Positions 1-64,000 of a stretch of 64,000 nt of DNA are shown here, piece by piece. The notes under the pieces were generated by a model. That model was not told the origin of the DNA, made no database searches, and saw only the letters and a program-made list of their open reading frames with translations. The DNA is from Cyanobium sp. WAJ14-Wanaka. Lineage in GTDB: Bacteria; Cyanobacteriota; Cyanobacteriia; PCC-6307; Cyanobiaceae. Every line of letters starts with the position of its first letter. Position 1 is the first letter of the stretch. The DNA lies in NCBI RefSeq assembly GCF_024345375.1, contig NZ_JAGQAZ010000002.1, forward strand, positions 496,001 through 560,000. The letters run 5' to 3'. The position numbers and the translations under genes were made by a program.

Positions 1-2
1 CG

Positions 3-281
<279 letters not shown>

Positions 282-324
282 TTCGGGCCATCTGGCGAAC
301 TCAACGCCAAGCTCCCATAAGCTC

Positions 325-352
325 AAGCCCGGCCGCAGTGCCGGGCTTTTTT
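325..352 (+). terminator. Rho-independent terminator of psaC
   Basis: A perfect 9-bp stem, AAGCCCGGC (325-333) with GCCGGGCTT (340-348), closes a 6-nt loop and runs into an uninterrupted T tract to 352. It lies between the psaC stop and the glmS start, only 15 bp before the latter, so it separates the two transcripts or leaves glmS to read-through or a promoter inside this short gap. Confidence 0.9.
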
Positions 353-367
353 GTAGATATACCCCCT

Positions 368-2270
<1,903 letters not shown>

Positions 2271-2284
<14 letters not shown>

Positions 2285-3728
2285 GCACTGGGTCGGTGCG
2301 GCCGTAGCGATCCTCAAAGCGCACGATGTCGTCTTCGCCCAGGTAGGGGCCGCTCTGCACCTCGATCAGCTGCACGGGGATTTGGCCGGGGTTTGAAAGC
2401 CGGTGCTTGCAGCCCAGGGGGATGTAGGTGCTCTGGTTTTCACCCACCAGCTCCTGGGAGCCATCTTTTTCCACCACCGCCGTGCCCTTGACCACGATCC
2501 AGTGCTCCGCCCGGTGGTGGTGCATCTGTAGCGACAGGCTGGCACCCGGCTTTACCTCGATTTTTTTCACCTGCCAGCGCTCCCCTTCGGTGACGCCGTC
2601 GTAGTGGCCCCAGGGCCGGTAGATGCGGCGATGGGCCTTGCTTTCCGGTGCCCCGCTGCGCTCCAGCTGCCCGACGATCCCCTTGATCTCCTGGGCCCGA
2701 TCGCGGTGGGCGACCAGCACCACGTCGTCGGTTTCGACCACCACCAGATCCTCCACGCCCAGGCCTACTACCAGCCGGTGTTCGCTGCGCAGGTAGCAGT
2801 TGCGGCTGCCTTCGCTGATTACCCGGCCCCGCAGCACGTTGCCCTCGCCGTCCTGGTCGGCGGTTTCCCAGAGGGCACTCCAGCTGCCCACATCACTCCA
2901 GCCGGCGGCCAGGGGCAGCACGGCACCGAGTTGGGTCTGCTCCATCACGGCCACGTCGATGGCGATGTTGGGGCAGTTGGCGAAGGCTTCCCGCTCCAGC
3001 CTTAAAAATTCCAGGTCCGCCGAATCGTTGGCGATGGCGGCCCGACAGGCGCCCACCACCTCGGGTACCAGGCGTTCCAGCTCCGCCAGGATGGTGCTGG
3101 CCTTAAACAGGAACATGCCGCTGTTCCAGGTGAAGCGACCGCTGGCCAAAAACTGCTCGGCCGTGGCGCGGTCGGGTTTTTCCACGAACCGGGCAATCGG
3201 TATGGGGGCCTGGTCGCCTGAGCCGGTCGGGAGGGGTTCGGTCGCCTCGATGTAGCCATAGCCCGTTTCCGGGGCAGTCGGCACGATGCCAAAGGTCACC
3301 AGTTGGCCGTTTTCTGCGGCAGCCATGCCGGCGGCCACGGTGCGGCGGAATTGGGCGGCATCGCGGATCACGTGGTCTGCGGCCAGGATCAAAAGCAGTG
3401 GGTCCTCGCCCCAGGCCGTGGCCTGCAGTGCTGCCACCGCCACGGCCGGTGCGGTGTTACGACCAATCGGTTCGAGCAGGATCGCCGCCGGTTCCACGTC
3501 GATCTGGCGCATTTGCTCGGCCACGATGAAGCGGTGGTCTTCGTTGCAGATCAGCAGCGGCGGCGCCAGGCCCGCGAGGCCCTTAAGCCGCAGCTGGGTT
3601 TGCTGGAGCAGGGTTTCATCCCCGGCGCCAGCGAGGGGCCAATACTGCTTGGGATAGCTGGCCCTAGACAGGGGCCACAGCCGGGTGCCGGTGCCACCGC
3701 AGAGGATTACGGGTACCAGGGTGCTCAC
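2271..3728 (-). CDS. manC: Mannose-1-phosphate guanylyltransferase / mannose-6-phosphate isomerase (bifunctional)
   Basis: This bifunctional enzyme isomerises fructose-6-phosphate to mannose-6-phosphate and converts mannose-1-phosphate plus GTP to GDP-mannose. The 485-residue length is right for the fused family (ManC/XanB/AlgA). The nucleotidyltransferase signature CGGTGTRLWPLSR is at about residues 10-22. The C-terminal cupin with the type II phosphomannose isomerase motif (HHHRAEHWIVVKG) is at about residues 400-412. GDP-mannose is the substrate of Gmd and Fcl encoded at 15.4-18.4 kb, so this gene probably feeds that branch; no phosphomannomutase is seen in the window. The gene converges on glmS with a 14-bp coding overlap. 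Confidence 0.95.
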
Positions 3729-3773
3729 GGCGGCCGGTTGCTGGAGGCAGCACCATTCAAACGGTTCTTGGGC

Positions 3774-4313
3774 CTAGAGCTCCAGCAAGCCAGGCGGTGG
3801 AGTGATTGCCACCCAGCCGGCCTTGATCTCCACCTGGGGCACGATCGCCTCCACAAAGGGCACCAGGATCTTGCGCACGCCCAGGTCGATTTCCAGCAGA
3901 TCGTTGCCGGCGTGGATCAGGTCGCTGATGGTGCCAATCTTTTCGCCCTCGAGCCGCACCTCAAGCCCCACCAGATCGAGCAGGTGAAATTCCCCCTCGG
4001 CCAGCTGGGGGCGATCGTTGGCGGGCACCAGGAGCTGCTCCCCCACCAGGGCTTCAGCGGCTTCTCGGCTCTCCACCCCGGCCAATCGCACCACAAAAAG
4101 CTCCTTGCCCGGCAGCTGTCTGCCGCTGATTAGCTCGATGCTGCGCGGGGGATCCTGGCGGCGTTGCAACCAGCGTTGACCCGCCTCGGTGAAGCGCTGG
4201 GAAAAATCGCTCAGGGGCAAAATGCGCAGCTCACCCTTGAGCCCTTGGGCCGCCACCAGCTTGCCCACCACCATCAACTCTTCGTTCAAGTCGGCACTTT
4301 GACCGTTTTCCAT
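3774..4313 (-). CDS. rimM: Ribosome maturation factor RimM
   Basis: RimM binds ribosomal protein S19 and assists 30S head maturation. The 179-residue product shows the N-terminal RimM barrel ([17 protein letters not shown]) and a C-terminal PRC barrel ([11 protein letters not shown]...[15 protein letters not shown]). The ATG at 4313 is preferred to an upstream in-frame extension (to 4397), which has no family similarity and would run into ndhS on the other strand. It lies between rnc upstream and manC downstream on the same strand, and 52 bp from the divergent ndhS start, so the two may share a small bidirectional promoter region. Confidence 0.95.
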
Positions 4314-4365
4314 CGCCAGCCGGCCTTGGTTAAGTCGATAATGGCAACACGTCCCCTTGGCTTCC

Positions 4366-4545
4366 ATGGCCGCTCTGCCGATCCTTCCCGGTTCCACGGT
4401 GGTGGTGCGCGATGGCCGCTCGATTTACAACGGCTACAAGGGCTTTGTGCAGCGGATCAGCGGCAGCCGGGCCGCGGTGCTGTTTGAGGGTGGCAACTGG
4501 GACAAGCTGGTGACCCTGCCGCTCAAGACCCTCGAGCAGGCCTGA
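4366..4545 (+). CDS. ndhS: NAD(P)H-quinone oxidoreductase subunit S (NdhS)
   Basis: NdhS is the small SH3-like subunit of cyanobacterial NDH-1 that forms part of the ferredoxin docking site for cyclic electron flow. The product is 59 residues from the ATG at 4366 (an upstream TTG at 4357 is possible). It keeps the family core: ILPGSTVVV near the start, then GFVQRI, and the diagnostic [15 protein letters not shown]. The assignment rests on that motif and on length. Its last 23 bp overlap the 3' end of rnc on the opposite strand. Confidence 0.9.
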
Positions 4546-5290
4546 GCCCAGGGCCGCCTTTGCGGATCGATGCGATGGCCACCCGGGCCGCGTCCTGTTC
4601 GGCGGCGCGCCTAGAGGGCCCGGATCCCTCGCCCCTTTGCTCGCCATTGATCGCCACCGTGCAGCGAAACCGTTTTGGATCGGCATGCACCTGGCTTTGT
4701 TCGCTGCAGCTGTAGCTGGGCAAACCTGCGGCCTGGGCCTGGCTCCATTCCTGTAGGGCCGATTTCCAGTTGTGTAGGTCGGGATCGGCCAGGAGCTCCC
4801 GGCTTGCTGCCTGCCAGTGGGGCGTGAGCCATTGGTGCACGGGTTGTAGCCCGCCACCGTCTCTGCCGCCCCAGGCCTCATAGAGGGCACCGATCAGGGC
4901 TTCTGCACACTCGGCCCGCACGGTGGCTTTACCCGCCAGGTCGCCGCTGGCCATCGGCCCCAGCTGCAGCACCGCATCAATGCCGCAGCGCTCCCCCAGC
5001 TCGGCCAGCCAGCGGTCACTGACCAGTTGGGCCCGTAGGGCTGAGCAGCGCCCCACGCTCAGCTCGCCATGCTGCTGCTGCAGAAAATCCGAGGCCGCCA
5101 GCCGCAGCACCGCATCGCCTAAAAATTCCAACCGCTCGTGGTTTTGGACCCTGCCGGTGGAGCTGTGGGTCAGGGCCTCCTCCACCGGCGCCAGGGCCTG
5201 ATCCGCAGCGCCGGGCCCGCCAGGGGCGAGGGGATCGACCCCAAGCGTCTGCAGAAAGGCAACCAGTTGCTGGCGGCGATCTGGGTTCAT
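4523..5290 (-). CDS. rnc: Ribonuclease III
   Basis: RNase III cleaves double-stranded RNA, processing rRNA precursors and structured mRNAs. The 255-residue product has the signature HERLEFLGDAVL at residues 51-62 and a C-terminal double-stranded RNA-binding domain from about residue 165 (WKSALQEWSQA ... RRAAEQDAA). In the second active-site motif the usual A-D-x-x-E-A reads A-E-C-A-E-A, so the catalytic Asp (E. coli D114) appears as Glu. The start codon lies about 8 nt after the end of the rnpB RNA on the same strand, leaving no room for a terminator or separate promoter, so rnc is probably expressed from the rnpB transcript. Confidence 0.95.
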   Translation of the reverse strand: MNPDRRQQLVAFLQTLGVDPLAPGGPGAADQALAPVEEALTHSSTGRVQNHERLEFLGDAVLRLAASDFLQQQHGELSVGRCSALRAQLVSDRWLAELGERCGIDAVLQLGPMASGDLAGKATVRAECAEALIGALYEAWGGRDGGGLQPVHQWLTPHWQAASRELLADPDLHNWKSALQEWSQAQAAGLPSYSCSEQSQVHADPKRFRCTVAINGEQRGEGSGPSRRAAEQDAARVAIASIRKGGPGLRPARGS

Positions 5291-5297
5291 TTAATGG

Positions 5298-5716
5298 GGT
5301 GAAAGCAGGACATAAGCCGGGTTCTGTTCACCTTGGTCCGTGGCAAAAGCCTTGCACCTTGGGGGTGATCATCTGTCTAGGACCACCGTTGCCGGTGGCC
5401 TCAAGCGGCGCACTTTTGTCGGGACTGGTTCCATGGCCAACCGTTGTCCCTGGGCCTTGCTCCTAGCCGGGGTTTACCTAGCCAGCACCTCTCGATGCTG
5501 CTGGTGCGCTCTTACCGCACCCTTGCACCCTTACCTGTGCCACGGGTAAACCCGGGCCATCGGCGGTGTGTTTCTGTGGCACTCTCCTCACGGTCACCCG
5601 CACTGGGCGTTACCCAGCAAGCCTGGCCATTGGGGAGCCCGGACTTTCCTCAATCAAGTGTGGCTGGGCCCAAGGGCCTGCCCACCTTGATCGCGACCAC
5701 CTCGCCTGCTTTCACA
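5298..5716 (-). ncRNA. rnpB: RNase P RNA, catalytic component (cyanobacterial type A)
   Basis: This is the ribozyme that removes 5' leaders from tRNA precursors. On the minus strand the terminal P1 helix is formed by GTGAAAGCAGG (5705-5715) with CCTGCTTTCAC (5299-5309), which fixes both ends. The conserved core is present: GAGGAAAGTCCGGGC (5637-5651), GTGCCACAGAAACA (5569-5582) and ACAGAACCCGGCTTA (5313-5327). The length of about 420 nt suits cyanobacteria. The 3' end nearly touches the rnc start codon, and the 5' end is 30 bp from the divergent tRNA-Arg. Exact termini are within a few bases. Confidence 0.96.
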
Positions 5717-5719
5717 TCC

Positions 5720-5725
5720 CATAAT
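5720..5725. promoter_or_regulatory. Candidate shared -10 element between rnpB and tRNA-Arg
   Basis: The 30-bp gap between the two divergent RNA genes is GC-rich apart from one AT patch. On the plus strand it reads CATAAT (5 of 6 matches to TATAAT), well placed for tRNA-Arg; the minus strand reads CATTAT one base along (5721-5726), well placed for rnpB. I see no convincing -35 on either side. Any -35 for one gene would have to lie inside the other gene. This is a weak, composition-based call. Confidence 0.3.
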
Positions 5726-5746
5726 GCCCCTGCGGGTTTTCCGCGG

Positions 5747-5820
<74 letters not shown>

Positions 5821-5916
5821 TAATCAGCTTGCTAGCAACTCGGTAGCCACCGCTACCGGTGGTGGCTTGGCCATTTCGGTCACCGCCGCTAGCGTAAGGA
5901 GAATCGTTTCACTGCG

Positions 5917-6261
5917 ATGACCCAGCTCCACGATCTGCGCCTGCGTTTGCTGGTGCAACAGGAAAGTGAGCGGATTGCCGATAGCCAGCCCGATGAGCTC
6001 GATCTCTCGGTGGTGCAGGCCCGTTGCCTCTGTTGGTTGGCGTTGCTGGCTGAGGCCCACGAAGAACAGGCCACCGATGCTGAAAAGCGCGGGGATGTGG
6101 AGCAGGCCATGGGTTGGTTTGCCGATTCGATGCGGTTGCGCGACGTGATCAACGTGGTCACCACTATCGAGATTCCGCTGCCCGCAGCCAGTGACTTGAC
6201 CGATGACCTAGGCGATGCCTACGGCGATAACTTCCTTGATGACGGACCCCTGGCCGCCTGA
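5917..6261 (+). CDS. Conserved hypothetical protein (acidic, helical)
   Basis: I do not recognise the function. The 114-residue product is acidic, predicted helical and without a signal peptide or membrane segment, ending in an Asp-rich tail (TDDLGDAYGDNFLDDG). An AAGGAG-like sequence lies around 5896, about 15 nt before the ATG, a rather long spacing. It resembles short housekeeping hypotheticals of picocyanobacteria, but that is an impression and not a domain hit. It is followed 36 bp downstream by a second hypothetical on the same strand, so the two may be co-transcribed. Confidence 0.7.
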   Translation: MTQLHDLRLRLLVQQESERIADSQPDELDLSVVQARCLCWLALLAEAHEEQATDAEKRGDVEQAMGWFADSMRLRDVINVVTTIEIPLPAASDLTDDLGDAYGDNFLDDGPLAA

Positions 6262-6297
6262 ATGCCATGATGGTCCTTCAAAGGTCTAGGGACTGCG

Positions 6298-6819
6298 GTG
6301 CCAGAAGAGCCCTGCCAATGCCCTGATTGCCAACGGTTTTATCGGGAACACGACCGATTGATCCGTGAAAATCCCACCCTGCGCCAGCAGCAGGAGCTCA
6401 ATTGGGCTGCCTTGCAATCTTTTCGCACCCTGGCGGGCCGGGTGATGGAAGAACTCCAGAAACGCGAAGAGCTCCAAAAGCAAGACGAGAAGCAGGAAGA
6501 GCTAAATAAAGATCAGGAGGGTGCGGCCAACCTGGCCCCGGCCCCGAGGGCGATCGCTGCAGAGAGCCATCAAGCCAGCTCTGAATCGGCTGAAGATGGG
6601 CCCGACCAGCTCCAGCAGGCCATGGCTGACCTGGAAAACATCAATGCCCACCTCTTTTCGATCGAGGCCCTGATGGAGCGCATCTTTGATGTGCGGGTGC
6701 CCGAGGAAGTGGAGCAGGCCTTCCGGGAGTTGGCCGGCGAACTGGCCCCCGATCCACTCAATGCGGACCGGCTGCGCTTGAACCGCCTGCTGCACCAAAC
6801 CCCGGACCTGCCGAACTAG
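6298..6819 (+). CDS. Hypothetical protein with N-terminal Cys motif and coiled coil
   Basis: The function is unknown. The 173-residue product starts at GTG 6298, since upstream in-frame ATGs are cut off by a TAG at 6287. A Cys cluster near the N-terminus (C-Q-C-P-D-C, residues 6-11) could bind a metal. Residues about 50-75 form a strongly charged Glu/Lys/Gln coiled coil, then an Ala/Ser-rich linker, then a second helical region (LENINAHLFSIEALMERIFDV). Its stop codon overlaps the stop of glgP by 4 bp on the other strand. Confidence 0.7.
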   Translation: MPEEPCQCPDCQRFYREHDRLIRENPTLRQQQELNWAALQSFRTLAGRVMEELQKREELQKQDEKQEELNKDQEGAANLAPAPRAIAAESHQASSESAEDGPDQLQQAMADLENINAHLFSIEALMERIFDVRVPEEVEQAFRELAGELAPDPLNADRLRLNRLLHQTPDLPN

Positions 6820-9332
6820 TCGAGTTCGGAGGTGATCGTGACCGGGTAGCTCTCGGCCTTCCAAATCCGCTTGGCGTAATCCTTGATCGAGCGATCGGAG
6901 GAGAAAAAGCCAGTGCGGGCGGTGTTCAACAGCGACATCCGGTTCCAGTGGGGCCGGTTGAGCCAGGCCTGGTCCACTTCCCCCTGGGCACGCAGGTAGT
7001 CGTTGAAATCGGTCAGCACAAAGAAGGGATCGCTGCCGGTGAGGTTTTGCAGCAGCTGCCGGAATAGGTCGCTGTCGCCATGGCTGAAGTGGCCCTGCTC
7101 GATCAACCGCAGGATCTCGGTCAGCTCGGGCATGCTGCCAATCAGCTCCCAGGGGCGGTAGCCGGCACTGCCCAGGGCGGCAATTTCCTCTGCGGTTTTG
7201 CCAAACAGGAAGAAGTTTTCAGCTCCCACCTGCTCACGAATTTCCACGTTGGCGCCATCGAGGGTGCCGATGGTGAGCGCCCCATTCATGGCAAATTTCA
7301 TGTTGCCGGTGCCGGAGGCCTCCTTGCCGGCGGTGGAGATCTGCTCCGAAAGATCGGAGGCGGGATAGACCCTTTCCCCCAGCTTGACGTTGTAATCCGC
7401 CAGGAAGATCACCTTCAGCCGACCCTCCATCTCGGGGTCGGCATTGATCGTTTCGGCGATGCCGTTGATCAGGCGAATAATCAGCTTGGCCATGGCGTAA
7501 CCCGGGGCGGCCTTGCCGCCAAAGATCACGGTGCGGGGGGCGGCATCTCCGGCGGTGCCGTTCTTGATGCGCAGGTAGTGGGCAATCACCTGCAGGGCAT
7601 TGAGGTGCTGGCGCTTGTATTCGTGGATCCGCTTTACCTGCACGTCGAAGAGCGAGGCCGGATCCACCAAAACTCCGTTGTGGCGATGGATGTAGTTGCT
7701 GAGATGGGTCTTCACCGCCAGCTTGGTGGCGCCCCAACGCTCCAGGAAGGCACTGTCTTCGCTGAAGCGCTCCAGGCCCTTGAGCTGGTCGAGGTCGTTG
7801 ACCCAGCCATCGCCGATGGCCTCATTGAGCAGAGCTGAGAGCTGGGGGTTGGCCAGGGCGATCCAGCGCCTGGGGGTGACCCCATTGGTCACATTGGTGA
7901 ATTTCTCCGGCCAGAGGGCCGCAAATTCGGGGAACAGCTCACTTTTGACCAGGTCGCTGTGCAGGGCGGCCACGCCGTTGACGTGGTGCGAGGCCACCGT
8001 GGCCAGATGGGCCATGCGCACGGCCTTGGTGCCGTCCTCATCAATGATCGAAACCTTGCGCAGGATCGCCTCATTGGCGGGGTACTTGAGCCGAACCTGT
8101 TGGAGGAAGCGGTTGTTGATCTCATAGATCAGCTCCAGGTGCCTCGGCAGCAGGGAGCCAAACAGGGGCAGGCCCCACTTCTCCAGGGCTTCCGGCAGCA
8201 GGGTGTGGTTGGTGTAAGCCAGGGAGCGGCTGGTGATGTCCCAGGCCGCATCCCACTCGAGGTGCTTGTCGTCGATCAGTAGCCGCATCAGCTCGGCCAC
8301 CGCAATCGAGGGGTGGGTGTCGTTCAGCTGGACCGCCCAGTGGTCGGGGAAGTCGGTGATTGGGATGCCCCGGGCATCGAGGTTGCGGATCATGTCCTGC
8401 AGGGAGCAGGAAACGAAGAAGTGCTGCTGCTTGAGGCGCAGGCGCCGGCCCTCATCGGTGCCATCGTTGGGATACAGCACCTTCGAGAGGGTTTCCGAAC
8501 CCACCTTCTCTTCGACGGCGCCGTAGTAGTCGCCGCTGTTGAAGGCGTAAAAGTCAAACGATTCGGTGGCATCGGCCCGCCACAGCCGCAGCCGGTCGCA
8601 GGTGTTGACCCGATAACCCAGGACGGGCACATCGTGGGGGATGCCAATCGCATGTTCTTCAGGGATCCAGCGCACCCGGTAGGCGCCCTGCTCGTCTTTG
8701 TAGCTTTCGGAACGGCCGCCAAAGCCCACAAAGCAGGCCTGGTCTGGGTGGGGGATTTCCCAGGGCCATCCACCCTTGAGCCATTTGTCGGTGATTTCAA
8801 CCTGCCAGCCGTCACGAATTAGCTGGTCGAAGATGCCGAATTCGTAGCGAATTCCGTAGCCGGTGGCAGGGATTTCCAGGGATGCCAGGGATTCGAGGAA
8901 GCAGGCCGCCAGCCGCCCGAGGCCCCCATTGCCCAGGCCCGGCTCCTCTTCTACGTCGAGGATGTCGTTGATGTCGTCGATGCCAAAACGGCGCAGGGCC
9001 TCTGCCGCCTCCTCTTGGATGCCCAGCATCAGCAGGTTGTTGCCCAGCTGGGGACCGATCAGGAATTCGGCCGATAGGTAGGCCACCACGCGGGTGGGAG
9101 TGGCGCTGAGCGCTTCGATACCCGCCAGGTAGCGGGTCATCAGCCGGTCGCGCACCGCGAAGCTGAGGGCCATGTAGAGGTCATGGCGGCTGGCGGTGGT
9201 TGCCAGTTTCCCGAGGGTGAAAAAAAGGTGTTCGGTCATGCCGTCGAACACGTCTTCCGCAGCGAGGCCGCTGCGGTCAGGGTCGGCGAAGCAGCCCGGG
9301 GTGGGCAGGCGCAGGTTGCGTGGTGTGGTCAT
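6816..9332 (-). CDS. glgP: Glycogen phosphorylase
   Basis: This PLP enzyme releases glucose-1-phosphate from glycogen, mobilising the carbohydrate stored in the light. The 838-residue length is normal. The pyridoxal-phosphate lysine motif (ASGTGNMKFAMNGAL) is near residue 680, and the N-terminal catalytic-domain motifs GNGGLGRLAACF and YGIRYEFGIF are intact. The ATG at 9332 gives MTTPRNLRLPTPG. It is transcribed away from the 229-bp non-coding gap at 9333-9561, where its promoter should lie. It converges on the 173-residue hypothetical with a 4-bp overlap. Confidence 0.97.
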   Translation of the reverse strand: MTTPRNLRLPTPGCFADPDRSGLAAEDVFDGMTEHLFFTLGKLATTASRHDLYMALSFAVRDRLMTRYLAGIEALSATPTRVVAYLSAEFLIGPQLGNNLLMLGIQEEAAEALRRFGIDDINDILDVEEEPGLGNGGLGRLAACFLESLASLEIPATGYGIRYEFGIFDQLIRDGWQVEITDKWLKGGWPWEIPHPDQACFVGFGGRSESYKDEQGAYRVRWIPEEHAIGIPHDVPVLGYRVNTCDRLRLWRADATESFDFYAFNSGDYYGAVEEKVGSETLSKVLYPNDGTDEGRRLRLKQQHFFVSCSLQDMIRNLDARGIPITDFPDHWAVQLNDTHPSIAVAELMRLLIDDKHLEWDAAWDITSRSLAYTNHTLLPEALEKWGLPLFGSLLPRHLELIYEINNRFLQQVRLKYPANEAILRKVSIIDEDGTKAVRMAHLATVASHHVNGVAALHSDLVKSELFPEFAALWPEKFTNVTNGVTPRRWIALANPQLSALLNEAIGDGWVNDLDQLKGLERFSEDSAFLERWGATKLAVKTHLSNYIHRHNGVLVDPASLFDVQVKRIHEYKRQHLNALQVIAHYLRIKNGTAGDAAPRTVIFGGKAAPGYAMAKLIIRLINGIAETINADPEMEGRLKVIFLADYNVKLGERVYPASDLSEQISTAGKEASGTGNMKFAMNGALTIGTLDGANVEIREQVGAENFFLFGKTAEEIAALGSAGYRPWELIGSMPELTEILRLIEQGHFSHGDSDLFRQLLQNLTGSDPFFVLTDFNDYLRAQGEVDQAWLNRPHWNRMSLLNTARTGFFSSDRSIKDYAKRIWKAESYPVTITSELD

Positions 9333-9498
9333 CAGGCTGCAAGCTCCCAGCGCCAGCGGTCGATTTGATTGTTCATCGCCGGCTCAGCTGGGAAGACATG
9401 GGTCAGGCGATGAATGTGCCACGGGTGGCCATGGAAATTGCGGATCAAAGGCCCTTTGGTGGTGAACAGCACATCAAAATTGCCTGGGGGCGATCCTG

Positions 9499-9546
9499 CT
9501 CAGACTGCTGCTTTCTCAGACTGCTGCTTTCTCAGGCTGGCGCTTT
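9499..9546. repeat. Three-copy 16-bp tandem repeat
   Basis: The unit CTCAGACTGCTGCTTT occurs exactly at 9499-9514 and 9515-9530, and a third copy at 9531-9546 matches at 13 of 16 positions. It ends 15 bp before the ATG of the methyltransferase-like gene, within the 229-bp intergenic gap upstream of glgP. It could affect translation of the downstream gene, bind a regulator, or be a replication-slippage product. The rest of the gap (9333-9498) shows no gene I can support. Confidence 0.8.
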
Positions 9547-9561
9547 CCGGCCAGCTCAGCG

Positions 9562-10116
9562 ATGCCGAACAAAAAGGATGGCTGCGCCCCTAACTGGCGC
9601 ACTGCCTGGGGCTTCACCTGGGCCGGCTGGTTCGACAACCGCCATGGCGAGTGGTGGCTGCTGGCCCAGTTGGGCCTAATCACGGCGCACCTGCTGCCCC
9701 CCTGGCCGGCCCCGGGAGCCTTTGGCTATGCCTGGCCCCTGCCGCTGGCCCTCGGCGGAGCTGTTCTCTTCTTGGTGGGCCTAACCCTGGCGGCCCAGGC
9801 ATTCTTGGGGCTCGGAGCCAGCCTTACGCCCCTGCCCGATCCGATCCCGGGCGCCCCTCTGGTGATCAGCGGTGCCTATGGCCGCTGCCGCCATCCCCTC
9901 TATCAAGCGGTGCTGTTGTGCTCGCTGGGGGTGGCCATGGCCCTGGGCAGCCTTTTGCATCTGGGCTTGTTGCTGGGTCTGGCGGCCGTGCTGGGTGGCA
10001 AGGCGCGCCGGGAGGAGCGGGCCCTGGCGGCGGTTCACCCCAGCTATCTGGATTACCGCCGCCGCACGCCGGCCATTATTCCCCACCTTCCCTGGCTCGA
10101 CTGGCGAGTGCTGTGA
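9562..10116 (+). CDS. Isoprenylcysteine carboxyl methyltransferase-like membrane protein
   Basis: The 184-residue product has about four hydrophobic segments and the C-terminal signature of the ICMT/PEMT membrane methyltransferase superfamily: GAYGRCRHPLY near residue 110, then RREERAL and a YLDYRRR stretch that typically follow the SAM-binding helix pair. Such bacterial proteins methylate lipid or small-molecule acceptors in the membrane; the substrate here cannot be read from sequence. NnrU-type proteins are a related alternative. The three-copy 16-bp repeat ends 15 bp upstream of the start. The last 41 bp overlap the convergent small membrane protein gene. Confidence 0.75.
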   Translation: MPNKKDGCAPNWRTAWGFTWAGWFDNRHGEWWLLAQLGLITAHLLPPWPAPGAFGYAWPLPLALGGAVLFLVGLTLAAQAFLGLGASLTPLPDPIPGAPLVISGAYGRCRHPLYQAVLLCSLGVAMALGSLLHLGLLLGLAAVLGGKARREERALAAVHPSYLDYRRRTPAIIPHLPWLDWRVL

Positions 10117-10423
10117 ACAACCCCCAGCCGGCGGCGATCAGGCCGAGGCTGCTGGCCCAGTCGGGGCCAAGGGCCCAGCTCAGGGCGAGGTCCGCCAGCA
10201 CCCCGATGGTGAGGGCTAGCAGCAGGCTGCTGATCACCAGCACCACCTGCTGGACCGCCTCCGGCAGGGAGCCTGCCGCTAGCACTTCCTCCAGGCGGGC
10301 AAGGGGGACGCTCAAGGGCAGATAGAGCGCCAGGGCCCAGAGGGCGATCCCCGGCAGGAAGGGGATCCAGTCCGGGCTGGTGAGGGGCAATGGTGCGCTG
10401 CGGATCTCCCTAGCATCAACCAC
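10076..10423 (-). CDS. Small conserved membrane protein of unknown function
   Basis: I do not recognise a family. The 115-residue product, from GTG 10423, has a short polar N-terminus and about three hydrophobic segments (FLPGIALWALALYLPL; VVLVISSLLLALTIGVLADLAL; SLGLIAAGWGLFTALAS), consistent with an inner-membrane protein. Its start lies against the divergent alpha/beta hydrolase, and its 3' end overlaps the convergent methyltransferase gene by 41 bp. Coding is supported by the coherent membrane pattern; the start is uncertain. Confidence 0.6.
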   Translation of the reverse strand: MVDAREIRSAPLPLTSPDWIPFLPGIALWALALYLPLSVPLARLEEVLAAGSLPEAVQQVVLVISSLLLALTIGVLADLALSWALGPDWASSLGLIAAGWGLFTALASRAREGGE

Positions 10424-10436
10424 CCTGGCGACCTGC

Positions 10437-11393
10437 GTGGTGGCTCCTGTGTCGAATCCGCAGCCCTGGAGCTACGCCGGCCATCCTGTCTATGCCGTGA
10501 CGGCGGCACCTGCCCAGCCCGAGGGCCCGGCGATCCTGCTGGTGCATGGCTTTGGCGCCTCCACCGACCATTGGCGCCACAACATCCCAGTGTTGGCCGA
10601 GCGCCATGAGGTGCACGCCATCGACCTACTGGGCTTTGGCCGCAGCGCCAAGCCGGCTGAGCTCAGCTACGGCGGAGCGCTCTGGCGCGACCAACTTTGC
10701 GCCTATGTGGCTGAACAGATCGGCCGGCCCACGGTGCTGGTGGGCAATTCCCTGGGGGGCTTTGCCGCCCTGGCAGCTGGGGCAGCCCTGGCGGAGCAGT
10801 CGGCCGGGGTGGTGCTGCTGAATGCGGCGGGCCCCTTCAGCGACGAGAAGGCACCGCCCAAGGGCTGGGGGGCGATTGCCCGCCAAACAATTGGTGGGGC
10901 CCTGCTGAAAAGCCCGGTGCTGCAAAGGCTGCTATTTGAAAACCTGCGCCGCCCCGCCACGATTCGCCGCACCCTCAACCAGGTTTATATCGACAAAACC
11001 AACGTCGACGATGCCCTGGTGGAGGCAATTCGCCTGCCATCACTCGATCCGGGCGCCTTTGGCGTGTTCCGCACCGTGTTTGATATTCCCCAGGGCCAGC
11101 CCCTCGATGAATTGTTTGCCGAGCTGCGCTCGCCCCTGTTGTTGCTTTGGGGGATCCGTGACCCCTGGATCAATGCGGTGGGCCGGCGTTCGGTATTCCA
11201 GCGCCATGCGCCCGAGGGCACCAAGGAGGTGGTGCTGGAGGCGGGCCACTGCCCCCACGATGAGGTGCCAGAGCAGGTCAATGCCGCCCTGCTCGACTGG
11301 CTGGCGGGGCTTCCTGGCCTGCCTAGGGCAGTGGCTGAACCCCAGGCAGGCGGCCCCGGGCCAGCTGTTGCTTTGGATCGAACTGGCGCTTGA
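10437..11393 (+). CDS. Alpha/beta hydrolase fold protein
   Basis: This is a soluble alpha/beta hydrolase with unknown substrate. It shows the oxyanion segment LLVHGFGASTDHWRHN, the nucleophile elbow GNSLGG (Ser in G-x-S-x-G), a late Asp (WGIRDPW) and a catalytic His (EAGHCPHDE), a complete Ser-Asp-His triad. The family includes esterases, epoxide hydrolases and haloperoxidase-like enzymes. Only GTG starts are available (10380, 10437, 10440, 10449); 10437 is taken because it avoids overlap with the divergent gene and keeps little extra sequence before PWSYAGHPVY. The C-terminal tail overlaps glcE by 71 bp on the other strand, the longest convergent overlap here. Confidence 0.85.
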   Translation: MVAPVSNPQPWSYAGHPVYAVTAAPAQPEGPAILLVHGFGASTDHWRHNIPVLAERHEVHAIDLLGFGRSAKPAELSYGGALWRDQLCAYVAEQIGRPTVLVGNSLGGFAALAAGAALAEQSAGVVLLNAAGPFSDEKAPPKGWGAIARQTIGGALLKSPVLQRLLFENLRRPATIRRTLNQVYIDKTNVDDALVEAIRLPSLDPGAFGVFRTVFDIPQGQPLDELFAELRSPLLLLWGIRDPWINAVGRRSVFQRHAPEGTKEVVLEAGHCPHDEVPEQVNAALLDWLAGLPGLPRAVAEPQAGGPGPAVALDRTGA

Positions 11394-12537
11394 TCGCTTC
11401 GACCATGGGCCGCGCCGGGGTATCCAGCCAGGCTGGAATCCTGCTGGTGGGCGGTTGCTTAAGCACGTTGAGGTAACCCCCCAGCTCCGTGCAGAGCCGC
11501 CGCAGGGCCTCCACCCGGTAGGCCGGCATGGCCGTAGCCGAATGCTTGTCGCACCAGGCATAACCCAGGCCACTGCCTGCCCCCAGCACCAGCGAAAACC
11601 CCTCCAGGCTCGGGGATGCCAGCAGGGCGCGGGCCTCGCTGGATCGCAGCCCCAGCCGCAACAGCCAACCGGCCCCGGCACTAGCCCCTCGCGCCTCTTC
11701 TCCGCGCCCTTCAACCCCACGCCCATCAGCCTCCAGCTCGGCCAGGGTTTCCGCCCCCAGGGGGGTGCTCGCCAGACCCATCGCGGCTGTTTTCTCCTGC
11801 AGGCAAAGCAGTTGTTCGTTGAGGGTTTGGCGGCTAATGCTGGCCAGGCTCACCACCAGGCCCAGGGGGCCAGGGGCGGGCCGCCACCAATCAATTCGCT
11901 CCGGGCTCAGGCTGGAGTTGAGCAGCCAGCGGCCCAGTTCGGCCAGGGGAGTTAGGTCGCCCCGGATCCAAAGGCCCAGGCGCCCGGGCGGAATCGGCAG
12001 GGTGCGCAGGTTCAGTTCGGTAATCAGGCCCAGCGACCCCCAGCTGCCGGCCAGCAGCCGCATCAGGTCGTAGCCGGCCACGTTTTTGACCACCTTGCCG
12101 CCGGCCTTGGCCTCGACCCCATCGGCGCGGATCAGGCTGATGCCGATTAGTTGGTCGCGGATGCCCAGGTAGCGCTGGCGATAGCCCCCCGCCAGACCCC
12201 GGGCCACCAGGCCGCCGATGCTGCCACTGGATGCGCCGGTTGTTTTGGTGAGATCACTTGGCCCGCTGCCCCAGGGCATATCTATGGCCAACCATTGCCG
12301 GTGCTGGGCCAGGGCCGCCTGCACCTCCAGCAGTGGTGTGCCGGCCCGCACCCGCACGGTGAAATCGCCGGGGCTGTGCTCGATCACCCCATTGAGCTCC
12401 CTGCAGCTCAGCACCAACTCCATCGGGCTTGGGGGTCCCCAGTCGAGGCGGCTACCCAGGCCAGATGGCAGCCAGGGGGTGCCCTGCTGATGCAGCGTGC
12501 GCACCAGCTCCTGTAGTTCCCTGGGCTGAGGGGTCAT
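11323..12537 (-). CDS. glcE: Glycolate dehydrogenase, FAD-binding subunit GlcE
   Basis: GlcE is an FAD-binding subunit of the membrane-linked glycolate dehydrogenase that oxidises photorespiratory glycolate to glyoxylate. The 404-residue product shows the FAD_binding_4 core (LPSGLGSRLDW near residue 25; GASSGSIGGLVARGLAG; GGKVVKNVAGYDLMRLLAGS). The ATG at 12537 is preferred to a GTG one codon upstream. glcF lies 1.4 kb away on the same strand, but a kinase gene on the opposite strand intervenes, so the two are not one operon. The main GlcD subunit is not in this window. The start is 17 bp from the divergent kinase start. Confidence 0.88.
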   Translation of the reverse strand: MTPQPRELQELVRTLHQQGTPWLPSGLGSRLDWGPPSPMELVLSCRELNGVIEHSPGDFTVRVRAGTPLLEVQAALAQHRQWLAIDMPWGSGPSDLTKTTGASSGSIGGLVARGLAGGYRQRYLGIRDQLIGISLIRADGVEAKAGGKVVKNVAGYDLMRLLAGSWGSLGLITELNLRTLPIPPGRLGLWIRGDLTPLAELGRWLLNSSLSPERIDWWRPAPGPLGLVVSLASISRQTLNEQLLCLQEKTAAMGLASTPLGAETLAELEADGRGVEGRGEEARGASAGAGWLLRLGLRSSEARALLASPSLEGFSLVLGAGSGLGYAWCDKHSATAMPAYRVEALRRLCTELGGYLNVLKQPPTSRIPAWLDTPARPMVEAIKRQFDPKQQLARGRLPGVQPLP

Positions 12538-12554
12538 CACGGCACGATGGTGCC

Positions 12555-13967
12555 ATGGCCGCCCCCATCAAGATTGTCGTCATAGACGACGACCCCACCG
12601 GCTCCCAGACGGTGCACAGTTGCCCCCTGCTGCTGCGCTGGGATGCCGCCAGCCTGCGCCGGGGTTTGGCCCATCCTTCGCCCTTGCTGTTTTTGCTGGC
12701 CAATACCCGGTCCCTCGATCCAGGCGATGCCCGCCAGAGGATCCGGGAAATTTGCCGCGCCCTGAAGCCGGAGTTGGCGGCTGGATTGGCCAACGGAACC
12801 TTTGAACGCTGCTGGATCGTCAGCCGCGGTGATTCGACCCTGCGGGGCCATTTCCCCCTGGAGGCCGAGGTGTTGGCCGAGGAATTAGCAGCCGAACTGG
12901 GGCCCTTCGATGCCAGCTTTCTGGCCCCGGCCTTTTTGCCCGGTGGCCGCACCACGGCGGGAGGGGTTCACTATCTGCACGGCCAACCGGTGCACAGCAG
13001 CGCCTTCGCCCAGGACCGGCTGTTTGGCTACGGCACCAGCTTCCTGCCGGATTGGATCAGGGAAAAAACCGGCGGACGGGCGGGCCCGGTTCAGTTGCTT
13101 AGCAGCCAACTGCTGGAGGGTCCAAAGGACAGCCTGATCAGCCACCTGGCCGGGCTGGCAGGTAACCCCTGGGTGGTGCTGGATGCGGAGCGGCCGCAGC
13201 ACCTGGAGGCCTTTGGAGCTGCAGTGCGCGAGCTCACGGCTCCAACTGCAGCAGAGCGTTGGGGCCGGCCGCGGCGGTTCCTCTACCAAGCGGCCGCCAG
13301 CCTGATCAACGGCCTGCTGGAGCTGCCGGAGCAGCCACTCGATGCCAGGGGTTTGGCGGCCCTGCGCCGCCGGGATTTAGGGGGCAATTTCCTGCCGGGG
13401 TTGGTGGTGGTGGGCTCCCATGTGCCCCTGGCCGATGCCCAGCTGGAGCACCTGCTGGCCAGTGGCAGTAGCTCTGGGGGCAGTAGCTGTGGTGGAGTGG
13501 AAATCAATGTGGCCAAGCTGGCCCGGGTGCTGGCTGGCCCGGCAGCTGGCGAGCTGTTGGCCTCCCTAGAGCGCAGTTGGCTTGAAAAATTGGAGGCTGT
13601 TATTGCAAATGGCCTAACCCCGGTGCTGTTTAGCTCCCGGGGGGAAGTGGTTTGCGCTAATGCCTTCGAGCGCCGCAAATTGGGTATGGAGCTGGCCGCC
13701 CTGATGGCCCGCCTGGTGGCGGCCCTGGCGCCTGGGCTTGGCTACCTGATCAGCAAGGGGGGCATCACCACCCAGGTCCTGCTCGCCGATGGGCTGGGCT
13801 TGGCCGCGGTGGAATTGCAGGGCCAGCTATTGCCCGGTTTGTCGCTGGTGCTCAGCCCGCCGGAGGCGGCCGTGCCCCTGCTGCCGGTGCTCACCTTCCC
13901 CGGCAACCTCGGCACCGCCGAGACCCTCAGCCAGGCCTGGCAATTGCTGGAGGGGGCTGAGCTCTAG
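12555..13967 (+). CDS. Four-carbon acid sugar kinase family protein (tetronate kinase-like)
   Basis: The 470-residue product belongs to the former DUF1537 kinase family, whose characterised members phosphorylate D-threonate, D-erythronate or 3-oxo-tetronates. The N-terminal sugar-binding domain shows DDDPTGSQTV (near residue 10) and RGDSTLRGHFPLE. The C-terminal nucleotide-binding domain shows ISKGGITTQVLL and FPGNLGTAET. A Gly/Ser-rich linker near residue 305 joins the halves. The ATG at 12555 begins MAAPIKIVVIDDDPTG; the upstream frame has no similarity. It sits between glcE and glcF on the opposite strand, overlapping the glcF stop by 4 bp, which suggests but does not prove a link to photorespiratory C2/C4 acid handling. 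Confidence 0.85.
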   Translation: MAAPIKIVVIDDDPTGSQTVHSCPLLLRWDAASLRRGLAHPSPLLFLLANTRSLDPGDARQRIREICRALKPELAAGLANGTFERCWIVSRGDSTLRGHFPLEAEVLAEELAAELGPFDASFLAPAFLPGGRTTAGGVHYLHGQPVHSSAFAQDRLFGYGTSFLPDWIREKTGGRAGPVQLLSSQLLEGPKDSLISHLAGLAGNPWVVLDAERPQHLEAFGAAVRELTAPTAAERWGRPRRFLYQAAASLINGLLELPEQPLDARGLAALRRRDLGGNFLPGLVVVGSHVPLADAQLEHLLASGSSSGGSSCGGVEINVAKLARVLAGPAAGELLASLERSWLEKLEAVIANGLTPVLFSSRGEVVCANAFERRKLGMELAALMARLVAALAPGLGYLISKGGITTQVLLADGLGLAAVELQGQLLPGLSLVLSPPEAAVPLLPVLTFPGNLGTAETLSQAWQLLEGAEL

Positions 13968-15310
13968 CCCAGCGACTCAGGCCGTTCGCCCCGGAAACTG
14001 CGATCGAGCAGTTGGATTGGATGCTCTACCGCAATCGGCTCGGGCGAGGCCTCCATGGCCCGGCGGATTTGGAGGGTGCAGCCGATATTGGCGCTTACCG
14101 CCAGGGAGGCACCGGTGGCGCAGAGATCGGCGGCCTTAAGCCGGCCCAGTTCGCTGGCCTCATCGGGTTGCACCAGGTTGTAGATGCCGGCGCTGCCGCA
14201 GCAAACCCCCGCGTCGCTGGCCTCCTTCAGCCGCACGTGGGGAATCTGGGCCAACAGCTGGCGGGGCTCATCGCGGATGCCCTGGCCGTGCAGCATGTGG
14301 CAGGCATCGTGATAGGCCAGCTCCAGGGGGTCTGCGGCACTGGCGGGGCGGCCATCGCCATGGCTCAGGGGGCTGAGGCCAGCCACAAATGATTCGCTGA
14401 GGCCCACGCCATGCAGGAAGGCCTGGATGTCGTGCACGGGCGCCGAGAAGCTGCTGCCCACTAGTTGGTCGTAGGCCTTGAGGGTGTGGCCGCAGCCGGA
14501 GGCCGCCACCAAAACCGCATCGAGGGGCTCGGGGCCAGCGGCCTTACCTGGGCCTACCACCGCTTCGAAGCTGGCGATCAGGGCCTTGGCCAGGCCGCGG
14601 GTTTGCTGCTCTTCGCCCTGGTGGTGGGTAATGGCGCCGCAGCAGCCCTGGTTTGGCGGAATCACCACCTCAATGCCGTTGGCGCTCAACACTCTCAGGG
14701 CGGCCCCATTCACCCCCGGCTCAAACAGCCGTTGCACGCAGCCGAGCACCAGGCCCACCCGGTAGCGGCGTGGGCCCTGGGCCGGGGTGACAAGGGCGAG
14801 GCCGTCGTTGAAGCTCTCGTTGCTTAGGGCCGGCAGCAACTGCTCGAGGGCGGCCAGCTGGGGGGGCGCCAGCTTGAGCAGGCCACTGCGGCGCACCAGG
14901 CCCTGCAGGGGTGAGCCCGCATAGTGGCGCCAGCTGGTCAGCACCGCCCGCAGCCGCGCCGGGTAGGGCAGCAGGGAAAAGAGCAGTTGGCGGAAAAGAT
15001 TTTGGGCGGGGCTGCGCAGCCCGGGGGCGTTGAGCTTGGGGCGGGTGGCCTCCAGCAGGCTGTCGTAGCGCACCCCGGATGGACAGGCGCTGACGCAGGC
15101 AAAGCAGCCCAGGCAACTGTCGAAATGGCCGGCAACGGTGGCATCGAGGGCCAATTCCCCGGCTTCGATCGCCTTGAGGGCATGGATCCGGCCCCGGGGC
15201 GAATCCATCTCTGTGCCCAGCACCTGGTAGCTGGCACAGCTGGGCAGGCAAAAGCCGCAATGCACGCAGGGATCGGTGCTGCTGATCGGTGCTGGGGTGG
15301 CAGCTGGCAT
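13964..15310 (-). CDS. glcF: Glycolate dehydrogenase, iron-sulfur subunit GlcF
   Basis: GlcF passes electrons from the flavin subunits of glycolate dehydrogenase to the membrane quinone pool. The 448-residue product has two N-terminal [4Fe-4S] motifs, CVHCGFCLPSC and CLGCFACVSACP, and two C-terminal Cys-rich CCG-type domains (GCCGAITHH; CHMLHGQGI; CCGSAGIYN). The ATG at 15310 gives MPAATPAPISSTD. It is encoded on the same strand as glcE but separated from it by the tetronate-kinase-like gene. The promoter is presumably in the 98-bp gap to gmd. Confidence 0.9.
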   Translation of the reverse strand: MPAATPAPISSTDPCVHCGFCLPSCASYQVLGTEMDSPRGRIHALKAIEAGELALDATVAGHFDSCLGCFACVSACPSGVRYDSLLEATRPKLNAPGLRSPAQNLFRQLLFSLLPYPARLRAVLTSWRHYAGSPLQGLVRRSGLLKLAPPQLAALEQLLPALSNESFNDGLALVTPAQGPRRYRVGLVLGCVQRLFEPGVNGAALRVLSANGIEVVIPPNQGCCGAITHHQGEEQQTRGLAKALIASFEAVVGPGKAAGPEPLDAVLVAASGCGHTLKAYDQLVGSSFSAPVHDIQAFLHGVGLSESFVAGLSPLSHGDGRPASAADPLELAYHDACHMLHGQGIRDEPRQLLAQIPHVRLKEASDAGVCCGSAGIYNLVQPDEASELGRLKAADLCATGASLAVSANIGCTLQIRRAMEASPEPIAVEHPIQLLDRSFRGERPESLG

Positions 15311-15408
15311 TTATTCAGTTTGGCCCCAGCCGCAACTCACCTGCTCGAGGTGGTTTCGTGGATCTATTCTCAATTTCTTGAAAAACTTTTCCAGAGCCTC
15401 CAAAGCGC

Positions 15409-16632
15409 ATGACCCCAAGTCCAGCAATTGGAGCTGTTATTGGCGAAATTACTGGAAAAGTAGCCCTGATCACGGGCATCACGGGGCAAGACGGCAGCTA
15501 TCTGGCCGAGCTGCTGCTGGAGAAGGGCTACCAGGTGCACGGCATTAAACGGCGAGCCTCTTCGTTCAACACCACCCGGATTGATCACCTCTACCAGGAT
15601 CCCCATGAAACGGGGTCTTCAGGCGAGGCACCGCGCCTAACCCTCCACTACGGAGACCTCACCGACAGCACCAACCTGATCCGGATCATCCAGCAGGTCC
15701 AGCCCGACGAGATCTACAACCTGGGGGCCCAGAGCCATGTGGCCGTGAGCTTTGAGGCGCCCGAATACACCGCCAATTCCGACGCCCTCGGCACCCTGCG
15801 CATCCTCGAGGCGGTGCGGATGTTGGGGCTGAGTGCCAAAACCAGGATCTACCAGGCCAGCACCTCTGAGCTCTACGGCCTGGTGCAGGAGATCCCCCAG
15901 AAGGAGAGCACTCCCTTTTATCCCCGCAGCCCCTATGGGGTGGCAAAGCTCTACGCCTACTGGATCACGGTGAACTACCGCGAGGCCTATGGGATGTATG
16001 CCTGCAACGGCATTTTGTTTAACCACGAATCACCGCGGCGCGGTGAAACCTTCGTGACCCGCAAGATCACCCGCGGCCTGGCTCGGATTGATGCGGATCT
16101 GGAGCAGTGCCTATTCATGGGCAACCTCGATTCCCTGCGCGATTGGGGCCATGCCCGCGACTACGTGGAGATGCAGTGGCGGATGCTGCAGCAAGAGGGC
16201 CCCCCGGAAGATTTCGTGATTGCCACCGGCCGCCAGGAATCGGTGCGCCGTTTCATTGAGCTGGCCGCTGCTGAATTGGGCTGGGGCTCTGGCAATGGCA
16301 GTTCTGGGCGTGCGATCCAGTGGGAAGGCGAAGGAATTAATGAGGTGGGCCGCCGCGCCGACACCGGCGCAGTTGTGGTGAAGATCGATCCCCGTTACTT
16401 CCGGCCTGCGGAGGTGGAAACCCTGCTAGGAGATCCCAGCAAGGCCCAGGCAAAGCTGGGCTGGACCCCAACCACCACGCTCGAGGAGTTGGTGGCGGAA
16501 ATGGTGGCAGCCGATAAGGAAGAAGCGGCGAAGGAGGCCACCCTGCGGCGTGAGGGCTTTGTGGTGGTGGGCTCGATGGAAAATCCGCCGGCTAGGCCTG
16601 CTGCGAATCCTGCGGCTGTTGGTCCAGGCTGA
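15409..16632 (+). CDS. gmd: GDP-mannose 4,6-dehydratase
   Basis: Gmd converts GDP-mannose to GDP-4-keto-6-deoxymannose, the first step toward GDP-fucose, GDP-rhamnose or GDP-perosamine. The 407-residue product shows the NADP motif [13 protein letters not shown], the extended SDR active site (STSELYG and [12 protein letters not shown]) and the Gmd hallmark [15 protein letters not shown]. It carries about 15 extra N-terminal residues and a poorly conserved Ala/Pro-rich tail beyond the usual 370 residues or so. Its TGA shares one base with the ATG of hepT (TGATG), and fcl lies two genes on, so gmd-hepT-mntA-fcl reads as one coupled operon. Confidence 0.96.
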
Positions 16633-17045
16633 TGACGGAAGACATCCGCTGGCAGCAGCGCTTTAGCAACTACAACAAAGCGCTGATTCAGCTGGAAACC
16701 TTTGCGGAGCCCCCCGCCCTAAATGAAAGGGAACAGCAGGGTCTGATCAAAGCATTTGAATACACTTTTGAGCTGGCTTGGAACACCCTTAGGGATCTTT
16801 TGCGGAACCAGGGTGATAGCTCATTGTTGGGTTCTCGCGACACCCTCCGTGAGGCTTTTCGCCTGGGTCTGATCGATGAAGGCCAGACCTGGATGTTGAT
16901 GATTCAGGACCGCAATCTCACCAGCCACACCTACAACCGCGCTACGGCTGATGCAATTGGCGGGCAAATATTGGCCCAGTATCTGCCCCGCTTTCGGCAG
17001 CTGCGGGCCAGGCTGAATCAGCGCCTATTGGAGAAATCGCAGTGA
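16632..17045 (+). CDS. hepT: HepT-type HEPN toxin (HI0074 family nucleotidyltransferase partner)
   Basis: The 137-residue helical protein resembles the HI0074 / HEPN family that pairs with minimal nucleotidyltransferases. It carries a full RX4HXY motif at Arg94-His99-Tyr101 (RNLTSHTY), the catalytic signature of HepT RNases in type VII toxin-antitoxin systems; there the adjacent Tyr is AMPylated by the antitoxin MntA. The gene shares one base with gmd upstream and a 4-base GTGA overlap with mntA downstream. My hand count of 16681-16860 gives 94 of 180 bases G+C (52%), below most neighbouring lines. Toxicity is inferred from the family. Confidence 0.85.
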   Translation: MTEDIRWQQRFSNYNKALIQLETFAEPPALNEREQQGLIKAFEYTFELAWNTLRDLLRNQGDSSLLGSRDTLREAFRLGLIDEGQTWMLMIQDRNLTSHTYNRATADAIGGQILAQYLPRFRQLRARLNQRLLEKSQ

Positions 17046-17350
17046 GCTCCATACCCGGTGTGCCCGAATCAGCCCAGCGGCAGCTGGTGCAGCTGTTTGC
17101 CATGCAGCCCCAAGCAGAAGCTGTGTGGCTGTTCGGCTCAAGGGCAATGGAGAGTCAGCAGCCCGGATCAGACCTTGATCTTTGCCTGGAAGGTTCCCAG
17201 CTGAGCCACCCAGACCGCCTGCGCCTAATGGCGAAAATTGATGATCTGCTGTTGCCCTGGAGGGTGGATCTGGTGCTGCGCCATGAGCTACCAGCCGACC
17301 TGGAGGCCCATGTGCAAAGGGTTGGCCGCTGCATCTGGCGGCGGTCATGA
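17042..17350 (+). CDS. mntA: MntA-type minimal nucleotidyltransferase antitoxin
   Basis: This 102-residue protein is a minimal nucleotidyltransferase with an intact GSX10DXD active site (GSRAMESQQPGSDLD, near residue 33) and a third acidic strand (WRVDLVLR). In characterised MntA/HepT pairs the enzyme transfers AMP to the HEPN toxin and so silences it. The start is GTG 17042, overlapping the hepT stop, and its own TGA overlaps the ATG of fcl (ATGA, 17347-17350). Translation is therefore tied to the sugar genes on both sides through hepT. Confidence 0.85.
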   Translation: MSSIPGVPESAQRQLVQLFAMQPQAEAVWLFGSRAMESQQPGSDLDLCLEGSQLSHPDRLRLMAKIDDLLLPWRVDLVLRHELPADLEAHVQRVGRCIWRRS

Positions 17351-18384
17351 CCAACTCACTTGGCTTGCTTTTGCCAGCAGACCGCATTTTTGTGGCGGGC
17401 CACCGAGGCATGGCAGGCAGTGCGATCTGTCGGGCCCTGCAGCGCGCTGGCCATGGCGACCCGGCCCAGGGTGGTGCCCTGCTCACGGCCCCCCGCAGCG
17501 AGCTGGATTTGTTGGATCCGGCGGCGGTCGAGGCCTGGTTTGCCAGCAATCGGCCCACTGTGGTGGTGCTCGCAGCCGCGAAGGTGGGTGGCATTCAGGC
17601 CAATGCCAGCTATCCGGCCGATTTCTTGCTGGACAACCTCAAGATCCAAACCCATGTGATCGAGGGCGCTTGGCGGGCGGGCGTGAGACGGCTGCTGTTT
17701 TTAGGCAGTAGCTGCATCTATCCCAAATTTGCCGAGCAACCGATCAAGGAGGAGGCCCTGCTCACGGCCGCCCTGGAGCCCAGCAACGAGTGGTATGCGA
17801 TCGCCAAGATTGCGGGGATCAAGTTATGCCAGGCCCTGAGACAGCAGCACGGTTTTGATGCAATCAGCTTGATGCCCACCAATCTCTATGGGCCGGGCGA
17901 CAACTATCACCCCACCAACAGCCATGTGCTGCCGGCGTTGATACGACGCTTCCACGAGGCCGCCCAACTGCCCGATCATGGAGCTGGCAATTCAGTGACG
18001 TGTTGGGGGAGTGGCACGCCGTTGCGGGAATTCCTGCATGTGGATGATCTGGGCGAGGCCTGCGTGTTTGCCCTGGAGCACTGGGATCCGGACGCGCCCA
18101 ACGCCCCCCGGGCTGCCAACGCTGAGCCCCTGACATTCCTAAATGTGGGCACGGGCGTGGATCTGAGCATCCGCGATCTAGCTGCAGCAGTGGCCGCAGC
18201 CACGGGCTATCGCGGCAGCATCGAATGGGATGCCACCAAGCCCGATGGCACGCCCAAAAAGCAACTTGATGTCAGCTGCCTGGCGGCCCTGGGCTGGCAG
18301 GCCCAAATTCCGCTGCCCGTAGGCCTCAACAGCACGGTCTCCGATTTCCGCCAGCAGCTCGATCAGCAACTGGTCCGCCTCTGA
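17347..18384 (+). CDS. fcl: GDP-L-fucose synthase (GDP-4-keto-6-deoxymannose epimerase/reductase)
   Basis: Fcl epimerises and reduces the Gmd product to GDP-L-fucose for surface polysaccharide. The 345-residue product has the nucleotide-binding motif GHRGMAGSAICRAL near residue 20, GSSCIYP, the catalytic YAIAKIAGIKLC, and the family motif PTNLYGPGDNYHP. The ATG overlaps the mntA stop by 4 bases, making it the last cistron of gmd-hepT-mntA-fcl. A 58-bp gap separates its 3' end from the convergent icd gene. Confidence 0.95.
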   Translation: MTNSLGLLLPADRIFVAGHRGMAGSAICRALQRAGHGDPAQGGALLTAPRSELDLLDPAAVEAWFASNRPTVVVLAAAKVGGIQANASYPADFLLDNLKIQTHVIEGAWRAGVRRLLFLGSSCIYPKFAEQPIKEEALLTAALEPSNEWYAIAKIAGIKLCQALRQQHGFDAISLMPTNLYGPGDNYHPTNSHVLPALIRRFHEAAQLPDHGAGNSVTCWGSGTPLREFLHVDDLGEACVFALEHWDPDAPNAPRAANAEPLTFLNVGTGVDLSIRDLAAAVAAATGYRGSIEWDATKPDGTPKKQLDVSCLAALGWQAQIPLPVGLNSTVSDFRQQLDQQLVRL

Positions 18385-18442
18385 CCAATATCTAAAGGGA
18401 GTGTCCAGGGTCGCCTGGCCTGAGCGGCCCCAACCGCAGCAC

Positions 18443-19870
<1,428 letters not shown>

Positions 19871-20006
19871 AGTGGCAATTGCTAGCTAATTCGAGCCTAG
19901 TTTCAACCGCCAGCCTTTGTAGCCCGTTAACCTTCGCAACCTTCATACCTAGCTGGCCTAGGACCCGCCTACTTTGTGGCCTCTGCTCCAGCAGCCCACC
20001 GATCCC

Positions 20007-20720
20007 ATGTCTGTCGCCCTTGCCTCCCAGCTGCGAGAAGGCACCAAAAAGGCCCACACGATGGCGGAGAACACCGGCTTCGTGAGCTGTTTCCTCAAGG
20101 GCGTGGTCGATAAGGCCAGCTATCGCACCCTGGTGGCCGACCTCTACTTCGTTTACTCCGCCATGGAGGAGGAGTTCGCCAAGCTCAAGGACCACCCGGT
20201 GGTGGGTCCGGTGGGGTTTGTTGAGCTCAACCGCCGCGACAGCCTCGAGCAAGACCTCGCCTTCTATTTCGGAGCCGACTGGCGCACTGCGATCACAGCC
20301 ACCCCCGGCGCCCAAAAATACGTCGCTCGCCTGCACCAGGTGGCGAAAGAAAGCCCCGAGCTTTTGGTGGGTCACCACTACACCCGCTACATCGGTGATC
20401 TCTCCGGCGGCCAGATCCTCAAGAATATTGCCCAGAAGGCGATGAACCTGGGTGAGCACGACGGCCTGCGCTTCTACGAATTCGATTCGATCCCCGACGA
20501 AAAGGGCTTTAAGGCCAACTACCGCACCGTGCTGGATGGCCTGCCGATTGACCAGGCCATGGCCGATCGCATCGTGGAAGAGGCCAATGGCGCCTTCCAC
20601 CTCAACATGGTGATGTTCCAGGAACTAGAGGGCAACCTGATTGCCGCCATCGGCAAGGTGCTCTTTGGCTTCCTCACCCGCCGTCAGCGCTCCGGCAGCA
20701 CTGAGGCCGTGCCCGCCTGA
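20007..20720 (+). CDS. ho1: Heme oxygenase (biliverdin-forming)
   Basis: Heme oxygenase opens heme to biliverdin IX-alpha using ferredoxin, the first step toward phycobilins. The 237-residue product has the proximal-His segment KKAHTMAENTGFV (His near residue 17) and the distal-helix motif YIGDLSGGQILKN. The ATG at 20007 is chosen over an in-frame start at 19974 because it begins at the conserved MSVALASQLREGTKKAH. The next gene starts immediately after its stop codon with no spacer, so ho1 may head a ho1-glycosyltransferase-pcrA-cca transcript. Confidence 0.97.
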   Translation: MSVALASQLREGTKKAHTMAENTGFVSCFLKGVVDKASYRTLVADLYFVYSAMEEEFAKLKDHPVVGPVGFVELNRRDSLEQDLAFYFGADWRTAITATPGAQKYVARLHQVAKESPELLVGHHYTRYIGDLSGGQILKNIAQKAMNLGEHDGLRFYEFDSIPDEKGFKANYRTVLDGLPIDQAMADRIVEEANGAFHLNMVMFQELEGNLIAAIGKVLFGFLTRRQRSGSTEAVPA

Positions 20721-21785
20721 GTGCGACCCGTCCGTTTTTTGGTGCCAGGCACCACGGGCCGCTTCCGCTGCGGGGGGCTGCTGGTGGAGCTGCAAACGGC
20801 CAAGCTGGTGGGCCAGCTGGCGGCCACCGAGGTGGTCACCTACCGCCAAAGGGAACCGGGCCATCCCTTCCTGCCAGACCTGCTGCGCAAATCTTCCCCG
20901 GCTAGCCAGGCAGCAACAGAGCCCCTCTGGATTGTCAGCTGGGGTTTTGATGTGCCCCAACTCCTGCGCCAGCTGCGGGGCCGGCCCGTGGCCTACCACG
21001 CCCACAGCAGCGGCTACGGCTTTGACCTGCCGGCGGCGGTGCCGGTCCTGGCGGTGAGCCGCAACACCCTCGGCTACTGGGGAAACCGCAGCCCCCGCAG
21101 CCCCCTGCACCTGGTGCCCAATGCCCTCGAGCCCCAATGGCTGCAGCGGGGCAACCGTGTCAGCCCAGAACGCCGGCCCATTGATGTCCTGGTGCAATTA
21201 CGTAAGTCGAGCCCCTACCTGCTCAAGAAGCTGGTGCCGGCCCTGCGGGCCCAGGGCCTCAGGGTGGAGGTTCAAAGCGGCTGGGTGGATGATCTGGTCG
21301 ACCTTTTCAACAGCGCCGCCGTGGTGCTCTACGACTCCGCCGATTACTGGCGGGGCCGTGGGGTGAGTGAGGGGTTTGGCTTGCCGCCTTTAGAGGCGAT
21401 GGCCTGCGGCTGTGTGGTGTTCAGCAGCCTCAACCACGCCCTAGCCGACAGCCTTGATCCCGGCCGGCTGGGGCACCAGATCGGTGCGGGAACCCTGCAG
21501 GCAGATCTTGAACGCATCATGGCGGCCGTGGCCGATCCATTGGCTTGGCAAGCCCAGCCAGCAGAGCTGGCAGCCCTGTTGGCTGGCTGCTCCGAAGCCG
21601 CCCTATTGGAGCGTTGGCAGGCGGCCCTCAGCCAGATCAATTCCCATTGGGACCGCATCGCCGCCGGTGAGCCGCCCCTGCGGAGTCCATCGATCTTCCG
21701 GCTCAGGCTGGGCCAGCTTTTGGCGCGGCTCCAGGCCAAATTCCCAGCGCAATTGCGGGCCCGGTTCGCCAAGCTGCTGCGATGA
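20721..21785 (+). CDS. Glycosyltransferase, GT4-like
   Basis: The 354-residue product looks like a GT-B family 1/4 glycosyltransferase: an N-terminal half with GTTGRFRCGGLL, and a donor-binding half with the characteristic E-x7-E region (GVSEGFGLPPLEAMACGCVVF, near residue 218). Donor and acceptor cannot be assigned. The start is GTG 20721, directly abutting the heme oxygenase stop, and the 3' end overlaps pcrA by 4 bases (ATGA), so it is embedded in a coupled transcript with genes of unrelated function. It is a plausible surface-glycan enzyme given the other sugar genes here. Confidence 0.85.
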   Translation: MRPVRFLVPGTTGRFRCGGLLVELQTAKLVGQLAATEVVTYRQREPGHPFLPDLLRKSSPASQAATEPLWIVSWGFDVPQLLRQLRGRPVAYHAHSSGYGFDLPAAVPVLAVSRNTLGYWGNRSPRSPLHLVPNALEPQWLQRGNRVSPERRPIDVLVQLRKSSPYLLKKLVPALRAQGLRVEVQSGWVDDLVDLFNSAAVVLYDSADYWRGRGVSEGFGLPPLEAMACGCVVFSSLNHALADSLDPGRLGHQIGAGTLQADLERIMAAVADPLAWQAQPAELAALLAGCSEAALLERWQAALSQINSHWDRIAAGEPPLRSPSIFRLRLGQLLARLQAKFPAQLRARFAKLLR

Positions 21786-24196
21786 GCGCATTTCTAGCTG
21801 GCCTCAACGATGCCCAGCGACGGGCAGTTGATCACCACACCGGTCCCCTGCTGGTGGTGGCGGGCGCTGGCAGTGGCAAAACCCGCGCCCTAACCCACCG
21901 CATTGCCCACCTGATTGGCCACCACGGCGCCGATCCGGCCCATCTGTTGGCGGTCACCTTCACCAACAAGGCTGCCCGGGAGATGAAGGAGCGGCTCGAG
22001 CTGCTGCTGGCCCAAAAGCTGGCCCAGAGCCAGTTCGGCCAGCCCTGGAGCACCCTGCCCCTGGCGGAGCAACGCCAACTGCGCAGCCGCATCTACCGCG
22101 AGGTGATCAAGGACCTCTGGATCGGCACCTTCCACGCCCTGTTTGCCCGCCTGCTGCGCTTCGATATCGACAAATACCAGGACCCGGAGGGCCTGACCTG
22201 GACCCGCCAGTTCTCGATCTACGACGAGAACGACGTCCAGAGCCTGATCAAGGAGATCGTCACCAAGGAGCTGCAGCTCGATCCCAAGCGCTTTGAGCCC
22301 AAAAAGGTGCGTTGGGCAATCAGCAATACCAAAAACCAGGGGTGGCTGCCCGAGCAGCTGGAGGCCGATGCCGGCGGCGGCCAGCGGGGCAAGTTGATGG
22401 CTGAGACCTACCGCCGTTACCGGCGGGCCCTGGCCGCCAATAACGCTCTCGATTTTGACGACCTACTGCTGCTGCCGGTGCAGCTCCTGCGCCAAAACGA
22501 GCAGATCCGCAGCTACTGGCATCGGCGTTTTCGCCACGTGCTCGTGGATGAATACCAGGACACCAACCGCACCCAGTACGACCTGATCAAGCTGCTGGTC
22601 ACCGATGGCAAGGACCCAGACACCTACAACGACTGGGAGGGCCGCTCCGTGTTTGTGGTGGGTGATGCCGACCAAAGCATCTACAGCTTCAGGGCCGCCG
22701 ATTTCACGATCCTGATGGGCTTCCAGGACGACTTCGGCGACGGTGCCCCCGATCTGGCCACCAAAACGATGGTCAAGTTGGAGGAGAACTACCGCTCCAC
22801 CGCCACGATCCTGGAGGCGGCCAATGCCCTGATCGCCCACAACTCCGAGCGGATCGACAAGGTGCTCCGCCCCACCCGCGGCGAAGGCGAATTGATTTCC
22901 CTGACCCGCTGCGACGACGAAATCGCCGAGGCAGAGGCGGTGGTGCACCGCATGCGCATGCTCGAGGCGGCCCACCCCGACCTCAACTGGGGTGACATGG
23001 CCACCCTCTACCGCACCAATGCCCAGTCGCGGGCCATGGAGGAGGCCCTGGTGCGCTGGGGGATCCCCTACGTGGTGGTGGGTGGCCTGCGCTTCTACGA
23101 CCGGCGCGAAATCAAGGACGTACTGGCCTACCTCAAGTTGTTGGTCAATCCCTCCGACACCGTCAGCCTGCTGCGGGTGCTGAACGTGCCCAAGCGAGGT
23201 ATTGGCAAAACCACAATCGAACGGCTCACCGATGCCTCCAACCAGCTGGGCATTCCCCTCTGGGATGTGGTCAGTGATGCGGAGGCGGTGCGCTCCCTGG
23301 GGGGCCGTTCAGCCAAGGGTCTGCTGCAGTTCCATGGGCTGATCAGTGATCTCCAGGCCCGCAGCCAGGACATCGCCCCCTCGGAGCTGGTGCAGCGGGT
23401 GATGGAGCAGAGCGGCTATGTGGCCGAGCTGATTGCCGATGGCACCGATGAGGCGGAAGATCGCCGCCGCAACCTCAACGAATTGGTCAACGCGGCGCTG
23501 CAATACCAGGAGGAAAACGAGGAGGGCTCCCTCGAGGATTTCCTGGCCTCGGCTGCCCTAGCCAGTGATGCCGACAGCAAGGACACCGAGCAAAACCGGG
23601 TCACGTTGATGACCCTCCATGCCAGCAAGGGCCTGGAATTTCCCGTGGTCTTTTTGGTGGGCCTGGAGCAGGGGCTGTTCCCCAGCTATCGCTCCCTGGA
23701 GGATCCCTCCGCCCTGGAGGAGGAGCGGCGCCTTTGTTATGTGGGCCTGACCCGCGCCAAGGAGCGCCTATTTCTCTCCCACGCCAGCGAGCGCCGGCTC
23801 TGGGGCGGCATGCGAGAGGCGGCCCTGCCCTCGGTGTTTTTGTCTGAATTGCCCACGGAGCTGATCCAGGGCGACATCCCCCGCAGCGGCGGCGCCGCAA
23901 TTCGGCGCGACCAGCGTATGGAGCGGCTCACCCGGGTGGATCGGGAGGAATCCCAGCAGGTGGCGGCTGGCGGCGAGGCAGGAGCGCCGGCCAATGCGGT
24001 GCGGCGGCGCTCGGCCGGTCCGGTCGCCGGCAAGGCCTGGGCAGTGGGTGATCGCCTGCGCCACAGCGCCTTTGGCGAAGGCCATGTCACCCACCTGTTT
24101 GGCAGCGGCGAAAAGATCTCGATTGCAGTGAAGTTCTCGGGCATGGGCCCCAAAATCCTCGATCCGCGCCTGGCACCGATTGAGCCACTCCAGTGA
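21782..24196 (+). CDS. pcrA: ATP-dependent DNA helicase, UvrD/PcrA family
   Basis: This SF1A helicase unwinds DNA 3'-to-5' in repair and in removal of RecA filaments. The 804-residue product has the motifs in order: Walker A GAGSGKTRALTHRI (near residue 27), TFTNKAAREMKER, Walker B VDEYQDTNRTQYD, VGDADQSIYSFRAAD, EENYRSTATIL, the long 2B insertion, and LMTLHASKGLEFPVVF with VGLTRAKERLFLSHA near residue 650. The C-terminal tail carries the small PcrA-type domain. Four-base overlaps join it to the glycosyltransferase upstream (ATGA) and to cca downstream (GTGA). Confidence 0.95.
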   Translation: MSAFLAGLNDAQRRAVDHHTGPLLVVAGAGSGKTRALTHRIAHLIGHHGADPAHLLAVTFTNKAAREMKERLELLLAQKLAQSQFGQPWSTLPLAEQRQLRSRIYREVIKDLWIGTFHALFARLLRFDIDKYQDPEGLTWTRQFSIYDENDVQSLIKEIVTKELQLDPKRFEPKKVRWAISNTKNQGWLPEQLEADAGGGQRGKLMAETYRRYRRALAANNALDFDDLLLLPVQLLRQNEQIRSYWHRRFRHVLVDEYQDTNRTQYDLIKLLVTDGKDPDTYNDWEGRSVFVVGDADQSIYSFRAADFTILMGFQDDFGDGAPDLATKTMVKLEENYRSTATILEAANALIAHNSERIDKVLRPTRGEGELISLTRCDDEIAEAEAVVHRMRMLEAAHPDLNWGDMATLYRTNAQSRAMEEALVRWGIPYVVVGGLRFYDRREIKDVLAYLKLLVNPSDTVSLLRVLNVPKRGIGKTTIERLTDASNQLGIPLWDVVSDAEAVRSLGGRSAKGLLQFHGLISDLQARSQDIAPSELVQRVMEQSGYVAELIADGTDEAEDRRRNLNELVNAALQYQEENEEGSLEDFLASAALASDADSKDTEQNRVTLMTLHASKGLEFPVVFLVGLEQGLFPSYRSLEDPSALEEERRLCYVGLTRAKERLFLSHASERRLWGGMREAALPSVFLSELPTELIQGDIPRSGGAAIRRDQRMERLTRVDREESQQVAAGGEAGAPANAVRRRSAGPVAGKAWAVGDRLRHSAFGEGHVTHLFGSGEKISIAVKFSGMGPKILDPRLAPIEPLQ

Positions 24197-25431
24197 AGGA
24201 GATGCCGGGGGTGCCGCCGGATTTAATCGGCCTGCTGACCGAGGCAGCAGCAGGGATGCACTTGGCCCTGGTGGGTGGGGCGGTGCGAGATCTGCTGCTG
24301 CACCGGCTGCACAACGACCCCTGGCGGGGGCTGCCGGATCTGGATCTGGTGGTGGAGGGTTCGGCCCCTGAGCTGGTGCGCCAGTTGGCCTCCAGCTTGG
24401 CCGCTGGGGCCGGCGTCCTGAAGGCTTCCAGGGAGCATGGGGCCTACGGCACCGTGGAGCTGGAGCTGGAAGTGGCCGGCCAGCTGCTGCTCTTGGATGT
24501 GGCCACGGCCCGCCGGGAGATCTATCCCCAATTGGCGGAAAATCCCCAGGTGAGCTTCGGGTGCCTGGCCGACGATCTGGCCCGCCGCGATTTCACGATC
24601 AATGCCATCGCCCTGGATCTGACCAGCTCAGCCCTGCTGGATCCCCATGGCGGCCAGGCGGATTTGCAGGCCCGGCAGTTGCGCTTTTTGCATGGCGGCA
24701 GCCTCGCCGATGACCCCACCCGGCTGGTTCGGGCCGCCCGCTATGGGGCCCGTCTTGGTTTTGAGCTGGCTCCAGAGAGCCTGCAGCAGGTGCAAGCCAC
24801 CCTGAAGGCCTGGCCCTGGCAGTGGCGGCTGGGGGATCGGCCCGACCAGGCACCGCCGGCCCTGGCCACCCGCCTGCGGATGGAGTTGGAGCTGCTGCTT
24901 GAGCGCGAACCCTGGCTCAAGGCCCTGGAGCTTTTGCAGGGCTGGGGCGGCATGGCGCTGCTCGATCCCCAGTTGCAGGCCGACCGTTTTTGGCGGCTGC
25001 GCCTGAATTGGGCCCAGAGGGCCGGATTGCCATTGCTGGTGGCCCTGGTGGCCTGCGCCCAGCAGCCCCTGGCCCTGGCCGAGCGGCTGCAATTGCCCCA
25101 CCGCCAGCACAGGTTGTTGACTGCGGCCCAAGCCCTGCTGCAGCGGCTTGGGGCCCTAGAAAACCCTGCCGCCCTCTCGGTGCCCCAGTGGTGCGAGCTG
25201 CTGGAGGCACCTGGCTGCCCAGCGGAAGCGGTGGCCCTGCTGCTGGTCAGCACGGCCGGCCGCAGACCCCGCTGGCGCCGCCCCCTGCTGCGCTGGTGGT
25301 TGCGCTGGCGCCAGCTGCAGGCCCCGATCAGTGCCCACCAATTGATCGCTGAAGGAATCCAGCCGGGCCCCGAATTGGGGGCCCGGCTGCGCCAGGCCCG
25401 GGCGACGCTCCTGCAAAGTGAGCGCAGCTAA
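24193..25431 (+). CDS. cca: tRNA nucleotidyltransferase (CCA-adding / poly(A) polymerase family, class II)
   Basis: This enzyme adds all or part of the 3' CCA to tRNAs, needed here because tRNA-Arg at 5747 lacks an encoded CCA. The 412-residue product shows the class II head LVGGAVRDLLL near residue 25, the catalytic DLDLVVEG, the RRDFTINAIALDL motif and the DDPTRLVRAARYGARLGF neck. Bacteria can split CC- and A-adding activities between two such proteins, and sequence alone does not tell which this is. The start GTG 24193 overlaps the pcrA stop. Confidence 0.88.
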   Translation: MKEMPGVPPDLIGLLTEAAAGMHLALVGGAVRDLLLHRLHNDPWRGLPDLDLVVEGSAPELVRQLASSLAAGAGVLKASREHGAYGTVELELEVAGQLLLLDVATARREIYPQLAENPQVSFGCLADDLARRDFTINAIALDLTSSALLDPHGGQADLQARQLRFLHGGSLADDPTRLVRAARYGARLGFELAPESLQQVQATLKAWPWQWRLGDRPDQAPPALATRLRMELELLLEREPWLKALELLQGWGGMALLDPQLQADRFWRLRLNWAQRAGLPLLVALVACAQQPLALAERLQLPHRQHRLLTAAQALLQRLGALENPAALSVPQWCELLEAPGCPAEAVALLLVSTAGRRPRWRRPLLRWWLRWRQLQAPISAHQLIAEGIQPGPELGARLRQARATLLQSERS

Positions 25432-25450
25432 TGGGAGCACTCCTGCAACC

Positions 25451-26215
25451 ATGACTTCCCCCAGGGCCGTGGTGGCGGTGCCGGCGCGGCTGGAATCCTC
25501 GAGGCTGCCCGGCAAGGTGATGGCCGATATCGGTGGTAAGCCGATGTTGCGCCATGTGCTCGAGCGCTGCGCCCTGGCCAAGGGGGTGGCGGCCGTAATT
25601 GCTTGCACCGATAGCGAGCTGGTGCAGCGCCACGCCCAAGACTGGGGCTTTGACGCCCTGCTGACTCCGGCCAGCTGCGCTTCAGGAAGTGAACGGCTGG
25701 CCTCGGTGCTGGCAGAGCTAGTGGCCGCCGCTGGCGGCGAGCCAGAAGACACCCTGGTGATCAATGTGCAGGGCGACCAGCCCCTGCTGGATCCCACGAT
25801 CATCGAAACCATGGTCGAGCAGTTCGCAGCTCGCCATAAACCCCAGGTTTTGACGCCGGTCTATGCCCTGGGGCCAGACAAACTCCACGACCCCAATGTG
25901 GTGAAGGTGCTGCGGGCCGCCGATGGCCGGGCCATTACCTTTTCGCGCAGCGCCCTGCCCCATGTGCGGGATGTGCCGCCGGAGCTGTGGCACCAGCACT
26001 GCCCCTACTGGGGCCATGTGGGCATGTATGGCTACCGCGCCGACGTGCTGGCGGGCTGGAACCAGCTGCCGATCTCGCAGCTTGAGGGCCTCGAAAAGCT
26101 GGAGCAGTTGCGCCTGGTGGAGGCGGGCATCCCCTTGCATACCTTTGTGGTGGACGGGGATTGCTTCTCAGTCGACACCCAGGACCAACTGGAGCTGGCC
26201 CGGCGACTGGCCTAG
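25451..26215 (+). CDS. kdsB: CMP-KDO synthetase (3-deoxy-manno-octulosonate cytidylyltransferase)
   Basis: KdsB activates KDO with CTP to CMP-KDO, the donor used by WaaA (56669). The 254-residue product begins MTSPRAVVAVPARLESSRLPGKVM, with the sugar-nucleotidyltransferase loop PARLESSRLPGKV, and contains NVQGDQPL and HVGMYGYRADVL typical of KdsB. The ATG at 25451 is preferred to a GTG at 25418 that would extend into cca. It converges on kdsC, the gene for the step before KDO activation, leaving a 27-bp gap; all four KDO-specific enzymes lie within 3.3 kb. Confidence 0.95.
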   Translation: MTSPRAVVAVPARLESSRLPGKVMADIGGKPMLRHVLERCALAKGVAAVIACTDSELVQRHAQDWGFDALLTPASCASGSERLASVLAELVAAAGGEPEDTLVINVQGDQPLLDPTIIETMVEQFAARHKPQVLTPVYALGPDKLHDPNVVKVLRAADGRAITFSRSALPHVRDVPPELWHQHCPYWGHVGMYGYRADVLAGWNQLPISQLEGLEKLEQLRLVEAGIPLHTFVVDGDCFSVDTQDQLELARRLA

Positions 26216-26242
26216 GGCTTGGGCAGGGCTGGCCTGGCCTGG

Positions 26243-26788
26243 TTAAACGTTTTTATCGCGCCAGCCGGAGCGGTTGAGCTCCTGCCACTGGCCCCGGCGC
26301 TCCAATAGCTGTTCGGCGAGTTCGCGAACTGCCCCATGGCCGCCGCGGCTTTTCAGCACCCAGTCGGCCCTTCTCCGCAGACCCCGCGCCCCATCGGCTG
26401 GACACACCAGCAACCCCGTGGCCGGCCTGACGGTCAGGTCGTTGAGGTCGTCGCCGATGAAGGCCGTCGCCTCAACCGGCAGCTGCAGTTGGTGCTGCAG
26501 ATCCTCCAATGCGGCCAACTTGTCGCCGACCCCCACCAGGCAATGGCGAATGTCGAGGTGGGCGGCGCGCTGTTCGATCGCCCCACTGCGGCCGCCGCTG
26601 AGGAAGGCCACCTCCACCCCAGCCCGCTGCAGCATCCGAATCGCCAGGCCATCGCGCACGTTGAAACGCTTCACCACCCGGCCCGCTTCGTCGTAGTGGA
26701 GGCCGCCATCGGTGAGCACCCCATCCACATCACAGACCAACAGCTCGATGGCACGGAAGCGGGAAGCAAGCAGCAGGTGGCGAATCAC
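26243..26788 (-). CDS. kdsC: 3-deoxy-D-manno-octulosonate 8-phosphate phosphatase
   Basis: KdsC removes the phosphate from KDO-8-phosphate to give KDO. The 181-residue product is a compact HAD phosphatase with DxDxV motif I (CDVDGVLTDGG, near residue 20), motif II FLSGGRS, and motif IV FIGDDLNDL, and lacks a large cap domain, as expected for this subfamily. The start is GTG 26788, 33 bp after the kdsA stop. Gene order on the minus strand is kdsD-kdsA-kdsC. Confidence 0.95.
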   Translation of the reverse strand: MIRHLLLASRFRAIELLVCDVDGVLTDGGLHYDEAGRVVKRFNVRDGLAIRMLQRAGVEVAFLSGGRSGAIEQRAAHLDIRHCLVGVGDKLAALEDLQHQLQLPVEATAFIGDDLNDLTVRPATGLLVCPADGARGLRRRADWVLKSRGGHGAVRELAEQLLERRGQWQELNRSGWRDKNV

Positions 26789-26821
26789 AAACAGAGATCC
26801 TTGGCAGGCAGGGAGCTGGAT

Positions 26822-27652
26822 TTAAAGAATTGAAGGGGCCAACCCCTGAGCCACCACCTCGCGGATCGCCAGCAGTTGGCGCAGCAGGGGCTTGAGGCGA
26901 TGCAACGGCACCATGTTGGGGCCATCGCTGAGGGCCTCCTCCGGGTTGGGATGGACCTCCAAAAACAGCCCATCGACCCCCACGGCCATGGCAGCTCGGG
27001 CCAGGGGCGCCACAAATTCCCGTTGACCTCCTGAGCTGCTGCCCCGCCCGCCCGGTTGCTGCACCGCATGGGTGGCATCGAAAATCACCGGGCAGCCGAG
27101 GGCCTGGAGCTGGGGCAGGCTGCGGTAATCCACCACCAGGGTGTTGTAGCCAAAGCTGTTGCCCCGCTCGGTCAGCCAGAGCCGGCCGCTAGCTGGATCC
27201 AGCCCCAACTCCTTGAACTTGGCCACCACCTGGGCCATGTCCCAGGGGGCCAGGAATTGGCCCTTTTTCACATTCACCACCTTGCTGGTGCCGGCAACGG
27301 CCCTGGCGGCGGCCTCGAGCAGGTCGGTTTGGCGGCAGAGGAAGGCGGGTATCTGCAACACATCCACCACCTCAGCCACGGCAGCGGCCTGGTGGCTTTC
27401 GTGGATGTCGGTGAGCACTTTTAGCCCCAGGCTGCTCTTCACCTCCTGCAGGATCGCCAGGCCGCCATCAACCCCCGGTCCACGGAAGGAGGCGCCGGAG
27501 CTGCGGTTGGCCTTATCGAAACTGGCCTTAAACACGTAGGTGATGCCCAGCTCCTGGCAGATCGCCTGCACCTGCTCGGCCACTGACAGCACCAGCTCCC
27601 GGCTTTCGATCACGCACGGACCGGCGATCAAGGTGAGGGGCTTGGCGGCCAT
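26822..27652 (-). CDS. kdsA: 3-deoxy-8-phosphooctulonate synthase (KDO-8-phosphate synthase)
   Basis: KdsA condenses arabinose-5-phosphate with phosphoenolpyruvate to KDO-8-phosphate. The 276-residue product has the family's opening [14 protein letters not shown], the [12 protein letters not shown] loop that binds PEP, LTDIHE, and the [13 protein letters not shown] segment. The Cys at GPC would make this a candidate for the metal-dependent class, though that also depends on other positions. The ATG at 27652 overlaps the last base of the kdsD stop, so the two are coupled. Confidence 0.97.
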
Positions 27653-28671
27653 CAGCTCTGGTTGGAGGTGAACCCAGCCTGCACCAGATCGTGGAGGCGC
27701 AACAGTCCCAGCAGTTTCTCGCTGTTTTGGGGATCAACCACGGGCAGCACGGAAATGGCCTGGCGGGGATTGCGCTCCATCAACTCCAGGGCCTCTGCCG
27801 CCAGGGCCCCAGGTGTGGTGGTGATTGGTGCGACGGTGGCCATCTCCAGGGCGGTGATCCCGGCCCATTCCTGGGGTCCGTGGCGCTGGAGGGTGCGGCG
27901 CAGGTCGCCATCGGTGATCAGGCCGCCCAACTGGCCTCGATCCCTTGAGCCATGCACCCAGGCGGCACCGAGGCTTCCCCGAGCTGGGCTGCCCTCGGTG
28001 AGCTTGGCGATCACCTCCGGCAGGCGGGCCTGGGGGTTGAGCGGACTGAGTTCGGCGGCTGGCACCATCAAATCGGCCACGGTCAGGGTCAGTTGGCGGC
28101 CCAGGGCACCAGCCGGGTGGTTGATGGCGAAATCCTCTGGGGAGATGCCGCAGCGCTCCATCCAGACCGCCGCCAGGGCATCGCCGATCGCCATCGCCAC
28201 GGCTGTGCTGGCCGTGGGGGCGAGATTCAGGGGGCAGACCTCCCTGTCCACAGAGCCGTCGAGGGCCACATCACAACCTGCCGCCAGGCTGGAGTTGAGC
28301 CGGCCCACCAGGGCAATGCGGCCGGTGCCGCGCCGCTTCAGGTGGGGAAGGATTGCCAGCAGTTCTTCCGTTTCGCCGCTGTTGGAGAGCAGCAGGGCCA
28401 CGTCGTCGGCAGCCACGATGCCCAGGTCGCCATGGAGGGCGTCGGTGGGATTTAAAAACACCGCCGTTAGGCCGATCGAGCAAAAGGTGGCAGCAATTTT
28501 GCGGGCCACGATGCCGCTTTTGCCCACCCCAGTCACCACCAACTTGCCCCGGCGCTCCCGGCAGTTGTTCAACAGGCTGAGGGCTGCTTCCACCTGGTCA
28601 CTGTCCAGGCGCTGGGCCGCCGCCGCAATCGCCGCCGCCTCCTCCTCCAAACAGCGGGTCAGGGCAGACAA
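27652..28671 (-). CDS. kdsD: Arabinose-5-phosphate isomerase (KpsF/GutQ family)
   Basis: KdsD converts ribulose-5-phosphate to arabinose-5-phosphate, the committed precursor of KDO. The 339-residue product has an N-terminal SIS domain ([19 protein letters not shown] near residue 45; [12 protein letters not shown]) and two C-terminal CBS repeats (the [12 protein letters not shown] region and [19 protein letters not shown]). It is the first gene of kdsD-kdsA-kdsC, following a 56-bp gap after the selD fusion on the same strand. Confidence 0.95.
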
Positions 28672-28727
28672 GTGAAATGGCCGTGGATGGGGGCGATTCT
28701 CCCACCAGGCTGCCTAGGGCGGGCTTT

Positions 28728-30950
28728 TCACGCCACGCTGCCAATGCGGGCAGCGCTAGCAAAGCCGAGGGCTCTGAGGTTGGCTACCACGGCCCCGCTT
28801 TGCTCTTTGGGAACCGCAGCCAGCAGGGGGCCGCAGGTTTGGGGATCGATCAACAGACCGCTTAGGCCGTTAGGGCAGGGCTCAAGCTCGACCCGGCCAG
28901 CCAACAGGGAAAGGGCAGCCCCATTGGCGGGGGCCAGGCTGCTGGCGTAGCCGGCTTGGAGCAGGGCCAGGGCCCCAGGTAGGGCCAGGGCCGCCAAGGC
29001 ATCCCTATCAAGAACCACCTTGAGCCCAACAGGACTGGCGGCAAGCATCTCGCCCAGGTGACCGAGCAGGCCAAAGCCGGTGACATCCGTGCAGGCCTTG
29101 CACCTTCCTGCCGCCAGCACAGCCACGCATTGAGCCTGGTTTTGCTGCATCACCTCCAGGGCCCGGTCGATGGCCTGGGGCGGACAGAGGCGGCTGGGGG
29201 CATGGGCCATCTGGGCGGAAAACAGCACCCCCGTGCCAATCGCCTTGGTCAGGATCAGGGTGTCGCCGCTACGGAGGGGCCCCTTACCCCAGGCTTCAGC
29301 GGCTGATCCATTCACGCTGAGCACCAGGCTCAGGCCGCTGCCATCGCGGCCCTCGAGGGTGTGGCCGCCGATCAGCCCAGCGCGCATCGGCTCGAGCACC
29401 GATAAGATGCCGGCCAGGGTTTGGCTGAGCAGCTCTGCCTGCAGATGCGGCCCAGCCTCCGGCAGGGTCACGACCGCTTGCCCGCTATCCACCCTGGCTC
29501 CGCAGGCCCAGAGATCGCTGCAGGCGTGCAGGGTGGTGAGGCGGGCATTCAGCCAGGGGTCGGCCACCAGCGCCGGGAAGCCATCCACGCTTTGCAGCAA
29601 CAGCTCTCCACCGGCCCCAGTGCCAACCAGGGCGGCGTCCTCAGGGGGGCCCTTGAGGCCTGAGCGCTGCAGGGCCGCTTGGAGCGGTGCGGCGGGCAAC
29701 TTGGCGGCGCAGCCCCGGCAGGCCATGGCTGGTTGATTACCAGGCTGGGTAGCCGGCTGGTTGGCACCTTGCCTCATGGCTTGGAGGTCTTCAAAGCCGG
29801 CCATGAAGCGCCGGTCGATGGCCTCCTTCCAGCGCCAGAGCAGCCGGCTGGGCCCGAAAGCAAAAGGTCCCCAGAGGGCAAGGGCCCGCGGTCTTCCCGT
29901 GATGGAGCCCCCATCTCCGACTAGCTGCAGAACCTGCCTTTGGGGCCTCCAGGACTGCAGTGGTTTGCGCTTTGGCTCCGCCAGCAGCTGGTTTTTCAGG
30001 CTTCGCTCCAGGTTGGCGGCCAGCACCGGCGCAGCCCGCACGGCCCAGACGCCCGAGGCTGGCCTGGGGTGGCTGGCGATTACGCCGCAATCACCGCTGG
30101 CGAATAGGCCGCCATGGCCCAGCACCTGCAGGCTGGTTTCCGTGAGTACCCGCCCTGAGCCGTCGGTGGGCAGGCCCGATTCAACCAGCCAAGCGGGGGC
30201 CTGGCTGCCGGTGCAGAGCAGGTTTTGATCGGCGCTGCCATTTGCGGCCAGATCAGGGCAGGCCGCGTCAGCTGGCCCTGGAACCGTGAGGGGAATGGCG
30301 GCTTGTTGGAGTAGCTGACGGCCGCGGCGGTTGGCAGCCTTTGAGCCCAGCCTGAATTGGTGGCCATTCAGGTTTATTTGGCTGGCAAATCCCCGGGCCT
30401 TAAGGGCTAGGGCCAGCTCCACTGCCGCCAGTCCGCCTCCCTGGAGGGTGACCCCGGGGGCTCTTACTGCTTTGCTGGCCGCAGGACTGGCCGGTGAGGG
30501 CTGCTGCTGCTGGCACCAGGCCAGGAAGGGCTCCAGGGGCTTGATCGCCATCCCCGTGGCGGCTTTGCTGATCCGGGTTTCGCAGCCCACATCGAGGCTC
30601 AGTTGGCCATAGACCATCGGCAAGCGCCCCTCTAGATGCAATTGCTGCGCCTGTAAATCCAGCCCGGTGATCTCGGCCTGCACAAAGCCCACCCCCGCCA
30701 GTTGGCAGAGCCGCCGCAGGTCGATGGCGCACTCATCGCGCCGATAAAACCCTGCCACCAGGCCCGGCACCATCCCCGAATAGAGGGCAGTGCTGTGGCG
30801 ACTCACCAGGGTGATCAATGCCGGCGGTTTTGCCCATCGACCCCTGCCTGTCGCCGCCATCGCCCACATCCGCAGCACCAGCACATGGCTGTGGCCACCC
30901 CCGGCCAAAACCAGGTGCTCTTGGGGGAGCTGGCTGGACTGGTGCTGCAT
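28728..30950 (-). CDS. selD: FAD/NAD(P)-dependent oxidoreductase fused to selenide, water dikinase (SelD)
   Basis: The 740-residue product fuses two enzymes. Residues 1 to about 370 form an NDH-2-like flavoprotein (LVLAGGGHSHVLVLR at the N-terminus; FASGDCG late). A SelD domain follows from about residue 395, making selenophosphate from selenide and ATP. The SelD catalytic Cys and Lys are kept in CRGCAAKLP (the second Cys of the E. coli motif is Ala), and GVLFSAQMAH, TDVTGFGLLGHLGEM and the PQTCGPLL tail are present. Similar fusions are described in some cyanobacteria and other bacteria. No selA/selB/selC or tRNA 2-selenouridine synthase is in the window. The ATG at 30950 is preferred to a TTG at 30974. 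Confidence 0.9.
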   Translation of the reverse strand: MQHQSSQLPQEHLVLAGGGHSHVLVLRMWAMAATGRGRWAKPPALITLVSRHSTALYSGMVPGLVAGFYRRDECAIDLRRLCQLAGVGFVQAEITGLDLQAQQLHLEGRLPMVYGQLSLDVGCETRISKAATGMAIKPLEPFLAWCQQQQPSPASPAASKAVRAPGVTLQGGGLAAVELALALKARGFASQINLNGHQFRLGSKAANRRGRQLLQQAAIPLTVPGPADAACPDLAANGSADQNLLCTGSQAPAWLVESGLPTDGSGRVLTETSLQVLGHGGLFASGDCGVIASHPRPASGVWAVRAAPVLAANLERSLKNQLLAEPKRKPLQSWRPQRQVLQLVGDGGSITGRPRALALWGPFAFGPSRLLWRWKEAIDRRFMAGFEDLQAMRQGANQPATQPGNQPAMACRGCAAKLPAAPLQAALQRSGLKGPPEDAALVGTGAGGELLLQSVDGFPALVADPWLNARLTTLHACSDLWACGARVDSGQAVVTLPEAGPHLQAELLSQTLAGILSVLEPMRAGLIGGHTLEGRDGSGLSLVLSVNGSAAEAWGKGPLRSGDTLILTKAIGTGVLFSAQMAHAPSRLCPPQAIDRALEVMQQNQAQCVAVLAAGRCKACTDVTGFGLLGHLGEMLAASPVGLKVVLDRDALAALALPGALALLQAGYASSLAPANGAALSLLAGRVELEPCPNGLSGLLIDPQTCGPLLAAVPKEQSGAVVANLRALGFASAARIGSVA

Positions 30951-31018
30951 TGATACGCCCGAGGCATTTATCAACTGACCACTCTTGCTACCTTCAACAA
31001 AGGGTTGGATTCATGGGT

Positions 31019-32077
31019 TTACTTTCCGTAGCCCTTGGGATTGCCGCTTTGCCAGGCCCAGCCGTCGCGGCACATGTCCTGGAGGGTGCGGCTTGTACGC
31101 CAGCCCAGGCGCCCATGGGCTAGGGAGGCATCGGCCACGGTGGCGGCCGCATCGCCGGCCCGGCGCGGCACGATTTCGTAGGGCACTGGCTGGCCACTGG
31201 CGGCCCCAAAGGCAGACACCACCTCCAGCACCGAATGGCCCTGGCCGCTGCCCAGATTCAAGGTGAGCAGTTGGGGTGGCTCGGCCAGCAGCACATCCAG
31301 GGCAGCGCGGTGTCCTTCCGCCAGATCCATTACGTGGATGTAATCGCGCACGCCGCTGCCATCGGCGGTGGGCCAGTCGCCACCAAAGACCTGCAGTTGC
31401 TTGCGCCGACCGATGGCCACCTGGCTCACAAAGGGGAAAAGGTTGTTGGGCGTGCCATTGGGGTCTTCACCGATGCGCCCGCTGGGATGGGCGCCCACCG
31501 GGTTGAAGTACCTCAAGCGGGCGATGCGCCAGGGGGTTTGGCTTTGGAGCCTGGCCCCGTATAAATCCGCCAGCAGCTGCTCCACTGCAGCCTTGCTGTG
31601 GCCATAGGGGTTGATTGGCTGGATTGGCGCCGTTTCAGCGATCGGCACCACCTCGGGGTAGCCGTAGAGGGTGGCGCTACTGCTGAAAACCAGGTTGCGG
31701 CAGCCGTGGGCCTCCATCGCCGCCAGCAGACTGCGGGAGCCCGCCAGGTTCACATCCCAGTAGCGCAGGGGGTGGGCCACCGATTCCCCCACGGCCTTGA
31801 GTCCGGCGAAGTGGATCACCGCCTCGATGCCGGTGCTGCCGGGAGTTGCGCCAAAGGCCCGATTTAGGTCCGCCTCGCTGCGGATATCGCCCTCAATGAC
31901 CCGCAAACGCTCGCTTTCGAAGCCCAATTCGGCCAGCTCCAGCACCCGTATGAGGCTCTCTGGGGAACTGTTGGCGAAGTTGTCGAGCACCACCAGGCTG
32001 TGGCCGGCCTCCAGCAGCACCAGGCAGGTGTGGCTGCCGATGAAGCCGGCGCCACCGGTGATTAGGAGATGGGCCAT
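31019..32077 (-). CDS. galE: UDP-glucose 4-epimerase
   Basis: GalE interconverts UDP-glucose and UDP-galactose. The 352-residue product from ATG 32077 begins [20 protein letters not shown] with the Rossmann GGAGFIG; the SDR active site is SSSATLYG with YGHSKAAVEQLL, and the GalE-specific NPVGAHPSG is present. A longer in-frame extension to 32224 has no family similarity and overlaps the divergent ugd. It is upstream of the selD fusion on the same strand, and 57 bp of shared upstream DNA separate it from ugd, so both sugar genes may be driven from one divergent promoter region. Confidence 0.95.
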   Translation of the reverse strand: MAHLLITGGAGFIGSHTCLVLLEAGHSLVVLDNFANSSPESLIRVLELAELGFESERLRVIEGDIRSEADLNRAFGATPGSTGIEAVIHFAGLKAVGESVAHPLRYWDVNLAGSRSLLAAMEAHGCRNLVFSSSATLYGYPEVVPIAETAPIQPINPYGHSKAAVEQLLADLYGARLQSQTPWRIARLRYFNPVGAHPSGRIGEDPNGTPNNLFPFVSQVAIGRRKQLQVFGGDWPTADGSGVRDYIHVMDLAEGHRAALDVLLAEPPQLLTLNLGSGQGHSVLEVVSAFGAASGQPVPYEIVPRRAGDAAATVADASLAHGRLGWRTSRTLQDMCRDGWAWQSGNPKGYGK

Positions 32078-32134
32078 GGGCGAGGGAAAACCGCTTGGCA
32101 ATAGTCTCTCCTGCAGAAGTTTTGGTGGGATTAG

Positions 32135-33511
32135 TTGTTGGGCAGCATCCGGACCATTTGTTGCATCGGAGCGGGCTACGTGGGCGGCCCCACGATGGCC
32201 GTAATCGCCGATCGCTGCCCCCATATCCAGGTGCAGGTGGTGGATCTCAACGCCGAGCGCATTGCCGCCTGGAACGATCCCGATCTAGCCAAGTTGCCGA
32301 TCTATGAGCCCGGCCTGGATGCGGTGGTGGGCCGTTGTCGGGGCCGCAACCTGCATTTCTCCACCGAGGTGGATGCGGCGATCGCCGCCGCCGACATGGT
32401 GTTCCTTTCGGTTAACACCCCCACCAAAACCAAGGGTTTGGGGGCCGGCCAGGCCAGCGACCTCAAGTGGGTGGAGGCCTCCGCCCGCCAGGTGGCAGCC
32501 CATGCCCAGGGCCACACGGTGGTGGTGGAGAAAAGCACCCTGCCCGTGCGCACGGCCGCGGCGGTTAAGGCAATCCTCGATGCGGGCCCAGAAGGTAAAA
32601 GTTTTTCGGTGCTCTCCAATCCGGAGTTTTTGGCCGAAGGCACCGCCATGGCCGATCTCGATGCCCCCGACCGGGTGTTGATCGGTGGCGATGACCCCGC
32701 CGCCATTGAGGCCTTGGCCGCCATCTATGGCCATTGGGTGGCGCCCGAAAAGATCCTGCGCACCAATCTCTGGAGTTCGGAGCTCTCCAAGCTCACCGCC
32801 AATGCCTTCTTGGCCCAGCGGATCAGCTCGATCAACGGCATTGCCGCCTTCTGTGAGGCCACGGGCGCCGATGTGTCGGAGGTGGCCAGGGCAATAGGCG
32901 CAGACAGCCGCATTGGCCCCAAGTTTTTGCAGGCTGGCCCTGGTTTTGGTGGCAGCTGCTTCCAAAAAGACATCCTCAATTTGGTTTATCTGTGCCGGCA
33001 CTACGGCCTTGAGGAGGTGGCGGCCTACTGGGAGCAGGTGGTGGCGCTGAACATTTGGCAGCAGCAGCGGATTGCCCGCTTGGTGGTCAACAAGCTTTTT
33101 GGCACCGTCAGCGGCAAGCGTCTGGCGGTGTTGGGCTTTGCCTTTAAGGCCGACACCAATGACACCCGGGAATCGCCTGCGATTCGCATTTGCCGAGACC
33201 TGCTCGAGGAGGGGGCCCGTCTGGCGATCGTCGATCCGAAGGTGAAGCCCGAGCAAATCGCCAGGGATCTGGGCCAGGCCCCCGCCGATTGCGACGGGGG
33301 TTGGCAGATGGTGGATTCGGCTTTGGAGGCCGCAGCGGGGGCAGATGCTGTTTTGCTGCTCACCGATTGGGCGGAGTTTGGCTCTCTCGATTGGAAGGCG
33401 ATCGCTTCGGTGATGCGCCAACCCGCCTGGTTGTTTGATGCCCGGGCAAAGGCTGATGCGGCTGGTGCCAAGGCGGCGGGCCTAAACGTTTGGACCGTGG
33501 GGGAGGGTTAA
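32135..33511 (+). CDS. ugd: UDP-glucose 6-dehydrogenase
   Basis: Ugd oxidises UDP-glucose to UDP-glucuronate, substrate for both uxs (34233) and the 4-epimerase (36038). The 458-residue product has CIGAGYVGGPTMAV near residue 10, SVNTPTK, the VEKSTLPVRT segment, the catalytic GFGGSCFQKDILNL and the C-terminal AFKADTNDTRESP. An in-frame TAG at 32132 rules out any further upstream start, and the only start codons before the Rossmann motif are TTG at 32135 or 32138, which is unusual for a metabolic gene. The vapBC pair follows within 30 bp. Confidence 0.94.
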   Translation: MLGSIRTICCIGAGYVGGPTMAVIADRCPHIQVQVVDLNAERIAAWNDPDLAKLPIYEPGLDAVVGRCRGRNLHFSTEVDAAIAAADMVFLSVNTPTKTKGLGAGQASDLKWVEASARQVAAHAQGHTVVVEKSTLPVRTAAAVKAILDAGPEGKSFSVLSNPEFLAEGTAMADLDAPDRVLIGGDDPAAIEALAAIYGHWVAPEKILRTNLWSSELSKLTANAFLAQRISSINGIAAFCEATGADVSEVARAIGADSRIGPKFLQAGPGFGGSCFQKDILNLVYLCRHYGLEEVAAYWEQVVALNIWQQQRIARLVVNKLFGTVSGKRLAVLGFAFKADTNDTRESPAIRICRDLLEEGARLAIVDPKVKPEQIARDLGQAPADCDGGWQMVDSALEAAAGADAVLLLTDWAEFGSLDWKAIASVMRQPAWLFDARAKADAAGAKAAGLNVWTVGEG

Positions 33512-33520
33512 ATTGATGCT

Positions 33521-33536
33521 TGATGTCACAACATCA
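33521..33536. promoter_or_regulatory. Inverted repeat just upstream of vapB, candidate autoregulatory operator
   Basis: The sequence TGATGT-CACA-ACATCA has perfect 6-bp arms around a 4-bp spacer. It lies 9 bp after the ugd stop and immediately before the likely vapB ATG at 33538. VapBC complexes typically repress their own operon by binding such inverted repeats at the promoter, so this is a good candidate site. Binding is inferred from position and symmetry. Confidence 0.45.
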
Positions 33537-33537
33537 G

Positions 33538-33771
33538 ATGCGCACCACCTTGACCCTTGATGACGACGTGCTAGCTGCGGCAAGGGTTTTGGCCAGGCAG
33601 CAGGGGAGATCCGTGGGCTGCGTGTTGAGCGCCCTGGTCCGCCAAGGTTTGCAGAAACCGGTCTATTCAGTCCAGTCCAGCCGCAACGGTTTGCCGCTGT
33701 TGCCGATTCGCCCCGACGGCCAACCTGTGGACCTGCAGCTGGTCAACAGGCTGCGCGATGAGCTGCCGTGA
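33538..33771 (+). CDS. vapB: VapB-like ribbon-helix-helix antitoxin
   Basis: The 77-residue product has the ribbon-helix-helix opening MRTTLTLDDDVLAAARVLARQ, then a helix with GRSVGCVLSALVRQGL, and a Pro-rich C-terminal tail likely to wrap its toxin. An ATG at 33523 would add five residues, but it lies inside the inverted repeat, so 33538 is preferred. Its TGA overlaps the GTG start of vapC by 4 bases. As an antitoxin it should neutralise the PIN ribonuclease and, with it, repress transcription. Confidence 0.8.
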   Translation: MRTTLTLDDDVLAAARVLARQQGRSVGCVLSALVRQGLQKPVYSVQSSRNGLPLLPIRPDGQPVDLQLVNRLRDELP

Positions 33772-34208
33772 GCGCTGGGGTCCTATTGGATGTGAATGTG
33801 TTGATTGCCCTGCTTGATCCGTTGCATGTGCATCACGAGCCGGCCCATCGGTGGTTCGCCAAGCGAGACGATCTGGCCTGGGCCAGCTGCGCGTTGACCC
33901 AAAACGCTGTTTTACGGATCCTGGGGCATCCCCGTTACCCCAATTCACCGGGAGCTCCAGCGGCGGTAGCCCCCGTTCTCCAGCAGTTGATTCACCACCC
34001 CAGTCACCAGTTTTGGGCCGATTCCCTCAGCCTGCTCACGGCGCCAGAGGTGGAGGCCCAGGCCCTGCTCGATCCCGCCCAGATCAGCGACACCTACCTG
34101 CTGGCTATGGCCGTTCGCCAGCAGGGCCGCTTGGCCAGCTTTGATCGGCGCTTGGTGACTACTGCCGTGGCTGGAGGCTCAGAAGCCTTGGAGCTCATAC
34201 CTGTTTGA
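33768..34208 (+). CDS. vapC: VapC-like PIN-domain ribonuclease toxin
   Basis: The 146-residue product is a PIN nuclease of the VapC type, probably cutting specific RNAs. Key positions seen are Asp8 in LLDVNVLIALLD, the central TQNAVLRILGHPRYPNSP, and the late acidic pair in SDTYLLAMAV and ASFDRRL. In the central motif a Gln stands where many relatives have Glu; some VapC branches tolerate this, so activity is likely but not certain. The GTG start overlaps vapB, and uxs starts 24 bp after its stop. It is therefore enclosed between ugd and uxs, two consecutive steps of UDP-xylose synthesis. Confidence 0.85.
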   Translation: MSAGVLLDVNVLIALLDPLHVHHEPAHRWFAKRDDLAWASCALTQNAVLRILGHPRYPNSPGAPAAVAPVLQQLIHHPSHQFWADSLSLLTAPEVEAQALLDPAQISDTYLLAMAVRQQGRLASFDRRLVTTAVAGGSEALELIPV

Positions 34209-34232
34209 TGCCAACCCTGTTGACCTAACGCC

Positions 34233-35177
34233 ATGCCTGCCTCCCTTACCCGCAACCTGATCACCGGCGGTGCCGGCTTTGTGGGCTCGCACCTGGTGGA
34301 TCGGCTGATGGAAGCCGGTGAGGAGGTGATCTGCCTCGACAACTACTTCACCGGCCGCAAGGAAAACATTGCCCAGTGGATCGGCCACCCCCGCTTTGAG
34401 CTGATCCGCCACGACGTGACTGAGCCGATCAAGCTTGAGGTCGACCGGATTTGGCACCTGGCCTGCCCGGCTTCGCCGGTGCACTACCAGTTCAATCCGA
34501 TCAAAACGGCCAAAACCAGCTTCCTTGGCACCTACAACATGTTGGGCCTGGCCCGGCGGGTGGGGGCCCGGCTATTGCTTGCCAGCACCAGTGAGGTGTA
34601 TGGCGATCCGGAGGTGCATCCCCAGCCCGAGAGCTACCGGGGCTGCGTTAACACCATCGGCATCCGCAGCTGCTACGACGAGGGCAAGCGCATCGCCGAA
34701 ACCCTTTGCTTTGATTACCGGCGCATGCACGGCACCGAGATCCGGGTGGCGCGGATCTTCAATACCTACGGGCCCAGGATGCTGCCCGACGACGGCCGGG
34801 TGGTTAGCAACTTCATCGTGCAGGCGTTGAGCGGCGAACCCCTCACCCTCTACGGAGACGGCAGCCAAACCCGCAGTTTTTGCTATGTGGATGATCTGGT
34901 GGAGGGCCTGATCCGCTTGATGAATGGCGAGCACACCGGCCCAATCAACATCGGTAATCCAGCTGAATTCACAATCAAGCAATTGGCTGAGCTGGTGCGT
35001 GATCGCATCAACCCCCAGCTGCCTTTGATCACTAAGCCCCTACCCGCCGATGATCCCCTGCAGCGCCAACCGGTAATCGATCTGGCCCAACGGGAGCTGG
35101 GCTGGCAGCCCACGGTGCCGCTGGAGCAGGGTCTTGAGCCCACGATGGCCTATTTCCGTGGGTTGCTTTCAGCATGA
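34233..35177 (+). CDS. uxs: UDP-glucuronate decarboxylase (UDP-xylose synthase)
   Basis: The 314-residue SDR epimerase converts UDP-glucuronate to UDP-xylose. It has [18 protein letters not shown] at the start, the UXS-typical [10 protein letters not shown] and [12 protein letters not shown], the active-site [16 protein letters not shown] with [10 protein letters not shown], and FNTYGPRM. These distinguish it from dTDP-glucose dehydratases. Its substrate is made by ugd 0.7 kb upstream, with vapBC lying in between. The ATG at 34233 follows vapC by 24 bp. Confidence 0.92.
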
Positions 35178-35251
35178 GCGGCTTGTTCCCAAGACGTGAT
35201 GTTCTGAGCAGCCAGATCAAACGAATCTTGAGTGGTGGATAGGGTAGACAT

Positions 35252-35671
35252 ATGGTCAGTGTTGCCGCCCAGCCTTTTGTTGCTCCGGCCATTCCTTGGT
35301 TGGCAGCCATCCCCTTGGCCCAGGACATTGAGCTGGGGCCTGGTCTTGATGCATCAACCCTGCGGGAGCGGCTCCAGGGTCTCTGCCAGCAAGCCAACGT
35401 CCACGCCGTTGTGGCCTTTGGATCAAGGGCCCGGGGAGACGCTGAACCTGATTCCGATTTGGATCTGGCTGTGATTTGCCACGAACCCAGCCTGTCTCCC
35501 GAACTCAAAACAGAGCGCTCGCACGCTTTTCGACTGCTGCTTGGCCCCTTGAATTGCGGCGTTGATTTGGTGGTGATCGGAGCCCATGATGCTGGGCGGA
35601 TGGCCGCCTCCCGCTGGCATGTGATGGGCGATGTGGCGCGGGAGGGGCAGGTGCTCTATGTCGCCGGCTGA
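35252..35671 (+). CDS. Minimal nucleotidyltransferase, partner of a HEPN protein
   Basis: The 139-residue protein has an intact GSX10DXD motif (GSRARGDAEPDSDLD, around residue 58) and the third acid in CGVDLVVIG. It has about 45 residues before the domain that are less typical and contain no obvious later start. It belongs to the same superfamily as MntA at 17042 but is clearly a different branch. The following HEPN gene overlaps it by 14 bp. Its order, MNT then HEPN, is the reverse of the hepT-mntA module. A 74-bp gap separates it from uxs, so it may have its own promoter. Confidence 0.8.
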   Translation: MVSVAAQPFVAPAIPWLAAIPLAQDIELGPGLDASTLRERLQGLCQQANVHAVVAFGSRARGDAEPDSDLDLAVICHEPSLSPELKTERSHAFRLLLGPLNCGVDLVVIGAHDAGRMAASRWHVMGDVAREGQVLYVAG

Positions 35672-36041
35672 AGATGCAAAGCTGCTGCTGCGCATTGTGC
35701 GCAGGCACCTGTTGGCGATGCAGCTCAATCTTGATCCCAGCTACCCAGAGGAGGAGTGGGGTTTTCAAGCCCAGCAGGCCCTTGAAAAATTGCTGAAGGC
35801 GAAGCTGGTGCTCAGTAACCTTGCCCCCAAACGCAGCCATGAGTTGGCCCTGCTGGCTGAGCAAGCTGGAGAGGAGTTGCCAAATGTGCTTCTCAAGCTG
35901 CAGGTTTTTGCCGTGGAGGCGCGCTACGAGGAGGGTCCTTTTGCCTTGCCGGCAGATCGCGAGAGTCTCCTGGCTGATTTCGTGGCGAGGCTGGATGCTC
36001 TGGAGACAGCCATTCTTGACCAGGGCGAAGCTATCCAATGA
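35658..36041 (+). CDS. HEPN-domain protein, partner of the upstream nucleotidyltransferase
   Basis: The 127-residue helical product resembles the COG2250-type HEPN branch: a helix with FQAQQALEKLLKAKLVL followed by KRSHELALLAEQAG. The canonical C-terminal RX4HXY of HepT toxins is absent; an R-x4-H in the first helix (RIVRRH) is in the wrong place. Its role as RNase, RNA-binding or regulatory partner is therefore open. The ATG at 35658 overlaps the nucleotidyltransferase by 14 bp, and its stop overlaps the start of the 4-epimerase by 4 bases (36038-36041), tying it to a sugar gene. Confidence 0.75.
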   Translation: MSPAEDAKLLLRIVRRHLLAMQLNLDPSYPEEEWGFQAQQALEKLLKAKLVLSNLAPKRSHELALLAEQAGEELPNVLLKLQVFAVEARYEEGPFALPADRESLLADFVARLDALETAILDQGEAIQ

Positions 36042-37051
36042 CAACTCTCGTAACCGGTGCCGCGGGCTTCATCGGCGCGGCCGTTTGCGAGCAGCTCCTG
36101 GCCCGTGGCGAACCGGTGGTGGGCCTCGACAACCTCAACAGCTACTACGACCCTGCCCTGAAACAGGCCCGGCTTGATCGGCTGCAGCTCAGCTTTGACC
36201 AAGGCAATTGGCAGTTTCAGCGCCTGGATCTGGCCGATGGCGCCGCCATTGCAGAACTATTTGTCGCCGAAAAGCCCCGGGCGGTTGTGCACCTAGGGGC
36301 CCAGGCGGGTGTGCGCTACTCGCTTGAAAATCCCGCCGCCTACATCCAAAGCAACCTGGCGGGGTTTGGTTCCATCCTTGAGGGCTGCCGCCACCACGGC
36401 ATCGGCCATTTGGTCTATGCCAGCAGCAGTTCGGTCTATGGGGGCAACAGGGCCATGCCCTTTGCCGAGCAGCAGCCGGTAAACCACCCGGTGAGCCTCT
36501 ATGCGGCCACCAAGAAGGCCAATGAGCTGATGGCCCACACCTACAGCCATCTCTATGGCCTGCCGGCCACGGGGCTGCGTTTTTTCACGGTGTACGGCCC
36601 CTGGGGCCGCCCTGACATGGCGCCGATGCTGTTCGCCAAGGCGATCCTGGCGGGCGAACCGATCAAGGTGTTTAACAACGGGGCCATGCGCCGCGATTTC
36701 ACCTACATCGACGACATCGTCGCTGCCGTGATCCGCTGCCTCGACAAGCCAGCGACGGCCGATCCTGCTTTCGATGCCGCCGCACCTGATCCGGCCACCA
36801 GCTGGGCCCCCCATCGGGTCTTCAACATTGGCAACTCCCAGCCCGTTGAGCTGCTCCGCTTCATCGAGCTGCTGGAGCATGCCCTGGGCCGGGAGGCCAT
36901 CAAGGATTTTCAGCCGATGCAACCGGGCGATGTAGTGGCCACCGCCGCCGACACCTCCCTGCTCGAGGCCTGGGTGGGCTTCAGGCCCGCTACCCCGATT
37001 GAGCTAGGGGTGCGGCGCTTTGCAGATTGGTACCGGCATTTTTATGGCTAG
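36038..37051 (+). CDS. NAD-dependent UDP-glucuronate 4-epimerase family protein
   Basis: The 337-residue SDR protein shows VTGAAGFIGAAVCEQLL, DNLNSYYDPALKQARL, the active-site SSSSVYGGN with YAATKKANELMAH, and FTVYGPWGRPDMAP with DFTYIDDIV, the usual pattern of UDP-glucuronate/UDP-galacturonate 4-epimerases (CapI/LpsL/GAE type). It would make UDP-galacturonate from the Ugd product. The exact substrate is inferred from motifs and from neighbouring ugd and uxs. The ATG overlaps the HEPN stop by 4 bases. Confidence 0.88.
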   Translation: MTTLVTGAAGFIGAAVCEQLLARGEPVVGLDNLNSYYDPALKQARLDRLQLSFDQGNWQFQRLDLADGAAIAELFVAEKPRAVVHLGAQAGVRYSLENPAAYIQSNLAGFGSILEGCRHHGIGHLVYASSSSVYGGNRAMPFAEQQPVNHPVSLYAATKKANELMAHTYSHLYGLPATGLRFFTVYGPWGRPDMAPMLFAKAILAGEPIKVFNNGAMRRDFTYIDDIVAAVIRCLDKPATADPAFDAAAPDPATSWAPHRVFNIGNSQPVELLRFIELLEHALGREAIKDFQPMQPGDVVATAADTSLLEAWVGFRPATPIELGVRRFADWYRHFYG

Positions 37052-37100
37052 ATACCGAGCTAGCTACGCGGCAAACTGGGCCGATTGCTAACTGGTTGCC

Positions 37101-38393
37101 GTGCCCAGCCCCGCCTCCCCGCTCCAGTGCCTGCGGGGGATGGTGGATTTGCTGCCCGAGCAAACCGCCCAATGGCAGCTGATTGAGGCCAAGGCCCGCG
37201 ACCATTTCCGCCGGGCCGCCATTTCTGAAATTCGCACGCCCCTACTGGAGGTAACCGAGCTATTTTCCCGCGGTATTGGCGAGGCCACCGATGTGGTGGG
37301 CAAGGAGATGTACACCTTCCTCGACCGTGGTGAGCGCAGTTGCACCCTCAGGCCGGAGGGCACCGCTTCGGTGGTGCGGGCCGCGATTCAACACGGGCTA
37401 TTAAGTCAGGGGGCCCAGCGGTTTTGGTATGGCGGGCCGATGTTTCGCTATGAACGGCCCCAGGCGGGCCGCCAGCGCCAGTTTCACCAGATCGGTGTGG
37501 AGTTGCTGGGTTTTGCCGATGCCCGCAGCGATGTGGAAGCAATTGCCGTGGCCTGGGATTTGCTCGCTGATCTGGGGGTTGGTGGCCTAGCCCTTGAGAT
37601 CAATTCCCTGGGCAGCGGCGCCGATCGGGCCCGTTACCGCGAGCAATTGGTGGCCTGGCTCGGGGCCCGTGCCGACCAACTCGACCCGGATTCCCAGGCC
37701 CGCATCCACACCAATCCCCTGCGGGTGCTCGATTCCAAAAACCCCCAGACCCAGGCCCTTTTGGCCGATGCCCCGAGCCTGGCGGATGCCCTGGACCCAG
37801 AAAGCCAGGAGCGCTTTGCCCAGGTGCAGCGGGGCCTGGATGCCCTGGCCATTCCCTATCTGCTCAATCGCCGCCTGGTGCGGGGCCTCGACTACTACAG
37901 CCACACCGCCTTTGAGATCACCAGCAGCCAGTTGGGGGCCCAGGCCACCGTCTGCGGTGGCGGTCGCTATGACGGCCTGGTAGAACAGTTGGGTGGGCCG
38001 GTTACGCCTGCCTTTGGTTGGGCCCTGGGCATGGAGCGCCTCGCCCTGCTGCTGGCCCAGGCAGGAGGGCTGGAGGAGGAAGGGCCGGCGCCCCTGGATC
38101 TCTATGTGGTCAACCGCGGAGGGGCGGCCGAGGCGATGGCGTTGCCCCTGGCCCGCCAATGCCGGGCGGCTGGCCTGGCAGTGGAGATCGATGCCAGTGG
38201 TTCGGCCTTTGGCAAGCAGTTCAAGCGGGCCGACCGTTCCGGTGCCCGCTGGGCCCTGGTGATTGGTGAAGAGGAGGCCCTCGATGGGGTGGTGGTGCTT
38301 AAGGATTTGCGCCAGTCCGGCGTCAGCGATCAAAGGCTGACGCCGCAGGACCTGTCCACTTGGGCACGCACCCAAGGGTTGGGCAGCTGTTAA
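37101..38393 (+). CDS. hisS: Histidyl-tRNA synthetase
   Basis: HisS charges tRNA-His. The 430-residue class II synthetase contains [11 protein letters not shown] near the start, motif 2 [23 protein letters not shown], the two histidine-binding motifs [13 protein letters not shown] and [10 protein letters not shown], and motif 3 [13 protein letters not shown], followed by the anticodon-binding domain. The start is GTG 37101, immediately preceded by a 49-bp gap after the epimerase. lpxI follows 39 bp downstream. Confidence 0.97.
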
Positions 38394-38432
38394 CTGCCCT
38401 CATTGGTTTGTCTGGAGTTACGCGCCGCTTCG

Positions 38433-39266
38433 ATGGGTGATCCGTCGCTTGCCATCATTGCCGGTTCCGGGGTAATGCCACGGATGCTCTCGGAGGCCCT
38501 CACCAGGGCTGGCCGGGAGCACCTGGTGTGTTTCCCCCAGGGCCTGGAGGTGGAAATTGAGGGGGCCGAGCCCTTCTATTTCGAGCGCTCGATTTCCTTT
38601 TTCAAATCCCTGGAGAAGCGCGGCATCCAGCAGGTGGTGATGGTGGGCAAGTTCCACCGCCCCAAATCCCTAAATGTGCTGCGATTTGAGGCCCCCACCT
38701 TGATGGCGGCACCCCGGATCCTGGCCTCCCTGCGCAGTGGTGACGACGCGGCCCTGCGGGCCTTGGCCCAGATCATTGAGGAATTGGGCCTCCAGGTGGT
38801 GGGCATAGAAGAGGTGGCCCCCAATCTGCTCACCCAGCCTGGCCTCTATGCAGGCCGGGTACCCACCGAGGCCGAGCGGGCTGATGTGGAGCGGGCGGCC
38901 TACATCGTTGAAGCCATCTCCGCTGTGGATGTGGGCCAGGGGGCCGTGGTGGCTGCAGGCCTTTGTTTGGCCACCGAGGCCCTGCCAGGCACCGACGCCA
39001 TGCTCGATTGGATCTCCGCCATCCGCCCCCAGTTGCCGGATGCGGTGGGATCTGGGGTGCTTTACAAGGGCCCGAAGCTGCACCAGGACCGGCGCATGGA
39101 CCTGCCCGGGATTGGTCCGATCACGGTGGCCAAAGCCGCCGCAGCAGGCCTCACCGGCATCGCCTGGGAGGCCCGTGGCGCTCTTTTGCTGGATGCGGAG
39201 CGAACCATGGCCGATGCGGAGCGGCTGGGGTTGTTTCTCTGGTCGCGGGAACCGCTGAGGCGTTAA
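38433..39266 (+). CDS. lpxI: UDP-2,3-diacylglucosamine pyrophosphatase LpxI
   Basis: LpxI hydrolyses UDP-2,3-diacylglucosamine to lipid X and UMP, the step between LpxD and LpxB, in organisms lacking LpxH. The 277-residue product (former DUF1009) starts at ATG 38433 with GDPSLAIIAGSGVMPRML and contains the family's FHRPKSLN, VDVGQGAVVA and KGPKLHQDRRMDLPGIG motifs. It supplies lipid X to LpxB (59021), encoded 20 kb away. Confidence 0.93.
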   Translation: MGDPSLAIIAGSGVMPRMLSEALTRAGREHLVCFPQGLEVEIEGAEPFYFERSISFFKSLEKRGIQQVVMVGKFHRPKSLNVLRFEAPTLMAAPRILASLRSGDDAALRALAQIIEELGLQVVGIEEVAPNLLTQPGLYAGRVPTEAERADVERAAYIVEAISAVDVGQGAVVAAGLCLATEALPGTDAMLDWISAIRPQLPDAVGSGVLYKGPKLHQDRRMDLPGIGPITVAKAAAAGLTGIAWEARGALLLDAERTMADAERLGLFLWSREPLRR

Positions 39267-39302
39267 TCCCTCAGGCGCTAGAGCCCCCAATGCCGGCCGG
39301 GT

Positions 39303-39905
39303 CTAGCTGCCGGCCCGCTCCAGCACGCCCTTGCTGCTGGGCACTGTTCCTGCCCGGCGGGGATCCAATTCCACGGCCAGCCGCAGGGACCGGGCGAAGG
39401 CCTTAAAGCAGGCCTCCACGATGTGGTGCGAATTCACCCCATCGAGCTGGCGGATGTGCAAGGTAAGGCCGGCATTGTTGGCCACGGCGGCAAAAAACTC
39501 CTTGACCAGTTCGGTGTCGTAGCTGCCGATCTTTTGGGCAGGAATCTGCAGGCCATAGCTCAGGTGGGGCCGGCCGGAGCAATCCAGGGCCACCTGCACT
39601 AGGGCCTCATCGAGGGGCGCCACGAAATGGCCGAAGCGGTGGATGCCGCGCCGTTCCGCCAGGGCTTGGGCCAGGGCCTGACCCACGGCAATACCCACGT
39701 CTTCGTTGGTGTGGTGGTCGTCGATGTGGGTGTCACCCTTGGCGCTGATCTCCAGGTCCAGCAGGCCATGGCTGGCGATCTGATGGAGCATGTGATCGAG
39801 AAACGGCACGCCCGTACCCACCTGGCAAAGGCCGCTGCCATCGAGGTTGAGTTTTACGCGTACTTCGGTTTCGCCGGTGACGCGGTGTATTTCGCCGGTA
39901 CGCAT
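39303..39905 (-). CDS. hisB: Imidazoleglycerol-phosphate dehydratase
   Basis: HisB dehydrates imidazole glycerol phosphate in histidine synthesis. The 200-residue monofunctional product has [16 protein letters not shown] near residue 35, [21 protein letters not shown], and the C-terminal [15 protein letters not shown], together carrying the His-rich manganese sites. The ATG at 39905 is chosen over a TTG two codons upstream. hisS lies 0.9 kb away, separated by lpxI, so a histidine theme here is probably coincidental. Confidence 0.97.
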
Positions 39906-39953
39906 GCTCAAGCGGTGGCAGATCCTTCAAGCATCATGCCGCGGGGATTCTGC

Positions 39954-40847
39954 CTAGTCGCGCCAGCGCTTCAGTAAGCCTTCGTAGGCATCTATGCGCC
40001 GATCCCTCAGGAAAGGCCACCAGCGACGCACGCTTTCGCTGCGCTCCAGGTCCAGATCCACCAGCAGCACGCTTTCCTCTCCTATCGCCGCCTGGGCCAG
40101 CAGTTCGCCCTGGGGGCCGGCGGCAAAGCTGCTGCCCCAAAATTGGCAGTCCTGTTCGCTGCCGCAGCGGTTTACCGCCAGCACCGGCAGACCATTGGTA
40201 ATGGCATGGCTGCGTTGCACCGTGATCCAGGCCTCCCGCTGGCGGGCCCGTTCCTCAGCGTCGTCGCCTGGGCTCCAGCCAATGGCCGTGGGATAGAGCA
40301 GCAAATCGGCGCCGGCCAGGGTCATCAGGCGGGCTGCCTCTGGATACCACTGGTCCCAGCAAATCAACACCCCGAGCTTGCCCACGCTGGTGGCAATTGG
40401 TTCAAAACCTTGATCGCCTGGGGTGAAATAGAACTTTTCGTGGAAGCCAGGATCATCGGGGATGTGCATCTTGCGATAGGTGCCGGCAATGGAGCCATCC
40501 CGCTCAATTACGACTGCCGTGTTGTGGGATAAACCGGGTGCCCTTCTCTCAAACAGGCTGATCACCAGCACTATTCCAAGCTCCTGGGCCAAAGCTCCGA
40601 AAAGCGTGGTGGAGGGGCCGGGAATTGTTTCTGCCAGGTCGTGGCGCTCGACCAGTTCCTGCTGGCAGAAGTAGGCGCTGGTATGCAGCTCCTGGCAGAG
40701 CACCAGCTGGGCCCCCTGGCTGGCGGCTGCGCGGATGGCCCGACAGGTGGCCGCAACCATTTCCTTGCGATTGCCTACCCAGGCCTGCTGGATCAGGGCA
40801 GCCCGCAATTTTGTCGCCCGTAGCTGGTTCACGGCAGTTCTGTTCAT
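39954..40847 (-). CDS. aguB: N-carbamoylputrescine amidase
   Basis: This nitrilase-superfamily enzyme hydrolyses N-carbamoylputrescine to putrescine, CO2 and ammonia. The 297-residue product carries the Glu-Lys-Cys triad in order: CQELHTSAYF, YRKMHIPDDPGF, and LICWDQWYPE. Its ATG overlaps the aguA stop by 4 bases (40844-40847). With aguA it completes the agmatine route from arginine to putrescine. A much longer in-frame extension to 41204 is antisense-like noise within aguA. Confidence 0.96.
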   Translation of the reverse strand: MNRTAVNQLRATKLRAALIQQAWVGNRKEMVAATCRAIRAAASQGAQLVLCQELHTSAYFCQQELVERHDLAETIPGPSTTLFGALAQELGIVLVISLFERRAPGLSHNTAVVIERDGSIAGTYRKMHIPDDPGFHEKFYFTPGDQGFEPIATSVGKLGVLICWDQWYPEAARLMTLAGADLLLYPTAIGWSPGDDAEERARQREAWITVQRSHAITNGLPVLAVNRCGSEQDCQFWGSSFAAGPQGELLAQAAIGEESVLLVDLDLERSESVRRWWPFLRDRRIDAYEGLLKRWRD

Positions 40848-41908
40848 TGGTAAACAGCCGCAGGAATCTGCATCGTGGCGCAATGCAGGGAGCCGTGCTG
40901 AAGCAGCAGGGCCGAGCAGTCGACGGCTTCGATCGTGTGGGCGGGGAAAGCTTTTGCCAGGGCCGTTTGGGCCGCCAGATCCCTGGGGGGATAGCCGTAG
41001 CTGGGCACCAGTACCGCTCCATTGAGGATCAGGAAATTGGCGTAGGTGGCCGGCAGCCTGCGGCCATCGTCTGGGGCGAAGCGGGCCCGGGGCCAGGGCA
41101 GGGGAATCAGCCGGTAGGGCTCGCCATCGGCGGTGCGCAGAGCCTGCAGCTCTGCCTCCAGGAGCTTCAGCGACGCCGCCTGGGGGTCGCTGGGATCGTC
41201 GCAAGCCACGTAGGCCAAGGTGCCCGGACTGCAGAAGCGCACCAGGGTGTCGATGTGGGCGTCGGTGTCATCGCCAGAAAGTTGGCCATGGCCAAGCCAG
41301 ATCACCCTTTCGACGCCCAGGTGGCTGATCAGGGCGGCTTCTATCTCCGCCTGGCTCAGCTGGGGATTGCGCTCGGGTGAGAGCAGGCAGGTGCTGGTGG
41401 TGAGCAGGGTGCCTTTGCCATCGGATTCGATGCTGCCCCCCTCCAGCACCATCTCCACCGCCTCCAGCGGGGCCCCGCCGAAGGCGCCCCCACGCCAGGC
41501 AGCCGCGGTGGCCTGGTTGTCGCCATCGGCCTGGTATTTGCCGCCCCAGCCGTTAAAGCGAAAGTCCAGCAGTAGGGGAGTTTCGGTTTCGCTGCCCAGC
41601 TGCTGCAGCACCGTGATTGGTCCGTAATCGCGGCTCCAGGTGTCCTGGGCGGGGCTTGAGCACACCCTTAGCCGATCTTTGCCCAGGTGGGCCAACTCTT
41701 GGGCGTTGGCCTCGGCTGTGGCGCTGAGTAGCAAAAGTGGCGCATGCCGCATTACCGCTGCGCAGAGCTCCATGTAGCAGGCCCGCACCTCTTTGAGATA
41801 GGGCGCCCAGTCGCCATCGGCCCGGGGCCAGGCCATCAGGACAGCCCCAACCGGCTCCCATTCGGCCGGAAGCCGCCTAGGGCAAATGGCGCTTGGCAGG
41901 GCGTTCAC
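40844..41908 (-). CDS. aguA: Agmatine deiminase
   Basis: AguA converts agmatine to N-carbamoylputrescine and ammonia. The 354-residue product has the guanidino-modifying fold motifs AEWEPVGAVLMAWP near the start, WSRDYGPI, FNGWGGKY, GGSIESDG, and the C-terminal catalytic Cys in GSLHCATMQIP. Its ATG overlaps the fabI stop, and its stop overlaps aguB, so the three genes form a tight fabI-aguA-aguB operon on the minus strand. Confidence 0.96.
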   Translation of the reverse strand: MNALPSAICPRRLPAEWEPVGAVLMAWPRADGDWAPYLKEVRACYMELCAAVMRHAPLLLLSATAEANAQELAHLGKDRLRVCSSPAQDTWSRDYGPITVLQQLGSETETPLLLDFRFNGWGGKYQADGDNQATAAAWRGGAFGGAPLEAVEMVLEGGSIESDGKGTLLTTSTCLLSPERNPQLSQAEIEAALISHLGVERVIWLGHGQLSGDDTDAHIDTLVRFCSPGTLAYVACDDPSDPQAASLKLLEAELQALRTADGEPYRLIPLPWPRARFAPDDGRRLPATYANFLILNGAVLVPSYGYPPRDLAAQTALAKAFPAHTIEAVDCSALLLQHGSLHCATMQIPAAVYQ

Positions 41909-42687
41909 ATCCCCGTGATGCAGTAGCCCGCATCCACATAGATCACCTGGCCGGTGATGCCTGAGGCCAGGGGGCTGGCCAGGAAGGCGGCGGTGGAGCC
42001 CACCTCCTCCTGGGTGACGGTGCGACCCAGGGGGGCTTTTGCTTCCACGTTGTGGATCATGTCGAGGATGCCGCCGATGGCACTGCTGGCCAGGGTGCGG
42101 ATCGGGCCGGCGCTGATCGCATTTACCCGCACCTGCTTTTCGGGGCCCAGCTCAGCGGCCAAGTAGCGCACCGAAGCCTCAAGGGCGGCCTTGGCCACAC
42201 CCATCACGTTGTAGTTAGGGATGGCGCGTTCAGCCCCCAAGTAGCTGAGGGTGATCACACTGGCCCCATCGTTGAACAGGGGCTTGGCGTAGCGGCAAAG
42301 GGGGGCAAGGGAATAGGCACTCACCTCCAGGGCCCGGGCGAAGCCTTCAGGGCTGATGGCGGAATAATCACCAACCAGCTCCTCCTTGCCAGCGAAGGCA
42401 AGGCAGTGCACCAGCACATCGATCGAACCCCACTGCTTTTTCACCTGCTCAAAAACCGCCTCGATCTGGGCTGGCTCCTGCACGTTTAGGGGTTCGAACA
42501 GGGTCGGAGCTAGGGGGGCGGTCAGGTCCCGCACCTTGCCCTCAAAGCGGCCCTTCTCATCGGGCAGATAGGTGACGCCCAACTCGGCACCGGCGGCATG
42601 CAGCTGCTGGGCGATGCCCCAGGCGATCGACTTGTTGTTGGCGATGCCTGTGACCAGGGCCTTCTTGCCGCGCAGATCGAGAAGCAT
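41905..42687 (-). CDS. fabI: Enoyl-[acyl-carrier-protein] reductase (NADH)
   Basis: FabI performs the last reduction of each fatty-acid elongation cycle. The 260-residue product starts at ATG 42687 (MLLDLRGKKALVTGIAN), with the FabI-type SIAWGIAQ, and the Y-x6-K catalytic pair in YNVMGVAKAAL, followed by ISAGPIRTLAS. An in-frame extension to 42771 is rejected for lack of similarity. It heads the coupled fabI-aguA-aguB set; the 82-bp gap to the divergent aminotransferase should contain the promoter. Confidence 0.97.
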   Translation of the reverse strand: MLLDLRGKKALVTGIANNKSIAWGIAQQLHAAGAELGVTYLPDEKGRFEGKVRDLTAPLAPTLFEPLNVQEPAQIEAVFEQVKKQWGSIDVLVHCLAFAGKEELVGDYSAISPEGFARALEVSAYSLAPLCRYAKPLFNDGASVITLSYLGAERAIPNYNVMGVAKAALEASVRYLAAELGPEKQVRVNAISAGPIRTLASSAIGGILDMIHNVEAKAPLGRTVTQEEVGSTAAFLASPLASGITGQVIYVDAGYCITGM

Positions 42688-42769
42688 TAATGGGCGGGAC
42701 CCAGCCGGGCCAATGAGCAATCTGCAGATTCTGGCCCACCCGCTTGCAGGGGGATTTAAGTTCACCGCC

Positions 42770-44002
42770 ATGCAAGTGCCTCCGTTCAGTCTCAGCGAGC
42801 AAATCAGTGAGCTGGGTGAAGCCCTCGATCAGGCCGTGCTGCAGGTGCTGCGCAGCGGTCAATACATCGGTGGGGCCACGATCGCCCAGTTTGAAACCGA
42901 CTTCGCCGCCATTACCCAGGTCGCCCATGCGATTGGCTGCAATAGCGGCACCGACGCCCTGATCCTGGCCCTGCGGGCCCTGGGCATCGGCCCGGGTGAT
43001 GAAGTAATCACGGCCTCCTTCAGCTTCTTTGCCACGGCAGAAGCGATCAGTGCAGTAGGTGCCAGGCCCGTCTTTGTGGATGTGGAGGAAAGCAGCTATT
43101 TGATCGATCTCGACCAGCTGGAAGCGGCCATTACCCCTGCCACCAAGGCCCTAATTCCGGTCCATTTATTTGGTCGCCCCGTCGACATGGAACGGGTTTG
43201 TGCCCTTGCCGAGCGCCATGGCCTCAAGGTGGTCGAAGACTGCGCCCAGGCCAGTGGCGCCAGCTGGGCTGGCCAGCCCGTTGGCAGCTGGGGGGATGTC
43301 GGCTGCTTCAGTTTTTTCCCCACCAAAAATCTTGGTGCTGCGGGGGATGGTGGGGCAGTCACCTGCCGTGATGGCCAGCTCGCCCAGACCATTCGCGAGT
43401 TGGCAGTCCATGGCATGCCCAGGCGTTACCTGCATACGGCCCTCGGCTACAACAGCCGCCTCGACGCCATGCAGGCGGCCGTGCTCAACGTCAAGTTGCC
43501 CCACCTAGGTCGCTGGGTGGCCCGCCGCCAAGCCATTGCGGCCACCTACCGCAGCCAATTGACCGAGTTGGTGGGGGTGCAGTTGCCTGAGCAGGGCCCG
43601 ACCGGCCACAGCTGGAACCAATTTGTGGTGCGGGTACCTGGCTGTCCAGCGGCAGCCAAGGCCTGTGCATCTGCCCTTAACGCCGGTGCAACCGGGCCAG
43701 CCCCCTGTATTCCCTCAGCCGACAGCGCCAGCTTCGGGCTGCCGGAGGCCTGCTGCCGCGATTGGCTAAAACAGCAGCTCCAAGACGCTGGGGTAAGCAC
43801 GATCATCTATTACCCCATCCCGATCCATCTGCAGCCCGCCTACGCCGATCTGGGCTACGGGCCCGGCTCCCTGCCCGTCACCGAGCGTCTATGTGCCGAG
43901 GTGTTGAGCCTGCCGATCTTCCCGGAACTCAGCAGCGCCCAGCAGCAACAGGTGATTGCCGTGCTTCAAAAGCTGACGGCTCAGGCTTTGATCGTGGCGT
44001 AG
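42770..44002 (+). CDS. DegT/DnrJ/EryC1/StrS family sugar aminotransferase
   Basis: This PLP enzyme family adds an amino group to keto-sugar nucleotides for surface glycans. The 410-residue product shows GCNSGTDALILAL near residue 60, GDEVITASFSFFATAEAI, the cofactor Asp in VVEDCAQASGA, and the PLP-binding Lys in SFFPTKNLGAAGDGGA. The substrate is not predictable, but the neighbourhood has many nucleotide-sugar genes. The start could also be ATG 42713; 42770 is preferred because the family alignment begins near MQVPPFSL. Its 3' end overlaps the convergent photolyase by 22 bp. Confidence 0.9.
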   Translation: MQVPPFSLSEQISELGEALDQAVLQVLRSGQYIGGATIAQFETDFAAITQVAHAIGCNSGTDALILALRALGIGPGDEVITASFSFFATAEAISAVGARPVFVDVEESSYLIDLDQLEAAITPATKALIPVHLFGRPVDMERVCALAERHGLKVVEDCAQASGASWAGQPVGSWGDVGCFSFFPTKNLGAAGDGGAVTCRDGQLAQTIRELAVHGMPRRYLHTALGYNSRLDAMQAAVLNVKLPHLGRWVARRQAIAATYRSQLTELVGVQLPEQGPTGHSWNQFVVRVPGCPAAAKACASALNAGATGPAPCIPSADSASFGLPEACCRDWLKQQLQDAGVSTIIYYPIPIHLQPAYADLGYGPGSLPVTERLCAEVLSLPIFPELSSAQQQQVIAVLQKLTAQALIVA

Positions 44003-45474
44003 AGCGCCTTGAAATGGGCCTGCTGATGCTTGTGGCTCACGATTAGGCCCGGATAGCTGCCCCGCTCCAGCGGAGCGATCTCCCCGGAAATCAGGGAGGC
44101 CGTATCGACCTTGGCCAACTCCGGCAGCCAGGTGCGGATGTAGGTGGCCTCGGGGTCGAATTTGGCGGCCTGGGTGGCGGGGTTGAAAATTCGCAGGGGC
44201 TTGGGATCCATGCCGCTACTGGCACTCCACTGCCAGCCGCCGTTGTTGGCGGCCAGATCCCCATCCACCAGGTGCTCCATGAAGGTTGCCTCCCCCAGCT
44301 GCCAGTCGCAGATCAGGTCTTTGACCAGGTAGGAGGCCACGATCATTCGGCAACGGTTGTGCATCCAGCCGCTCTCGAGCAGTTGCCGCATCGCCGCATC
44401 AATGATCGGCATGCCAGTGCGCCCCTCCTGCCAGGCCGCCAGCCGCTCCCGATCGTTTTCCCAGGGGAATTGGCGCCACTGGGCCCGGTAGGGGCCATCG
44501 GCGAGCTCGGGGAAGTGGAAGAGGGCCTGCTGGTAAAACTCGCGCCAGGCCAGCTCCTGCTCCCACACCTCAATCGAATGGAGGGCCTCTGCGCCGCCGC
44601 CCATGGCCTCCACCGCCAGGCGTGACTCCTGGGCCGCTGACCAGGCCTGGCGCGGGCTAATGGTGCCGAAATTGAGGGCCGCACTGAGGCCGGAGGTGCC
44701 CGCTTCCGAGGGGATATTGCGACCCGGTTCGTAGCCGAGCAGGGCGGCCGAGCGACCTCTGCCAGTGGCGCCACCAAGGCTGAAGGTCTGCAATTGCTCC
44801 TGGGCGGCCCCCTCTCCGGGGCGGCAGGGGCAGATCTCCATCCCCCTAAAGCCATGGTTCAGCTCCGGGCCCACCAGGGGTAGGACCGATAGGGCTTCGG
44901 TAGCCAAGTCGGTCGGTAGGTCCTGCAGTCCCGCCGGCGCCGGCAGGGGATTGAGGGCCCCCTGGACCGTCAGTTGTTCCACCTGGCCGCGCCAGTTGCG
45001 CAGGAAGGGGCCATAAACCCGATAGGGATCACCGCCGCCGGTTTTCAGCTGCTCCGGTGCCACCAGCAGTTGATCCCAGTCGACGAGCACCCTGCGGCCA
45101 TCTGCCTGAACAGCTGCCGCCACCCTGCGATCCCGCTCGCGTCCGTAGGGTTCGCCATCCCGATTCCAGGCGACCACTGACGCACCGATGGCCTGGGCCA
45201 ATTGGGGCACCAAGGCCGTGGGGTCACCCCGCAGGATCACCAGGCGACTGCCGGCCAACCGCCAGCTGCGCTCCAGTTCCTTGAGGCTCTCGCTTAAAAA
45301 CCAGAGCCGCGCCGGTGCCATGGGGGGCTGGCCTGCTGCGGGCTCGAGGACGGCCGGATCCAGCACAAAAACGCCCGTAACAGCTGGCGTTGCCATGGCC
45401 GCCGCGGCCAGTCCCAGGTTGTCGCTTAGCCGCAGGTCGCGGCGGTGCCAGAACAGCCAGCGCTCAGCAGCCAT
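43981..45474 (-). CDS. phrB: Deoxyribodipyrimidine photolyase (class I CPD photolyase)
   Basis: Photolyase repairs cyclobutane pyrimidine dimers with blue or near-UV light. The 497-residue product has the N-terminal antenna domain (LFWHRRDLRLSDN near residue 6) and the C-terminal FAD domain: MPIIDAAMRQLLESGWMHNR, MIVASYLVKDL, and NNGGWQWSASSGMDPKPLRIFNP. These favour CPD photolyase over a cryptochrome. The stop of the Nudix gene overlaps its ATG by one base, so the two are coupled. Confidence 0.94.
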   Translation of the reverse strand: MAAERWLFWHRRDLRLSDNLGLAAAAMATPAVTGVFVLDPAVLEPAAGQPPMAPARLWFLSESLKELERSWRLAGSRLVILRGDPTALVPQLAQAIGASVVAWNRDGEPYGRERDRRVAAAVQADGRRVLVDWDQLLVAPEQLKTGGGDPYRVYGPFLRNWRGQVEQLTVQGALNPLPAPAGLQDLPTDLATEALSVLPLVGPELNHGFRGMEICPCRPGEGAAQEQLQTFSLGGATGRGRSAALLGYEPGRNIPSEAGTSGLSAALNFGTISPRQAWSAAQESRLAVEAMGGGAEALHSIEVWEQELAWREFYQQALFHFPELADGPYRAQWRQFPWENDRERLAAWQEGRTGMPIIDAAMRQLLESGWMHNRCRMIVASYLVKDLICDWQLGEATFMEHLVDGDLAANNGGWQWSASSGMDPKPLRIFNPATQAAKFDPEATYIRTWLPELAKVDTASLISGEIAPLERGSYPGLIVSHKHQQAHFKALYATIKA

Positions 45475-46034
45475 TAGATCCCCAGCAATTGTTTGGCCCG
45501 CAGCCAGGCGGTCACGCTTTTGCCATCGAGGTATTCAGTGCCACTGGCCAGCACCTCATCCAACTGGGCCGGCTCCATCAGCAGCACTTCGAGGTCTTCG
45601 TCGTCATCGCCGGGGGGACGTTCGCTCAGTAGGGAAAGCTCCCTGGCCAAAAACAGATGGATTACCTCATCGGAATAGCCCGGGCAAGGGAGCATGGCGC
45701 CCAGGGGGTCCCAGCGGCTGGCGCTGTAGCCGGCTTCTTCCTGCAGTTCGCGCTGCATGGTGCTCAGGGGTGTTTCACCCGGATCCAGGGTGCCGGCGGG
45801 AAATTCCAGGAGGCGCGCGGCCACTGCAAAGCGGTACTGGCGCAGCAACACCAAGCGGCCGTCATCGAGTACGGGCACGGCTAGGGATGCCCCTGGGTGG
45901 CGAATCAGGCCAAAGCTGCCCTCCACCCCCATCGGCAGCTCAACCCGGTTCACTTCGAAGCGCAGTTTGCGGGCCTCGAGGCTGGCCGTGGTTTCGATCA
46001 GGCGCGCGGGCTCGGGGGCAGGTAGGGGCGCCAT
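45474..46034 (-). CDS. NUDIX hydrolase (ADP-ribose pyrophosphatase-like)
   Basis: The 186-residue protein has a complete Nudix box, G-x5-E-x7-REL-x-EE-x-G (GTLDPGETPLSTMQRELQEE, near residue 81), and the upstream strand VRQYRFAV typical of ADP-ribose pyrophosphatases. It probably hydrolyses ADP-ribose or a related nucleoside diphosphate derivative. It overlaps photolyase by one base and lies 31 bp after folK on the same strand, suggesting a folK-nudix-phrB transcript; many photolyases use a pterin or deazaflavin antenna, so a functional link is possible but unproven. Confidence 0.88.
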   Translation of the reverse strand: MAPLPAPEPARLIETTASLEARKLRFEVNRVELPMGVEGSFGLIRHPGASLAVPVLDDGRLVLLRQYRFAVAARLLEFPAGTLDPGETPLSTMQRELQEEAGYSASRWDPLGAMLPCPGYSDEVIHLFLARELSLLSERPPGDDDEDLEVLLMEPAQLDEVLASGTEYLDGKSVTAWLRAKQLLGI

Positions 46035-46065
46035 CGGGGCAGCTCAGCGATCAGGCCAGCATGGC

Positions 46066-46644
46066 CTATGCAGGCCAGCCGGGTGCGGCGGGCAGCCGTT
46101 CGGGCGGCGCCTCGGCCAGCTGGGGCAGCAACTTCTCCAGTAAGGCAGCGCAATCCAGCCCCGGGGCTTTGGGGTCCTGCCCAGGTGGGACAAGCTCTGG
46201 CGCGATTGCGGCCAGGGGCGCCAGCACAAAGGAGCGCTCCAGCAGGCGTGGGTGGGGGAGCTGCAGCTCTGGCCCTTCAACCTGTGTGGAGCCGCACCAG
46301 AGCAGGTCGAGATCGAGGTGGCGTGGTCCCCAGCGCTCGAGGCGCTGGCGGCCAAAGCGCGTCTCCAGGGCCTGCAATAGCTGGAGCAGCTCCAGGGGAT
46401 CAAGGGGCGGCAGCGGCGGACCCAGCAGCAGCACCGCATTGAGATAGGGCGGCTGACCGGCCGGTCCCCCCACCGGCTCGGTGCGAAACAAGGGCGACCA
46501 GTGGTAGCCAATCGGTTTAGGGGCTTGGGCCTCCAGCATCTCCACCAGCAGCGGCCGCAGCGCCGCCAGGGTGGCGAAGGGATCGGCCAGGTTGGCGCCG
46601 AGGGCGATGGCGATCGTGTCTGCGGCCTGGCTGGGCAGCCTCAT
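46066..46644 (-). CDS. folK: 2-amino-4-hydroxy-6-hydroxymethyldihydropteridine pyrophosphokinase
   Basis: FolK transfers pyrophosphate from ATP to 6-hydroxymethyldihydropterin in folate synthesis. The 192-residue product has IALGANLADP near the N-terminus, SPLFRTEPVGG, YLNAVLLL, the catalytic-loop region LETRFGRQRLERWGPRHLDLDLL with the two Asp residues that bind magnesium, and LPHPRLLERSFVLAPL. It diverges from chlD across 66 bp and precedes the Nudix and photolyase genes. Confidence 0.94.
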   Translation of the reverse strand: MRLPSQAADTIAIALGANLADPFATLAALRPLLVEMLEAQAPKPIGYHWSPLFRTEPVGGPAGQPPYLNAVLLLGPPLPPLDPLELLQLLQALETRFGRQRLERWGPRHLDLDLLWCGSTQVEGPELQLPHPRLLERSFVLAPLAAIAPELVPPGQDPKAPGLDCAALLEKLLPQLAEAPPERLPAAPGWPA

Positions 46645-46710
46645 CGACGGAGCTCCTCGATCAAGGGATCGGCGAGACTGCCACCATATTGAGGCTCCCT
46701 ACCGGTCTCC

Positions 46711-48804
46711 ATGGTCGCCAGCGCCCCCAGCACTTCCGGCTCCAGCGAGGCGGCGGCAGCCGCGGCCCGCGCCTTTCCACTGGCGGCGATCACTGGCCAC
46801 GGCACCCTCAAGCTGGCCCTGCTGCTGGCCGCCGTGGACCCGGGCCTGGGCGGCGTGGTGATTGCCGGCGGTCGGGGCACGGGTAAATCAGTGCTGGCCC
46901 GCGCCCTGCACGCCCTGCTGCCGCCGATTGATGTGGTCGATCTTGGCCCGGCGGCCACGGGTCTCAACCTTGACCCGAGTCGCCCGGATGAATGGGGCGC
47001 GGATGAATGGGGTGCCGAGGGCCTGAATGGCAGTGCCCCGCCCACCAAGGTGATTCCTGCCCCGTTTGTGCAGGTGCCGCTCGGCATTACCGAAGACCGG
47101 CTGCTGGGCTCGGTCGATGTGGCCGCATCCCTCGCCAGTGGCGCGGCTGTGTTTCTGCCCGGCCTGCTGGCGGAGGCGCACCGGGGCGTGCTCTACATCG
47201 ATGAACTGAACCTGCTCGATGACGGCATCACCAACTTGCTGCTGGCGGCGGTGGGCAGCGGTGAAAATCGAATTGAGCGGGAGGGCCTCAGCCTTAGCCA
47301 CCCCTGCCGCTGCCTGTTGATCGCCACCTTCAACCCCGAGGAGGGGGCGGTGCGCGATCACCTGCTCGATCGCTTTGCCATCTGCCTCTCGGCCAACCAG
47401 GTGCTGGAGCTCAAGCAACGGGTGGAGATCAGCCGCAGCGCCATTGAACACGCCGAAAGCAGCGACAGCTTCCGCGCCCGCTGGCAGGAGGAAACCGATG
47501 CCTTGGCCACCCAGCTTCTGCTGGCCCGCCAATGGCTCCCAGACGTGCAAATAAGCCGCGAGCAGATCACCTATCTGGTGACGGAGGCCCTGCGCGGCGG
47601 GGTGGAAGGCCACCGCAGTGAGCTTTATGCGGTGCGCGTTGCCCGGGCCCATGCGGCCCTCAGTGGCCGCGACCGGGTCGAGGCAGACGACCTGCAGGTG
47701 GCAGTGCGTCTGGTGATTGCGCCGCGGGCGTTGCAGCTGCCGCCCCCCGATCCCGACCAGCCCCTGGAGCCACCACCCCCGCCACCACCCCAGGGCGAAC
47801 AGCCCCCGGACCAGCCGGAGCCGCCCGAAAACGAGCAGGAGCCCGAGGAGCCCGAAAACGAGCCAGAAGACCAGGAAGACGACACCCCGGAGGACCAGGC
47901 TCCGCCGCAAATCCCCGAGGAGTTTTTGCTTGATCCCGAGGCGGTGGCCATCGACCCCGACCTGCTGCTGTTTTCAGCGGCCAGGGCTAAGACCGGTGGC
48001 AGCGGCAAGCGTTCGGTGGTGTTCAGCGACTCCCGCGGCCGCTATGTGAAGCCGATGTTGCCCCGCGGGCCCGTCAGGCGCATCGCCGTGGATGCCACCT
48101 TGAGGGCTGCAGCTCCCTATCAAAAGAGCCGCCGCGAGCAACAACCCCACCGCAAGGTGATTGTTGAAGATGGCGACCTGCGGGCCAAGCAATTGCAGCG
48201 CAAGGCTGGAGCCCTGGTGATCTTCCTGGTGGATGCCAGTGGCTCGATGGCCCTCAACCGCATGCAGAGCGCTAAGGGGGCCGTGATCCGGCTGCTTACC
48301 GAGGCCTACGAAAACCGGGATGAAGTTGCCCTGATTCCCTTTCGAGGCGAACAGGCTGAAGTGCTGCTGCCGCCCACCCGCTCGATCACCGCCGCCCGCC
48401 GGCGCCTGGAGTCGATGCCCTGCGGTGGGGGCTCGCCGCTGGCCCATGGCCTCACCCAGGCGGCCCGGGTGGGGGCCAATGCCCTGGCCACCGGCGACCT
48501 GGGCCAGGTGGTGGTGGTGGCGATCACCGATGGCCGCGGCAACGTGCCGCTGGGCCGCTCCTTGGGCCAGCCCCAGCTGGAGGGGGAGGAGCCGGTGGAT
48601 CTAAAGGAAGAGGTGAAGCAGGTGGCCAGCCGCTATCGCTACCTCGGGATCAAGTTGCTGGTGATCGACACCGAGCGCAAGTTCATCGGCAGTGGGATGG
48701 GTAAGGACCTTGCCACGGCTGCCGGTGGGAAATACGTCCAGCTACCCAAGGCAAGTGATCAGGCCATCGCTGCCATTGCCATGGAGGCAATCAATAGGTT
48801 TTAA
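46711..48804 (+). CDS. chlD: Magnesium chelatase subunit D
   Basis: ChlD with ChlI and ChlH inserts magnesium into protoporphyrin IX, the first committed chlorophyll step. The 697-residue product has a degenerate AAA+ domain ([14 protein letters not shown] near residue 55; [11 protein letters not shown]), a Pro/Glu-rich acidic linker at about residues 345-395, and a C-terminal von Willebrand A domain with a MIDAS motif [11 protein letters not shown] near residue 512. The ATG at 46711 is used. The last 14 bp overlap the convergent MCE gene. Confidence 0.96.
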
Positions 48805-49678
48805 CTTTGCGCTCGGGATATAGCTCGTCAAAAAACTTGCCAAGGCCCACGGCCACGCTGCGTACCCCGTCCATGAATTTGGGGTCGTCGGTAAGTTTTT
48901 TCACATCCCCTCCAACCGCATTCCATTTGGCGCTGAGCTTTTCGGCGTTGCTCACGGTCTGCTGAAGATCCTTAACGGTTTTGGGGTTGTCAAGGGCTAC
49001 CAGCAGGTTGCGTAGATGGGCGGTGCTGGCGTTGAGGTTGGTGATGGTTGGCTGGGCATGATCAACCGATTTATCTAGCTTTTTGACCAAAACCTGGCCA
49101 TCTTTGAGGAAACCGGAGGCATCTTGAGAGGTTTGCTCGAAGCTCGTGGTGAGCTTGGAAAACTTGCTTATCAGGTTGTCCTTATCCACCTCAGTGAGCA
49201 TTTTGTGCATCAGGGCGGTAACCGTGCTCAGGCTTGCGGCCTCTAGGCCGACAATGCTGCTGCCATTGCAGAGCATCACCGCCTGGTTGCAGGTCTTCGA
49301 ATAGGGGGCGGGGGCGTTTGGCGGCAGCAGGGGACCCGTGCTCACCAGGGAAACTTGGGAATCTCCCCCAAGTAGGGAGGCAGAACTGATCTCGGCGTAG
49401 GCCGGCTTGGCGAGGTGCAGGTCGGCTTTGCTGATCTCCAGATCAGCAATCACCGCTCCAGGGGTAACCCTGACTCGGCGCACATTGCCCACCTGAACGC
49501 CCCGGTAGGTCACGGCTGAGCGTTCGGCCAAGCCAGATGCTTGGGCAAAGCTGGCGCGCACTGTCCAATTACTGCGGTTTAGGGAAATGCCGCGCAACCA
49601 TAATGAAAGGCCAGCTGCGCTGGCTAAGGCAGCCAATAGCGAAAACCCGACAATCGCTTCTCGAACACTGCGCCGCAT
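48791..49678 (-). CDS. MCE-family (MlaD-like) lipid transporter substrate-binding protein
   Basis: The 295-residue product has one N-terminal membrane anchor ([20 protein letters not shown]) and an MCE domain ([20 protein letters not shown], near residue 47), followed by a long helical region ending in a coiled-coil-like tail. MCE proteins move phospholipids or other lipids between membranes. The ATPase partner lies 3 bp upstream on the same strand. No MlaE-type permease is visible in the window, so it must be encoded elsewhere. Confidence 0.9.
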
Positions 49679-49681
49679 GGG

Positions 49682-50458
49682 TTAGAGCTCAGCTGGCTGC
49701 ATCGGTCCGCTCAGGTTACCGCTCCTGAACTGCACCACATAGGGATCACTGGTGCTGCGGTAGTCGTCGAGGCTGCCATGCCAGCGAAAAAGGCCGTCGT
49801 AGAGCAAAACCACCTTTTCAGCGGTGCGCTCGATCGTGCTGTGCACGTGACTCACCACCACCGATGCGGCCTGGGCAACTTCGGTGGTGCGCACAATCAG
49901 ATCCTCGATTCTGGTGCAGGCCACCGGATCTAGGCCGGCTGTGGGTTCATCAAAGAGGAGCAATGGCATTTGATCGGCTGCCTTGCGGGGATCTTCGATC
50001 AAGGCCCGGGCAAAACTCACCCGCTTTTGCATGCCGCCGCTGAGTTCGTTGGGCAGCTGGTCTTCGATGCCCGCCAGTCCCACCGCCTCCAGGGCTTGGG
50101 ACACCCTTGCTCGAATCTCACGTTCGGGAAGGCTGCCGTCGCGATAAAGCAAAAACCCAACGTTCTCCAGCACGCTCAGGGAACCCAGCAGCGCCGGGTT
50201 TTGGAACACAAACCGCACATCCGCCGGGGTGCGTTGGTCGAGGCGCAGGTATTTCTGCTCCTGGCCATGGAGCCGCAGGCTGCCGCTGCTGGGCAGCATT
50301 AGGCCGGCCAGCAGCCGCAGCACGGTCGATTTGCCGGCCCCGGAAGGGCCGACCACCACTAGGCGCTCTCCGGCCTCCAGGGTCAGGTTGACGTTTTCAA
50401 TCACCGTGCGGCGACCCCAGCGCACGCTGAGATCGCGCATCTCAGCAATCGGCTGCAT
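49682..50458 (-). CDS. ABC transporter ATP-binding protein (MlaF-like)
   Basis: The 258-residue ATPase contains Walker A GPSGAGKST near residue 38, the Q-loop in FVFQNPALLGSLSVLENVGF, signature LSGGMQKRVSFARAL, Walker B LLLFDEPTAGLDP and the H-loop VVSHV. The QNPAL and LSGGMQKR forms are typical of MCE-associated ATPases. It and the MCE gene 3 bp downstream form a two-gene operon on the minus strand, probably supplying an outer-membrane lipid transport system. The 165-bp gap to yvcK shows no further gene. Confidence 0.93.
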   Translation of the reverse strand: MQPIAEMRDLSVRWGRRTVIENVNLTLEAGERLVVVGPSGAGKSTVLRLLAGLMLPSSGSLRLHGQEQKYLRLDQRTPADVRFVFQNPALLGSLSVLENVGFLLYRDGSLPEREIRARVSQALEAVGLAGIEDQLPNELSGGMQKRVSFARALIEDPRKAADQMPLLLFDEPTAGLDPVACTRIEDLIVRTTEVAQAASVVVSHVHSTIERTAEKVVLLYDGLFRWHGSLDDYRSTSDPYVVQFRSGNLSGPMQPAEL

Positions 50459-50623
50459 GTTTGCCAGGGCTGGTTGATCGCATTAAAAACCATCTTGCCG
50501 GGTTGGGGTGGGGGCTTGGCCAACTCTCCCTAAAGTTCGATTACTTAAGGCAGCGTCCCTCCCCCGCCTTTGCCCCGTATTTCCAGGCATTTGTCTTTGC
50601 GGCGTTCTCGCCAACAGGACCTA

Positions 50624-51943
50624 ATGAGCCGCTCGCGGCGGGCGGTTCGGTGGCTTCAACCCGGCCTTGTGGTTAAGCGTTGGCTGTTCACCTCGGGCCT
50701 GGGTCTGCTGCTGGCCTTACTGGGCGCTGCCGTTTGGGCTGATTTGCAGCCGATCTATTGGTCGCTCAACAGCATTAAGTGGCTTCTCCAGGAGGTCACC
50801 CGCGTAATGCCGAGGGGAATCACCGGCCCCCTGGTGCTGGTGGTTGGCGCAGCCCTGGTGATTTGGGGGCAAAGCCGCAGCTTCGGCTCGATTCAGCAGG
50901 CCCTAGCTCCCGATAAGGGCACGGCCTTGGTCGATGCCCTGGCGGCCCAGGGGCGCCTTAACCGCGGCCCCAACATCGTGGCAATTGGCGGTGGCACGGG
51001 CCTTTCCACCCTGTTGAGTGGCCTGAAGCGCTATAGCACCAACATCACCGCCATCGTCACAGTCGCCGATGACGGCGGCAGTAGCGGTATTTTGCGGCGC
51101 GAGCTCGGGGTGCAGCCCCCTGGCGACATCCGCAACTGCCTGGCTGCCCTATCGCGGGAAGAGCCATTGCTCACCAAGCTTTTTCAATACCGCTTCCGTG
51201 CCGGTAGCGGTTTGGAGGGGCACAGTTTTGGCAACCTCTTTCTCTCCGCCCTTACGGCGATTACCGGCAGCCTCGAATCGGCGATTACCGCCAGTAGCCG
51301 GGTTTTGGCGGTTCAGGGCCAGGTGGTGCCCGCCACCAATGCCGATGTGCGTCTTTGGGCCGAGCTCGAAAACGGCGAACGGCTGGAGGGTGAATCCAAG
51401 ATCGGTAAGGCCCATAGCCCAATCGTGCGTCTGGGCTGCACGCCAGAGCGGCCGCCGGCCCTGCCCCGGGCCCTCGAGGCAATTGCCAATGCCGATTTGA
51501 TTGTGCTGGGCCCCGGCAGTCTCTACACCTCCCTGCTGCCAAATCTGTTGGTGCCGGAGTTGGTGGCAGCGATCAGCCGCAGCAAGGCGCCCCGGCTTTA
51601 CATCTGCAACCTGATGACCCAACCGGGGGAGACCGATGGCCTTAATGTGGCCGGCCATTTGCGGGCCATTGAGGCCCAATTGGCCAGCCTGGGCATCGAC
51701 CAGCGATTATTTACGGCGGTTCTGGCCCAGCAGGACCTGGAGGATTTTGCCCTGGTTGAGCACTACCGCCAGCAGGGGGCCGAGCCGGTCCTCTGTGATG
51801 CCCGCCAGCTACGGCGCCAGGGCTACCAGGTGATGCAGGCGCCGCTGCAGGGGGCCAGGCCAACGGCCACCCTTAGGCACGATCCCCGCAGCGTGGGCCT
51901 GGCGGTGATGCGTTTTTACAAACAGCACCAGCGAGATCGCTAG
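50624..51943 (+). CDS. yvcK: YvcK/CofD-family protein with N-terminal membrane segments
   Basis: The 439-residue protein belongs to the gluconeogenesis-factor YvcK branch, which binds UDP-sugars and supports cell-wall growth. The core starts near residue 115 with [15 protein letters not shown], followed by [27 protein letters not shown] and [14 protein letters not shown]. Two hydrophobic segments precede it ([32 protein letters not shown]), so this form is probably membrane-anchored. The ATG at 50624 is preferred to TTG 50570. It converges on ndhJ with a 4-bp overlap. Confidence 0.92.
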
Positions 51944-52470
51944 TAGGCGTCCTGCATCTCGTAGAAGTCGGGCTGCACGTAGTCCTTCCGCAGTGGAAAA
52001 CCCCGCCAATCCTCTGGCATCAGGAGCCGCTTGGGCTGGGGATGGCCCTCGAATTCGATGCCATACATGTCGAAGGTTTCACGCTCCTGCCAGTCGGCTC
52101 CCCGAAAGAGTCCGTAAAGGCTGGGGATTGTGGGCTTGTCGTTGCGAGCCACGGCCACCTTGAGCCTCACCTCTTCCGGCTTGGCATCGGCCAGCGGTTT
52201 GCCTTCGGCATCTATCTGGGCGCTGAAGGAGCCGAGTTTGACCAGGTTGTAGAAGCTAACCAGCTTTCCGCCCGGGCCTTCGTCGTAGCCGCCCTGGCAC
52301 TGCAGGTAATCGAAGCCATGGGCCTTTAGGGCAGTGGCCACCAGTGGCAAAAAGGCCGCTTCCACCCCCAGAATTTCGATGCCCAGGTGATCACTGCCGA
52401 GCACCTCAGCCTCAAAGCCCTGGCTGGTTAGCCATTGGGCCACAGGCCCGGGTTGGGTTTCTTCAGGCAT
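51940..52470 (-). CDS. ndhJ: NAD(P)H-quinone oxidoreductase subunit J
   Basis: NdhJ is a peripheral-arm subunit of cyanobacterial NDH-1, homologous to NuoC. The 176-residue product has the 30-kDa subunit motif [33 protein letters not shown] and FPLRKDYV near the C-terminus. The ATG overlaps the ndhK stop by 8 bp. Transcription order is ndhC-ndhK-ndhJ, the standard cyanobacterial and chloroplast arrangement. Confidence 0.97.
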
Positions 52471-53182
52471 CGATTTTCTCTGGTTGGGGCTGGGTGGCGC
52501 CCAGGGGGAGGCCAGCGGCGGCAGCCAGGGCCCTTTGCTGGGTTTCAGCCCTCAGGTAGCGGCCATCCACTATCGGTTCAATGGCCTTCATCTGGTGGCT
52601 GACCGTGCAGTAGCGGTGGGTCTGCTGGAGGTTGCCCCGTTCAGCAAGGGCCTCATTGCCCACTTTTTTGCGCAGTTTGATCACCGCATCAAAGATCGCC
52701 TCGGGCCTGGGCGGGCAACCCGGCAGGTAGAGGTCAACTGGGATCAGCTTGTCTACGCCCCGCACGGCCGTGGTGGAGTCGGCGGAAAACATGCCACCAG
52801 TAATGGTGCAGGCACCCATGGCAATCACATATTTGGGCTCGGGCATCTGCTCATAGAGCCGCACCAGGGCGGGGCCCATCTTCATGGTGACCGTGCCCGC
52901 CACGATCAGTAGATCGGCCTGGCGGGGGCTGGATCGGGGCACCAGGCCAAAGCGGTCAAAGTCGAAGCGGGAGCCGATCAGGGCAGCGAACTCAATGAAG
53001 CAGCAGGCCGTGCCATAGAGCAGGGGCCAGAGGCTGCTGAGCCGGGCCCAGTTGTGGATGTCGTCGAGGGTGGTGAGGATCACGTTCTCGGAAAGATCCG
53101 AGGTGACAGCAGGCGCGCCCACCGGGTTGCAGCTGGCTGCACGCAGGTCGCGCAGGGCGTCTATCGAGGGGGATTGGGTCAT
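52463..53182 (-). CDS. ndhK: NAD(P)H-quinone oxidoreductase subunit K
   Basis: NdhK (NuoB homologue) binds the terminal N2 [4Fe-4S] cluster near the quinone site. The 239-residue product from ATG 53182 has [12 protein letters not shown], with the tandem Cys, [10 protein letters not shown] and [11 protein letters not shown], which together supply the four cluster cysteines. An in-frame TTG extension to 53257 is rejected because it would overlap ndhC. ndhC ends 13 bp upstream and ndhJ overlaps downstream by 8 bp. Confidence 0.97.
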
Positions 53183-53195
53183 GGGGAAATCCGGT

Positions 53196-53558
53196 TCAGC
53201 TCCACTCGAGGGCGCCCTTGCGCCAGGCGTAGGCAAGGGCCACCACCAGGATCGCAATAAAAATTAGGGCCTCGATGAATGCCAGCAGGCCAAGACGGTG
53301 GAAGGCCACCGCCCAGGGGTAGAGGAAAACGGTCTCCACGTCGAAGATGACGAAGACCAGGGCAAACATGTAGTAGCGGATATTGAATTGAATCCAGGCG
53401 CCACCAATGGGCTCCATGCCGGATTCATAGGTGAGTTCCCTTTCGCCTTGGCGGCTTTTCGGTGCCAACAACTTGTTGGTAACCAGTGCCAAAACGGGAA
53501 CGGCAGCCGAAATCAGCAAAAAGCCGAGAAAGGCGTCGTAGCCGGAGAGCACGAACAT
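53196..53558 (-). CDS. ndhC: NAD(P)H-quinone oxidoreductase subunit 3 (NdhC)
   Basis: NdhC (NuoA homologue) is a small membrane subunit of NDH-1. The 120-residue product has three membrane segments and the conserved loop [22 protein letters not shown] with the invariant ESG motif, and [15 protein letters not shown]. It is the first gene of ndhC-K-J and diverges from the rubredoxin gene across 90 bp, where both promoters should lie. Confidence 0.98.
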
Positions 53559-53648
53559 GCGGACCAGGCCAACCTGCCATGCAGTCTGGCATCTGCGATC
53601 CAGGCTTGGGCGTCGATACAGTTTGTTCAGCCCAACTGCGGTTTAGGG

Positions 53649-54044
53649 ATGCAGGACGACGCGCAAGAAGAAGTGGGGCTGGAGGAGGGCCTAGAGAAGG
53701 TCCTTGAGCCCCAGGACCCTGCCCTTGAGGCGATTGATCACCGCTTCGAGTGCCGCAGTTGTGGTTTCGTCTATGACCCGGCCGAGGGGGTCAAGAAATA
53801 CGGAATCACGCCGGGGGTGCCCTTCCTTGAGCTAGATCCGTCCAGCTTCCGCTGCCCGGTTTGCCGCAGCAAGACCGCAGCTTTCATCGACATTGGCCCG
53901 CGCAACAAGCCCAGCGGGTTTGAGGAAAACCTTGATTTCGGCCTGGGGGTGAACCGACTGACTCCTGGGCAGAAGAATGTGTTGATCTTTGGCGCCTTCG
54001 CCCTGGCGGTTGCCTTCTTCCTTTCCCTCTATTCGCTTCGCTGA
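53649..54044 (+). CDS. rub: Membrane-anchored rubredoxin (RubA)
   Basis: This rubredoxin is a factor for photosystem assembly in oxygenic phototrophs. The 131-residue product starts at ATG 53649 and has an acidic N-terminal extension of about 30 residues. The iron-site motifs CRSCGFVYDP and CPVCRSKT (C-x2-C each) are intact, and a single C-terminal membrane helix (VLIFGAFALAVAFFLSLYSL) is present. The next gene, ycf48, starts 6 bp downstream and psbEFLJ follows, the conserved order for this photosystem assembly cluster. Confidence 0.96.
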   Translation: MQDDAQEEVGLEEGLEKVLEPQDPALEAIDHRFECRSCGFVYDPAEGVKKYGITPGVPFLELDPSSFRCPVCRSKTAAFIDIGPRNKPSGFEENLDFGLGVNRLTPGQKNVLIFGAFALAVAFFLSLYSLR

Positions 54045-54050
54045 AGACCC

Positions 54051-55046
54051 ATGCGCCGCTATCTCTCACCTCTGCTCAGCCTGGGGCTAGCCCTGTTCCT
54101 GGGCTTCGGCCTCAGCGGCTGCGTTACCACCGGTTTGCCCACGGCGACCACCAGCCCCTGGCAGGCGGTGCCACTGGCCACCAAGGCCAACCCGCTTGAT
54201 GTGGCATTCACAGATGCCAACCACGGCTTTCTGGTAGGCAGCAACCGTCTGATCCTGGAAACCAACGATGGCGGTGCCAGCTGGGCTGAGCGGGCCTTGG
54301 ATTTGCCTGAGGAGGAAAACTTCCGGCTGATCAGCCTTGATTTCCGCGGCGATGAGGGTTGGATTGCGGGCCAGCCCGGCTTGCTTCTGCACAGCACCGA
54401 TGCTGGCCAAAACTGGAGCCGCCTCTTCCTGGATACCAAGCTCCCTGGGGAGCCCTACCTGATCACGGCCCTCGCTGCCAATACGGCTGAGTTGGCCACC
54501 AATGTGGGCGCCATCTATGAAACCAGCGATGGCGGCAATAGCTGGCAGGCCAATGTGGCTGATGCGGCTGGCTCCGTGAGGGATCTGCGCCGGGGATCAG
54601 CCGGTGAATACGTCAGTGTCAGCAGCCTGGGCAATTTCTTCGCCACCTGGAACCCCGGCGATCCGATCTGGACCCCCCACCAGCGGGTCAGTAGCCAGCG
54701 GCTGCAATCGATTGGCTTCCAGCCCGATGGTGCCCTGTGGATGCTGGCCCGGGGCGCCCAACTGCGTTTTGGAGCCGATCCGGCCAACCCAGAAGACTGG
54801 AGCAAGCCTGTAATCCCGATCACCAACGGCTATGGCTATCTCGACATGGCCTGGGACCCCCAGGGCTCGATTTGGGCCGGTGGGGGCAGCGGCACCCTGT
54901 TGGTGAGCCCTGATCAGGGCAAAACCTGGCAAAAGGACCCCGTGGGAGCGGCCCAACCCACCAACTTCACCCGCATCAGCTTCCTGCCCGATGGCAAGGC
55001 TTTTGTCCTGGGTGAGCGGGGTTCCCTGCTGCGTTGGGTGGGCTAG
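54051..55046 (+). CDS. ycf48: Photosystem II assembly factor Ycf48 (HCF136 homologue)
   Basis: Ycf48 is a lumenal beta-propeller that helps D1 insertion and early PSII reaction-centre assembly. The 331-residue product has a lipoprotein signal: a basic start (MRRY), a hydrophobic core, and a lipobox LSGC with the likely lipidated Cys near residue 24. It then carries repeated propeller blades with the characteristic NDGGASW, STDAGQNW and SDGGNSW motifs. It lies 6 bp after the rubredoxin gene and 85 bp before psbE. Confidence 0.97.
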   Translation: MRRYLSPLLSLGLALFLGFGLSGCVTTGLPTATTSPWQAVPLATKANPLDVAFTDANHGFLVGSNRLILETNDGGASWAERALDLPEEENFRLISLDFRGDEGWIAGQPGLLLHSTDAGQNWSRLFLDTKLPGEPYLITALAANTAELATNVGAIYETSDGGNSWQANVADAAGSVRDLRRGSAGEYVSVSSLGNFFATWNPGDPIWTPHQRVSSQRLQSIGFQPDGALWMLARGAQLRFGADPANPEDWSKPVIPITNGYGYLDMAWDPQGSIWAGGGSGTLLVSPDQGKTWQKDPVGAAQPTNFTRISFLPDGKAFVLGERGSLLRWVG

Positions 55047-55131
55047 CGCCAACTTCTGTAACCAAGGGCCAGACCGACTCCCGTCGTCTGCTCCCAGACC
55101 CTTAGGATCGCCTCGCTGAACGCTTACCGCT

Positions 55132-55380
55132 ATGGCTGCCGGCTCAACAGGAGAACGTCCGTTCTTCGAAATCATCACGAGCATCCGTTACTGGGTCATC
55201 CATGCGGTGACCCTGCCTTCCATCTTCTTGGCTGGCTTCCTATTCGTGTCTACGGGATTGGCCTACGACGCCTTTGGGACTCCCCGCCCTGATGCCTATT
55301 TCCAGGCTCAGGAAAGTAAGGCTCCTGTGGTGAGCCAGCGTTACGACGCCAAGAGCTCCCTCGATTTGCGCTTGCAATAA
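55132..55380 (+). CDS. psbE: Cytochrome b559 alpha subunit
   Basis: PsbE provides one axial histidine to the cytochrome b559 heme of photosystem II. The 82-residue product has the N-terminal stromal segment [17 protein letters not shown] with its heme-ligating His, one membrane helix ([22 protein letters not shown]) and a lumenal tail ending in SSLDLRLQ. It is the first gene of psbEFLJ, whose stops and starts are separated by only 3, 4 and 15 bp. Confidence 0.98.
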
Positions 55381-55383
55381 GTC

Positions 55384-55521
55384 ATGACCCAAGCACCCAT
55401 TTCCACCACCCCCCGCAACTACCCGATCTTTACGGTCCGGTGGCTGTCTATCCACGCCCTCGGTATTCCCACGGTGTTTTTCCTGGGAGCCCTGGCCGCC
55501 ATGCAATTCGTTCGTCGCTGA
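55384..55521 (+). CDS. psbF: Cytochrome b559 beta subunit
   Basis: PsbF is the partner of PsbE and gives the second heme-ligating histidine. I translated 45 residues: [20 protein letters not shown] at the start, then the ligand His in [20 protein letters not shown], ending MQFVRR, the family's exact C-terminal form. The ATG lies 3 bp after the psbE stop. Confidence 0.97.
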
Positions 55522-55525
55522 GGCC

Positions 55526-55645
55526 ATGCAACGCACCCCCAACCCCAACAATCTGCCGGTTGAGCTGAACCGTACAAGCCTTTATTTGGGCCTGTTGTTT
55601 GTGTTCGTCACCGGGATCCTGTTCTCCAGCTATTTCTTCAACTGA
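55526..55645 (+). CDS. psbL: Photosystem II protein L
   Basis: PsbL is a single-helix subunit at the PSII dimer interface, needed for plastoquinone electron transfer. The 39-residue translation begins [20 protein letters not shown] and ends in [10 protein letters not shown], the conserved sequence. It starts 4 bp after psbF. Confidence 0.97.
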
Positions 55646-55660
55646 TCAGGAGCACTTCCG

Positions 55661-55861
55661 ATGAGCGGTAAAAAATCAAACTTGCCTGACGGCCGGATTC
55701 CCGATCGCCTGCCCGATGGCCGCCCAGCGGTGGCATGGCGTTCTCGCTGGACCGAAGGGGTGCTGCCCCTCTGGCTGGTGGCCACGGCCGGTGGCATGGC
55801 AGTGATCTTTGTGGTTGGTCTGTTTTTCTACGGCGCCTACGTTGGCGTTGGTTCGGCCTAA
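55661..55861 (+). CDS. psbJ: Photosystem II protein J
   Basis: PsbJ is a single-helix PSII subunit next to cytochrome b559 that influences forward electron flow and plastoquinone exchange. The 66-residue product has a polar N-terminal extension longer than the classic 39-40 residues, then [21 protein letters not shown]-type sequence entering the helix and the conserved end [13 protein letters not shown] hairpin terminator follows about 55 bp downstream. Confidence 0.95.
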
Positions 55862-55915
55862 ACCTTTCCCTTCGCAGCCCCATTCTTTTTTAGGCACACA
55901 GATTTTGGATCTGCA

Positions 55916-55960
55916 AACCCCCGGTGGATGGCCCAAGCCTCTCCACCAGGGGTTATTTGC
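55916..55960 (+). terminator. Likely terminator after psbEFLJ
   Basis: A hairpin pairs AACCCC (55916-55921) and GGTGGA (55923-55928) with TCCACC (55942-55947) and GGGGTT (55949-55954), with one C/A mismatch. The loop can form a further GGC/GCC pair. The tail TTATTT is only moderately T-rich. It ends 12 bp before the lipid A operon start, separating photosynthesis genes from envelope genes or acting as an attenuator. Confidence 0.55.
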
Positions 55961-55971
55961 TGACAAGGCCC

Positions 55972-56676
55972 ATGGCTAAGAAGCGAACACTTTTGAACAA
56001 CCGGGCCCTCACCTTGCTGGTGGGAGGGCTGCTCAATGCCTATGGCCAGGTGATTTTGCTGACCACTCTGCTGCGCATAGAGGCTGATCCCGAGCTGGAT
56101 CTCTTGGTCAAAGGTGGTGGTGAGCCGGTGATTTATGCCCTGTGGCATAGCCATGTTTTTTTTGTGCCGTTGCTGCGTAGTTATGAGCGCCGGCCGGTTT
56201 CAGTGCTGCTAAGCGCCCATCGCGACGCCCAAATTGTGGGCGTGGCCGCGCGGTTGCGGGGTATTCGCCTGGTGGTGGGCTCTTCTACCCGCGGTGGAGC
56301 CCGGGCCTACTTGCAGTTGCTGAGGGTTTTGGAGCAGGGGCAGTCCGTTGGTATTACCCCCGATGGCCCCAAGGGACCACGGGAGCTGGTGAAGCCTGGG
56401 GTCATCCACCTGGCCCAGCAATCGGGTTGCGCCGTCGTGCCGGTGGCCCTGGCCTGTTCAAGGGTGCATCGCCTTAGGTCCTGGGATCGCACCTTCCTGC
56501 CCCTGCCGTTTTCCAGGGCTGTTTTTGTCTTGGGGGCCCCTATTTATTTTTCAGCGGATGCCCCGATCGAGGCTTTGCAGGATGAGCTAAATCGGGCGAT
56601 GGAGTCCACGGTGGGTCGCGCCCAGGCCAGGATCACTGGTCCCCAGCCAGGATTGGTCGGCACCAGCCATGGGTAG
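55972..56676 (+). CDS. DUF374-type lysophospholipid acyltransferase family protein
   Basis: The 234-residue product shows the DUF374/LPLAT pattern: ALWHSHVFFVPLL near residue 60, with the HX4D-like block reading LSAHRDAQIV, and the acceptor motif VGITPDGPKGPRELVKPGVIHLAQQ. Relatives sit next to waaA in many Gram-negative genomes, but their exact reaction is poorly defined; late lipid A or phospholipid acylation is possible. The ATG at 55972 is preferred to GTG 55924, which lies in the terminator hairpin. The 3' end overlaps waaA by 8 bp. Confidence 0.85.
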   Translation: MAKKRTLLNNRALTLLVGGLLNAYGQVILLTTLLRIEADPELDLLVKGGGEPVIYALWHSHVFFVPLLRSYERRPVSVLLSAHRDAQIVGVAARLRGIRLVVGSSTRGGARAYLQLLRVLEQGQSVGITPDGPKGPRELVKPGVIHLAQQSGCAVVPVALACSRVHRLRSWDRTFLPLPFSRAVFVLGAPIYFSADAPIEALQDELNRAMESTVGRAQARITGPQPGLVGTSHG

Positions 56677-58027
56677 AACCCCTTCCTGGGCCGGATCAGG
56701 GTTGTTGCTGCTCTATCGCACCCTTTGGTTGGGCCTCACCCCTGTGGCCTTGGGCTTGCTCGTCTGGCGCCTGCTGCAGGGTAAGGAGGATCCCCGGCGG
56801 ATCCAGGAACGCCTGGGCTGGGCAACCCTGCGGCGCCCCAAGGGCCCTCTTGTTTGGTTCCATGCCGCCAGTGTCGGTGAGCTCAATAGCCTGCAGCCCG
56901 TTTTTAGGGAGCTGCAGGATTTTCCGGTAAGCCTGTTGGTCACAACGGTGACCCGCAGCTCGGCGGGCTTGGCCAGGGAGCTTTTGCCTGAGGGGGTGCT
57001 TCATCAATACGTGCCCATAGATCACTGGCTCTGTTGGCTGCCATTTAGGCGCCATTGGCGAGCTGAGCTGGGGGTGTTGGCCGAGGCCGAGCTGTGGCCA
57101 GAAATTGTCCATGCCATGCCCCACCTCAAGGTGATTAATGCCCGGATGAGCGGCGCCTCGTTTAGGCAACACCAGCGGGCCAGTTGGTTTTCGAGCTGGT
57201 TAATGGGCCGTTTTGAGACTTGCTTGGCCCAATCGGAGCAGGATGCCGAGCGCTTTCGGCGCCTGGGGGCGCCGCAGGTGCAGGCCACGGGCTCAACCAA
57301 GCTGGATGCCGATCCCCTGCCTGTCGATCGCCGGATTGTGGATCGGCTGCAGCAGGTATTTGGAGCTCGGGCCGTGGTGCTCCTCGCCAGTACCCACGCC
57401 GGCGAGGAGCAGCTCCTGCTGGATGCCTGCCCCTGGATCTTTGGCCCGCAACCAAGCCCGGTGGCGCTGTTGATTGCTCCCCGCCATCCCCAGCGGGCAC
57501 CAGAATTGCTGAAGCTCCTGCCAGGTGCTCGTCTTTGGAGTGGGATCGTCCCAGGCGAGAAGGCCGTTGATGATGAAGCTGTTGATGAGGAATCCGCTGA
57601 AGGGCTCGCGGCCGATGTGGTGATCGCTGATTGCCTAGGGGCGATGGGTGCCTGGATCGAGGCGGCTGGAGTGGTGGTGATCGGGGGCAGTTTTGAGCCT
57701 GGAGGTCGGTCGATTGGTGGCCATAATCCCCTTGAGCCCGTGGCCCTGGGCAAGCCGGTGGTTTGTGGGCCCGACATGGCCAACTTTTCCGATTTGGCAG
57801 GTGTCTTGGCCGATAGGGAATTGCTGTGGTCCTATCCCACGCCAGCGGCTGCCTGGGCTGGGGTTCAGCACTTGCTCGAGCGGGATCGCGGCGGCCAGGG
57901 CCCTAGACCTTCCGGACCTAGCCAAGCCCCTCACTTCGAGGGCCCCTCCCGTCAGATTGCCCAGCAAATCAAGCAATTTCTGGGCAAAACCGGCGCGAAA
58001 GCGGATAGTTCGGCCGTAAGTCTTTGA
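56669..58027 (+). CDS. waaA: KDO transferase (3-deoxy-D-manno-octulosonic acid transferase)
   Basis: WaaA moves KDO from CMP-KDO to the lipid A precursor. The 452-residue product has an N-terminal membrane anchor, WFHAASVGELNSLQPVF with its essential Glu near residue 72, LAEAELWPEIV, QSEQDAERFRRLGA, ASTHAGEEQLLLDA, and the C-terminal GGSFEPGGRSIGGHNPLEPVALG. A short low-complexity insert (DDEAVDEESAEG) lies near residue 300. With kdsB, kdsA, kdsC and kdsD here, it makes the KDO route complete. The stop overlaps the lpxK ATG by one base. Confidence 0.95.
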   Translation: MGRTPSWAGSGLLLLYRTLWLGLTPVALGLLVWRLLQGKEDPRRIQERLGWATLRRPKGPLVWFHAASVGELNSLQPVFRELQDFPVSLLVTTVTRSSAGLARELLPEGVLHQYVPIDHWLCWLPFRRHWRAELGVLAEAELWPEIVHAMPHLKVINARMSGASFRQHQRASWFSSWLMGRFETCLAQSEQDAERFRRLGAPQVQATGSTKLDADPLPVDRRIVDRLQQVFGARAVVLLASTHAGEEQLLLDACPWIFGPQPSPVALLIAPRHPQRAPELLKLLPGARLWSGIVPGEKAVDDEAVDEESAEGLAADVVIADCLGAMGAWIEAAGVVVIGGSFEPGGRSIGGHNPLEPVALGKPVVCGPDMANFSDLAGVLADRELLWSYPTPAAAWAGVQHLLERDRGGQGPRPSGPSQAPHFEGPSRQIAQQIKQFLGKTGAKADSSAVSL

Positions 58028-59028
58028 TGCCAATCCCAGCACCCCGATTTTGGTACCAACGGCGCCTGAGCCCCCAGGCGGCGGCTCTTTTGCCCTTTGC
58101 ATGGCTTTACCGCCTGGGGCTGCATCTGCATCGCCGCAGCATTCGCCCGGTGCGACTGCCCGTACCGGTGATTTCGGTGGGAAACATCACCTTGGGCGGC
58201 ACTGGCAAAACCCCATTGGTGATTGCCTTGGCCCGCGCCTTGAGCGGCCAGGGTTTCGCGGTGGCTGTCCTGCTGCGGGGCTACGGCCGCCAGGGCAAGG
58301 AACCTCTCCTGGTGCAGGCTTCCATGGCCTATCAGGCCGTTGGCGATGAGGCGCTCGAATACGCCCAACAATTACCTGGGGTGCAGGTTTGGGTGGGATC
58401 CAACCGCACCTGCAGTGCTCACTTGGCGATCGACAACGGCGCCAATCTGCTGTTGCTCGACGATGGTCTCCAGCACTGGCCTTTGCAGCGCAATCTTGAT
58501 CTGACCCTGCTGGATCGCCGCCACGGCGTTGGCAATGGCCAGGTTTTCCCCGCAGGCCCCTTGCGCGAACCCCTGGGCCAGCTGGCAAGGGCCGACATTT
58601 TGGTGCTTACCGGCCCTGCCCCTGCTGGCCCCATGGACCGACGGATCAGGGATCACTGGCCGGTTAAAAAGCCCTGCTTCGAGTTGACCTATCAGCTAGA
58701 GGTGCCGGCCGATCTTTTTGGCAGGCAGCTGTGGGCTTTTTGCGGGATAGGCCTGCCGCGCAAGTTTTTTGAGGCCCTGGGCGCCGCTGGCTTGAAGCTG
58801 CTGGCCACGGAGAGCTTTGCTGACCACCACGCCTATTCTGAGCAGGAGTTGGCGCGTTTATCGGCTGTGGCCCAAGCCCATGACGCCCTGTTGGTTACCA
58901 CGGTGAAGGATGCCCAGCGGCTGCCGGCTGCCTATCGCCCTTCGGTGAGGGCCATCCCCATGCGGCTGGAAACTGGGGCCCTAGATGCCTTGGTGGCCCA
59001 AATATTGGAGCGGATCGGCAATGGCTGA
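58027..59028 (+). CDS. lpxK: Tetraacyldisaccharide 4'-kinase
   Basis: LpxK phosphorylates the 4'-position of the lipid A disaccharide. The 333-residue product starts at ATG 58027, a base shared with the waaA stop. It has the P-loop VGNITLGGTGKTPLV near residue 50, RGYGRQGKEPLLV, the catalytic-region DDGLQHWPLQRNLDLTLLD, and FFEALGAAGLKLLATESFADHH. LpxK is rarely reported in cyanobacteria, whose lipid A has often been described as lacking phosphate. It overlaps lpxB by 8 bp. Confidence 0.94.
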   Translation: MPIPAPRFWYQRRLSPQAAALLPFAWLYRLGLHLHRRSIRPVRLPVPVISVGNITLGGTGKTPLVIALARALSGQGFAVAVLLRGYGRQGKEPLLVQASMAYQAVGDEALEYAQQLPGVQVWVGSNRTCSAHLAIDNGANLLLLDDGLQHWPLQRNLDLTLLDRRHGVGNGQVFPAGPLREPLGQLARADILVLTGPAPAGPMDRRIRDHWPVKKPCFELTYQLEVPADLFGRQLWAFCGIGLPRKFFEALGAAGLKLLATESFADHHAYSEQELARLSAVAQAHDALLVTTVKDAQRLPAAYRPSVRAIPMRLETGALDALVAQILERIGNG

Positions 59029-60151
59029 GGACGGGCCCAGGATTCTGCTTGTGGCCGGGGAGGCTTCTGGGGATCTCCATGGCGGTGCCATGCTCCGGGA
59101 GCTCCGCCGCCTATTGCCTGGGGTGCAGGTGGTGGGTGTGGGCGGTGACAACCTGCGGGCCCAGGGCATGGAGACCTTGGCGGATGTGAGCACCCTTTCG
59201 GCCGCTGGCCTGGTGGAAATTGCGGCTTCTATCCCCAGGCATTACCGGGTGATGGAGATGCTGAAGCAGCAAATGGATCAACATCGACCCAAGGCTGTGG
59301 TGTTGGTTGACTATCCCGGCTTCAACATGTTCGTGGCAAAGGAAGCCAAAAAAAGGGGAATCCCGGTCTTCTTCTACATCGCCCCCCAGGTTTGGGCTTG
59401 GGGTAAGGGCCGGGCCAAAACCATGGCCCAGTTGATTGATCGCCTTGCCGTGATCTTTCCCTTTGAGGAAGAGATTTTCAATAGATATGGTCGAGCTGTG
59501 GCCAGCTATGTGGGCCATCCATTGATGGATAGCCTCAAAACGAGCCGCAGCCCTGGTGAAACTCGCCAACTCCATGGTTTTGATCTGCAGCAACCATTGT
59601 TGGTGTTGATGCCGGGTAGCCGGCGCTCCGAGGTTCACCTGTTGTTGCCAGCCATGTTGGGGGCCGCCCAGCAGCTCAAGGCCGATGGCTGGCAGGTGGC
59701 CCTATTGAAAGCACCCACCATTTCCGAGTCCTTTTTGAAACGGAGCCATGGCAAGGGTCCATTCCCAGTGCCAGTGGTAGAGGGTGACGCATACAACCTG
59801 TTGGCAGCCGCTGATGCGGGGGTAATTGCTTCGGGGACGGCCACTTTGGAGGCGGCTCTTCTGGGATGCCCCCATGTAATTCTCTATCGCTTTTCGCTGA
59901 TTACCTATCTATTGGGGAAACTATTTATTCGCCATCGCACAATGGGGCTGCCCAATGTGATTTTGGGTCGTCCTTTTTTCCCGGAATTGCTCCAGCGTCG
60001 GGTCACCCCTGCCAATATTGTGCGGGCCGTGGCCCAAATGGCTGCAAATCGCCAGGCCTGTGGCCAGGCCGTAGACCAGTTGCGAAGCGCCATGGGGCAG
60101 CCTGGAGCCTCTGATAGGGCTGCCCATGAGCTTGCTAAGCTAATCAAATGA
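59021..60151 (+). CDS. lpxB: Lipid-A-disaccharide synthase
   Basis: LpxB joins UDP-2,3-diacylglucosamine and lipid X into the disaccharide. The 376-residue product starts at ATG 59021 with ILLVAGEASGDLHGGAML and contains VDYPGFNMFVAKEAK, FYIAPQVWAWGKGRA, FPFEEEIF, VGHPLMDSL, LMPGSRRSEV and IASGTATLEAALLG, all LpxB motifs. The G+C content falls from about 65% near the 5' end (39 of 60, 59041-59100) to about 42% in one 3' line (25 of 60, 59881-59940), by hand count. Confidence 0.96.
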   Translation: MAEDGPRILLVAGEASGDLHGGAMLRELRRLLPGVQVVGVGGDNLRAQGMETLADVSTLSAAGLVEIAASIPRHYRVMEMLKQQMDQHRPKAVVLVDYPGFNMFVAKEAKKRGIPVFFYIAPQVWAWGKGRAKTMAQLIDRLAVIFPFEEEIFNRYGRAVASYVGHPLMDSLKTSRSPGETRQLHGFDLQQPLLVLMPGSRRSEVHLLLPAMLGAAQQLKADGWQVALLKAPTISESFLKRSHGKGPFPVPVVEGDAYNLLAAADAGVIASGTATLEAALLGCPHVILYRFSLITYLLGKLFIRHRTMGLPNVILGRPFFPELLQRRVTPANIVRAVAQMAANRQACGQAVDQLRSAMGQPGASDRAAHELAKLIK

Positions 60152-60160
60152 ACAGATCTA

Positions 60161-61945
60161 ATGACCATATCTAATTCGCCAACCCCTGCCAAGTTGGAGC
60201 CCAAATCATTCTATTGGCGGCTGGCGATTTATGGCCGTCGTTATTTATGGCCCACCTTTGCATTTGCCCTGTTCTTTAACCTTCTCTACGGCGCATCTAC
60301 CGGCTTTGTGCCCCTGGTAATTCGCTATCTATTCGACGAGGTTTTGCCCTCCCAGGATCGGGTTCGGCTCTACAGCGCTCCTGTGGCGATTGTGGTGGTT
60401 ATGGCAATTCGTGCTGCCTCCCAATACCTGGGATCCTATTTGACTGAGTTGGTGGGTCAGTCGATGACTGCCGATCTGCGCAAAACCATGGCGGCAAAAA
60501 TGGTCGAATTACCAGAATCCTTTTTGGATCGAAATCCTTCTGCGATGTTGGTTTCTCGGGTGATGAATGATGTGGGCTTGGTCAAATCCGGAATTGTCGA
60601 TGGTTTCGTTTCCGTAGTTAAGGATGGCCTCACTTTGGCGGTATTGGTTGCGGTTGCTTTTTATCAAGACTGGTTGCTTTCCCTAATTGCTTTTGTACTT
60701 TTCCCTTTCGCAATTGCACCTGTCCTGAAGTCTTCCAAAAAAGTTAGGCGTCATTCTAGAACCAGCCAGAATAGCTTGGCTCGCTTGGCCACCTATCTTC
60801 AGGAATCAATTGTGGGTTCAAGGGTCGTCAAGATTTTTGGGATGCAGGCCTATGAGCTGGATCGCTTTGACGCCGAAAATAAATCCGTATTACAAACCGC
60901 CCTTAAGACCACTAGGGCCAAACTGGCCAACCAGCCCTTAATGGAATTACTGGGGGCGATTGGCTTTAGTGCGGTTCTTCTATATGGTGGCGAAAGTGTG
61001 ATTGCCGGCACCCGCACGACGGGAAGTTTGTTTGCTTTTATGGCATCACTCTATCTTTGCTATGCACCTTTTAAGAGCATTGCCAAATCCAATGCAACCT
61101 GGCAGCAGGGGGCTGCAGCTGCTGAGGATATCTATGCAATTCTGGATGTTCCCAATGATCCCGCCGACCCTGAGAATCCCCTCAAAGTTCCCAATTTTTC
61201 TGTGGGATTAAGTGCTCAAAGCGTTTCATTTGGCTATGGCAATGAACTGGTGATAGACAGGCTGGATCTTGAAGTGCCCTGCGGTAAAACAGTTGCCCTG
61301 GTGGGATCTAGTGGTGGTGGCAAGAGCACAATTGTGGATTTGTTTTGTCGTTTTTATGATCCCAGTTCCGGTGTGATCAGCATCGATGGGGTTGATCTCA
61401 AGGATTTGCAGTTATCAGAATTGCGTAGCATTATTTCTGTTGTTGACCAAAATACTTTTTTGTTCAATGATACCGTTGCAAATAATATTGCCTATGGCCT
61501 CTCGGAAGCTTCCATTGATGTGATTGAAGCTGCCGCCCGCTCTGCCAATGCCCACGATTTTATCTGCCAGCTTCCAGATGGTTATGACACCTTAATTGGT
61601 GAGAATGGCACCATGCTTTCTGGTGGGCAGCGCCAGCGCCTGGCCATTGCGAGGGCCTTGATTAAGAACTCCCCCATCTTGTTCTTGGATGAGGCCACTT
61701 CAGCCTTGGATTCGGCTTCAGAGCAGGTGGTTCAAGAGGCCCTAGATAGGTTGATGCAAAACCGCACCACTTTGGTGGTGGCCCATCGTCTTTCCACCGT
61801 GGTTAATGCGGATTGCATCTGCGTAATCGCCAAGGGGCGGGTTGTTGAGTCTGGTCCTCACCAGGAGCTTTTGGCTCGCGGTGGGCCCTATTCCCACCTA
61901 TTTTCGACTCAGTTCGCAAGCGCAGAAGCGGCTTCTTCCGTATGA
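60161..61945 (+). CDS. msbA: Lipid A flippase-type ABC transporter (MsbA-like)
   Basis: The 594-residue half-transporter has about six membrane helices to residue 320, then an ATPase with Walker A GSSGGGKST near residue 376, signature MLSGGQRQRLAIARAL, Walker B ILFLDEATSALD and the H-loop VVAHRLST. MsbA flips lipid A-core across the inner membrane; this assignment comes from position after waaA-lpxK-lpxB and general similarity, and another glycolipid exporter is possible. The gene is clearly AT-rich: three lines (60601-60660, 60721-60780, 61441-61500) give 76 of 180 G+C (42%). Its stop overlaps the next ATG by 4 bases. Confidence 0.85.
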   Translation: MTISNSPTPAKLEPKSFYWRLAIYGRRYLWPTFAFALFFNLLYGASTGFVPLVIRYLFDEVLPSQDRVRLYSAPVAIVVVMAIRAASQYLGSYLTELVGQSMTADLRKTMAAKMVELPESFLDRNPSAMLVSRVMNDVGLVKSGIVDGFVSVVKDGLTLAVLVAVAFYQDWLLSLIAFVLFPFAIAPVLKSSKKVRRHSRTSQNSLARLATYLQESIVGSRVVKIFGMQAYELDRFDAENKSVLQTALKTTRAKLANQPLMELLGAIGFSAVLLYGGESVIAGTRTTGSLFAFMASLYLCYAPFKSIAKSNATWQQGAAAAEDIYAILDVPNDPADPENPLKVPNFSVGLSAQSVSFGYGNELVIDRLDLEVPCGKTVALVGSSGGGKSTIVDLFCRFYDPSSGVISIDGVDLKDLQLSELRSIISVVDQNTFLFNDTVANNIAYGLSEASIDVIEAAARSANAHDFICQLPDGYDTLIGENGTMLSGGQRQRLAIARALIKNSPILFLDEATSALDSASEQVVQEALDRLMQNRTTLVVAHRLSTVVNADCICVIAKGRVVESGPHQELLARGGPYSHLFSTQFASAEAASSV

Positions 61946-63438
61946 CTAGCTCTTTGGCTGGAGAAACTTCTGTGGCCACCAATCGGGGTGATTGGGCCAG
62001 GGCCTTTCGCAATGTCACCCAGGAGCTTGATGGGGTATGTCTCCAGCCAGTTCGCGGGATTATCCCGCCGGAACTTAATGGGACCCTCTATCGCAATGGT
62101 CCGGGCCGTTTGGAGAGGGCAGGCCTATCTGTCCACCATCCCTTTGATGGCGATGGAATGATCACGGCCTTTCGCTTTGCGGAGGGATCTGTCGAGCTAG
62201 CTAATCGTTTTGTGCGCACTGAGGGATGGCTAGAGGAAGAGAAGGCCGGGAAATATCTATATCGTGGGGTGTTTGGCAGCCAGAAGCCTGGAGGAGCGCT
62301 CGCTAACGCTTTTGATCTACGTCTTAAAAATATCGCCAACACCCATGTGGTGCGCCTCGGTGATGATCTTTTGGCGCTCTGGGAGGCAAGTTCCCCCCAT
62401 GCCCTTGACCCCGTCAGCCTTGAAACCAGGGGCCTCACTCTCCTAGATGGCGTGCTTAAGCCAGGTGAGGCTTTTAGTGCCCATCCCCGTTTTGATCCGG
62501 GCCACCATGGTGAGCCGAGGATGGTCACTTTTGGTGTGAAGAGTGGCCCCCGCAGCAGCGTGCGGCTGATGGAATTTGCCACCGAGGGTCCGAAGGCAGG
62601 CCAGCTGGTGGCTGATCGCAGCGACAGCTTTGGGGGGTTTGCCTTCTTGCACGACTTTGCTATCACCCCAAATTGGGCAGTGTTTTTGCAAAACGCGATC
62701 GACTTCAACCCCCTGCCATTTGTATTCGGACAGAAGGGGGCAGCCCAGTGTTTGCGCTCTAGGCCAGGCGGCCGTGGCCAATTTTGGCTTATTCCCAGGG
62801 ACTGTGGCTCCTATGCGGGCCAAGCCCCCAGGTTGATTGATGCCCCCGATGGCTTTGTCTTCCACCATCTCAATGCCTATGAAGAGGGAGACGAGGTGGT
62901 GGTAGAGAGCATTTTCTATAACGACTTCCCCTCAATTGGACCCGACGACGATTTTCGCTCGATCGACTTTGATTCTTTGCCCGCTGGCTTGCTTGAGCGT
63001 TGTCGAATCAATCTCACTACTGGTACGGCAAGTAGTGAACGCTTGAGTGAGCGTTGCTGTGAATTTGCGATGGTGAATCCGAGGTTCCAGGGTTTGCCCG
63101 CCCGCTATGGCTGGATGGCTGTTGCAGAGCGCGAAACCGGCAATGACCCTTTGCAGGTTATCAAGAAACTCGATTTGCAAACAGGTGAGGGCAGCACTTG
63201 GAGTGCGGCACCCCGGGGCTTTGTCACTGAACCGATCATGGTGCCACGATCAATTAAGGAAGGTGAGCGAATGCCTGCCGAGGACGATGGCTGGCTGTTG
63301 TGCTTGATCTGGAATGGGGCCCGAGATGCTAACGATTTAGTGATCCTTGACGCCGCAGATCTAAGTGAAACGGCTGTGATTGAGCTACCCCTTGCCATGC
63401 CCTATGGGCTACATGGCAGTTGGCATCAAGGCTCTTAG
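61942..63438 (+). CDS. Carotenoid oxygenase (RPE65/CCD family)
   Basis: The 498-residue product belongs to the carotenoid cleavage dioxygenase family, non-heme iron enzymes that split carotenoids or apocarotenoids. The four iron-binding His residues are visible in SAHPRFD, FLHDFAITP, FVFHHLNAYEEGD and the C-terminal GLHGSWHQG, together with the family's opening LNGTLYRNGPG and FDGDGMI. The substrate is not predictable; cyanobacterial relatives cleave apo-carotenals or intact carotenoids. The ATG overlaps the msbA stop (ATGA). The 3' end overlaps rdgB by 30 bp on the opposite strand. Confidence 0.93.
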   Translation: MTSSLAGETSVATNRGDWARAFRNVTQELDGVCLQPVRGIIPPELNGTLYRNGPGRLERAGLSVHHPFDGDGMITAFRFAEGSVELANRFVRTEGWLEEEKAGKYLYRGVFGSQKPGGALANAFDLRLKNIANTHVVRLGDDLLALWEASSPHALDPVSLETRGLTLLDGVLKPGEAFSAHPRFDPGHHGEPRMVTFGVKSGPRSSVRLMEFATEGPKAGQLVADRSDSFGGFAFLHDFAITPNWAVFLQNAIDFNPLPFVFGQKGAAQCLRSRPGGRGQFWLIPRDCGSYAGQAPRLIDAPDGFVFHHLNAYEEGDEVVVESIFYNDFPSIGPDDDFRSIDFDSLPAGLLERCRINLTTGTASSERLSERCCEFAMVNPRFQGLPARYGWMAVAERETGNDPLQVIKKLDLQTGEGSTWSAAPRGFVTEPIMVPRSIKEGERMPAEDDGWLLCLIWNGARDANDLVILDAADLSETAVIELPLAMPYGLHGSWHQGS

Positions 63439-64000
63439 TTTAGGAAGTAGCAGTGAGAAAGCCCGCCCGCGGTGGCCGATATTGCTTTTAACTGCCTTGT
63501 CCATTTCGGCGAAGGTTTGAGTTGCTTCTGATACGTAGAAAATTGGGTCATAGCCAAAGCCACCCTCTCCCCTGGGTGATTTTAAAATCTCGCCGGGGCA
63601 GCGCCCTTCCACTTCAATGAGCACATTCCCTGAGGGGTCGGAGATGGCCAGGGCCGCCACAAACTCAGCCCTTCGGTTTTCTGAGTCTGTGGTGATTTGC
63701 ACCTGCTGCAGCTCGCCGAGTAGTCGTTGAATGCGGGCCCTATCGCTATCGGCATAGCGAGATGAGTGGACCCCGGGTGCGCCGCCGAGGGCGTCTACGC
63801 AGAGGCCCGAGTCGTCAGCTAGGGCCCAATGGCCACTCGCCTTGGCAACAGCGATTGCCTTGATTCGGGCATTTTCGGCAAAGGTTTGGCCCGTTTCTTC
63901 CACATCCAGGCCTTCAGGCTGGGGAATGATTTTCAGGCCATAGCCTTCGAGCAGGTGGCTGAATTCGCGGACCTTGCCTGCATTGCCGCTGGCGATAACC
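63409..64000 (-). CDS. rdgB: XTP/dITP diphosphatase (RdgB/HAM1 family), 5' end beyond the window
   Basis: This housekeeping pyrophosphatase removes non-canonical purine nucleotides such as dITP and XTP. Reading upstream of the GTG at 63903 in frame continues the family sequence (VIASGNAGKVREF) to the window edge, so the true start is past 64000 and the gene is 5'-partial here. Visible motifs are GQTFAENARIKA, ALADDSGLCVDALGGAPGVHSSRYA and GFGYDPIF with the late SHRGRA-like SNIGHRGRAFS. The gene overlaps the convergent carotenoid oxygenase by 30 bp. Confidence 0.93.
   Translation of the reverse strand, partial: VIASGNAGKVREFSHLLEGYGLKIIPQPEGLDVEETGQTFAENARIKAIAVAKASGHWALADDSGLCVDALGGAPGVHSSRYADSDRARIQRLLGELQQVQITTDSENRRAEFVAALAISDPSGNVLIEVEGRCPGEILKSPRGEGGFGYDPIFYVSEATQTFAEMDKAVKSNIGHRGRAFSLLLPKLRALMPTAM

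Follow-up and report, generated by a model that had tools for sequence, protein, structure and literature searches.

An rnpB-rnc junction conserved across a cyanobacterial family suggests that RNase III may be expressed partly by read-through from the RNase P RNA gene

How is the gene for ribonuclease III (rnc) expressed when its start codon lies almost directly behind the gene for RNase P RNA (rnpB)? This question is raised by a locus in the window, that is, the whole 64,000-nucleotide stretch of Cyanobium DNA analysed here, for which a preliminary description had claimed that rnpB adjoins the rnc ATG at a distance of about 8 nt. The positions obtained with cmscan, together with the open reading frame coordinates, confirmed this adjacency. 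The elements of the locus were as follows:

5721..5726, minus strand: putative -10 element of rnpB, CATTAT, within the conserved block GGCATTATGG
5298..5712, minus strand: rnpB, RNase P RNA class A (Rfam RF00010, RNaseP_bact_a; cmscan)
5301..5309, minus strand: 3' strand of the rnpB P1 helix, CCUGCUUUC, assigned by its complementarity to GAAAGCAGG at 5713-5705
5293..5301, minus strand: conserved rnpB trailer CACCCCATT, consensus CACCCCYTT (61 distinct GC-rich junctions)
5291..5293, minus strand: in-frame TAA stop codon before the rnc ATG (sequence reading)
4523..5290, minus strand: rnc, ribonuclease III, 255 amino acids, ATG start (open reading frame and NCBIfam match)

The RNA gene was identified as a class A bacterial RNase P RNA by a full-length covariance-model match (1-367) that exceeded the gathering score (237 bits versus a cut-off of 100), while the protein gene matched the NCBIfam equivalog RNaseIII, TIGR02191, with 170.7 bits versus a cut-off of 166.25. 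An 8-nt gap, CCCATTAA, separates C5299 from the rnc ATG at 5290-5288, and since the in-frame TAA at 5293-5291 touches this ATG, rnc cannot start farther upstream. A true start well inside the reading frame, which the preliminary description had named as an observation that would speak against its interpretation, is in our view very improbable. The ATG lacks a preceding Shine-Dalgarno sequence, as one might expect of a misplaced start; however, an SD-like motif is usually absent here, being found upstream of only 10 of the 43 long open reading frames of the window, and the N-terminus MNPDRRQQLVAFL aligns from residue 1 with the same-genus sequences beginning MRPERHQQLVAFL, each of which has an ATG at the same residue.

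The two genes lie side by side on the same strand with no recognisable terminator between them, as in a dicistronic unit of a stable RNA and an mRNA. A pattern scan of positions 4300-6500 yielded neither a terminator nor a promoter on the minus strand, which bears out the earlier claim of a terminator-less junction; its silence on promoters carries little weight, because the evident rnpB promoter was missed as well. Equally borne out was the claim that no clear ribosome-binding site precedes rnc, since GGAG, GAGG and AGGA occurred in none of the 14 same-genus spacers. With that of the window excluded, these spacers consist of 74-89% pyrimidines versus a mean of 50% upstream of the 43 long window open reading frames (putative starts). 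Furthermore, no Rho gene over the cut-off was found in the genome; the search returned two weak matches (22-24 bits versus 509), presumably related ATPases.

Both ends of rnpB carry conserved signals. A near-identical GGCATTATGG block is found in most family members at an equal distance from rnpB, shortly before GAAAGCAGG, and evidently represents the rnpB -10 box, so that transcription is predicted to start near 5713-5715. If it begins at 5715, the 3' strand of P1 may reach 5299. We also considered an extended P1 helix, in which the rnc leader would pair with the 5' flank (AUGGG with CCCAU), and set it aside because this flank coincides in part with the -10 box and probably lies outside the transcript. 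At the other end, positions 1, 3-6, 8 and 9 of the trailer are strongly conserved among the 61 distinct GC-rich junctions, with weaker conservation beyond; past the trailer, the intergenic region of GC-rich members shows little conservation. In the window, the rnc ATG begins two bases past the CACCCCYTT trailer. A separate observation concerns the upstream neighbour of rnpB, a divergent tRNA gene located about 35 bp away and found in the same place in most family members:

5747..5820, plus strand: tRNA gene, anticodon read as CCU (Arg), Rfam tRNA 70.4 bits

The junction was then sought in Cyanobium relatives, as the preliminary description had proposed, and it was present throughout the genus of the window (14 of 14 genomes bearing the rnpB 3' pattern). 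On a wider scale, 60 genomes were searched for rnpB and rnc, and both genes were found in 30 members of the family and in 22 genomes from other cyanobacterial families. In 29 of the 30 family genomes rnc comes immediately after rnpB, with both on one strand; the sole exception is genome G024, in which the two genes are about 8 kb apart. Outside the family, the same order within about 200 nt was seen in 7 of the 22 genomes and within 1.3 kb in 2 more, whereas in 13 the genes are unlinked. Gene order is therefore kept beyond closely related strains, as in a dicistronic unit, and since it recurs in all but one of the family genomes with both genes, it is far beyond chance: the arrangement is a conserved, family-wide one and not peculiar to this genome. 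A pattern scan with junction parsing also found it in named Prochlorococcus, Synechococcus and Cyanobium records. At loci L029, L071, L147 and L159, rnc is missing from the 1.5 kb that follow rnpB, and at L078 and L138 the distance between the genes is about 1 kb.

Across this set the rnpB-rnc spacers range from 5 to over 100 nt. Measured after CAC, those of 13 relatives within the genus are 18-32 nt long, and the 8 nt of the window is the shortest value. We considered whether such a spacer is unique and rejected this, because by a measure applicable across the family (from the end of CTGCTTT to the rnc ATG) the window has 11 nt, while L075 (Cyanobium sp. FGCU6) has 5 nt and both L087 (Synechococcus sp. 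RCC307) and L131 have 6 nt. The spacer of the window is thus short, but not the family extreme, and its length only allows for a leaderless rnc mRNA after 3' maturation of rnpB. In 42 distinct Prochlorococcus junctions (e.g., L050, L053 and L054), the spacer has a constant length of 26 nt, with GATTAT about 10 nt before the rnc ATG.

The strongest new evidence came from outside the window, in a related genus, that of genome G023 (loci L187-L195, nine genomes with an rnc match; example L026:1888-2658). In all nine genomes ATG, GTG and TTG are absent from codons 2-19 of the rnc frame, and the first conventional start codon met on going upstream from the conserved rnc N-terminus is an ATG in the 3' strand of rnpB (CTTATGTCCTGC); more TTG, GTG or ATG codons are present farther up the open frame within rnpB. 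No indel occurs between the rnpB-internal ATG and the conserved N-terminus, whereas spacers elsewhere vary freely. Purifying selection is seen in codons 11-27 (pS 0.27, pN 0.13) but not in codons 5-10 (pS 0.13, pN 0.19), so that the most likely place for translation to begin is codon 11 or a position upstream of it. All nine genomes have a GTG at codon 38/39, and a start there would leave out this conserved part. rnpB itself is intact in this genus (241.9 bits in G023) and has its own -10-like box. In this genus a protein gene thus appears to overlap a ribozyme gene, with rnc beginning inside rnpB. Formation of the mature rnpB 3' end would then destroy the rnc start instead of releasing an rnc mRNA, so that either uncut transcripts would be translated or transcription would start inside rnpB.

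Taken together, these observations led us to propose that rnpB and rnc probably form one old transcription unit, with rnc expressed at least in part by read-through from the conserved rnpB promoter. RNA polymerase would initiate at this promoter, transcribe RNase P RNA and, with no terminator in its way, proceed into rnc. The resulting dicistronic RNA would be processed, the P1 helix and the conserved CACCCCYUU trailer setting the 3' end of rnpB, and the uncut or suitably cut fraction would serve as rnc mRNA, with a very short leader from which translation would start without a Shine-Dalgarno sequence. This proposal is suggested by (i) the junction itself with no recognisable terminator and with the rnc start bounded by the TAA, the near-universal synteny in the family, the conserved rnpB -10 box and the lack of a Rho gene over the cut-off, and (ii) the genus of G023, where the nearest rnc start lies inside rnpB and codons 11-27 are constrained. 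Gene order by itself is no proof of co-transcription. The shared transcript put forward in the preliminary description is plausible and partly supported, both by the sequence and by the depth to which gene order is conserved; its further claim that each mature rnpB would be cut from an rnc mRNA has alternatives, as termination or trimming ahead of rnc might affect the majority of transcripts, or a promoter located within rnpB might serve rnc.

The latter leads to the main rival explanation, which does not exclude read-through: rnc would have a promoter of its own, situated in rnpB or the spacer, and an mRNA with little or no leader, and the adjacency would reflect genome compaction only. Since rnpB would be conserved in any case, a promoter could indeed lie within it, and GATTAT, whose distance to the rnc ATG is constant in the 42 distinct Prochlorococcus junctions, is a possible separate promoter giving a leaderless rnc mRNA, which could speak against read-through alone. 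On the other hand, the spacers in the genus of the window are pyrimidine-rich and variable in length and share no -10-like element discernible by eye, gene order has survived large shifts in genome size and base composition, and the scan, though of low sensitivity, gave no minus-strand promoter match in the window; we therefore consider this explanation rather unlikely. Published transcript data bear on both readings. The 20 most abundant transcripts listed for S. elongatus UTEX 2973 include one with a transcription start site (TSS) assigned to a ribonuclease III gene, and rnpB is unlisted there; a gene TSS was defined in that study as one lying at most 200 nt upstream of the gene or having initiating reads that overlap it (PMC6091082). 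If it belongs to the same locus, this strong TSS would fit an rnpB start that is read into rnc, and it could equally be a start within rnpB. Among the papers listed by searches of a limited collection of literature, none was recognisably concerned with co-transcription of rnpB and rnc.

The gene order might also be an old chromosomal one without functional coupling, with rnpB transcripts ending or being trimmed at the trailer and rnc mRNA arising from rare, incidental read-through. Conservation of CACCCCYUU after P1 regardless of the downstream sequence is consistent with this, as the trailer could mark a 3' end, and linkage has been lost at L029, L071, L147 and L159 and in 13 of the 22 non-family genomes. 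Yet the scan did not score an intrinsic terminator at the trailer, the search for Rho gave nothing over the cut-off, and in the genus of G023 the rnc frame extends into rnpB, which calls for an RNA that either crosses the junction or starts inside rnpB. An uncoupled order thus appears unlikely to us.

The unit proposed here resembles several known ones. In Escherichia coli, ssrS-ygfA is transcribed as a dicistronic RNA, with 6S RNA followed by a protein gene. As is proposed for rnpB-rnc, the stable RNA comes first, the transcript reads into the protein gene, and processing yields the mature RNA; the RNA and the protein are different ones, however, the protein encoded next to rnpB is an enzyme that processes RNA too, and some members have no more than 8 nt between rnpB and rnc. 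Dicistronic units such as E. coli metY-rimP-nusA and thrU-tufB join tRNAs with mRNAs. As would be the case here, the 5' portion of the transcript is a structured stable RNA that is excised from the mRNA; the tRNA ends in these units, however, are generated by RNase P and 3' nucleases. E. coli rnc-era-recO is autoregulated, RNase III cutting its own structured leader; the cyanobacterial rnc mRNA would likewise bear a structured RNA 5' of its start codon, but this leader would be RNase P RNA. Among cyanobacteria, the Synechocystis non-coding RNAs Yfr2b and Yfr2c read into downstream genes, in arrangements reported as not conserved among relatives (PMC2662882). They share with rnpB-rnc the joining of a non-coding RNA to a downstream protein gene, possibly by read-through, and differ from it in that the rnpB-rnc order is conserved among relatives.

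If read-through takes place, a single promoter and a single processing step would serve two enzymes central to RNA processing in the most abundant photosynthetic bacteria. A bolder version, which we put forward tentatively as possible rather than probable, is that RNase P RNA acts as the 5' leader of RNase III mRNA throughout picocyanobacteria and that in the genus of G023 this amounts to a fate switch between the two processing enzymes. The supply of RNase III would in that case be set by the finishing of RNase P RNA and, where rnc starts inside rnpB, a given transcript could yield RNase P RNA or serve as RNase III mRNA, but not both; such a start would render the coupling directly testable in the genus of G023. 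Read-through would also bear on how the 3' end of RNase P RNA is formed in cyanobacteria, on SD-less translation starting right behind a stable helix, and on expression studies in cyanobacteria that take rnpB as their reference transcript.

A minor observation at the same junction concerns a short reading frame that begins in rnpB:

5287..5313, minus strand: possible 8-codon mini-ORF MSCFHPIK with its ATG in rnpB, which may be due to chance

In the window the stop codon of this frame, TGA, shares bases with the rnc ATG (ATGA), and the same is seen at L024 and L108. We set this overlap down to chance, because it is not conserved.
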